A program made the position numbers and the translations under genes. Below, in pieces: positions 1 to 36,932 of a stretch of DNA of 36,932 nt. The stretch comes from Tannerellaceae bacterium (GTDB taxonomy: Bacteria > Bacteroidota > Bacteroidia > Bacteroidales > Tannerellaceae), in the NCBI GenBank assembly GCA_031271045.1, contig JAISWO010000018.1:1-36932 (forward strand), written 5' to 3'. Within the stretch, counting starts at the first letter, position 1; each line of letters opens with the position of its first letter. The notes beneath the pieces were generated by a model that was given only the letters and a program-made list of their open reading frames with translations, did no database searches and was not told the DNA's origin.

Positions 1-263
1 TATCTGATAACCAATACCCCCTGTGTACTACAAAACGGGTTTTTACGAACTTTGAAAAATCGAACTACTGATTTACAATAGCTTACGATTTTTATGTGAA
101 AAACTCCAAGCAAAAACCGTCTGTTTTTAACTGAAATTTAACAACTCGAGGTGGAAATGCTGCAATGTGGGTTAAGTTATCAGTTATCCATCTTCCTGAG
201 ATAAATTTTAGTTCTACCCTATAAATCTGTTTCTTCGCAGACTAATTTCAAAACAGAAAAAAT
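1..263. other. AT-rich leader region upstream of the recombinase; no gene
   Basis: I see no open reading frame worth calling in this stretch. It holds a 13-bp partial copy of the cassette inverted repeat (175-187, in the same orientation as the right-hand repeat) and an 8-base match, CTGATAAC, at 4-11. The recombinase promoter must lie here, but no clean TAnnTTTG box is visible. The best candidate is TAAATCTG at 222-229, with one mismatch and no convincing -33 partner. Confidence 0.5.
175..187 (-). repeat. Partial copy (13 bp) of the cassette inverted repeat
   Basis: The sequence AGTTATCAGTTAT is identical to the inner 13 bases of the 26-bp repeat found at 5422-5447, and is the reverse complement of bases 1237-1249. 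It lies just upstream of the recombinase gene. It could be a secondary or decayed recombination site, or the left end of the mobile unit. It contains an internal direct repeat, GTTAT-cA-GTTAT, which is also present in the full sites. Confidence 0.6.
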
Positions 264-1244
264 ATGGAAACGAACAACTTATGTAAAAGTGTGAATAAGA
301 TGAGTGTAAACGAGGTGATGAAAAATTTTCTCTTTCATTGCCAATTTGAGAAGAATTTGAATCCCAAAACATTAAAAGCTTATGATACAGACCTAAAACA
401 ATTTGCAGCCTATATAAAGGATACAGAGGATGAGCTTAACTTCAAGTGCATGTCTAAAGGAACTCTGAAAAACTATTTACAAGAAATATCTCATCTTAAA
501 GCTAAAACAGTAAAACGGAAAATAGCCTCATTGAAAGCAATGCTCAATTTTCTCGAATATGAAGACGATGATTACATCAACCCTTTCCGTAAAATGAAGA
601 TTCGTTTGAAAGAACCAAGTCTACTACCTTCTGTTATGACTTTGAGTGAGGTGAAGAAAATCCTGAATATTATGTATAAAGAACTAAGTAATAATCAGAA
701 TATGGACAGCTATACATATAAAGCACAAACTCGCAATCTTGCAATTGTAGAAATTTTGTTTTCAACGGGAATGAGGGTTTCTGAAGTCTGTAATCTAAAA
801 TTTGAAGATATTAATCTAAAAAATGGAGTAATAAAGGTCTTCGGAAAAGGAAGTAAAGAACGTATTATACAAATATGCCAGCATGAAACGCTTTTGATAA
901 TCAGGACCTATTATCAATGCTACAAGCAAGAGATCAAATCTGAATCTTCTTTTTTTATCAACCGATTAGGACAATGTGTCTCAACACAATCGGTCAGACT
1001 CATGATAAAATCTTATGTAAAGAAAGCAGGACTATCCAAACGAATTACCCCGCATACTTTCAGGCATACCTTCGCTACTTTACTTTTAGAAGAGGATGTT
1101 GATATAAAATATATCCAGAATATGCTTGGACATAGTTCTATTGCTATTACACAAATATACACCCATGTAAATGTAAGTAAACAGAAAAAGATTTTAGCAA
1201 CCAAGCATCCTAGAAGAAAGTTACAACTGAGAGGGAATAACTGA
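264..1244 (+). CDS. Tyrosine recombinase (XerC/D-like integrase), probable invertase of the adjacent cassette
   Basis: This is a site-specific recombinase of 326 residues, a normal length for Xer/phage-integrase enzymes. Residues about 15-100 form the SAM-like core-binding domain (NPKTLKAYDTDLKQF). The catalytic domain follows, with the full active-site set visible: R171 (STGMRVSE), H264 and R267 (HTFRH), H290 (LGHSS) and the nucleophile Y299 (IYTHV). The stop codon (1242-1244) lies inside the left 26-bp inverted repeat, only 12 bases before the start of the glycosyltransferase, so the recombinase and whichever gene occupies that slot should be co-transcribed. Family knowledge: in Bacteroides, enzymes of this type invert neighbouring promoters or gene cassettes. 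That this one acts on the 1236-5447 block is inference from position and repeats. An integrase of a larger element is the alternative. Confidence 0.93.
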   Translation: METNNLCKSVNKMSVNEVMKNFLFHCQFEKNLNPKTLKAYDTDLKQFAAYIKDTEDELNFKCMSKGTLKNYLQEISHLKAKTVKRKIASLKAMLNFLEYEDDDYINPFRKMKIRLKEPSLLPSVMTLSEVKKILNIMYKELSNNQNMDSYTYKAQTRNLAIVEILFSTGMRVSEVCNLKFEDINLKNGVIKVFGKGSKERIIQICQHETLLIIRTYYQCYKQEIKSESSFFINRLGQCVSTQSVRLMIKSYVKKAGLSKRITPHTFRHTFATLLLEEDVDIKYIQNMLGHSSIAITQIYTHVNVSKQKKILATKHPRRKLQLRGNN

Positions 1245-1261
1245 TAACTATTTATTATGGA
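1236..1261 (+). repeat. Left 26-bp inverted repeat of the putative invertible cassette
   Basis: This sequence is a perfect reverse complement of 5422-5447. It starts AATAACTGATAACT and ends TTATTATGGA. It includes the recombinase stop codon, the spacer and the first five bases (ATGGA) of the glycosyltransferase gene. The match stops exactly at both ends: the next bases outside and inside differ between the two copies. A 26-bp perfect inverted repeat beside a tyrosine recombinase is what an inversion site looks like. Confidence 0.9.
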
Positions 1262-2321
1262 ACTTTCTTTAATTATTATTGTCCACAACACTAATCCATT
1301 TATCACCAACCTATTGACCTCACTAAAGGCAATAAATTGTGATCAAATTTTTCTGCTTAATGGAATGCTTGATATCAAGTCTATCCAACTCTTTGAAGAA
1401 TATAAAAGAGCAAGAAATGGGATTAAAATAATGAAAACCGACTCTATGCTACGACACCCTGTTGCTATCAATATGTTGCTGGCAGAAGTGAAAACAAAAT
1501 ATGTTTTTATAATGGATTCGGATATCTTAACCACAGAAGAAGACTTGGGCGAAATATATCGTTTTATGGAAAGTAATCCTGCATATGGAACTGTTCAAGG
1601 ATTGTTGATATATCCACAAAACAATCGAATACAATCTTCCGGACATATTTTTTATGAATACGCGGATTATTATGGATATTACAACAACCCTATGGCTAAT
1701 TTAAACAAACCATTGAAACGTCAATCGCTTTCTGCAGGATTTGCTATGTATCCTATGGCTGTTGTATACGAAATGAATGGGTTTGATGAATTTTATTCTT
1801 ATAGTTATGACGGTGTTGATTTATCAACTAAGATACATTTTGGAGGTTACGAAGTTTGTTGTTTACCTACTTCAAAAGGATACCATTTTCACAGTCTTTT
1901 GAGGAAAAGTTTTGCTAACATATCTGAAAATGAACAAAGTAGGTATTGGTCTACTTACGGGAAACTCATAAAAGATGATTTACCTGAGGAAATATTATCA
2001 AATAATTTATTCCGCGATTTTTCAAACTTTATTATTATAGATTGTAGCACAATAAAAAACATGTCGATATTTTTAGAACAAATAGGCTTATCTGGCAATA
2101 ATCTGGAATTAAAGATTACAGATCTGAATGATGAAAGTATTATTCTCCAAAACATGGTTCCTTATTCAATTCTCAGTACCAGATGCAATATTCTATGGCT
2201 ATGCACTAATTTTATGCAGATTGCAAATAATCATTTTGTATTTAGTCAGAATCATCGACAAGGCGATTTTATTATGGATCTTTCAGCTAATATAATTCCT
2301 GTTTCGTTGATGTGTAAATAA
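1257..2321 (+). CDS. Family 2 glycosyltransferase (GT-A fold)
   Basis: The 354-residue protein begins with the usual GT2 strand (LSLIIIVHNTNPF) and carries the metal-binding acidic motif in IMDSD (near residue 90). It has a further GYHFHS segment near residues 205-210 and no membrane segment, so it should be a soluble or peripheral transferase that adds a sugar to a surface glycan or protein; donor and acceptor cannot be told. The last 120 residues match nothing I recognise. The start ATG lies inside the 26-bp inverted repeat shared with the convergent NTPase gene. Its stop is 3 bp from that gene's stop, leaving no room for a terminator. It has no promoter of its own that I can see and probably depends on read-through from the recombinase. 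It is much more AT-rich than the genes beyond 6.2 kb. Confidence 0.8.
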   Translation: MELSLIIIVHNTNPFITNLLTSLKAINCDQIFLLNGMLDIKSIQLFEEYKRARNGIKIMKTDSMLRHPVAINMLLAEVKTKYVFIMDSDILTTEEDLGEIYRFMESNPAYGTVQGLLIYPQNNRIQSSGHIFYEYADYYGYYNNPMANLNKPLKRQSLSAGFAMYPMAVVYEMNGFDEFYSYSYDGVDLSTKIHFGGYEVCCLPTSKGYHFHSLLRKSFANISENEQSRYWSTYGKLIKDDLPEEILSNNLFRDFSNFIIIDCSTIKNMSIFLEQIGLSGNNLELKITDLNDESIILQNMVPYSILSTRCNILWLCTNFMQIANNHFVFSQNHRQGDFIMDLSANIIPVSLMCK

Positions 2322-2324
2322 ATA

Positions 2325-5300
2325 TCAAAATCGTGTTTCCACATAAAATGTTGGTTGAGAAGCTAACTCAGTATTATAACTTACAGAAAATTCATGAGGA
2401 CGCAATCCTACCAGCATTTTATTATGCTTTATTTTTGACTGGAAACTTTCTCCTAATTTAGAAAAACAAATTTCTTGTTCATTTAAACATTTCATCGCAT
2501 CCGAATAATTGCGGTTATTTAAATACACAAGTGCTTTTAATCCATAGTATGTACCCAATGGTAAAATTGGAAAATCTCTAATATCAAGCACTGAATTCAA
2601 CGTTTTTTCTAACCTGTCTAAATCTTTTTTGATAGCGTAGCACAACGATAATTCTAACTTTGCGATCTTATAATTATAATTGAGATTTTGTTCTTGTCCC
2701 CATTTGATCAATTCTTCAAATTCATCTGTAGAACTATATCCCAGAATGCAACTTATTTTTAGAAATGATGATTTCAAAACAAATTTGTTTTTAACAGGTA
2801 AATCCGGCCACTTTTCTATATAATCTGCAAGCATTGAATATGATTTCTCTGGACCGTTTATAAAATTGAGTGACATAAAATTCAGATGTACATGTATTGC
2901 TATCCTGTTAATGTATTCGTTAGGAATTTTCAAAGTAATATCATCGTATATGGCTTCTGCTAATTTAGCTCTGTCAGTGAATAGCAATACACTCAAATAT
3001 CGCGTACTTATTGTAAAAAATGAAATCCAATCAAAGTAAGTCTTTTTTTCTTTATGAAAAAAGTCAGTTGTTATTATCCGATATTTATCTTCAATACTTT
3101 TAAAATCTAAATTCCAATAATCACAGTTAGCAATTTCAGACAGAATGATATTGGACAAACTTTGCTCTTCCGTAGACAATTTCCCGCTAAGTGTGCCGTA
3201 AGCTTTGTCGAAGATTTCACGACCATTATTTTCACCAACATTAAAGGTTGAATACGCGTAATAGAACAGTAGGAGGGCTTTCTCATAATTGTTTCCAATA
3301 ATCGTTTCCGTTCCTGGTGCGGAAAAGAATCTATTTAATACATAATATATATTGAAAAACTGTTGCTTCTCATGGAATATTTCTATCTCTTTTATAAAAC
3401 TGATTCTATACTTTATAAACTCAGTTTTAAAATGTCCAAGAACACCTAAATATTCAATAATATAGCCTTTATCCTTACGATATAAAGCATATTTGTATAT
3501 GTGTTTACTATTATGTTTTATTTTGGGAATAATAGAATCGGTTAAAATATCATGATATGGAACAAAAATATCATCTGCATATTCGTACCTTATCATATTT
3601 TTACAAAGCAAATCATTTATTGCTTCGTTGTTATATTCCTTTATTAAATACTGTGCTTCGACTCCTTTTTCAAAAAAATATATAATATCTACAATTTCCT
3701 TGTCCCCTCTACTAAGATGGATATAACCAATTTCTCTGATATCACCCATTAGTATTTTTTTTATAGATTTATTCTGAAGTAAGTTTACTGGATCTTTTTT
3801 CTCCAAGAATGATGCAATGGTTATGAACTCTTTCAGAACAATCAGGTTACGGCATAGTTTGCGAATAACTATAGTCGGAATATCATTTAATTGATAACTT
3901 TTTAGAGTATCCATAACGCTATTTTCACACAGTTCTACTTTTAGTGGATTTCTTGCAGAATATTTGTCAATAAACTCATCCAGTTCAGCCAATTTAAGAT
4001 GGCTATCCCTTTTAGCACAAACAATTAATATTTTATGATTAGAAGTACTTAATTCGTTTAAAATCCGTAATAGTAATCTCGAAGGCTTCTCTTCCAAAAA
4101 TTGTAAGTCATCTATAACTATAATTTTATTTTTTGTGACATTGGTAAAAGGTATTAATTCGCGTTTCCCCATTAATTTATTTGTGTTCTCAAGCGTGTTG
4201 TTGTCATCTGCAAGATAATTCAAATATTCGGTATAATACTTATTATAGCCACTTATTTCATTAAGCAGAGATATGTCTTGATTCAATTCATCCAAAGATT
4301 CATCTTTATTGTCGAATTTATTATCGGAAAAGAATTTTCCAAAAACTATAAAGGTCAGTAGTCTTATCAATAACCAACTATTATTCAGTTCATTATTATT
4401 TTGCCTGAATTTAATGTATATATATTCCTGATTATGTTTCTTTTTAAGAAAATTTTCCAACATCCACGACTTTCCATGCCCTGTAGCTCCTTTTACAAGA
4501 TAGAGGTATATCCCAGATTCGAGTTTTTTAAAAGTTATAAAAGCTTGATCAAGTTCATATTCACAATTATGTTGAGATGTATTTAATACTTTAATCCCTT
4601 TATCACTTTCAATACGAGCTTTTATGTTTATATCAACTATTTCGTTCGTATTTTTTTCTTTTAATTTTAATATAGGGTTCTGGGAATTTATTACTCCTTT
4701 TGAAATTGGCCGAAAAGGGATATGAATGAAATTAGTACCTCTATTGAGAATTAATTCGTATGAAGGGCTTATCCATACTAAATCTGAAACTCCAATTATT
4801 TCAAAATCAATTTCTTGTTTGGTGTGCGTGGGAATATTTAAAGTTAAAAAAAGCTCATAATCTTCCCCTATAGTCAGACTATCAGTATAGGTAGCAACAA
4901 CATTAAAGACACTGTTCGGTTTTATGATCAACGGATTATCAAGAAATAAAAAGTTTACATTTTCTGTCAGCCCTTTTTGCGTAAACCCGTACTTTTTACA
5001 AATATACGTTTGTTCTTCGCTTAGTAACCATGATTTCAATTCTAATCCTGTAATGAAAAGAACATTGTTATTCAATGCTGTTTTTATTTCTTTTATTGTT
5101 TTGGCCGTAAAAAATGCATTCGTTACTATTAATATCTTTTCGACTTGTTCCCTATAGTTATGGCCAATAAGTACTGTCGAAGCTATTTTGCTAAGAGGCA
5201 AGGCGTGATTATATTTTTTGGTATACTTTGCTTCATACCAAACTTCTTTTTTTATGTTACGACTGAAATTTGTTTTAATATTTACAATTGTGGCTTGACC

Positions 5301-5426
5301 ATCTCGCCCCCCATCGCGAGTTAGTTTTGTGGGTTTCCAATCCCAGTCTGGTTGTATATATTTGGCATATTCGTATGCTATTTCTTCAAATTTCCTTTCA
5401 TTTATAACTCCCCAGAAATCATCCAT
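2325..5426 (-). CDS. Mrr-type nuclease / STAND-like NTPase with helical C-terminus, probable anti-phage defence protein
   Basis: The protein has 1033 residues. Residues 1-150 look like an Mrr-type PD-(D/E)XK endonuclease: RDGGRDG (D42) followed by E65-x-K67 in WYEAK, then the strand-helix pattern ILIVTNAFFT and LFITGLELKSWL typical of Mrr. A beta-rich linker (about 160-290) leads to a P-loop NTPase with Walker A GATGHGKS (near residue 312) and Walker B IIVIDD (near 433). The C-terminal 400 residues are helical and TPR-like. This nuclease-NTPase-repeat order is that of Avs/STAND defence proteins, in which the repeat region senses phage proteins and the NTPase triggers the nuclease. That role is inference. 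The start ATG lies in the right 26-bp inverted repeat, with a promoter-like sequence just outside it. A non-defence Mrr-NTPase cannot be excluded. Confidence 0.8.
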   Translation of the reverse strand: MDDFWGVINERKFEEIAYEYAKYIQPDWDWKPTKLTRDGGRDGQATIVNIKTNFSRNIKKEVWYEAKYTKKYNHALPLSKIASTVLIGHNYREQVEKILIVTNAFFTAKTIKEIKTALNNNVLFITGLELKSWLLSEEQTYICKKYGFTQKGLTENVNFLFLDNPLIIKPNSVFNVVATYTDSLTIGEDYELFLTLNIPTHTKQEIDFEIIGVSDLVWISPSYELILNRGTNFIHIPFRPISKGVINSQNPILKLKEKNTNEIVDINIKARIESDKGIKVLNTSQHNCEYELDQAFITFKKLESGIYLYLVKGATGHGKSWMLENFLKKKHNQEYIYIKFRQNNNELNNSWLLIRLLTFIVFGKFFSDNKFDNKDESLDELNQDISLLNEISGYNKYYTEYLNYLADDNNTLENTNKLMGKRELIPFTNVTKNKIIVIDDLQFLEEKPSRLLLRILNELSTSNHKILIVCAKRDSHLKLAELDEFIDKYSARNPLKVELCENSVMDTLKSYQLNDIPTIVIRKLCRNLIVLKEFITIASFLEKKDPVNLLQNKSIKKILMGDIREIGYIHLSRGDKEIVDIIYFFEKGVEAQYLIKEYNNEAINDLLCKNMIRYEYADDIFVPYHDILTDSIIPKIKHNSKHIYKYALYRKDKGYIIEYLGVLGHFKTEFIKYRISFIKEIEIFHEKQQFFNIYYVLNRFFSAPGTETIIGNNYEKALLLFYYAYSTFNVGENNGREIFDKAYGTLSGKLSTEEQSLSNIILSEIANCDYWNLDFKSIEDKYRIITTDFFHKEKKTYFDWISFFTISTRYLSVLLFTDRAKLAEAIYDDITLKIPNEYINRIAIHVHLNFMSLNFINGPEKSYSMLADYIEKWPDLPVKNKFVLKSSFLKISCILGYSSTDEFEELIKWGQEQNLNYNYKIAKLELSLCYAIKKDLDRLEKTLNSVLDIRDFPILPLGTYYGLKALVYLNNRNYSDAMKCLNEQEICFSKLGESFQSKIKHNKMLVGLRPHEFSVSYNTELASQPTFYVETRF

Positions 5427-5447
5427 AATAAATAGTTATCAGTTATT
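5422..5447 (-). repeat. Right 26-bp inverted repeat of the putative invertible cassette
   Basis: This is a perfect inverted copy of 1236-1261. Read on the minus strand it holds the untranslated leader and the first five bases (ATGGA) of the NTPase gene. The bases beyond (5448-5450, and from 5421 inward) do not match the left copy. Confidence 0.9.
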
Positions 5448-5450
5448 GGA

Positions 5451-5478
5451 CAAATATACGAAAAATGCATGAATTCAA
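5451..5478 (-). promoter_or_regulatory. Candidate promoter just outside the right inverted repeat
   Basis: On the minus strand TATATTTG (5458-5451) matches the Bacteroidetes -7 box TAnnTTTG, and a TTG lies upstream at 5478-5476. The spacing is 17 bases, shorter than the usual 19 to 21, which lowers confidence. Transcription would begin inside the repeat and read into whichever gene occupies the right end of the cassette, at present the NTPase. Because it lies outside the repeat it would stay in place during inversion. Confidence 0.45.
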
Positions 5479-5833
5479 TCCTTTATCATTAATAAAAGCT
5501 GAAAAGAAGACTTCTTTTATCTACCTATTTATCAATTCCTCATCTTTTTCGATACAAGTTTCAAGAAGATATATCTATTTATTTTAGTAAATATACTGTG
5601 GAAGTAAAGCAAACTTATTTTAGGACAACTTCGAATAAATATACCAAATTAACCGATTCATTTCTTTCGTATTCTATTGATACTCTTAAAGTCAAACAAA
5701 CAATACCCCCCATCCTCAAGTACAACACCTCACATTCGGCTCCCCATGCACGTCCCTTTTTTTAAGATAACTTGAATCCCGTTTCATCCACGCTCAAGCC
5801 CTAAAGGGTTTTAAGAAAAAAATTCCTTATCGC
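5479..5833. other. Non-coding AT-rich stretch between the cassette and the IS remnant
   Basis: I see no gene here. A short possible hairpin, AAGCCCT-aa-AGGGTTTT, lies near 5799-5815. The strand composition changes toward the IS end at 5834. The stretch is probably intergenic debris from past insertions. Confidence 0.4.
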
Positions 5834-5857
5834 TGAACTGCACCCAGAAAGTTGGAC
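5834..5857 (-). repeat. Terminal inverted-repeat-like end of an IS3-family (IS150 group) element
   Basis: The sequence TGAACTGCACCCAGAAAG followed by TTGGAC is typical of the outer end of IS150-group elements. It lies immediately after the stop of the transposase tail at 5860, as expected for the 3' end of such an element. No matching second end is visible in the window. Confidence 0.7.
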
Positions 5858-5859
5858 GG

Positions 5860-6099
5860 TTAATATTTGGTTATAGAAGTGAGATGAGTTCTGAACTGTA
5901 CAGGACTCATTCCCTTTAGTTTAAGTTTAATCCTATTATTGTTGTAGTAATCTATATATTCTTTTAATTTTTCAACAAATTGTTCCATTGATTCAAATTC
6001 CTGCAAATATAATAACTCTGACTTTAAGATGAACTGGGTCTTCAACTCGAACCACTCTTCGTTACGCAAATGAGTTAAATCAATTCGGATTGTTTTCAT
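5860..6099 (-). pseudogene. Chimeric remnant: start of a DUF6261-like gene fused in frame to the tail of an IS3-family transposase
   Basis: The 79-codon frame is made of two unrelated parts. About the first 23 residues (RIDLTHLRNEEWFELKTQF) resemble the opening of DUF6261 proteins, compare RRLRNAEHFDLFERF in the DUF6261 gene at 16202-17383 of this window. From about residue 24 the sequence is the C-terminal end of an IS150-group OrfB (LKSELLYLQEF, then EYIDYYNNNRIKLKLKGMSP), lacking the DDE catalytic core. The IS end follows the stop. The simplest reading is that an IS inserted into the 5' end of a DUF6261 gene and that most of the IS was then deleted. The frame is open and might be translated, but no function is expected. 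Confidence 0.7.
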
Positions 6100-6187
6100 T
6101 TCGTCCGTTTAGATATGTTTTATATTTCATGTCCTGAAATGTATGGATTTATGTTCAAAATACCTCGCAATACATTATATGCAAAAA

Positions 6188-6225
6188 AACTGCCCGGAAA
6201 GCAGTAAGTACTTTTCCGGGCAGTT
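6188..6225. terminator. Strong bidirectional terminator
   Basis: A 13-bp perfect stem, AACTGCCCGGAAA paired with TTTCCGGGCAGTT, has an A-run on its left and a T-rich right side, so it can stop transcription on both strands. It closes the minus-strand nqr/DUF5723 transcription unit and insulates it from the island on its left. Confidence 0.9.
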
Positions 6226-6255
6226 CTTTTGTGTGACGATTATCCGCGGGAAGGG

Positions 6256-7662
6256 TTAGTCGTGGACTTGTCCGATGGGAATAGCTAAGCCGAACTGGAT
6301 ATTGGCTATCGAGCTGCTGACGGGCAGGAACTGTGAGCTGACCTTGGGCATCAGATAGTCGCTTGCCACAAAGAAATGTACTCCCCGCTTGGGCGCTATG
6401 TGCAGAGCTAATCCAAAGGCTTCGCCTCCGTTGAGGAACGAATAACTCAGGGCGGCAGATAGCCATTTGATCCGGCCCGGATTGTAGTTGGCCGACAGGG
6501 TAAGCTCGCTCGCGACGACACTTCCCAGGCGGGTGGACGACAGGATGCCGGCCGACAAACCCTCTTCAGGCAGGACGACGTACTCAACCCCTGCATTGAC
6601 GGTGGAGTACAGCATCGTGGTACGTCCCTGGGCTTTGCCGGATTGTTTGAAATTGATGACTTCCATGATGTCGTCAATGGTATTATCCAGATTTTCTTTG
6701 AAATCGAAATCCCCTTCGCTCTCTTCGCCGCCGCCTATGCTGGAGGAGTTTCCTCCCGGGGTGACGGAGACCTGGGTTTCGGGCGCTTTCATATTAATCG
6801 CGCTGGATCCCGACCAGGCAAGGATACCCAGGTCGGTAACGGCCAGCGATACTTTCGCCTTGTCAGTGATCGAATATACAGCTCCCAGATCCAGAGCGAA
6901 TCCGTAGCCGGTGACGCCGATGTCGTTCGTTTCGACGGTTTCAAACAGGCCGTTTTCGTCGTAAACGGCTTTCATGCCTGAGCCATTCAGCGTGGCTTTC
7001 GAACGAGCTGTCCAGAGATCTTTCCGGATGGATACATCCAAGGTTTCGATGTCCAGGTCGAGGTCGGCAACGCCTAAGAGCAGCTTGGCTTTAGCGCCCA
7101 CGGCAAGGCGATTGTCCAGGAATGTACGGGCATGTCCGACGCTAACTTCCGTGTATCCGGTCAGGGATAGGTTAAGGTCGCGGATCGGATAATTGAGGGT
7201 TTGGTCTCCGGCCGTGAATCCTATCTTCATCAGTTCAAACAAAGGCTTGGGTATGGTAACATCCACCAGTGCCTTGACGCCTACGCCGAAGCTCCAGAAG
7301 CCACCGTCCTTGGCATAAAAACCGAAAGAGAGGGGCTGGTAGTTCATGCCGGCTGTAAAACTGCTCTCGCCCGGCAACTTGGATAAAAACTCCGACGAGG
7401 AGACTAAGGGGTGCATAAAGGTCACTTTCTCGCCGTTCCGGTCGAACAGGAAGTTGTCCAGATACAAGGCATTCGTGTTGGCCTCCACTGTCAGGTCCGA
7501 CAGGCCAGGGATGCCGATGTATCCTTGACGGGGCATAAAGGCTGGGTTCAAGCCTTGACGGCTGTAGGAGTTGGACAGAAAGTAATCCGTGCGGGCCGAT
7601 TGTGCCACAAGTGTCGTACCTGCAAACATGGCGAGTACGGAGATAATGATATATCTTTTCAT
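6256..7662 (-). CDS. DUF5723 family protein, outer-membrane barrel-like
   Basis: The 468-residue protein has a signal peptide (residues 1-20, ending LVAQS) and then SNSYSRQGLNPAFMPRQGYIGIPGLSDL, the opening typical of DUF5723 proteins of Bacteroidetes. The rest is rich in alternating hydrophobic strands and glycines, as in outer-membrane beta-barrels, with a low-complexity acidic and glycine-rich insert near residues 305-320 (GGNSSSIGGGEESEGDFDF). The end, ANIQFGLAIPIGQVHD, looks like a closing strand. Its biochemical role is unknown. It lies 25 bp downstream of a small lipoprotein gene and is the last gene before the terminator at 6188. The nqr genes lie further upstream, so it may be partly driven from the nqr promoter. 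Confidence 0.8.
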   Translation of the reverse strand: MKRYIIISVLAMFAGTTLVAQSARTDYFLSNSYSRQGLNPAFMPRQGYIGIPGLSDLTVEANTNALYLDNFLFDRNGEKVTFMHPLVSSSEFLSKLPGESSFTAGMNYQPLSFGFYAKDGGFWSFGVGVKALVDVTIPKPLFELMKIGFTAGDQTLNYPIRDLNLSLTGYTEVSVGHARTFLDNRLAVGAKAKLLLGVADLDLDIETLDVSIRKDLWTARSKATLNGSGMKAVYDENGLFETVETNDIGVTGYGFALDLGAVYSITDKAKVSLAVTDLGILAWSGSSAINMKAPETQVSVTPGGNSSSIGGGEESEGDFDFKENLDNTIDDIMEVINFKQSGKAQGRTTMLYSTVNAGVEYVVLPEEGLSAGILSSTRLGSVVASELTLSANYNPGRIKWLSAALSYSFLNGGEAFGLALHIAPKRGVHFFVASDYLMPKVSSQFLPVSSSIANIQFGLAIPIGQVHD

Positions 7663-7687
7663 TGATTGTTAAATTACTGGTGATGAT

Positions 7688-8305
7688 TTATAATGCAATC
7701 TTAACCCCGCCGGACAGTTTCACGTTGATGTTTTCAATCAGAGCATAGTCTGACAATTCCACTTGCCGGGTCTGGAAAGAAAACGTTAGTTCCAGCAGAC
7801 GTGCACCTTTGAGTTTGAGCACGTCGTCCTTTTTGATTTTCACAACATAGGGTTGCGGCGTAGAGATATTGGCCTTGAAAGTTTGGTTCTCAACGCTTAT
7901 ACCGGTATCCTCACCGTTTTCGTTCAAGATTTTGGTTGACAGATTGATGTCAGAGAACAACTTACCTTCCGCATCATTAATCCCGGCAATAAAATCGGCT
8001 TCAAACGAGATGTCACCCAGAGGTTCTTCCCTTCCTTTGTTATCATAAACAAAGTAATCGAACATTTCGTCCGAGAACAGACCCCTGACGGGTTCTGTGT
8101 ACTCAACATCGACCGGTATGGGCAATTCCGCCTGTAGATCAAATGAGATCGTGTCAAGGCTCCCTATTTGCAACAGGATGCCATTGTCGTGACTAAACGC
8201 ACCTTCCTTGTTTACGTCCTCCAGGTTGTATCCATCCTGCACGCAGGAAGATACGCCGCCCAGAGCCGCAACAAGAGTTAATAAATAAAGCAATCTTCTC
8301 TTCAT
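7688..8305 (-). CDS. Hypothetical lipoprotein paired with DUF5723
   Basis: The 205-residue protein has a lipoprotein signal (MKRRLLYLLTLVAALGGVSSC) with the lipidated Cys at residue 21, so it is anchored in an envelope membrane. The mature part is predicted to be all beta: NGILLQIGSLDTISFDL, then repeated strands ending in LSGGVKIAL. I cannot name a family. It sits 55 bp downstream of nqrF and 25 bp upstream of the DUF5723 gene, and such pairs of a small lipoprotein and a DUF5723 barrel suggest the two act together in the outer membrane. That link is inference from neighbourhood only. Confidence 0.75.
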   Translation of the reverse strand: MKRRLLYLLTLVAALGGVSSCVQDGYNLEDVNKEGAFSHDNGILLQIGSLDTISFDLQAELPIPVDVEYTEPVRGLFSDEMFDYFVYDNKGREEPLGDISFEADFIAGINDAEGKLFSDINLSTKILNENGEDTGISVENQTFKANISTPQPYVVKIKKDDVLKLKGARLLELTFSFQTRQVELSDYALIENINVKLSGGVKIAL

Positions 8306-8360
8306 TTTAATTTATGTTTGATATTAAATGTATGCTATAAAATCATTCCCTGTTTGACTT

Positions 8361-9623
8361 TCAAGCCCCAAAGTCGTCGAACATCAGCATTTCGGGCGGT
8401 ACGCCCAGACTGTCTAACATGACTTTCACGGCGTTCGACATCGGACCGGGGCCGCACATATAGTATTCGATGTCTTCCGGTGCTTCGTGATCGCAAAGGT
8501 AGTTGTCGAGGATGACTTTGTGGATAAAGCCCACGTAGCCAGTCCAGTTATCCTCCGGGCGTGGCTCGGAAAGGGCAATGTGGAATTTGAAGTTGGGGAA
8601 CTCCTTTTCGATGGCACGGAAGTCTTCTTCGTAGAAAATTTCGTTCTTCGAGCGAGCGCCGTACCAGTAGGACACCTTGCGGTTGGTTGTCTTCAGTGTG
8701 TTGAACAAGTGCAGCAGATGAGCGCGCAGGGGCGCCATGCCGGCTCCTCCGCCGATGTATAGCATTTCGCGTTGTGTATCCAGGATATGGAAATCGCCGT
8801 AAGGGCCTGACATTTTCACTTTATCTCCCGGCTTGAGGGTAAAGATAAACGAGGAAGCGATACCGGGCTTGATGCCGGCTTTCCATGTTCCCGTAGTACG
8901 GTCGAAGGGAGGTGTGGCGATGCGAACGTTGAGGGTAATGATATTGCCTTCGGCCGGGTAATTGGCCATTGAATAGGCGCGGATGGTTTCCTCTTCGTTC
9001 TTGCAGGCAAGGTTCCACATTTTAAACTTATCCCATTCTTCTCTGAAGCGGTCGTCCACATCAATATCCTTGTACAACATATCGAATTTGGGAATCAGGA
9101 TCTGCGAATAACTCCCCGGCTGGAAATTCATCACTTCGCCTTCCGGTAGCTTCACGGTAAATTCTTTGATAAAAGAAGCCACATTGTGGTTGGACACCAC
9201 CGTACACTCCCACTCTTTCACGCCGAAGACCGATTCGGGAACAATGATTTGGATATCCTCTTTCACCTTAGTCTGGCAACCCAGACGCCAGTTGTCTTTT
9301 ATCTGCTTGCGCGAAAAGAAGCCTACTTCGGTAGGCAAGATATTACCGCCGCCTTCGGGTATCTGGCACCGGCATTGTCCGCAGCTTCCGCTTCCGCCGC
9401 AGGCTGAAGACAGGAAGATACCGTTGCTCTGCAACGTACCAAGCACTGTACCTCCCAATGGAACTTCATATTTCTTTTCGCCATTGACAACCATCTCCAC
9501 TTGGCCTGATGGGAGCAGTTTGGTTTTGGCATACAACAATGCACCGACTAAGATAAGCGTAATCAACAAGAAGACAATTGCTCCCGCTGCAATGGTAAGT
9601 CCGCCTGACATTAATAGAATCAT
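8361..9623 (-). CDS. nqrF: Na+-translocating NADH:quinone reductase subunit F
   Basis: NqrF is the NADH-oxidising subunit: it takes electrons from NADH onto FAD and passes them through a 2Fe-2S centre to the membrane subunits. Its 420 residues are the usual length. An N-terminal membrane helix (residues 8-32) is followed by a plant-type ferredoxin domain with all cluster cysteines (SACGGSGSCGQCRC and, later, RLGCQTK). The FAD-binding RAYSMANYP, the nucleotide motif YIGGGAGMAPLRAH and the C-terminal CGPGPMSNAV-DDFG complete the reductase domain. It is the last gene of nqrABCDEF, 25 bp after nqrE. The N-terminus could instead begin at Met5. Confidence 0.97.
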   Translation of the reverse strand: MILLMSGGLTIAAGAIVFLLITLILVGALLYAKTKLLPSGQVEMVVNGEKKYEVPLGGTVLGTLQSNGIFLSSACGGSGSCGQCRCQIPEGGGNILPTEVGFFSRKQIKDNWRLGCQTKVKEDIQIIVPESVFGVKEWECTVVSNHNVASFIKEFTVKLPEGEVMNFQPGSYSQILIPKFDMLYKDIDVDDRFREEWDKFKMWNLACKNEEETIRAYSMANYPAEGNIITLNVRIATPPFDRTTGTWKAGIKPGIASSFIFTLKPGDKVKMSGPYGDFHILDTQREMLYIGGGAGMAPLRAHLLHLFNTLKTTNRKVSYWYGARSKNEIFYEEDFRAIEKEFPNFKFHIALSEPRPEDNWTGYVGFIHKVILDNYLCDHEAPEDIEYYMCGPGPMSNAVKVMLDSLGVPPEMLMFDDFGA

Positions 9624-9648
9624 CTGTTATTTCGTTAATGCGTTAATA

Positions 9649-10266
9649 CTAAATTTTAAGACCGGAGAAGCACATGAATCCAATACCCATCAAACCGGTA
9701 ATGATAAACGTAATACCTAATCCCTTCAAGGGTTTGGGTATATTCGAATACGTCAGCTTCTCACGAATGGCAGCCATTCCTACGATGGCAAGCAGCCATC
9801 CTATGCCACAACCTAAACTGTAAACCGTGGCTACGCCTACATTGGCGAATGACTTTTGCTGCATAAAGAGCGAACCGCCCAGAATGGCACAGTTGACGGC
9901 AATCAGCGGCAGGAATATTCCCAACGAGGCGTATAAGGCAGGAGCAAAACGTTCGATCACCATTTCAACCAACTGCGTGAAGGAAGCAATGACGGCTATG
10001 AAGATCAGGAAGGAGAGGAAACTGAGATTCACTCCTTCGTATCCGGCTCCCAGCCAGCTCAACGCACCTTCTTTCAGTACATAATTCTCAAGTATATAAT
10101 TGATAGGCAATGTGCATACGAGGATAAACGTCACGGCGATACCTAATCCTAAAGCCGTCTTCACATTCTTGGAGACTGCCAGGAATGAACACATACCCAG
10201 ATAGTATGCAAATATCATATTGTCGACAAAAACGGCTCGCACGAATGTGCTTAATAATTCTTCCAT
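9649..10266 (-). CDS. nqrE: Na+-translocating NADH:quinone reductase subunit E
   Basis: NqrE is a six-helix membrane subunit that, with NqrD, forms the Na+ pathway of the complex and holds an iron centre between the pair. I start it at the ATG at 10266, giving MEELLSTFVRAVFVDNMIFAYYLGMC, because this matches the family start; the frame is open for nine codons further upstream. The protein has 205 residues, the normal length. The paired half-helices with Cys (YYLGMC and VNCAILGG) typical of the NqrD/E fold are present. It starts 27 bp after the nqrD stop. Confidence 0.96.
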   Translation of the reverse strand: MEELLSTFVRAVFVDNMIFAYYLGMCSFLAVSKNVKTALGLGIAVTFILVCTLPINYILENYVLKEGALSWLGAGYEGVNLSFLSFLIFIAVIASFTQLVEMVIERFAPALYASLGIFLPLIAVNCAILGGSLFMQQKSFANVGVATVYSLGCGIGWLLAIVGMAAIREKLTYSNIPKPLKGLGITFIITGLMGIGFMCFSGLKI

Positions 10267-10293
10267 TGTATTTGTTATTAATAGAATCAACAA

Positions 10294-10920
10294 TTAATTT
10301 TCCTGAAGGTCTTTGTTCTTCGAACGATGCACCCATATAATGACGGCAACGACAATAAGCGCCATCGGAGGCAGTATCATCAGGCCATTGTTCACATAAC
10401 CCCATTGATAGAAGACATCGGGAACGACTTGGTATCCCAATAAGGTGCCCGATCCGAACAATTCGCGGAAAAAGCCGATAATTACCAGTATGATCCCATA
10501 TCCCAGACCATTGCCCAAGCCGTCGAGGAACGATTCCCAGGGGCCGTTGCCCAGTGCAAAGGCTTCTAAGCGCCCCATCAGGATACAGTTTGTAATGATC
10601 AGCCCCACAAAGACAGATAGCTGCTTGTTTACGTCAAACGCAAATGCCTTCAGCACTTCGCTTACAATCGTTACCAGTGCGGCCACCACCACCAATTGCA
10701 CGATGATGCGGATACGGTTCGGTATCGTATTCCTTAGCAACGATATGATGACATTGGCAAACGCTACGACGACCGTCACTGAAATACCCATCACGATCGA
10801 CGGTTCCAGTTTGGAGGTTACGGCCAAGGCGGAGCAAATCCCCAGCATCTGGACAATGACAGGATTATTCTTGCTAAACGGACCTGCCAGTATTTCTTTA
10901 CTTTTATTTGATAATCTCAT
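10294..10920 (-). CDS. nqrD: Na+-translocating NADH:quinone reductase subunit D
   Basis: NqrD is the membrane partner of NqrE and homologous to it. Its 208 residues include the characteristic helices VQMLGICSALAVTSKLE and IITNCILMGRLEAFA, each with a Cys expected to bind the intramembrane iron centre. The start overlaps the end of nqrC by 17 bases, indicating translational coupling. The tail is hydrophilic (HRSKNKDLQEN). It belongs to the nqr operon transcribed from upstream of nqrA. Confidence 0.96.
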   Translation of the reverse strand: MRLSNKSKEILAGPFSKNNPVIVQMLGICSALAVTSKLEPSIVMGISVTVVVAFANVIISLLRNTIPNRIRIIVQLVVVAALVTIVSEVLKAFAFDVNKQLSVFVGLIITNCILMGRLEAFALGNGPWESFLDGLGNGLGYGIILVIIGFFRELFGSGTLLGYQVVPDVFYQWGYVNNGLMILPPMALIVVAVIIWVHRSKNKDLQEN

Positions 10921-11608
10921 CTTCTTGTTGATTTTGTGAGGTTAAAAAACGAACATAGCCTTGCAGGCTGTCGTAGATCATTTTATCTACGCCCTGGCTG
11001 GTGATGGTGCCACCTGAGATACCATCTACATAATCTTGCCCAGCTACACTTTTACCCGGTTTGACGATAGCAACCGACTTGTATTCGCCATTGATGAATA
11101 TATGTTTGCCGGTAAACGGTCCGCTGAACGAAGGCATTACGATCTCGGCGCCCAGTCCGGGCGTTTCTCCCGCATGACTGAAGTCGGCACCATAGATGGT
11201 GTTTCGGTCATCGTTCACAGAGATGTATCCCCATAGCGGGCCCCAGAGTCCGGCGCCCGACAGGGCCATGATGTATTTGGTTTCGCCATCTACGCGGGCT
11301 ACAAACACCGGATAAGTCTTTTCTCCGAAGGCTTTTGCCACATCCGCAGCAAAGGCGTCGCCTTCTATCTTTTCTCCTTGTTCGTTCACAAGGAAGGAAG
11401 TTTCTATCAATTCGTCGTATTTCGCTTTTGCTTCATCTGCCGGGATTTGTACGTTGATCGAACGCAGTATCTGCTGGCGTTTGTCGTTCTCTTCGTTTTC
11501 CTTCTGGAGACTCTGCAAGGACTGCGAAGTGAACGCTAATACCACAGCTACGAGTACCACCATGACGGAAGCATAAATTATCGTGTATGTATTACTGTCT
11601 CTATTCAT
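10904..11608 (-). CDS. nqrC: Na+-translocating NADH:quinone reductase subunit C
   Basis: NqrC carries a covalently bound FMN on the outer side of the membrane. It has an N-terminal helix (TYTIIYASVMVVLVAVVLAF) and a soluble FMN-binding domain with GLWGPLWGYI and the flavinylation motif SGGTITS, whose threonine should carry FMN. A flavin transferase (ApbE) would be needed for the attachment and is not encoded in this window. The protein has 234 residues, the usual size. It lies 12 bp after nqrB and overlaps nqrD. Confidence 0.96.
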   Translation of the reverse strand: MNRDSNTYTIIYASVMVVLVAVVLAFTSQSLQSLQKENEENDKRQQILRSINVQIPADEAKAKYDELIETSFLVNEQGEKIEGDAFAADVAKAFGEKTYPVFVARVDGETKYIMALSGAGLWGPLWGYISVNDDRNTIYGADFSHAGETPGLGAEIVMPSFSGPFTGKHIFINGEYKSVAIVKPGKSVAGQDYVDGISGGTITSQGVDKMIYDSLQGYVRFLTSQNQQEDEIIK

Positions 11609-11620
11609 AATCTGGGTGTT

Positions 11621-12832
11621 TTAGGATTGTTTGGCGGCGGCCCTTTTGAGGCGTCGTTTGATATTGCTTTCTACCACATAGTAGTCGATCAGCGGAGCGA
11701 ATATATTCATCAACAGGATGGCGAGCATCATTCCTTCGGGATAGCCAGGGTTCAGGATGCGGATCACGATGGCCATGACGCCGATCAGGAATCCGAAGAT
11801 ATATTTGCCGGTTTCCGTGCGGGCTGATGTAACAGGATCGGTTGCCATAAAGACGGCGCCGAAAGCAAATCCGCCCAGAAGCAAATGATCAAAGGGCGAT
11901 ACGCTCATAGCAACCGTCGTGCCAGCCAGGTTGAAAAGAGCGGCCGTGAAAGCGCCTCCTACAAAGACGGAGAGCATCGTCTTCCAGCTTGCTACGCCGG
12001 TAAAGAGCAGAATGGCTGCGCCGATCAGGATGGCGAGCACCGAAGTTTCGCCAATAGAGCCGGGGATCAATCCAATGAACAAATCCCAGGTGCTAAGCGG
12101 ATGTCCCAATACGTCTACTGCCTGGAAGGAGCCGATCTGATCGCTCGATGCAATGGTTATCTGCCCCAGCGGAGTGGCGCCCGAGAAGGCGTCTACCGTC
12201 GCTCCTTCCCCAATGCCGAAGGTCGTGCCGGTACGGACAAACACCTGATCGCCCGACATGGCCGAGGGATAAGCAAAGAACAGGAAGGCGCGGGTGATGA
12301 GCGCTACATTAAATATATTGTATCCTGTCCCACCAAAGACTTCTTTGGCAAAGATGACGGCAAACGCTGTTGCCACTGCAATCATCCACAGTGGCGTGTC
12401 GACCGGTACAATCAGTGGAATCAAAATACCGGAGACTAAAAAGCCTTCATGTATCTCTTCCTTTTTCCACTGGGCAACGGTAAACTCTATGCCCAATCCT
12501 ACGATATAGGAAACGGCAATGATGGGCAAGACCGCCAGGAATCCGTAAACAAATGTCATCCAGTAACCGGGGTCTGCACCGATAGCCAAATAATGCTGAT
12601 AGCCGGTATTATACATACCGAAAAGCAGGGCGGGAACCAGCGCTATGATGACAGCTGTCATGGTACGTTTGGCGTCTATGCTGTCGTGGATATGCACGCC
12701 TGATTTCGAGGTATCGTTCGAAACGAACAGGAAGGTTTCCATCCCTTCGAACAGGGAGCGCAGCATCGCCAGTTTGCCCCCTTCCGCAAAGTTGGGTTTA
12801 ATCTTGTCGAGATAATTCCTTAACGCTTTCAA
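11621..12832 (-). CDS. nqrB: Na+-translocating NADH:quinone reductase subunit B
   Basis: NqrB is the large membrane subunit that binds riboflavin, a covalent FMN and the quinone site and helps carry Na+. The 403 residues hold about ten hydrophobic segments. The FMN attachment motif is FSGATPLGQ, with the threonine as acceptor, and VFGGTGYNIFNVALITRAFLFF-type family sequence is well conserved. It starts 22 bp downstream of the nqrA stop. Nothing unusual is seen. Confidence 0.96.
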   Translation of the reverse strand: MKALRNYLDKIKPNFAEGGKLAMLRSLFEGMETFLFVSNDTSKSGVHIHDSIDAKRTMTAVIIALVPALLFGMYNTGYQHYLAIGADPGYWMTFVYGFLAVLPIIAVSYIVGLGIEFTVAQWKKEEIHEGFLVSGILIPLIVPVDTPLWMIAVATAFAVIFAKEVFGGTGYNIFNVALITRAFLFFAYPSAMSGDQVFVRTGTTFGIGEGATVDAFSGATPLGQITIASSDQIGSFQAVDVLGHPLSTWDLFIGLIPGSIGETSVLAILIGAAILLFTGVASWKTMLSVFVGGAFTAALFNLAGTTVAMSVSPFDHLLLGGFAFGAVFMATDPVTSARTETGKYIFGFLIGVMAIVIRILNPGYPEGMMLAILLMNIFAPLIDYYVVESNIKRRLKRAAAKQS

Positions 12833-12854
12833 TGTATAGTAAGTTTATTTGTTA

Positions 12855-14207
12855 TTAATTCATTTCCTTATACAATAGATTCAGGCCGTCGCGTACGATC
12901 TTTTGTATTTCAATCTTGGAGGTATCTACAAATTCGCAGAGGGCGAAGTCTTCGGGAGCGACTTCGTATATGCCCAGGTTCTCCATCTTGTCGATGTCGA
13001 AGGCTATGATGGCCTTGAGCAGGAACTCCGGGTAGATGTCCAACGGGAATACTTTATCGTATTCGTTCGACATGATCATGGCGCGTTTCCCTCCCCGGAT
13101 GCGGGCGTCCAGCACGTACTCCTTGTTTTTCCCCAGCAGCCAGGCGAGGAAGGTCCGGCTCACGCTGAACTTCTCTAATCCCGGTGTGGCCCAGCCGAAG
13201 AACTCATGCGTTCCGTCGCCTTCGGGAATGACGGTAATCTGGTTGTCGTACGCATAGAGGTAATCGTCTTTGCTTACTTTCTTCCCGGTCAGCACATTGC
13301 CGCTGATGATGCGCAGGCGGTCTTTCCCTTCGAGCAGTTTTCCTTCGACAAGGCTCCGGATGGTGCAGCCGGCGATGGTCTGTATGTAGCCTCTTTCGGT
13401 TGTCTCCGAGCCGGTCAGCGCAACTAAGCGGCGGAAGTCGGCTATGCCTTTTGTGAACAGGCGACCGATGATGATGACGTCATCCGGGTTGATCGTCCAT
13501 ACGATCTCGCCTTTGTTGATCGGTTTCGTATAGTTGATCAGTACGCTTACGTTACCGACGGGATGCGGGCCTTCTATCTCAACGGTTTCTACGCCGTTCC
13601 AGGGCGCTGTTTCGCCTTTAGGGACACCTACATAGATCTTGCCGTGAGTGAGTTTGCCCAATGCGTCGAGCCCAACCTGGAAGTCGGATTCCTGATCTTT
13701 TACGATATACCCGAACCGGGGAGACAGGGGGGCCGAATAGTGGGTCGACACATAGATGTCGCGAGGTGTATCGGACGGCGAGGCGACAATGTCGTACGGA
13801 CGTTGCTTGATAAAGGGCCACAGGCCTGCGTTGAGGAGGGCTTCCTTTATCTCTGCCGGCTTTAATGACAGGGGGTCTTTCCTCTCAAAGGTCTCGTATG
13901 CAATGGGTGCAGCATCGGGCTTTACGACGATACTGAGCACTTTGCGTCTCTCGCCGCGATTGACAGCTACGACTTCACCGCTTACTGGTGAAACAAATTT
14001 GATCTCGGGGCGATTCTTGTCAGTCATCAGGACGGCGCCGGCTTTGACTTTGTCACCCGCCTTTGCAACAACACGGGGAGTGATACCGTTGTAGCTATCG
14101 GGGACTATCGCATACGTTTCGCTTTCCCTGCCTTTCAATAATACTTCGGAGGCTTTGCCTTTCAACCGAACATCTAAGCCTCTTTTAATTCTGATTACAT
14201 TTGCCAT
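12855..14207 (-). CDS. nqrA: Na+-translocating NADH:quinone reductase subunit A
   Basis: NqrA is the cytoplasmic subunit without transmembrane helices that helps form the quinone site of the respiratory Na+ pump. The 450-residue protein begins VIRIKRGLDVRLKG and shows the lipoyl-like fold KAGDKVKAGAVLMTDKNRPEIKFVSPVSGEV, then the family block GPHPVGNVSVLI. It is the first gene of nqrABCDEF, with a promoter-like sequence just upstream (14243-14272) in the divergent gap shared with the T9SS plug gene. Confidence 0.97.
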   Translation of the reverse strand: MANVIRIKRGLDVRLKGKASEVLLKGRESETYAIVPDSYNGITPRVVAKAGDKVKAGAVLMTDKNRPEIKFVSPVSGEVVAVNRGERRKVLSIVVKPDAAPIAYETFERKDPLSLKPAEIKEALLNAGLWPFIKQRPYDIVASPSDTPRDIYVSTHYSAPLSPRFGYIVKDQESDFQVGLDALGKLTHGKIYVGVPKGETAPWNGVETVEIEGPHPVGNVSVLINYTKPINKGEIVWTINPDDVIIIGRLFTKGIADFRRLVALTGSETTERGYIQTIAGCTIRSLVEGKLLEGKDRLRIISGNVLTGKKVSKDDYLYAYDNQITVIPEGDGTHEFFGWATPGLEKFSVSRTFLAWLLGKNKEYVLDARIRGGKRAMIMSNEYDKVFPLDIYPEFLLKAIIAFDIDKMENLGIYEVAPEDFALCEFVDTSKIEIQKIVRDGLNLLYKEMN

Positions 14208-14242
14208 GATACGATTTAACTTGTTTATCCGTAAATTTGGCG

Positions 14243-14272
14243 CAAATATAAGAAATGTTTTAATGGTTGTAA
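14243..14272 (-). promoter_or_regulatory. Candidate promoter of the nqr operon
   Basis: On the minus strand TATATTTG (14250-14243) matches the Bacteroidetes -7 box exactly. Nineteen bases upstream is TTA in place of the usual TTG at the -33 position. It lies 36 bp before the nqrA start codon in a short divergent intergenic region. Confidence 0.6.
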
Positions 14273-14311
14273 CACAGTCGAAAAAAAAATTAAAGAAATA
14301 AATATATAATA

Positions 14312-15628
14312 ATGAACAAACGAATTTTCTCTTTCTTCTCCGCCCTGTCCTTCATGGGCTGTTGCGGCATTTTTGCGCAGCCGGTTCAAACCACAGTGTA
14401 CAGCAATATGGTACATTCTCTGCGTGTGTGCGTCGCAGGGGAACCGCTTTCGGTTCCGGTGATTGATCTGAACGGACGAAAACAGATTGAAATCAATTTC
14501 GATGCGCTCCATGCGGATGGGCGGATGGCTTATTCGATTGTGCATTGTGATGCCGGCGGGCAGCCGTCTCTGCTCAATCCGGTTGATTTTATGGATGGGT
14601 TCCAGGGATTGACGATCGACGACTTTGCAAACTCCATCGCAACGACGACATCGTATACGAATTATCGCCTCTTGCTGCCCAATGATGAGGTGCGCTTCAA
14701 GGTATCGGGGAATTATGCCGTCACGGTGTTCGCCGAGAATGAGCCGGGTAAGGTGCTTCTGAAGGCTTGCTTTGCAGTGGTGGAGCCGCTGGTCGATATT
14801 TCTGCCGGAGTAACGGGCAACACGATGACGGATTTTAATAATGAGCGGCAGCAGGTCGAGTTCAGCGTCTATCCCAAGAGCCTGGCGGCTTCGTATCAGG
14901 CAACTGAGTGGAAGATTTTTGTCTATCAGAACCGGCGGCTTGATAATGTTGTGACCAACCTTGCGCCGACGTCTGTCCTGAGGGACCGGTGGGTGTATGA
15001 TCGGAATCGCGCCCTGATCTTTGAGGCGGGCAATGAATACCGGCGGATCGAATTTCTGAGTCATACATATAATGGTATCGGGGTGGATCATATCGAGTTT
15101 CATAATCCGTATTACCATGTTACGTTGCTGAATGATATTTCGCGCGCCCGCCGGACGTATCAGTATGACAAAGACCAGAACGGGCGCTTTGTGGTCGGTT
15201 GCAGCCGTTGCGAAGATCCGGGGACGGAGGCTGATTACGACATTGTGCATTTCACACTCAAGAGCGAATCCTTTGCGGATGGCACAGTGTACATACAGAG
15301 CGAAATTTATGGGAATGTGCTCGATGAGAGGAGCCGGATGGAGTATAATCCGGTTGCCGGCGCCTACGAAAAGGCTGTCCTTTTGAAGCAGGGGAGTTAT
15401 AATTATCAGTATCTTTTTGTCCCCAACGGTTCGTCGCAGGGCGAGACGTCGCTACTGGAGGGCAATTATTATCAGAGTGAGAACGAGTATGCGATCTTTG
15501 TCTATTACCGACCCTTTGGCGGGCGTTATGACAGGCTGGTGGGGATGTCGCATGTTCAGAGCGACGCATTCAGTTCGTTCAGCGCGAGTTCCATCGCACC
15601 GGCAATGGCATCGTCCATATCGAGATAG
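14312..15628 (+). CDS. Type IX secretion plug-domain protein (DUF5103)
   Basis: The 438-residue protein has a signal peptide (to about residue 23, GIFAQ) and then the DUF5103 pattern of beta-rich domains: SLRVCVAGEPLSVPVIDLN, the plug-like DYSIVHCDA-type strand, NYRLLLPNDEVRFKVSGNY and the C-terminal EGNYYQSENEYAIFVYYRPFGGRYDRLVG. Family knowledge: these proteins are thought to plug or associate with the SprA translocon of the type IX secretion system in the outer membrane. The family normally ends soon after the GGRYDRLVG segment. Here about 20 further codons (SDAFSSFSASSIAPAM) are read through the antisense of the glf remnant, so the natural stop has probably been lost and the tail is accidental. 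It is divergent from nqrA. Confidence 0.82.
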   Translation: MNKRIFSFFSALSFMGCCGIFAQPVQTTVYSNMVHSLRVCVAGEPLSVPVIDLNGRKQIEINFDALHADGRMAYSIVHCDAGGQPSLLNPVDFMDGFQGLTIDDFANSIATTTSYTNYRLLLPNDEVRFKVSGNYAVTVFAENEPGKVLLKACFAVVEPLVDISAGVTGNTMTDFNNERQQVEFSVYPKSLAASYQATEWKIFVYQNRRLDNVVTNLAPTSVLRDRWVYDRNRALIFEAGNEYRRIEFLSHTYNGIGVDHIEFHNPYYHVTLLNDISRARRTYQYDKDQNGRFVVGCSRCEDPGTEADYDIVHFTLKSESFADGTVYIQSEIYGNVLDERSRMEYNPVAGAYEKAVLLKQGSYNYQYLFVPNGSSQGETSLLEGNYYQSENEYAIFVYYRPFGGRYDRLVGMSHVQSDAFSSFSASSIAPAMASSISR

Positions 15629-16202
15629 GCGTATAGCCCCAGTCTTCCGCCAAAAATGACGTCGGGACGGGAGGCTGCTAATTCTTTATATTGGGAGAAG
15701 AGGCGCATATTCCGGTCGTCGTTGACCGGATAGTAGGGCTCTGCGCCGGGAGAAAGGGGTTGGGGATATTCGCGGGTGATAAGGGTGAAGGCTTGGGTGC
15801 CGAAATCAAAATGTTTGTGTTCTATGATTCGTGTGAAGGGGATGGCCGCTTCGTTGTAGTTGACGACGGCATTGCCCTGATAGCTTTCCATTTCCAGGCG
15901 TTCATGTTCAAAGCGCAGGCTCCGGTAGGCCAAGCGGCCGAGATTGTAATCAAAAAATTCGTCGATACATCCTGTAAAGAGGATTTTCGAGGCTATGTGG
16001 TCGAAACAGTCACGATCATCGAAGTAATTTACTCCCAAGCGGACGACGCTGCTCTTCAATCTTCGTTTTTACACCGGATGTTTCCTCCACAATGATCCCG
16101 TTTGTCGATTACCAGACATCTTTTCCCGCGTTCGTGCATCCATTGGGCAAAAACGGAGCCAAAGAGTCCGGAACCGACAATCAGATAATCATACGGTTTC
16201 AT
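15556..16202 (-). pseudogene. glf: UDP-galactopyranose mutase gene with internal deletion and frameshift
   Basis: Intact UDP-galactopyranose mutase converts UDP-Galp to UDP-Galf for surface glycans and has about 370 residues. Here the start is intact (MKPYDYLIVGSGLFGSVFAQ with the FAD motif, through LVIDKRDHCGGN at about 16080). The sequence then jumps to the C-terminal third in another frame (VRLGVNYFDDRDCFDHIAS onward, from about 16050). That part keeps YRSLRFE, NEAAIPFTRIIEHKHF, EPYYPVNDDRNM and FGGRLGLYAYLDMD. Some 170 residues are missing, including most of the substrate domain, so no enzyme can be made. Its ATG overlaps the stop of the DUF6261 gene by one base. Its 3' end overlaps the convergent T9SS plug gene by 73 bp. 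Confidence 0.9.
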
Positions 16203-17383
16203 CAATTATTAATGATGGTATAGGGATATTTTACGCCGGTAAGGGTGGCCAGGGTCTCTTCGTCCTTGATAACATCGACGGTCTGTATATCGCCGAAGCC
16301 CTGAAAGGGTTTATCGAAGAACACATTGGCGGCAGGGGGCGCCACAAGGAGGCCAACAGGCGTCGTTCCGTCTGTATCGAACAGGAAATCGCTTACCGGA
16401 AGATCCTCGTAGGTATCGTTCTCGGGGTTCAGGATCCTCACAACGCCGTCTTTGGCAATCGGGTACAGGGCGGCAGCGAAGGCAACGGCGTCGGTGACAG
16501 CCAGTGACATATGTGTGCCGGCTGATGAGCCGTCGGAGCTACTTCCTACGATGGCCTGGGAGGAGACAATAAATTCGGGGAGGTTGTATCCGGGGAGATC
16601 TTCGCCCGGTATGCCGGGTTTGTTATCCTCTTTTCCGGGACGGTACTTGGGATTGCGACGAGCGTAAATCGCTTCATACTGGTGGATGTATGAATTGATA
16701 AAAAGTATGCACTCCGACAGGAAGGCGCTTACGACCGGATCTTTGGGGCGCTGCATCTCATTGAAGGCATAGCTGATGTTGATGGCTTCCGCGAGTCGTG
16801 AAAAGTCCTGCTCGGTCTGCGTACGTGCATTGGTGAGGCTGCCTTCGCTCTTTTCGCCTTCCCATTCAAGGGCGCGGTTCGTGTAGAGGTCTTTGAAGGC
16901 TTCATTTTCGGTATTGAGCCGTTCGATGGCGTCACTTGCTCCAAGCAAGGTAATGGCGGAGGCATATTTTGGCAGCTTCAGGTCCTGAATCATGTTCAGT
17001 ATCTGTGCTGTGGCCTCGGTCATTGGCGCATAATAGGCATCGCTATAGTTATTAATGACGCGCATGATAGACTCGGAAGCGGCCACGAGCTGGGCATTGT
17101 CGCTGTAAGCGCCCAATTCGGCCGTTCGTTTGAGTGACATATAGGCCACTTTACGTTTCTCATGCTGATCTTTGACAAACATCGTGTCTTCTTTCCGCAG
17201 ATAACGCTTATAGATGAGGTCTTCCTTATCGAAGGACTGTAGAAAAGTGACACAAAAGGGAGCCAGCGATACAGGATGGAGGGTCTTTCCCCGGAAAAAG
17301 CTGGCAAATCTCTCAAACAAATCAAAATGCTCGGCGTTTCTGAGACGTCGTACGAGCGCAAGAAAGCTGGTGATAAGAGTCAT
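16202..17383 (-). CDS. DUF6261 family protein
   Basis: I begin this at the ATG at 17383 (MTLITSFLALVRRLRNAEHFDLF), 393 residues; the frame is open to 17410 but has only a TTG there. The N-terminal LRNAEHF pattern and the mostly helical middle are those of DUF6261 proteins, which are common in Bacteroidales, frequently duplicated, and of unknown function. The C-terminal 100 residues look beta-rich (GFGDIQTVDVIKDEETLATLTGVKYPYTIINN). No signal peptide is evident. Its stop overlaps the start of the broken glf gene by one base (TGATG). A well-formed promoter lies at 17442-17471. A second, truncated DUF6261 start is fused to an IS remnant at 5860-6099. Confidence 0.75.
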   Translation of the reverse strand: MTLITSFLALVRRLRNAEHFDLFERFASFFRGKTLHPVSLAPFCVTFLQSFDKEDLIYKRYLRKEDTMFVKDQHEKRKVAYMSLKRTAELGAYSDNAQLVAASESIMRVINNYSDAYYAPMTEATAQILNMIQDLKLPKYASAITLLGASDAIERLNTENEAFKDLYTNRALEWEGEKSEGSLTNARTQTEQDFSRLAEAINISYAFNEMQRPKDPVVSAFLSECILFINSYIHQYEAIYARRNPKYRPGKEDNKPGIPGEDLPGYNLPEFIVSSQAIVGSSSDGSSAGTHMSLAVTDAVAFAAALYPIAKDGVVRILNPENDTYEDLPVSDFLFDTDGTTPVGLLVAPPAANVFFDKPFQGFGDIQTVDVIKDEETLATLTGVKYPYTIINN

Positions 17384-17441
17384 TGATACATTGTTTTTAA
17401 TGATGTGCAATATTTAATTTGCATCTCTCTATGATGCGCTG

Positions 17442-17471
17442 CAAATGTAGATATACATTTTGAATCTGCAA
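17442..17471 (-). promoter_or_regulatory. Promoter of the DUF6261 gene
   Basis: On the minus strand TTG (17471-17469), exactly 19 bases, then TACATTTG (17449-17442) fits the Bacteroidetes consensus. It is about 60 bp upstream of the start chosen for the DUF6261 gene. Confidence 0.75.
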
Positions 17472-17684
17472 TAGCAAATTGCAAAAACTTTCAAAAAAAT
17501 TTCTTTCATCCGTTCTTTTGCTTACCGGATGGCCTGGAGGGGATTGTGAGTTCTCCCTCGACCCTTCTCCACAAGATGGGGAATATGGAAATCCCTGTAT
17601 GTGATTATGTATACAAAACAGTGAAGCAGAACAAGCATATCGTATAATTATTACTATTTTTTGTGGAATAAGAGAAGGAAGGAC
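17472..17684. other. Non-coding stretch between the DUF6261 promoter and the palindrome array
   Basis: Open frames here have no protein-like character. I see only AT-rich sequence with a few short T-runs, and no RNA family I can name. Confidence 0.4.
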
Positions 17685-17931
17685 CTTGTGGCGACCACAA
17701 GATCTCCAACAAAGCGTTATTCTCGATCTTGTGGTGACCACAAGACCTCCAACAAAGCGTTATTCTCGATCTTGTGGCGACCACAAGACCTCCAACAAAG
17801 CGTCATTCTCGATCTTGTGGTAACCACAAGGTACTGAAAACGCTTCATTCTCGATCTTGTGGCGACCACAAGGTACTGAATGAAGCGTTATCGGCTATCT
17901 TGTGGTGGCCACAAGGTGTTGGATGATGCGT
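17685..17931. repeat. Six-unit tandem array of 43-bp palindrome-bearing repeats
   Basis: Each unit carries a 17-bp palindrome, CTTGTGG-N3-CCACAAG. The palindromes start at 17685, 17728, 17771, 17814, 17856 and 17899, so the period is 43, 43, 43, 42 and 43 bp. The arms are unchanged in all six; only the three centre bases vary (CGA, TGA, CGA, TAA, CGA, TGG). The 26-base connectors are near identical in the first three units (CTCCAACAAAGCG..ATTCTCGAT) and drift in the last three. The array runs up to the stop of the PhoH-like gene. It could terminate that gene's transcript, bind a protein, or be a mobile repeat. It is not a CRISPR, because connectors are conserved. Confidence 0.95.
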
Positions 17932-19272
17932 TTACAGCAGATTGGATGCTAATTCGGCAAGCTGACTGCGTTCTCCTTTGATCAGGTTGATGTGCGCAAA
18001 GAGTTCCTGACCTTTCATTTTGTCGATCATATAGGCCAGTCCGTTGCTCTGAGCGTCGAGGTATGGGGAGTCGATCTGTTGGAGATCGCCGGTGAAGACC
18101 ATTTTCGTATCTTCGCCTGCACGTGTGATGATGGTTTTCACTTCGTGAGGCGTCAGGTTCTGGGCTTCGTCGATGATACAGAATGTTTCCGACAGGCTAC
18201 GTCCGCGTATGAAGGCCAATGCCTCGACTTGCAACTGATTGTTTTTCTGCCATTCGTCTATCCGGCGTACGTCGGCGCTATTGGGCGCAAACTGGGCCTT
18301 GATTACGTTCAGGTTGTCGAAAAGTGGTTGCATATAGGGGGCTATTTTCTGCTTTTCATCGCCGGGCAGGAAGCCAATGTCACGGTTTGCCAGCGATACG
18401 ATGGGGCGCGCCAGCAGGATTTGCTTATAAGCGCCTGCTTGCTTCAATGCTGCGGCCAGTGCGAGCAGTGTTTTGCCTGTTCCGGCCCTTCCTGTGATGC
18501 CCACGAGCTTGATGTCCGGGTCGTTCAGCACCTCGAAGGCGAAGGATTGTTCCGCATTACGGGCCTGGATGCCATAGTTGATGCTTTTCTCCACACGTTT
18601 GACTTTATTCGTATATGGATTGTAGCGCGCAAGGACGGTATTGCGTATACTTTTGAGTATGAAACATTCGTTCGGTTTGAGGATTGTCTTCAATCCCAGC
18701 TCTTCGGGATTGACACCTTCGGTCGAACTATACATGCGGTCGATAATGTCGGGGTCTATATGATCGTATGTTTCCTGTGCCCTGGCAAAGACATCGACAT
18801 CAATGACCTTATCGGTTATATAGTCTTCAACCTTAATGCCAAGCGAGCGGGCTTTCATCCGCAGGTTGATGTCTTTGGTCACGAGGATGGTCTGCATCGT
18901 GGGATATTTCTCGGCCACGCTCATGGCGCAGGACAGTATACGATGGTCGGGCGTCCGTTCGGGGAACGACAGGGCTATCTTTTCCTGGTATTTATCACCC
19001 GTCACTACGTACAGCGTTCCCAAACCCGGTCCGAGGGATGCGCCTTTGAGGAACAGGTCGTTGCTTGTTATCGAATCAAGCTCGCGCACAAACTCGCGGG
19101 CATTGAAATTTATCTGTTCGCTTCCTCGTTTGAATTTATCGAGCTCTTCCAGAACGACGATGGGGAGGAAGATGTCATTCTCCTGGAAATTTTCGATACA
19201 TTTATAGTCATGCAGGATGACATTGGTATCCAAAATGAAGTTTTTCTTTACGCCTTTCTTTTTTGTTGCCAT
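17932..19272 (-). CDS. PhoH-like PIN-domain ATPase
   Basis: The 446-residue protein joins an N-terminal PIN ribonuclease domain to a PhoH-type ATPase, the PhoH2/YlaK architecture. In the PIN part the acidic residues of FILDTNVILHD and VVLEELDKFK are visible. The ATPase has Walker A GITGRAGTGKT (near residue 240) and Walker B FCIIDEAQNLTP, followed by FTGDLQQID. Family members act as RNA-unwinding ribonucleases. It follows the PLP-dependent enzyme by 26 bp on the same strand, so it may be the last gene of the methionine operon, and its end abuts the palindrome array. The link to methionine metabolism is only positional. Confidence 0.92.
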   Translation of the reverse strand: MATKKKGVKKNFILDTNVILHDYKCIENFQENDIFLPIVVLEELDKFKRGSEQINFNAREFVRELDSITSNDLFLKGASLGPGLGTLYVVTGDKYQEKIALSFPERTPDHRILSCAMSVAEKYPTMQTILVTKDINLRMKARSLGIKVEDYITDKVIDVDVFARAQETYDHIDPDIIDRMYSSTEGVNPEELGLKTILKPNECFILKSIRNTVLARYNPYTNKVKRVEKSINYGIQARNAEQSFAFEVLNDPDIKLVGITGRAGTGKTLLALAAALKQAGAYKQILLARPIVSLANRDIGFLPGDEKQKIAPYMQPLFDNLNVIKAQFAPNSADVRRIDEWQKNNQLQVEALAFIRGRSLSETFCIIDEAQNLTPHEVKTIITRAGEDTKMVFTGDLQQIDSPYLDAQSNGLAYMIDKMKGQELFAHINLIKGERSQLAELASNLL

Positions 19273-19298
19273 AATATGTGTGTTTTTTATGTGATTGA

Positions 19299-20480
19299 TT
19301 AATAGATTTTATTCAGCGCAGCGTCAAATTCGGCGACGATGTCGTCCGCATCTTCCAGGCCAACGGATACGCGTATCAATCCTTTGCTGATACCGACCTT
19401 GGCCAGCTCTTCATCGTTGAGGGCGCGGTGCGAAGTCTTGGCCGGATAGGAGGTGGTGGTCGAGACGCCGGCCAGACTGGGTACGAATTTGATAGTTTCC
19501 AAAGTCCGGAGCAGGGCGCGGGCTTGTGGCTCGCCGCCATCGAGATCAATGCTTAGCATACCACCGTACAAATCGTTGTTGAAGATCCGTTTGGCGATGG
19601 CATGGGTCGGCGAATCGGCAAGTCCGGGGTAATAGACGGTACGGATCGAAGGATGCGTTGCAAAGTAATCGGCCAGCTTGCCGGCATTCTGCGAATGTTG
19701 TTTGATCCTCAGCTCCAGCGTGCGTAGGCTACGAATCAGCAACCAGCCGTCGAACGGGCTTAGCGTCGGGCCGAACAGAAGTCCGGAAGCATAAATGCGG
19801 TTGATTGTTTCCCGGTCGGAGACTACGATACCGGCCGTTACGTCGCTATGCCCGCCGATATACTTCGTAGCACTGTATACCACGACGTCTGCTCCGCTGA
19901 GGAGAGGCCGGCAGATAACGGGTGTAGCAAAGGAATTGTCAACAATCAGTTTGGCACCGTGCGAATGGGCTACCTGCGCCAGGACCTCGAGGTCGACAAC
20001 CTCCATCGTTGGATTCGAGATGGTCTCGACATATAGCAAACGTGTATTGCTCCGGAAGGCTGCCGACAGATCATCCTTCAGCGGATCAACAAATGTGACG
20101 CTGATGTCGAACCGCGCCAGTTCGCTTCGTATGAATTGGAAGCTACCCCCATAGAGCGCCCAGGCCGCAATGACATGATCGCCGGCGCGCACATGGGCCA
20201 GGATACTGAGCGAGATGGCGCCCATCCCCGATGCGTAAGCCAGGGCGGCCTCTCCTTCTTCAATGCCGCTCATGATGTCGGCCAGGGCGTCATGCACCGG
20301 ATTTCCGTTGCGTGTGTAGATGTACCCTTTGTCCAATCCTTCGTAAACGCGATCGAGTGATTCGACATCGTCGAAAGAAAATACGGAAGTCATGGCGATG
20401 GGTATCGACTTGCTTCTCGATACCGATTCGCCGAACCGCTCACCTAAGTGAATGAGTCGGGAAGAAAATCCTTTGTCCAT
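19299..20480 (-). CDS. PLP-dependent Cys/Met metabolism enzyme (cystathionine gamma-synthase family)
   Basis: The 393-residue protein is a full-length member of the trans-sulfuration enzyme family. The PLP lysine is in YSATKYIGGHSD (near residue 205), the phosphate-binding YTRNGNP and ASGMGAIS are present, and ETISNPTMEVVD and DNSFATP complete the site. Members include methionine gamma-lyase, cystathionine gamma-synthase or lyase, and O-acetylhomoserine sulfhydrylase, which I cannot separate by eye. The active-site loop reads ALYGGSF, lacking the Cys common in methionine gamma-lyases. It lies downstream of the methionine importer metNIQ and 8 bp after the 4Fe-4S protein, so a role in using or making methionine is likely. 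Confidence 0.88.
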   Translation of the reverse strand: MDKGFSSRLIHLGERFGESVSRSKSIPIAMTSVFSFDDVESLDRVYEGLDKGYIYTRNGNPVHDALADIMSGIEEGEAALAYASGMGAISLSILAHVRAGDHVIAAWALYGGSFQFIRSELARFDISVTFVDPLKDDLSAAFRSNTRLLYVETISNPTMEVVDLEVLAQVAHSHGAKLIVDNSFATPVICRPLLSGADVVVYSATKYIGGHSDVTAGIVVSDRETINRIYASGLLFGPTLSPFDGWLLIRSLRTLELRIKQHSQNAGKLADYFATHPSIRTVYYPGLADSPTHAIAKRIFNNDLYGGMLSIDLDGGEPQARALLRTLETIKFVPSLAGVSTTTSYPAKTSHRALNDEELAKVGISKGLIRVSVGLEDADDIVAEFDAALNKIY

Positions 20481-20488
20481 TATGTCTA

Positions 20489-21313
20489 CTATTTATCATT
20501 AGAATTAATGGAGCCAAAGGTACGGATATGTATCCAATCTGCGTATGTCGGATCGTTGGGATTTTTGTCTAAAGCATTTTTTTCGCGAAGATATTTGGAT
20601 GTGTTCTGTCCGTAGAGCTGTCGGTCGGCGCCGACGGGACAGACTTTGATGCATGCGCCGCAAGGATAGCGATGCTCATCTTTCAGTATTTTGTGGTAAG
20701 AAGCGCATTGCTGCTTGTTCATAGCGGCGATCGGGTGGCCGGTATCGGCGAGCGCTTGCGTCGGGCAGCATTTCCTGCACAACTGACAATGGATACACAG
20801 ATCTTTTTCGACCATCGCATCTGGCGGAACGACTGCATCCGTCAGCACGGAGACAAGCCTGACGCGCGGACCGTATTCCCGCGTAAGGAGAGTGTGGTTA
20901 AAGCCGATCGTACCCAGCCCGGCATAGCGGGCGGCCAGCACATGCGAGAAGGCCGCTTCGGGCCGTTTGATCAATACGGATATGTCACCGTAGCCATCGC
21001 GCGGAAAAGAGACGGCCCGGAAGCCCTTGTTGTTGATAAAGACAGCCAAACGATAGGCCATCTCGTCTAAGATGCGGTTGGTTGTGTTGTATAATTCGGA
21101 ATAGACGATGGAAGGCGTCGTATCCAGCACGGGAATAAAGATCGGAACGGCCATCACAACGACCGTCTGCGCAAAGGGAAAGACATGTTGGGGATAAAAT
21201 GCCTCCGGCGTTTCGGCAAATTCCGCCCAGCGTTCAACGGGTGCAAAGCCCACGAGGGAGGCTCCTTCGCGGCGCGCCTTGCGTGCGATCTGCTGTTTCA
21301 ACCCGGACGCCAT
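20489..21313 (-). CDS. QueG-like double 4Fe-4S cluster protein
   Basis: The 274-residue protein resembles the iron-sulfur half of epoxyqueuosine reductase: RYAGLGTIGFNHTLLTREYGPRVRLVSVLTD, then two ferredoxin-type clusters with CIHCQLCRKCCP and CGACIKVCPVG, and an extra Cys in KQQCASYHK. It is shorter than true QueG (about 350 or more residues) and lacks the C-terminal HEAT region, so it is probably a paralogue with another redox role. It starts 3 bp after metQ and ends 8 bp before the PLP enzyme. That tight packing suggests it serves the same sulfur-amino-acid pathway, perhaps as an electron carrier. The last point is inference. Confidence 0.85.
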   Translation of the reverse strand: MASGLKQQIARKARREGASLVGFAPVERWAEFAETPEAFYPQHVFPFAQTVVVMAVPIFIPVLDTTPSIVYSELYNTTNRILDEMAYRLAVFINNKGFRAVSFPRDGYGDISVLIKRPEAAFSHVLAARYAGLGTIGFNHTLLTREYGPRVRLVSVLTDAVVPPDAMVEKDLCIHCQLCRKCCPTQALADTGHPIAAMNKQQCASYHKILKDEHRYPCGACIKVCPVGADRQLYGQNTSKYLREKNALDKNPNDPTYADWIHIRTFGSINSNDK

Positions 21314-21316
21314 TTC

Positions 21317-22111
21317 TTACCATCCCGGTATGGCGCCTTCGCCAAATTCATCGTATGCGGCGGCCTTGACTTCGTCGCTCTGGTATGCCTTGACAAAGCG
21401 TTTCACTTTCTCTTCATACTGGTTGTCTTCGCGAGCGACAATCAGGTTGACGTACGGCGAGTCTTTGTCCTCAACAATGACGCCATCGCGAAGGAAGAGA
21501 CCGGCTTTGGCAGCGAAATTATTGTTGATTACTGCCAATGTCACCTGACGATCGTCCAAAGCACGTGGCAACTGTGGAGCTTCGAGTTCAAGCAGGCGCA
21601 GATTGAGCGGATTCTCTTCAATGTCGATCAGGCGAGGCGTATAACCCCGTCCGGGTTTGATCCGGATCAGTCCCGCTTTTTCAAGCAACAGGAGGGCGCG
21701 ACCTTCATTGGTAGCATCATTGGGTATGACGACGGTACTTCCGGCTTGCAGTTCCGATAGCGTCTTTATCTTTTTCGAATAGGCGGCCATAGGATAGACA
21801 AACGTATTCCCGACGACAGCAAAGCGGTATCCGCGTGCAGCCGACTGTTCCAGCAGGAAAGGCGTTGTCTGGAAGACATTCAGGTCAATATCTGTCTGAA
21901 AAAGAGCTGTGTTCGGCATGATGTAATCATTGAAGGCAACCAGCTCTACGGTCAGTCCATATTTCTCTTGCGCCACGCGCTGCGCTGCTTCGGCCACCAC
22001 ATATTCAGGCCCCGAGACGACGCCTACGCGGATGTAGTTAGCATCATCCTTAGCACCCTGCCGGCATCCGGTGCAGAGTAAGGATAGTAGAATAAGTAAG
22101 ATGTGTTTCAT
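21317..22111 (-). CDS. metQ: Methionine ABC transporter substrate-binding lipoprotein
   Basis: The 264-residue protein has a lipoprotein signal (MKHILLILLSLLCTGC, Cys16) and the NlpA/MetQ fold: IRVGVVSGPEYVVAE, NTALFQTDIDLNVFQTTPFL, and VVIPNDATNEGRALLLLEKAGLI. It should capture methionine outside the inner membrane and deliver it to MetI. Its ATG overlaps the stop of metI by one base (TAATG), showing translational coupling. Ligand preference for D- or L-methionine cannot be told. Confidence 0.93.
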   Translation of the reverse strand: MKHILLILLSLLCTGCRQGAKDDANYIRVGVVSGPEYVVAEAAQRVAQEKYGLTVELVAFNDYIMPNTALFQTDIDLNVFQTTPFLLEQSAARGYRFAVVGNTFVYPMAAYSKKIKTLSELQAGSTVVIPNDATNEGRALLLLEKAGLIRIKPGRGYTPRLIDIEENPLNLRLLELEAPQLPRALDDRQVTLAVINNNFAAKAGLFLRDGVIVEDKDSPYVNLIVAREDNQYEEKVKRFVKAYQSDEVKAAAYDEFGEGAIPGW

Positions 22112-22755
22112 TAGTTTCTATGATCTGTTTGTTTTGATATATAATTCCCCGCCGCCTGAATGGCAAAGACCAGCAGGACAAGCAAGGCCAGGACAATATT
22201 CATCGTTACCATATCGTATCCTACATATCCGTACTGATAACCGATCTGCCCCAGTCCTCCTGCGCCGACAGCCCCTCCCATAGCGGAATAACCAACCAAT
22301 GTGATGAGTGTGATCGTCACACAATTGACGAGCGAAGGCATTGCTTCGGGGATCAACACCTTGTATATAATCTGCAAAGGTGTTGCTCCCATAGCCCTTG
22401 ACGCCTCAATCAGTCCTCCAGGCACTTCCAGCAGGCTATTTTCCACCATCCGTGCTATAAACGGCGCCGCACCTACGCTCAGAGGCACCAAAGCAGCCGT
22501 CACTCCGATAGACGTCCCTGCCACCATACGTGTAAAAGGTATCATCCATACAATAAGTATAATAAACGGAATCGCCCGGAAGACATTAATGAAAGCCGAT
22601 AAGACGCCATTCACGATACGATTCTCCCCTATCTGCCCCTTGCGTGTGATAAAGAGCGCCACCCCAAGCGGTAGCCCCATCACAAACCCCATAAATCCGG
22701 ACGCAAACGTCATAACGAGCGTTTCTCCTATCCCTCTCAACAGTAAATCAAACAT
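22111..22755 (-). CDS. metI: Methionine ABC transporter permease
   Basis: The 214-residue permease has about five membrane helices and the ABC-permease EAA loop, EASRAMGATPLQIIYKVLIPEAMPS, by which it contacts the MetN ATPase. The opening GIGETLVMTFASGFMGFVMGLPLGV is that of MetI. It lies 14 bp after metN and overlaps metQ by one base. Confidence 0.94.
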   Translation of the reverse strand: MFDLLLRGIGETLVMTFASGFMGFVMGLPLGVALFITRKGQIGENRIVNGVLSAFINVFRAIPFIILIVWMIPFTRMVAGTSIGVTAALVPLSVGAAPFIARMVENSLLEVPGGLIEASRAMGATPLQIIYKVLIPEAMPSLVNCVTITLITLVGYSAMGGAVGAGGLGQIGYQYGYVGYDMVTMNIVLALLVLLVFAIQAAGNYISKQTDHRN

Positions 22756-22769
22756 GATGCAGTATACAT

Positions 22770-23462
22770 TTATATATTATAGTATGCCTCAAACCCCGTC
22801 TCAACTAATTTCCCTCCGCACAAGACGGCCACATCGTCGCAGACAGCCTTTATGACATCCATCTCGTGCGTGATTAATAGAATGGTGATGTTCAGCGCCT
22901 CGTTAATTTCCTTCAATAGTGATAAGATGGTACGTGTTGTAGCCGGATCGAGGGCGCTGGTTGCTTCGTCGCACAAGAGTATGCCCGGCTTCCCTGCCAA
23001 TGCCCGTGCAATGGCAACCCGTTGCTTCTGTCCTCCCGACAAATGAGCCGGATAGTCATCCGCCTTCTGCTCAAGCCCCACTAATTGCAGAAGCTCCGAC
23101 ACCCTCTTCCCGATATCTTTCCGCTGCATTTTCATCAGTTCGAGGGGAAAGGCCACATTATCCCTCACATTACGCGACGCCATCAGGTTAAAATGCTGGA
23201 AGATCATCCCCATATTGCGACGTGCGCAGGCCAGTTCTGCCGCCTTGAGGTCCATCAGATTCACGCCGCCGACCATCACCTCGCCTGATGTCGGCCTTTC
23301 CAGCAAATTGACGCAACGTATCAAAGTACTTTTTCCCGCCCCCGATTCACCTATCACACCCATTATCCGACCAGCCGGCACATGCAGCGAAACGTCCGAC
23401 AATGCGACCGTCACCCTACCCTCCTGCCTGAATTCCTTGCTTATATTTCTCAACTCAATCAT
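22770..23462 (-). CDS. metN: Methionine ABC transporter ATP-binding protein
   Basis: I start at the ATG at 23462 ([11 protein letters not shown]), the usual MetN start, rather than at a TTG three codons upstream. The protein has about 230 residues, with Walker A GESGAGKS, signature [15 protein letters not shown], Walker [13 protein letters not shown] and the switch His in LLITHEMD. Most MetN proteins carry a C-terminal ACT-like methionine-sensing domain (about 340 residues in all). It is absent here, so the usual inhibition by internal methionine is probably missing. It is the first gene of metN-metI-metQ and what follows. A -7 box lies only 6 bases before the ATG. Confidence 0.92.
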
Positions 23463-23468
23463 ACCGCG

Positions 23469-23476
23469 CAAAGATA
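23469..23476 (-). promoter_or_regulatory. Possible -7 box very close to the metN start
   Basis: TATCTTTG on the minus strand fits TAnnTTTG. Nineteen bases further upstream is TTTC, one base from TTTG. The box ends six bases before the metN ATG, so a transcript from it would be leaderless or nearly so. No S-adenosylmethionine riboswitch is recognisable in the 230 bp upstream. Confidence 0.35.
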
Positions 23477-23692
23477 TATGCCCCGTCCATATACAGAAAT
23501 ACCCTCTGCATGGTATTTTTCGGAAACCTATTGCCCCTCCCCCGATTTTCGTTATCTACTCGTTTCAAGCCTGTTTAAAGCATTGACACCCCATCTCAAT
23601 CGCTTCGAAGCCATATCTCCCCACTCAAAAGTCCCTATGCTATGTCTACATCATTCAACCCAAGCCCGGCAAGTACCACGTGATGTGATCTT

Positions 23693-23890
23693 ATGGAAGA
23701 TGTGAACCAAAAGATAAAAGAGATACTTGATGTTTCTGATGCGGACATGGATATGGATCATAGATATAGAGGCCGCCGAGACAAGACTCAACTGCGCTAT
23801 GAACTCCGGAAACAGTATGGCTTCCGTGTGAAAGAGACTGTAATAGAGGAGACAAAGAAGCTGGAAGTGGAAATATGGACACGAACGTAA
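23693..23890 (+). CDS. Small hypothetical protein, uncertain
   Basis: This 65-codon frame encodes a strongly charged peptide (MEDVNQKIKEILDVSDADMD, then RDKTQLRYELRKQYGFRVKE) of protein-like composition, without signal peptide or membrane segment. It lies between the divergent metN operon and the 3' end of ssrA, where nothing else is annotated. I recognise no family. It may be real, a fragment, or chance. Confidence 0.35.
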   Translation: MEDVNQKIKEILDVSDADMDMDHRYRGRRDKTQLRYELRKQYGFRVKETVIEETKKLEVEIWTRT

Positions 23891-23986
23891 CAAGCAAAAA
23901 CGATGAGATAACACTAATACTCAAGATCAACATACCTTTAAAGAACAGCTTGGACGTCTTATTTTCCTTAGTTTATTGTTTTGCTG

Positions 23987-24383
23987 TGGAGCTGGAGAGA
24001 TTCGAACTCTCGTCCAAACGAGGAATTAATTTGCTTTCTACATGTTTATCTTCGCTTTGTTTGTCGGGAGAGGGCAAGACCGAAGCTACCAACCCTAACC
24101 TTATCCTCTTTGTTTCGCTTAAAGGCCGAGGCCTACTTTAAACTATCTCCGATATGGCTGCGCCACCTATTCAGACCGCTTCGAAGCCACAGCATCTGGG
24201 TGACGTTACGTCCCCACAACTGTTGCAGGGATTAAGCTATGTATCTACTATACTTCGATCAAGCAGCGTAAGCGTAATTGTTTTCGCCAGTTAATTGTTC
24301 GTTGTCTGAGATTTAAGTGCAAGCCAACTACGCACTACATGCTTACAAACCACTTCTACCCGCTGTCTAAACCGGTCAGCCCC
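23987..24383 (-). ncRNA. ssrA: Transfer-messenger RNA
   Basis: tmRNA frees stalled ribosomes and tags the unfinished protein for degradation. The 5' end reads GGGGCTGACCGG and the 3' end reads CTCCAGCTCC plus A; GGGGCT pairs with AGCTCC to form the acceptor stem, and the T-arm GAGAGTTCGAATCTCTC is present. The CCA is not fully encoded and would have to be added. The tag frame at 24288-24259 reads GENNYAYAA followed by a stop, close to known Bacteroidales tags. The gene is about 397 bases long, normal for the group. A clean promoter lies upstream at 24397-24426. Confidence 0.95.
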
Positions 24384-24396
24384 GTGGTTATGGGTG

Positions 24397-24426
24397 CAAA
24401 AGTAATATTTTATTTGTAACCGTCAA
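24397..24426 (-). promoter_or_regulatory. Promoter of ssrA
   Basis: On the minus strand TTG (24426-24424), 19 bases, then TACTTTTG (24404-24397) is an excellent Bacteroidetes promoter. It ends 13 bases before the mature 5' end, so a short leader would be removed by RNase P. Confidence 0.8.
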
Positions 24427-24457
24427 CTATCAAACTGTTAATACAAAGAGTAGAAAA

Positions 24458-24511
24458 AAACAAGATATTGAGCTCTTGTTTGTTTTACAAGATATATTTT
24501 GCGTATATTCG
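24458..24511 (+). promoter_or_regulatory. Candidate promoter and operator-like inverted repeat for the GH26 gene
   Basis: TTTG (24479-24482), 21 bases, then TATATTCG (24504-24511, one mismatch to TAnnTTTG) forms a plausible promoter 40 bp before the start codon. The -33 element overlaps the right arm of a perfect 8-bp inverted repeat, AAACAAGA-N8-TCTTGTTT (24458-24481), suitable for a dimeric regulator. Confidence 0.45.
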
Positions 24512-24550
24512 CAGGAAAGAAAAAAAGCAATCTCTTAAATTTAACTTTCC

Positions 24551-25558
24551 ATGAAAACAAAAGTATTTTTTACGATTATCGCATGTGCTTTGCTGCTATC
24601 ATGCACTACGCAACCGGGACATTTCAAACCGGTTAACCCTAATGCTACGCCCGAAGCCAAGGCTTTGTTGGCCAAACTCTACAAATCGGTGGACGAAGGA
24701 AAAATCATTTCAGCCCAACATCACAATGTCTTAACTCCTCATGAACGGTACAGACAAGACCTGGATCGTATCCTGGAAGCATCAGGAAAAGTTCCCCTGA
24801 TGTTTGGTGGAGATATGGGATGGGATTTGCAGCAAGTAATCGACCTGGCTGTCGGAGAATATGAAAAAGGACGACTTGTTACACTCATGTGGCATTCGCA
24901 ACGACCGTTGGACGAGGGAACCACCAACTTCAGAGAACAATGCCAGGGCGAATTTAGCGATGAGGAATGGCAGCAACTTATCACCCCGGGAACCGATATG
25001 TACAACGGATGGCTGGCCAAAGCCGACGAAGTAGCCGAATACCTTAAACAGTTAAAAGAAAAAAAAATACCCGTGCTATGGAGACCTTACCATGAAATGA
25101 ACGGTGAATGGTTCTGGTGGGGAGACCGCAAAGGGGAAAACGGTTTCGTCAAACTCTGGAAAATGATGTACGATCGCTACGTAAATTACCATCACCTCGA
25201 CAACCTCCTCTGGGTATGGAATGCCAACGGCCCTCGCGACATACCCGGAGATACGGCCTACGATTACGATCTTTTCTTTCCCGGCGTGGAATACGTCGAT
25301 GTGCTGGCTACCGACATCTATAACAACGACTGGAAGCAAAGCCATCACGACCAGCTGATCGAACTGGGCCAAGGCAAACTCATCGCGCTCGGCGAAATAG
25401 GCAATGTCCCCACTCCCGAAATCTTGCAAACGCAGAACCGGTACGCATGGTTCATGATATGGACCGGCTTTACATCACCACGGCTTAACTCACAGGATGC
25501 ACTTCGGGCATTATACACCATGCCGAACGTAGTCACGTGGGAACCAAAAATCAAGTAA
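24551..25558 (+). CDS. GH26 beta-mannanase-type glycoside hydrolase, lipoprotein
   Basis: The 335-residue protein has a lipoprotein signal (MKTKVFFTIIACALLLSC) and one GH26 catalytic domain filling the rest, with no extra carbohydrate-binding module. The general acid/base is E182 in WRPYHEMNGEWFWW and the nucleophile is E282 in LIALGEIGNV, both in the expected family context. GH26 enzymes cleave beta-1,4-mannan, so it probably trims mannan or mannooligosaccharides at the cell surface or in the periplasm; other beta-linked substrates are possible. It stands alone, without SusC/SusD genes or other mannan genes nearby, which is unusual for Bacteroidales glycan use. Confidence 0.9.
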   Translation: MKTKVFFTIIACALLLSCTTQPGHFKPVNPNATPEAKALLAKLYKSVDEGKIISAQHHNVLTPHERYRQDLDRILEASGKVPLMFGGDMGWDLQQVIDLAVGEYEKGRLVTLMWHSQRPLDEGTTNFREQCQGEFSDEEWQQLITPGTDMYNGWLAKADEVAEYLKQLKEKKIPVLWRPYHEMNGEWFWWGDRKGENGFVKLWKMMYDRYVNYHHLDNLLWVWNANGPRDIPGDTAYDYDLFFPGVEYVDVLATDIYNNDWKQSHHDQLIELGQGKLIALGEIGNVPTPEILQTQNRYAWFMIWTGFTSPRLNSQDALRALYTMPNVVTWEPKIK

Positions 25559-25679
25559 ACAGAGACCTATATCATTTTTGCATGTAAACTGTTTTGACAA
25601 ATATATGTCGACATCTAAAGCAAATATCAGATTTTGCGAACAATGGCATGGATTTTGATACACTGTGAACAATATTTAG

Positions 25680-25687
25680 TATATTTG
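25680..25687 (+). promoter_or_regulatory. -7 box of the clpC promoter
   Basis: TATATTTG fits TAnnTTTG. A TTTTG lies 22 bases upstream, slightly more than the usual spacing. The box is 16 bases before the clpC ATG, giving a very short leader. Confidence 0.5.
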
Positions 25688-25703
25688 TCAATCAGTTTAT
25701 TAC

Positions 25704-28280
25704 ATGAATAAGATGAAAAGTAATTATTCCAAACAATTAATGGATGTTCTCGAATATAGCAGGGAAGAAGCAACGAGGCTTCAAAACAGCTATATAGGGC
25801 CTGAACACCTTATGCTGGGCATCATTCGCGATGGCGAGGGAAACGCCATCGACCTATTATACAAGTTAAAGATCAACATCCTTGATATTAAAAAAAGCAT
25901 AGAACAGGATACCCGCAACGTTTATGATGCGGAATATGTTGCCGGCAACGAAATCGTCATAAGCAAAACCAGCGAACGCGTGTTACGCATGAGTCTGCTC
26001 GAAGCGCGAGGATTTAAAAGCGAAGAAACGAGAACCGAACACTTGCTCCTTGCCATCCTGAAAGAAGAATTTAATCTGGCAGCCAAAATATTGGGAGAAG
26101 CAGGCATAACCTATCGCACAGCCTACAATAAGTTAGCAAGCATGCTTGATATGAATCCACTCCCCGATGTTTATGAAACGGAAGAAATAAGCGATGGATA
26201 TACCGATGACGACGAGGATGACGACGAGGAGAACTTATCTTCACGGAAAGAATCAACCCGTCAGGGATCCGGCTCGTCGTCGCAACCCAAATCACCCAAT
26301 GATACGCCGGTATTGGACAACTTTGGTACGGATATGACACGGGCAGCCGCCGATAACCGTTTAGATCCGATCGTCGGACGGGAAAAAGAAATCGAACGTC
26401 TGGCACAAATCCTGAGCCGCAGGAAAAAGAACAATCCCGTACTGATTGGCGAACCGGGTGTAGGCAAATCGGCCATCGTCGAAGGACTGGCTCTGCGCAT
26501 CATTCAACGCAAAGTATCACGCACTTTGTTTGATAAAAGGGTCATAAGCTTAGATATGGCCTCCATTGTGGCCGGCACAAAATACCGCGGACAGTTTGAA
26601 GAACGAATCAAAGCCATCCTGAACGAACTGTCAAAGAACCCGAATATCATCCTCTTTATCGACGAAATACATACCATCGTCGGCGCAGGATCGGCTTCGG
26701 GATCAATGGATGCGGCCAATATGCTGAAACCAGCCCTCTCCCGAGGCGAAATACAATGTATAGGAGCCACCACATTGGACGAATATCGCAAAAACATCGA
26801 AAAAGATGGAGCGCTGGAACGCCGGTTCCAAAAAGTAATCGTAGACCCTACTACGACAGAAGAAACATTGCAGATACTGAAGAATATCAAACCGCAATAC
26901 GAAGAACATCATAATGTGATTTATACCGAAGATGCACTGAAAGCCTGTGTAACCCTGACGGATCGATATATCAGTGACCGTAATTTCCCCGACAAGGCCA
27001 TTGATGCACTGGACGAATCCGGCTCGCGCGTACATATATCCAATATCATTGTCCCTAAAAGTATAGAAGAACTGGAAGCCAAGATAGAAAATACCAAAAC
27101 AGAAAAACTGGTAGCCGTTCGGTCACAGAACTTTGAACTCGCAGCCAGTTTCCGCGACAAGGAACGATATTACCTCCTGCAATTGGAAGCAGCAAAATCC
27201 AAATGGGAACAGGAATTGCAAGAACATCGCGAAACCGTAGACGAAGAAAAAGTGGCAGAAGTAGTGGCCATGATGTCAGGTGTCCCAGTACAGCGCATCG
27301 CCACGGCAGAAAACGTAAAACTACTGGAGATGGGAGATGTGTTGAAAAAGAAAGTCGTCGGGCAAGACGATGCCGTCTCCAAGATCGTAAAAGCCATCCA
27401 ACGCAACCGGGTAGGACTGAAAGACCCCAACAAACCCATCGGCACCTTTATGTTTCTCGGACCAACAGGCGTCGGTAAAACACACTTAGCAAAAAAACTG
27501 GCGGAATACCTGTTCGACTCTTCCGATTCGCTCATCCGCATTGATATGAGCGAATACCTTGAGAAATTTGCCGTCTCCCGTCTGATAGGAGCGCCTCCAG
27601 GATATGTAGGTTACGAAGAAGGCGGACAATTGACCGAAAAAGTAAGACGCAAACCCTATTCCGTCGTCCTGCTGGACGAAATAGAAAAGGCACACCCCGA
27701 CGTATTCAATATCCTGCTCCAGGTATTGGATGAAGGACGACTCACCGATAGCCTGGGCAGGAGGATCGACTTCAAAAACACAATACTCATCCTTACGTCC
27801 AACATCGGAACCCGCCAATTGAAGGAATTTGGGCACGGAATAGGCTTCAACATCCGGGCAGGACAAAATTCCATCGACAAGGAGTTCTCGCACGGAGTCA
27901 TTCAAAAGGCGCTGAATAAAGCATTCGCCCCCGAATTTCTGAACCGCATCGACGACATCGTCATGTTCGACCAATTAGATAAGGAAGCCATACATAAGAT
28001 CATCGACATCGAACTGGAAGGATTATACGAACGGATAGAAAAACTCGGTTTCTCGCTGGAACTCGCCAAAGAAGCCAAAGACTTTATCGCGGCCAAAGGA
28101 TACGACGTGCAGTTCGGCGCACGCCCCCTGAAACGCGCCATCCAAAAGTATCTGGAAGACGAAATGGCAGAGATGATCATCAAGGCCTCCATAAACGAAG
28201 GCGATATCATCCACGTCGGCTTCAACAAAGAAGAACAGAAACTCACGGTGGTAAACCTGCAATCCCCTGCCGGATCCTGA
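25704..28280 (+). CDS. clpC: AAA+ unfoldase ClpC
   Basis: ClpC unfolds proteins and feeds them to the ClpP peptidase. The 858-residue protein has the double Clp N-domain (residues 1-150, [15 protein letters not shown] and [11 protein letters not shown]) and an acidic linker ([15 protein letters not shown], near 170). It also has two AAA+ modules with Walker A GEPGVGKS (near 250) and GPTGVGKT (near 586) and Walker B FIDEIH and [10 protein letters not shown] short middle domain with a UVR-like segment ([17 protein letters not shown], near 475) marks it as ClpC rather than ClpB. The acidic linker is lengthened relative to what I expect. It stands directly upstream of htpG, making a chaperone pair, but a terminator separates them. 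Confidence 0.95.
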
Positions 28281-28288
28281 CCGGCAGG
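28266..28288 (+). other. Hairpin around the clpC stop codon
   Basis: CCTGCCGG (28266-28273) pairs perfectly with CCGGCAGG (28281-28288), with the clpC stop codon TGA (28278-28280) in the 7-base loop. There is no T-run after it, so it is not a typical terminator. It may protect the 3' end of the message or slow ribosomes at the stop. Confidence 0.6.
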
Positions 28289-28298
28289 TAGGCATAAG

Positions 28299-28350
28299 GC
28301 CGGAAGAGAAAGCAGACAGAGTGTCAGATTTTCCTTCCGGCATTTTTTTT
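28299..28350 (+). terminator. Terminator between clpC and htpG
   Basis: GCCGGAAG (28299-28306) pairs with CTTCCGGC (28334-28341), followed directly by ATTTTTTTT. The loop is long (27 bases), so termination may be partial. Confidence 0.75.
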
Positions 28351-28402
28351 GTCTTTCTGCTGACAATTCAAATCATTAGTAATCGTAAAATAGATAGTTA
28401 TT

Positions 28403-30469
28403 ATGTCGAAACAAGGAAACATTGGGGTTACAAGTGAAAACATCTTCCCCATAATCAAGAAGTTTTTGTATAGTGATCACGAAATCTTTCTGCGTGAGAT
28501 CGTCTCCAACGCAGTAGATGCTACGCAGAAATTGAAAACACTAGCCTCCGTAGGCGAATATAAGGGCGAGCTGGGAGACCAGACCATCCGGGTAACAGTA
28601 GACCCTAAGGCCGGAACACTCACCGTCTCGGATCGAGGCATCGGTATGACGGCGGAAGAAATAGACAAATATATCAACCAGATCGCCTTCTCCGGAGCCG
28701 AAGAGTTTGTAGAGAAATACAAAAACGATGCAGCTTCCATTATCGGACATTTTGGACTGGGATTCTACTCCACGTTCATGGTATCGAAGAAAGTCGAAAT
28801 CATTACCCGTTCCTGCCGGGACGGAGCCGTACCTATGCGGTGGAGCTGCGAAGGGAACCCGGAATACCTGCTGGAAGAAACCGTAAAAGAAGAAACCGGC
28901 ACCGACATCATCCTCCATATCGACGACGATAATACAGACTTCCTCGACAAAGAGCGTATCAGCGGACTGCTGAAAAAATACTGCCGCTTCCTGCCCATTC
29001 CTATCGCCTTCGGCAAAAAACAAGAATGGAAAGACGGCAAATACGTCGATACGGAAGAAGATAATATCGTGAACGACACACGGCCCGCCTGGACGCGCAA
29101 GCCGGTAGAGCTGACCGATGAAGACTACCGGAAGTTCTATCGCGACCTCCACCCCATGTCGGACGAACCTCTCTTCTGGATACACCTTAATGTGGACTAT
29201 CCCTTTAACCTGACCGGCATCCTCTACTTTCCCCGCATAAAGAACAATATCGATATCAACAGGAACAAGATACAACTGTACTCTAATCAGGTCTTCGTCA
29301 CCGACTCGGTCGAAGGTATCGTGCCGGAATTTCTCACACTGCTGCACGGCGTGCTCGACTCACCCGACATCCCGCTCAACGTCTCGCGCTCCTACCTGCA
29401 AAGCGACCAGAACGTTAAAAAAATATCCAACCATATCACCAAAAAAGTTGCCGACCGCTTAGAGGATATCTTCCGAAACGACCGCCCACAGTTCGAAGAC
29501 AAATGGGACAGCCTGCGACTCTTCATCCAATACGGCATGTTGAGCGATGAAAAGTTCTACGAACGGGCAGTCAAATTCGCCCTCTTGAAAGATACGGAAG
29601 GCAAATACTATACCCTCGACGAATACAAAACACTCATAAAAGAAAATCAAACCGACAACGACGGACAACTGGTTTACCTCTACACCAACAGCATCGAAGA
29701 ACAATACAGCTACATCCAGGCCGCCAAAGACAAAGCTTACAGCATCCTCCTGATGGACGGACAGCTCGACGTACACCTCGTAGGACAACTAGAACAAAAA
29801 CTGGAAAAGACCCGCTTCGTACGCATCGACAGCGATACAACCGCCAATATCATTCGCAAAAACGACGCCACACACGTAGAACTCAGCAGCGACCAGCGCA
29901 GCGCACTCCAGGAAATATTCCGGAGCCAGGCGCCGAAAACCGAGAAAACAGACTTCCACATCTCCTTCGAAGCCCTCGGCGAAAAGGCCAACCCCGTGAT
30001 GCTTACCCAAAGCGAATACATCCGGCGCATGCGCGAAATGTCTGCCATGCAACCCGGTATGGCCTTCTACGGAGAAATGCCGGACAATTATAATATCGTG
30101 CTCAACACCGACCACGCCCTGATCAAGAAAGTGATCGCCGACCAGGAAACAGCCTGCGCCGCCTCCCTCGACCCCATCACCGCCGACATCAAAGGATGGC
30201 AAGCCCGGCAAACAGACCTTCGCAGCAAGCAGGACCAAAAGAAAGACGAAGAAATATCCGCCGAAGAAAAAGAAGACCTGGAAAATACCAATCGCAAGCT
30301 CGAAGAACTCAACAGTTTACGCAACGTCATCCTGGCACAATACGCTGCCGACAACAGTCTAGTGCACGAACTCATTGACCTCGCCCTCCTCAGCAACGGC
30401 ATGCTCAAAGGCGAAGCCTTGAGCAAATTCATCCGACGAAGCATCCAAATGATCGACCCGGGGCAATAA
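28403..30469 (+). CDS. htpG: Hsp90-family chaperone HtpG
   Basis: HtpG is the ATP-dependent bacterial Hsp90, a cytoplasmic dimer. The 688-residue protein shows the GHKL ATP site in order: EIVSNAVDATQKL (near residue 35), DRGIGMTAEEID (near 90) and GHFGLGFYSTFMVS (near 118). The middle domain has the catalytic-loop arginine segment NVSRSYLQSD. Bacteroidetes HtpG proteins tend to be longer than that of E. coli (624); a charged coiled-coil segment near 610-640 (KDEEISAEEKEDLENTNRKLEELN) accounts for the extra length here. Codon use and GC content match clpC. Confidence 0.96.
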   Translation: MSKQGNIGVTSENIFPIIKKFLYSDHEIFLREIVSNAVDATQKLKTLASVGEYKGELGDQTIRVTVDPKAGTLTVSDRGIGMTAEEIDKYINQIAFSGAEEFVEKYKNDAASIIGHFGLGFYSTFMVSKKVEIITRSCRDGAVPMRWSCEGNPEYLLEETVKEETGTDIILHIDDDNTDFLDKERISGLLKKYCRFLPIPIAFGKKQEWKDGKYVDTEEDNIVNDTRPAWTRKPVELTDEDYRKFYRDLHPMSDEPLFWIHLNVDYPFNLTGILYFPRIKNNIDINRNKIQLYSNQVFVTDSVEGIVPEFLTLLHGVLDSPDIPLNVSRSYLQSDQNVKKISNHITKKVADRLEDIFRNDRPQFEDKWDSLRLFIQYGMLSDEKFYERAVKFALLKDTEGKYYTLDEYKTLIKENQTDNDGQLVYLYTNSIEEQYSYIQAAKDKAYSILLMDGQLDVHLVGQLEQKLEKTRFVRIDSDTTANIIRKNDATHVELSSDQRSALQEIFRSQAPKTEKTDFHISFEALGEKANPVMLTQSEYIRRMREMSAMQPGMAFYGEMPDNYNIVLNTDHALIKKVIADQETACAASLDPITADIKGWQARQTDLRSKQDQKKDEEISAEEKEDLENTNRKLEELNSLRNVILAQYAADNSLVHELIDLALLSNGMLKGEALSKFIRRSIQMIDPGQ

Positions 30470-30534
30470 ATATCCAAACCGGTAAACAAATATCATTCCG
30501 TAATATTCAAAAAAACACCACCCGGACATTCAAA

Positions 30535-30568
30535 CCCTTGCATGGGCAGTCAAATGCCTTTGCAAGGG
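30535..30568. other. Imperfect hairpin downstream of htpG
   Basis: CCCTTGCA (30535-30542) pairs with TGCAAGGG (30561-30568), and GGCA with TGCC inside the loop extends the structure. There is no strong T-run. It may be a weak terminator of htpG. Confidence 0.45.
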
Positions 30569-31035
30569 ATTCTTCTGTCTTGACATTAACTTTTCTCGCC
30601 ACCAACGCTTACCTGCGCTTTGTTTTCCTGACGGGCGTCACAAAATTCTCGAAGGTAAGCATCTTCAGCGATCTCAACCAATTGCAGGACATCAGTATGA
30701 GCGAAGCCTATGCCAGCATCGCACGATATGACGGAAAACAAAGACGAACACTATGATCAATTTGTCTTCTACCTGCTCCTCATCCTTCGGGGGCAATTCG
30801 TCCGGACAAAAGTACAAAGCGCCCGCGGCCGCGCCGATGCCATAGTCCAAACCGCCGACACAATCTATGTCTTTGAGTTCAAAATGGCTGGTAACGGTAC
30901 GGCCGAAGACGCCTTGAAACAAATCGACGACAAAAGTTATCTGATCCCTTATATCGCCGACGGACGCCACTTAGTCAAAATCGGCGCCGCATTCAGCTAT
31001 GCCGAACGCACCCTCAGCACTGGCTGATCGCCTGA
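30559..31035 (+). pseudogene. Decayed AAA-ATPase-like / PD-(D/E)XK_9 gene
   Basis: Two blocks of one protein family lie in different frames. The first (about 30600-30715) reads RFVFLTGVTKFSKVSIFSDLNQLQDIS, the hallmark segment after the ATPase domain of the AAA-ATPase-like/DUF1703 family. The second (about 30740-31015) is its C-terminal PD-(D/E)XK-type domain: GRADAIVQTADTIYVFEFKM, then EDALKQIDDKSYLIPYIADGRHLVKIG. The N-terminal 150 or so residues with Walker A and the stretch between the blocks are missing. Near 31016 a one-base loss puts the natural end HWLIA plus stop (31033-31035) out of frame. It is therefore dead by truncation, internal deletion and frameshift. Confidence 0.8.
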
Positions 31036-31072
31036 AAATAGACAAAACACATGTCGCCCGACACCAGACGGT

Positions 31073-31549
31073 TCAGTCGTCGCCTTCATGATCATGATCA
31101 TGATCGCCACCCTCGTAAGCCAGCTCAACATTGCGTACGATGTACGCTTCGTTGCCGGCGGCATCGGTACAGTACACCTCCAGGTGATAGTCGCCCGGGG
31201 CGGCCGTCGTTGGGATGACAATCTCGTGATGATGAACGGAGGTATTCTTCTTGCCCGAAACATCCCATACTTTCTCGAAGAGGAAAGGTTCCAGGTCGGC
31301 GCGGGTGGCGCTGTGGGAATGTCCGTCAAAGTTGTGATGAATACCCACTTTGTATTCCTTCAGCATTTCATTGTCGGAGAGTTCCATTTCGAAGTGCACG
31401 TCTTCGCCGATCACGAGGACGTCGCCCTCTGCAGGTTCGATCAGGTTGATAACCGGTTTGACGGTATCGCCGTCTTTGTCACATGAAACCGTAGAGAGGG
31501 GAAAAATTGCCGTCAGGCAAAAGATCAAAATATAAGAATATACTTTCAT
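31073..31549 (-). CDS. DUF4625 lipoprotein with His/Asp tail, metal-associated
   Basis: The 158-residue protein has a lipoprotein signal (to Cys23, STVSC) and the DUF4625 pattern KPVINLIEPAEGD...HFEMELSDNEMLKEYKVGIHHNFDGHSHS, a small Ig-like beta domain. It ends DHDHDHEGDD, a tail suited to bind transition metals; the tail is written in DNA as a run of CATGATCATGATC repeats. Together with other His pairs (IHHNFDGHSH, VHHHEIV) this suggests periplasmic or surface metal binding. It follows the TonB receptor gene by one base, so it should hand metal to, or take it from, that receptor. The metal is not evident; zinc is a guess. Confidence 0.82.
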   Translation of the reverse strand: MKVYSYILIFCLTAIFPLSTVSCDKDGDTVKPVINLIEPAEGDVLVIGEDVHFEMELSDNEMLKEYKVGIHHNFDGHSHSATRADLEPFLFEKVWDVSGKKNTSVHHHEIVIPTTAAPGDYHLEVYCTDAAGNEAYIVRNVELAYEGGDHDHDHEGDD

Positions 31550-31550
31550 T

Positions 31551-33641
31551 TTAATTGTTTTTAAAAGGTACTTTAATAACGAGTTGGAAGTTTCGTCCCG
31601 GCTCGGGGATTTCTATCTTCCGGTAAAAACTGAGATGATTATAAAAAGCCGTATCCAGCAGGTTACGGATCGAGAGAGCAAGCTGCGCCCGCGTCCCGCA
31701 GAACGCAACGGAAAAGTTGGCCCCAGCGTGCAGGAGGTTGGCCCCGGGCGTCGGATCTTCGTTGCGCGCCGTACGGCACTGGGCGGCTATGCTTTGACAT
31801 TCGACCCAGGCCTCAAGGCCCCGCAACGTCCACGATAGCGTATGACGCATCGAGGCCGGAGGGGAGAAGCTCAAAGGTATTTGTTCGTCTACATTATATG
31901 TATGCACATATTCAGCCGTCATATCATACGTCAAACAGCGCAGCAGATCGACGGATAGCGAAACTTCCGCCCCGGCGAACACCGCCTCGGCGCCCGTATA
32001 GCGGTAAACCTGCCCCGCATGAGGCAGCGACGACCACTCACCAGTTGGCTTTAGGTAAATATAATTTCCGAACCAGGCAACGAAAGGCGACACCTCCAGC
32101 GACAGCCCCCGGGCCTCATACGCATAGGCGACATCCCACTGCCATCCTTGTTCGGACGACAACGAGGGCGTACCCTGCTCGTGGCGGAAGGCGCCGTGAT
32201 GAAGACCGTTCGAGGCCAGTTCGTTGGCCGACGGCAGGCGGAAACTCCGTCCGATGTTGGCCTTGAGCTGGTGCGCCTCGCCAGGCGTCCAGACCACACC
32301 GGCCGAGCCGGACACATCGTCCATGCGTCGGTCGACGTCGTAGCTCCGGTCGAGGTATGCCTCACAGTCTATCCTCCCGCGATCGTAGCGGAGTCCTCCG
32401 CTCAGGGTCAGTCCGGGACGAAGATGCCAGGAAGCGATCCAGAACAATCCCGTCGTCAGGCGACGGTAAGCCGGCAACAGGAAGGCGTATCCCCCGATAC
32501 GGTTTTGCTGGTACTGCACGTCCCAGCCGACCGTATGCTCCCACGTCGACCGTAGCAGCCGCAGCTTGAGCGATGAGGCGTAGGTATCTAACGAGAAGAA
32601 AAGCTCGCGGTCGGGATCTTTCTCCGGCGGGAGCTGCCCGGCGTAATGTGTGTGGAAGAGACTCCATTCATCGCGGTCGTTGCGCTGAAAGCCGGCGTCC
32701 CACGTCAGTTGTCCCCCGTCGATCGTATATTGCTGTCGCGAGGAAACCTTCAGGTGGTTCACCCGGCTATAGGGCAGGTCGATATTGCGCCAGTCGCCAT
32801 CGTCGTCCAGCCGCGAGGCGTCGGGAATGCCGTGCGCTCCGGCAAAGAAACCCACCTTCTGATATGCATTGCTGACGGCATAAACCGCCCCGTAAGCACC
32901 CTGCCGGTATTCGGCATAGAGCGAGACGTCGCGTTCGAGGCCGGCGGTATTCTTCAGCCTTCGAGCCACGGGCAGCCGCTGGGTGAGATAAACGATCGTA
33001 TCGGCCGGTACGCGGTAATCGCCGAAATGCTGTTCGGAAAAGCGCATCTTGGCGTACCAGGCATTATGCTTGACGCCCAGCATGAGCGAGCCTCCCAACG
33101 TCGCATTCACCGATTTGCCCAGCAGCACAGCCTCGCCCAGCAAACAGTTGACGTCTGGGGCGGGGAGCGAAATTATCTCGATGGCTCCGCCCATGGCATC
33201 GCTTCCGTACAGGAGCGAGGCTGGCCCTTTGCGAACCGTTATCCGTTCGGCGCGAAAGGCGTCTATCTCAAGGCCATGGTCGGCTCCCCATTGCTGTCCC
33301 TCCTGTTTGATACCATTCTCAGTTACGGAGATACGATTAAAGCCCATCCCGCGGATCACCGGTTTGGCAAATCCCGAACCTATATCCATCGAGTGGATGC
33401 CCGGCAAATGTTCGAGCGTCTGCGTCAGATTGCCTGTGAAATGCTGCTGCAAGAATCGCTCGCCGGCCACCTCCATGGGCAGGGCCGAAGCGCGCGTCAC
33501 AACCTTCCGGTAAGGCTCGCCCCGGACAATGACATCCTCCAGACGTATGTTTACCTCGGTCGAATCAGCCTGCTGCGCATCAACAGACAACATAAACCAC
33601 GACAGCGCAAACATTGCTGGAAAAAATCTTCCTGCAAGCAT
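31551..33641 (-). CDS. TonB-dependent outer-membrane receptor, probable metal uptake
   Basis: The 696-residue protein has a signal peptide (to about residue 22, VDAQ) and an N-terminal plug domain (EDVIVRGEPYRKV, LEHLPGIHSMDIGSGFAKPVIRG, RKGPASLLYGSDAMGGAIEI). A 22-strand-type barrel follows, including RSFRLPSANELASNGLHHGAFRHEQG, and it ends FQLVIKVPFKNN. It lacks the long carboxypeptidase-like extension of SusC proteins and looks like the smaller ZnuD/FepA-like receptors; the NELASNGLHH segment resembles that of zinc receptors. Its neighbours, a Cys/His-rich small membrane protein upstream and a His-tailed DUF4625 lipoprotein downstream, also point to a transition metal. The substrate is inference. 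Confidence 0.9.
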   Translation of the reverse strand: MLAGRFFPAMFALSWFMLSVDAQQADSTEVNIRLEDVIVRGEPYRKVVTRASALPMEVAGERFLQQHFTGNLTQTLEHLPGIHSMDIGSGFAKPVIRGMGFNRISVTENGIKQEGQQWGADHGLEIDAFRAERITVRKGPASLLYGSDAMGGAIEIISLPAPDVNCLLGEAVLLGKSVNATLGGSLMLGVKHNAWYAKMRFSEQHFGDYRVPADTIVYLTQRLPVARRLKNTAGLERDVSLYAEYRQGAYGAVYAVSNAYQKVGFFAGAHGIPDASRLDDDGDWRNIDLPYSRVNHLKVSSRQQYTIDGGQLTWDAGFQRNDRDEWSLFHTHYAGQLPPEKDPDRELFFSLDTYASSLKLRLLRSTWEHTVGWDVQYQQNRIGGYAFLLPAYRRLTTGLFWIASWHLRPGLTLSGGLRYDRGRIDCEAYLDRSYDVDRRMDDVSGSAGVVWTPGEAHQLKANIGRSFRLPSANELASNGLHHGAFRHEQGTPSLSSEQGWQWDVAYAYEARGLSLEVSPFVAWFGNYIYLKPTGEWSSLPHAGQVYRYTGAEAVFAGAEVSLSVDLLRCLTYDMTAEYVHTYNVDEQIPLSFSPPASMRHTLSWTLRGLEAWVECQSIAAQCRTARNEDPTPGANLLHAGANFSVAFCGTRAQLALSIRNLLDTAFYNHLSFYRKIEIPEPGRNFQLVIKVPFKNN

Positions 33642-33685
33642 GTCTGTTTTCGTTTGTTGTTTTTATGGTTACTGATATGATGGAA

Positions 33686-34018
33686 TCACAAAGCGCAATG
33701 GCCAGACGGCGGTGCGCGTGGAGAGGGTGAGTGATACGAACGATTGTATGGCGTTGCCCGCCGGAGTGCGGGAGTAACGAGAGCGAATGTTGGGACGGAG
33801 AGCGGGGCGGTGGGGGGCGTTTCGATGTAGAGAGACAACATGAACTGGCAAACAGGACAGTTGTCGCAATCGTGATGAACGGCGTCCGAAGCTTCGGAAC
33901 AATGCCTCTCGCAGTGGATGTGGACGGACTTGAAGACGACAGGTATCATCAGCAGAAGGGCGAACAGCCCCGCCGCTATTGCTTTCTTTTTCGTATCTAT
34001 CTTGATCCGTCTCTCCAC
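33686..34018 (-). CDS. Small Cys/His-rich membrane protein of the metal-uptake operon
   Basis: The 110-residue protein starts with GTG at 34018; the frame is closed by a TAA a few codons upstream. It has one membrane helix (AIAAGLFALLLMIPVVF) followed by a dense metal-ligand stretch, HIHCERHCSEA, then VHHDCDNCPVCQF. The last 45 residues are Pro/Ser-rich and low in complexity. Similar small proteins stand before TonB receptors with DUF4625 partners in Bacteroidetes. The ligands face outside if the N-terminus is inside. It lies 44 bp before the receptor. Function unknown, probably metal sensing or transfer. A -7 box TACATTTG lies at 34038-34045. Confidence 0.7.
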   Translation of the reverse strand: MERRIKIDTKKKAIAAGLFALLLMIPVVFKSVHIHCERHCSEASDAVHHDCDNCPVCQFMLSLYIETPPTAPLSVPTFALVTPALRRATPYNRSYHSPSPRAPPSGHCAL

Positions 34019-34037
34019 GATTGATTATTTTCCAGAG

Positions 34038-34045
34038 CAAATGTA
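34038..34045 (-). promoter_or_regulatory. -7 box upstream of the metal-uptake operon
   Basis: TACATTTG on the minus strand is a perfect TAnnTTTG. A TTG lies 15 bases upstream, closer than usual. The box is 19 bases before the GTG start and inside the short gap after the AraC-type gene. Confidence 0.5.
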
Positions 34046-34059
34046 TGCTTTTTATTTTT

Positions 34060-35058
34060 TCAACTGAAAGAAGAACTGAAATTTCTCCTGTATTGCGACG
34101 GCGAGGTGTTGAACGTTTTCAGGAAGATCCGGTTCATATTGTTGGAATTCTTCCATCCGCAGAGGCGAGCTATCTCGTCCATGTTGAGCCGCGTATCCGT
34201 CAAGTATCGGCAGGCAGCTTCGAGGCGCAACTTTTCGACATATTTGATAGGCGTTATATGCAGTTCGCGGACAAAGACCCGCGCAAAGTTGCGCGGACTC
34301 ATCCGGGATTGGGCGGCCAACTGTTCGACGGTGATCTCCGGCTGCTGCAAATGATCGCAGATCCAGCGGATGGCGTTGTTCAGGGGCTGATGATCGGTCT
34401 GCTGCGATTCCAGCATGGCGCTGTATTGGGTCTGGTTGCCTGGTCGTTTTAAAAACAGCACCATGATACGGGCCACATGGAGGGCAAACGTCCGGCCCAA
34501 ATCCTCTTCGATAAAAGCCAGGGCCAGATCCAGGCCAGCTGTCACTCCGGCCGAGGTGTAGACATTGCCGTCTTTTACGAAAATAGCCTCCGGGTTGACG
34601 ATGGTCTGCGGATACGTGCGCGCCATCTCTTCGCAAAGCATCCAATGAGTCGTTGCCCGTTTGTTTATCAAAACACCTGCTTCTGCCAGGATGAAGGCCC
34701 CGGCGCACATGGCGCAGATACGGCGCACGGTCTGCGACTGTTCTTTCAACCATAACAGCACGTCGTTTGCAACCCCGTTTTTTCGCGGCGCCCCTGCCAC
34801 GATCAGCGTATCGACCGGATAGGTGATCTCCCTGTACGAGCTTTCGCAGGTGAGGACTACGCCGGGCGACATGCCGACCGTATGGTTTGTATCGGCGGAT
34901 ACGATATGAAGTTGATAAGTAAAACCAACGTCCCGGCCCACCTGGTCAAAATGATTTATCGCCGTCTGAAAGGCCTCGACCGGAGCCGATATATTCAGGA
35001 GCGTAGAATAGGGATGCACCAGTATAACGATATGTTTGATCTTCCCCTGCATATTCAT
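34060..35058 (-). CDS. GlxA-type AraC-family transcriptional regulator (DJ-1/PfpI domain)
   Basis: I start at the ATG at 35058 (MNMQGKIKHIVILVHP), 332 residues; the frame extends to a TTG at 35076, but that codon lies within a promoter-like box. Residues 10-185 form a DJ-1/PfpI-like amidotransferase domain, with the nucleophile-elbow cysteine in RICAMCAGAFILAEAG. Residues 220-325 carry two helix-turn-helix motifs of AraC type (ITVEQLAAQSRMSPRNFARVF, then NMDEIARLCGWKNSNNMNRIF). GlxA-type regulators sense small metabolites by unknown means. It is divergent from gapA and lies 41 bp upstream of the metal-uptake operon on the same strand. Regulation of either is possible but unproven. Confidence 0.9.
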   Translation of the reverse strand: MNMQGKIKHIVILVHPYSTLLNISAPVEAFQTAINHFDQVGRDVGFTYQLHIVSADTNHTVGMSPGVVLTCESSYREITYPVDTLIVAGAPRKNGVANDVLLWLKEQSQTVRRICAMCAGAFILAEAGVLINKRATTHWMLCEEMARTYPQTIVNPEAIFVKDGNVYTSAGVTAGLDLALAFIEEDLGRTFALHVARIMVLFLKRPGNQTQYSAMLESQQTDHQPLNNAIRWICDHLQQPEITVEQLAAQSRMSPRNFARVFVRELHITPIKYVEKLRLEAACRYLTDTRLNMDEIARLCGWKNSNNMNRIFLKTFNTSPSQYRRNFSSSFS

Positions 35059-35073
35059 CGGTACTTTTTCCGG

Positions 35074-35081
35074 CAAATATA
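35074..35081 (-). promoter_or_regulatory. -7 box of the AraC-type regulator
   Basis: TATATTTG on the minus strand matches TAnnTTTG, 15 bases before the chosen ATG. No good -33 element is seen at 19 to 21 bases. Confidence 0.45.
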
Positions 35082-35123
35082 ATCACTCTGCCGCAAATGG
35101 CAGTATCTGCACATAATATGTCC

Positions 35124-35154
35124 TTGCCTGTCAATGGTGAAGGGACTACATTTG
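35124..35154 (+). promoter_or_regulatory. Promoter of gapA
   Basis: TTG (35124-35126), 20 bases, then TACATTTG (35147-35154) is a full Bacteroidetes promoter. It lies 49 bases before the gapA ATG. Confidence 0.8.
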
Positions 35155-35200
35155 CAGGGAATAGATACATCAATTAATATCAAACAGATTAAACATATAA

Positions 35201-36220
<1,020 letters not shown>

Positions 36221-36260
36221 ACAGCGAATAGCAAATAGCGGGCAACCATCTTTTCAACGG

Positions 36261-36281
36261 AAAGGGGTTGCTCCTTTTTTT
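36261..36281 (+). terminator. Terminator of gapA
   Basis: AAAGGGG (36261-36267), loop TTG, CTCCTTT (36271-36277), then more T residues. The stem has 7 pairs with one G-U. Confidence 0.7.
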
Positions 36282-36932
36282 ACTCCCAACCTTCCGGCGG
36301 ATGCGGGGAAAAAACCGGTCTCAATCTCTTTCCGGCCAGCCGGAAAGAGAAAAATCAGTCATCGACAGCCTTTCCTTTCTTATAGAAGGAAGAAATAAAC
36401 GATCATCCCATTTGCGACCCGGCCGCAGGAAGGATATTTTTTTCCCCGCAAGCTATCGCTCCGAGCGATGAGAGCAAATATTTTGCGGGAAAGCTTCCGG
36501 AAATTCCGGAAGGAGCAGATATTTTTCTGTATGACTTTCGGGCGGCCCGGAAGGAAGAAATCAGTCGCTTCGTTAACCCTCAATCGCTATACTTCATTGG
36601 GTGTTATTCACATTCAGATCTGCGGTCTGTCCGGTTCTCTCTATCGCTATAATCCCCCCCCATCGCTGCACTTAAGCCACTGAAAAAGTCTTTCAATTTA
36701 ATTATCTATCCATAGAGACCAATTTATACTATGAAGTTTTTTGCATGGAGGAAGAAAAATGAATGGAAGGAGAGAAGATTTTAGCGGAAAGAGAGGAGGA
36801 GGAGAGAAGCAGAAAAAGTAAAAAAGAGGCCAAAAGAGGCTCTTTTACCCCTTGCTGTCCATTATAATAATATAGCCGCGGATTGTATCCCGCTCCTTTA
36901 CAGCGTTGTTCTTTCCTGATGGCCATATGACC
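36282..36932. other. Gene-free region with clustered inverted repeats
   Basis: I see no convincing gene. The left half holds three inverted repeats: an 11-bp stem with a 4-base loop (36325-36350); CCCGCAA/TTGCGGG (36445-36451 with 36483-36489) enclosing ATCGCTC/GAGCGAT (36455-36469); and a perfect 19-bp palindrome (36494-36512). A hairpin with one bulge, followed by T residues, lies at 36822-36846 and could be a two-way terminator. Open frames here are low in complexity. Confidence 0.5.

Follow-up and report, generated by a model that had tools for sequence, protein, structure and literature searches.

Gene arrangement and recombination sites

Does the recombinase gene in this stretch of a Tannerellaceae genome turn over the two genes beside it, and what would such an exchange bring about? 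The window (the whole stretch analysed, 36,932 nt, its position 1 being contig base 1) contains the following features.

1..12, minus strand: site-like GATAACC at the left end of the contig (sequence match; weak, possibly chance)
175..187, plus strand: third copy of the repeat core, a half-site upstream of the recombinase (core match; second half of the dyad missing)
264..1244, plus strand: tyrosine recombinase, 326 aa, presumed invertase (Pfam Phage_integrase 9e-44; stop codon within the left repeat)
1236..1261, plus strand: left, recombinase-proximal recombination site (dyad GATAA-N7-TTAT; holds the recombinase stop and the glycosyltransferase start)
1257..2321, plus strand: family 2 glycosyltransferase, 354 aa (Pfam PF00535 Glycos_transf_2 2.9e-13; ATG in the left arm)
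2325..5426, minus strand: Mrr-like nuclease plus STAND-like NTPase, 1033 aa (ATG at 5426, in the right arm; Pfam matches sub-threshold)
5422..5447, minus strand: right, distal recombination site (perfect inverted copy of the left; holds the NTPase start)
5451..5458, minus strand: putative -7 box TATATTTG, reading into the cassette (consensus TAnnTTTG)
5476-5478, minus strand: possible -33 element TTG, 17 nt farther out than the -7 box (read by eye)

The repeat arms (1236-1261 and 5422-5447) are 26 nt each, 100% complementary and separated by 4160 nt. They enclose two convergent intact genes, for the glycosyltransferase and the Mrr-STAND-like NTPase, and the tyrosine recombinase gene next to them is intact as well. 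This arrangement, as given by a sequence-only reading of the same DNA, is correct to the base. All three reading frames are open, without internal stops, and the presumed catalytic residues are conserved in all three proteins in alignments with cassette relatives. In the recombinase, which Pfam and the R-K-H-R-H-Y residues place in the tyrosine type as a prediction, R171, K195, H264, R267, H290 and Y299 are invariant across 13 aligned family members; we take these to be the catalytic residues.

With one mismatch allowed, the repeat core GTTATCAGTTAT has three matches in the window, all of them exact, where 0.18 would be expected, and within the draft genome (88.5% complete) the 13-mer AGTTATCAGTTAT occurs at the same three places only. 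Given these match counts, the core is not a product of chance. Its copy at 175..187 is probably a relic; relatives L012 and L014 have a full upstream cassette, and homology to L028 starts at window position 182. This third copy is absent from the sequence-only reading. The window's own assembly holds a single orientation of the cassette.

Repeats among recombinase relatives

Thirty full-length relatives extend far enough downstream to be scored, and 22 of them have an inverted repeat where the recombinase gene stops (20/28 after merging the near-duplicates L012/L013 and L123/L124). Of 364 control ORF ends, 5 have one, and two of these are themselves cassette sites (L017 and L040). The repeat is therefore a feature of the family. 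The downstream repeat is absent in 8 of the 30. Sites across the family share a dyad, mostly GATAA-N7-TTAT, and the family is found in Bacteroidota, on Campylobacterota plasmids and on human-faecal scaffolds.

The count of 30 omits duplicates (L016 = L029, L033 = L013 and L038 = L028; the short loci L021-L027, L036, L037 and L125-L137), the fragments L019 and L020, and the distant IMG/VR loci L041-L117 (23-36% identity). L029, L030, L031 and L032 each have one upstream site, for which the DNA read contains no partner (L030, 8 kb; L031, about 0.5 kb beyond the site). A cassette was looked for and not found in L018, and L120 and L121 do not extend far enough for a decision. In L142 the repeats are present and the only open stretches inside them are two, of 64 and 72 codons. 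Relatives from Streptococcus, Listeria, Paenibacillus and Enterococcus, together with faecal scaffold H15 (33.5%), all have 30-38% identity. The window-type site pattern is found in one IMG/VR contig, that of L028. A GGATAAC-type pattern matched six IMG/VR stretches with no recombinase relative in the examined piece, and we treated these as chance.

Inversion and cassette exchange in relatives

Two Aliarcobacter plasmids, pACRY43158 and pM830MA, carry a recombinase segment that is 100% identical over 985 bp, and the neighbours to either side have the same protein accessions. Their 3.5-kb cassette is 99.9% identical and lies in opposite orientation exactly between the repeats; once the segment is turned round for the alignment, the two plasmids match over 6559 bp at 99.92%. 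Inversion has thus taken place within this recombinase family. The sequence-only reading had envisaged a seamless exchange of genes behind the same leader and start, which agrees with the ATGs inside the arms of the window and with the exact repeat-to-repeat inversion in Aliarcobacter. Its suggestion to look in other genomes for the same or swapped neighbours was also borne out, as homologous cassettes occur in opposite orientations in L140 and L144 (glycosyltransferase / Mrr-STAND) and in L034 and L118 (ATP-grasp plus YbaK / STAND-like). Contigs break at a site in five assemblies (L028, L138, L149, L150 and L035), and a contig with the other flank, ending at the same base, was found in two of the four site-break genomes searched (G695 and G501). 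L012 and L013 (99.1% identical) have the same orientation, with no inversion between them. We infer that the window copy itself inverts.

L122 and L123 have recombinases that are 98% identical and distal plasmid flanks that are 90% identical, with unrelated cargo; on the left their homology stops at the site itself, and on the right about 20 bases inside it. In this one pair a whole cassette has been exchanged at the sites. Cargo proteins of L010 and L039 are 78-82% identical and the recombinases 51% identical.

Cargo genes and recurring pairs

The window NTPase has sub-threshold Pfam matches only (Mrr_cat 0.0028, AAA_22 1.8e-4, nSTAND3 0.0064). Mrr_cat is above the Pfam cut-off in its L140, L144 and L146 homologues and just below it in L148. 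Across five aligned cassette proteins, D38, G39, D42, E65 and K67 of the Mrr-like region are invariant, as are G313, G316, G318 and K319 (Walker A) and D439. The glycosyltransferase has homologues among the cassette cargo of L146 (1e-15) and L148 (5e-12), and its D87/D89 are invariant in the alignment with two cassette relatives. PADLOC has no model that matches the NTPase; a glycosyltransferase match to its E1-E2 model (1.2e-4) was judged spurious. No relatives of either protein were found in IMG/VR. Compared with solved structures, the NTPase gave no meaningful match (best E 0.12) and the glycosyltransferase none at E up to 0.1, and the predicted structures of the two were of too low confidence to be of use (mean pLDDT 46.5 and 40.9).

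A glycosyltransferase stands opposite an Mrr/STAND-like NTPase in six loci (the window, L011, L140, L144, L146 and L148), one of them reversed; the glycosyltransferases concerned match the Pfam models Glycos_transf_1 and Glycos_transf_2, with family 28 matched below threshold. Across the family, a biosynthetic enzyme is paired with a STAND-like, nuclease, TPR-like, pentapeptide or membrane protein, and several pairs recur together in distant hosts. Once, the cassette holds both Thoeris halves: human-faecal scaffold L119 carries Thoeris-type SIR2 and TIR genes. Its SIR2 protein matches ThsA-type SIR2-STALD (PADLOC 2.7e-97), and its TIR protein has PDC-S66 as best PADLOC match (4.4e-13), the ThsB model second (3.1e-7), and Pfam TIR_2 at 2.2e-12. 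By domain models these are predicted to be a Thoeris SIR2-STALD ThsA and a TIR ThsB. Thoeris requires both genes, which fits poorly with strict either/or expression. The family also includes an acetyltransferase / methyltransferase cassette. The recurrence of several pairs in distant hosts, and the Thoeris-type SIR2/TIR pair in one cassette, make the two window genes look like partners that belong together, not like alternatives combined at will.

A promoter-like box outside the distal repeat

The octamer TATATTTG fits TAnnTTTG, which we assume to be the applicable -7 promoter consensus. Among the nearest cassettes, 5 of 8 distal flanks have a perfect box at a distance of 8-12 nt from the site, against an expectation of 0.12, and none of 7 proximal flanks has one. 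Because the loci used for the count are those in which the box had first been noticed by eye, its P of 4e-8 falls short of an independent test. A further set, made up of 10 more distant loci, has the perfect box in 0/10 distal and 0/10 proximal flanks; five of six box positions are matched in 5/10 distal flanks versus 1/10 proximal flanks. Because the box stands outside the distal repeat in five of the eight nearest cassettes, the distal gene (in the window, the NTPase) may be the constitutive one rather than the gene on the recombinase side.

Proposed mechanism and alternatives

We propose that a dedicated tyrosine recombinase would invert the segment between two identical 26-bp sites bracketing a convergent gene pair. 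Each site would double as the 5' leader and start of the adjoining gene, and inversion would therefore swap the genes precisely between two expression slots. One slot would be coupled to the recombinase by cotranscription, and the distal one, presumably the strong slot, would be driven by a promoter that stays in place beyond the right repeat. In the present orientation the Mrr-STAND NTPase would occupy the promoter slot and the glycosyltransferase the recombinase slot. As a whole, this two-slot mechanism, with a recombinase slot and a promoter slot, is in our judgement the probable one. The gene pair may serve anti-phage defence, with the NTPase/nuclease acting as intracellular immunity and the glycosyltransferase as a surface change or as its partner.

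That the repeat is fortuitous, or the locus a dead relic in this genome, seems highly improbable: a single orientation in one draft genome and a degenerate upstream half-site would suit that view, but the arms are identical at 26/26 positions, the genes are intact, their residues are conserved and the same layout recurs in 22/30 relatives. It is also unlikely that the repeats exist mainly for cassette capture and exchange, with inversion a by-product. The unrelated cargo of L122 and L123 and the mismatched divergence of L010 and L039 are what capture would leave behind, yet sites in inverted arrangement lead to inversion more readily than to excision, cassettes are found both ways round, and the sites lie at gene starts, as an expression switch predicts.

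If the two-slot mechanism holds, the two genes could be partners in one immune system, both always expressed, with inversion setting which is constitutive and which follows the recombinase. We consider this a serious possibility that falls somewhat short of probable. It would account for pairs recurring in distant hosts and for the ThsA-type SIR2-STALD and TIR genes of L119, both needed in Thoeris. Against it, the perfect box is in no proximal flank of either set, with read-through from the recombinase as a possible substitute, and we know of no two-part glycosyltransferase / Mrr-STAND system. Bet-hedging between strictly alternative states, a surface change or intracellular immunity, as the sequence-only reading proposed, is rather doubtful. 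The six glycosyltransferase / Mrr-STAND-like loci suit it, but the Thoeris-type and acetyltransferase / methyltransferase cassettes fall outside a surface-or-immunity scheme, and specific recurring partners are unexpected of free alternatives. Opinion can be evenly divided on the broadest reading: a widespread class of element, consisting of a dedicated tyrosine recombinase and an exchangeable invertible cassette of co-evolving convergent partners, in which flipping would change the partner that is expressed constitutively and the one that goes with recombinase expression, giving phase-variable, swappable two-part immunity.

Comparison with known systems

Both phage receptors and restriction specificity are known to change by phase variation. 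In the present family a dedicated flip cassette, swappable as a unit and occurring in two phyla, holds entire gene pairs, some of them of immune type. The recombinase with its paired dyad sites offers a handle for finding undescribed immune-type gene pairs, and raises a testable question: do bacterial populations use DNA flipping to keep half of an immune pair in reserve? We found no description of this recombinase-plus-cassette layout in the open-access PMC literature (preprints and subscription papers lay outside the search).

The phage Mu G and P1 C segments have convergent alternative genes between inverted repeats, with the invertase just outside and the promoter outside. The window shares the two convergent genes between inverted repeats and the adjoining recombinase gene outside; the cassette counterpart of the external Mu G promoter would be the promoter-like distal box (5/8 near and 0/10 more distant loci). 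However, the phage invertases are serine recombinases and the window's is a tyrosine recombinase, and the phage segments fuse variable tail-fibre ends to a constant part and have no swappable unrelated pairs. Avs/STAND defence NTPases and Mrr nucleases combine a nuclease-like N-terminus with a P-loop NTPase, as the window NTPase appears to do from its sequence. Unlike them, it has a weak sequence match and is encoded in an invertible cassette. Capsule phase variation in Bacteroidales flips promoters; in the window the genes, which start inside the repeats, would flip instead, and the promoter-like -7 box lies outside. That variation, in the same order, is linked to phage in the cited account (PMC8375218).

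In Ureaplasma, according to the cited passages, a short-repeat inversion at mba / UU376 alternates two different genes, with tyrosine recombinases proposed as mediators (PMC3047005, PMC3599477). That locus encodes a surface antigen, and the same passages mention neither an adjacent dedicated recombinase nor exchangeable enzyme/NTPase pairs (PMC3047005, PMC3599477). Inversions of type I restriction hsdS genes, as far as the cited text goes, change a defence-related restriction-modification function through recombination among homologous specificity genes (PMC4948785), whereas no type I specificity subunit matched among the cargo proteins scanned with Pfam. PinQ and StfE2 are described in the cited portion as a case in which a recombinase-made inversion alters phage susceptibility, but there the recombinase is of the serine type, the segment lies in another cryptic prophage and a chimeric gene is formed (PMC12529663).

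Recombinase-linked inverted repeats

The repeats, two convergent genes and recombinase lie exactly where the sequence-only reading had placed them when we rechecked the sequence (the left site is termed proximal, the right site distal, and the segment between paired sites the cassette):

175-187, third copy of the repeat core, upstream of the recombinase
264-1244 (+), tyrosine recombinase, the presumed invertase
1236-1261, left arm of the 26-bp inverted repeat, where the recombinase ends and the glycosyltransferase begins
1257-2321 (+), glycosyltransferase
2325-5426 (-), Mrr-STAND-like NTPase
5422-5447, right arm, containing the NTPase start

This genome (2.79 Mb in 74 contigs, 88.5% complete) has three copies of the core 13-mer, all of them at this locus; the window starts at base 1 of its contig, so there is no sequence further left. 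The contig crosses both sites and was assembled in a single orientation. Just outside the cassette, a 136-bp stretch (5834-5969) has a 99% copy on another contig of the same genome (C16) and is perhaps an insertion sequence remnant.

Recombinase relatives (loci numbered L; genomes numbered G) come from records named Parabacteroides, Dysgonomonas and other Bacteroidales at 76-80% identity, followed by more distant ones at 38-69% (L016, L019 and L020 are partial). Those at 41-51% include Aliarcobacter plasmids, two IMG/VR contigs and human-faecal scaffolds. One of these plasmids, pACRY43158, carries two different recombinase-cassette units (L124/L118) at 52-56 kb and 69-74 kb. The closest IMG/VR relative (L028; 95% identity) is homologous to the window from the upstream half-site (the third core copy) as far as the downstream site, and has upstream an open frame of 2145 aa (2254-8691) that looks putatively phage-structural. 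In overlapping genome samples, each counting the window's own genome, matches were present in 2 of 18 genomes of the genus (E <= 1e-60), 6 of 123 of the family and at least 4 of 393 of the order (both 1e-100), and at least 7 of 394 of the phylum and 8 of 396 of the class (both 1e-90), the last three being lower bounds with at most five candidates scored per genome. Two other families gave 3 of 101 and 1 of 8 (1e-100).

The link between recombinase and repeats proposed from the window alone holds in most of these relatives. We examined 38 records, 30 of which hold a full-length recombinase with at least 1.5 kb downstream, and searched for an exact inverted repeat of at least 15 bases, one arm of which falls between -20 and +60 relative to the stop codon and the other 0.9-7 kb away. 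Such a repeat was present in 22 of the 30 (20/28 with the near-duplicates L012/L013 and L123/L124 merged), versus 5 of 364 control positions, the ends of other open stretches (150 codons or more) on the same pieces; two of these five are themselves cassette sites (L017, L040). Among the eight without a downstream repeat (L018, L030, L031, L032, L035, L119, L120, L040), L119 and L040 carry their cassette on the upstream side of the recombinase instead, and in L030, L031, L032 and L035 a site lies upstream; L012 and L014 have both an upstream and a downstream cassette. Thirteen new recombinases from the phylum and class samples have downstream repeats in ten cases and a contig end at the site in the other three. 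The invertible cassette is a real feature of the family, and very likely of the window itself.

A dyad, GATAA-N7-TTAT, is common to the repeats of nearly all loci inspected; in L122, L123 and L124 the half is AATAA instead. The spacer is identical at the two ends of one cassette and varies between loci, several of which share one, and in L012 and L014 the upstream cassette has a different spacer from the downstream one, as would be expected if strand exchange requires equal spacers. Because in many loci the first genes start no more than about 20 bases from the site (judged by eye, uncounted), the site also serves as leader and start region. The second, upstream cassette of L012 (4124-6079), with its different spacer, makes up to four orientation states possible at that locus.

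Evidence for inversion

Two Aliarcobacter plasmids, pACRY43158 (L124) and pM830MA (L123), encode a recombinase with one protein accession (985 bp identical), and their neighbours match on both sides (site-specific integrase WP_066152124.1 left, DUF4172 protein WP_105918343.1 right). Between the repeats the cassette is reversed, at 99.9% identity, and flipping exactly the repeat-to-repeat segment in silico aligns the plasmids over 6559 bp at 99.92%. A frameshift splits the STAND-like gene in pM830MA; the pACRY43158 copy is intact.

The swapped neighbours anticipated in other genomes were also found, as diverged homologous cassettes in both orientations (L140 versus L144, L034 versus L118). In L140 and L144 the glycosyltransferases are 34% identical (2e-37) and the 234/220-aa genes 39% (4e-43), with Mrr and NTPase matches at 1e-11 and 5e-22. 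Counter to inversion, L012 and L013 are in the same orientation, and the window's own contig shows only one.

Draft contigs terminate at the site in L028, L138, L149 and L150, 16-44 nt past the recombinase stop codon, and at the upstream site in L035. The genomes of four out of the five broken loci (G695, G1089, G1070, G501) were searched for the missing flank. It was found in G695 and G501, where the second contig shares the first contig's last base, as a mixture of orientations would produce in an assembly graph; the search found no second site copy in G1089 and G1070.

Cassette cargo

Based on Pfam, many cassettes hold an enzyme in one arm and a different kind of gene in the other. The label STAND-like is based on size and mostly sub-threshold AAA matches.

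Gene pairs of the cassettes
Glycosyltransferase versus Mrr/STAND-like NTPase: window, L011, L144, L146, L148 (glycosyltransferase adjoins the recombinase)
The same, reversed: L140 (Mrr part and remainder in two frames)
ATP-grasp (with or without YbaK) versus STAND-like: L034, L118, L123/L124, L040
ATP-grasp-like (weak BLAST similarity only) versus 557/563-aa protein (sub-threshold TPR in L014): L012, L014
Family 4 glycosyltransferase versus 244/250-aa protein: L012 upstream cassette, L015
Methyltransferase versus protein with two hydrophobic segments: L010, L039
Acetyltransferase versus methyltransferase: L122
UbiA versus membrane protein: L147
FAD enzyme versus membrane protein: L139
Spermine-synthase-like versus unknown: L143
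Aminotransferase versus pentapeptide: L145
Methyltransferase versus EamA: L141
ATP-grasp versus pentapeptide: L017
ThsA-type SIR2-STALD versus TIR, convergent within an inverted-repeat cassette: L119, 6531-8696 (human-faecal scaffold, 80 kb, unverified)

L142 (9084-10875, recombinase set to +) has inverted arms of about 240 bp, 90% identical, with only open stretches of 64 and 72 codons inside.

In the multi-locus groups (e.g. glycosyltransferase/NTPase, ATP-grasp/STAND-like, methyltransferase/two-hydrophobic-segment) both partners recur together in different hosts. L122 and L123 share 98% identity across the recombinase as far as the left site and 90% outward from a point some 20 bases within the right site, and are unrelated between, which shows one case of whole-pair exchange. 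The cargo of L010 and L039 is 78-82% identical, their recombinases 51%. Of the 20 downstream cassettes in which one arm is recognisably an enzyme, 16 have that arm beside the recombinase and 4 have it distal, a count with labels set post hoc that leaves out L013, L122 and L142 and includes both L123 and L124 (same cassette).

The window's NTPase was aligned with four from other cassettes, which are 15-17% identical to it; the nuclease-type residues D38, D42, E65 and K67, the Walker A residues and D439 are invariant in all five, as are D87/D89 across three aligned glycosyltransferases. Pfam detects only the NTPase part of the L011 NTPase; over 88 residues its N-terminal region shares 28% identity with that of the window protein, and it has the same invariant nuclease residues. 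By domain content, the L119 cargo is Thoeris. Some cargo (Thoeris type, Mrr-STAND) probably acts in defence, and that of the window may do so.

We found no description of this recombinase-cassette layout in the open PMC literature, where the inversion systems retrieved are of other kinds. One paper reports Bacteroidetes inversions near genes for capsule and for putative carbohydrate-binding receptors, and describes inversions between hsdS genes as common (PMC5903667).

Which gene is expressed

Inversion could swap the two genes between a proximal slot coupled to the recombinase and a distal slot with an outside promoter. The Bacteroidetes -7 consensus is TAnnTTTG. A perfect, inward-pointing box lies 8-12 nt outside the distal site in five of the eight cassettes nearest the window (0.12 expected) and in 0 of 7 proximal flanks; the P of 4e-8 comes from the very loci in which the box had first been spotted by eye, and so is not an unbiased test. 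A fresh test on ten further, more distant loci found a perfect box in 0 of 10 distal flanks; five of the six box positions are matched in 5/10 distal versus 1/10 proximal flanks. Two extra distal flanks were inspected by eye, and a perfect box is present in the G501 flank only, not in that of G695.

Slot exchange is well supported by the anatomy and less so by the promoters, and we consider it a probable mechanism, our confidence being slightly lowered because the promoter count used the loci that prompted it. From these box counts we take the window's distal gene, now the NTPase, with moderate confidence to be constitutively expressed and the glycosyltransferase to follow the recombinase.
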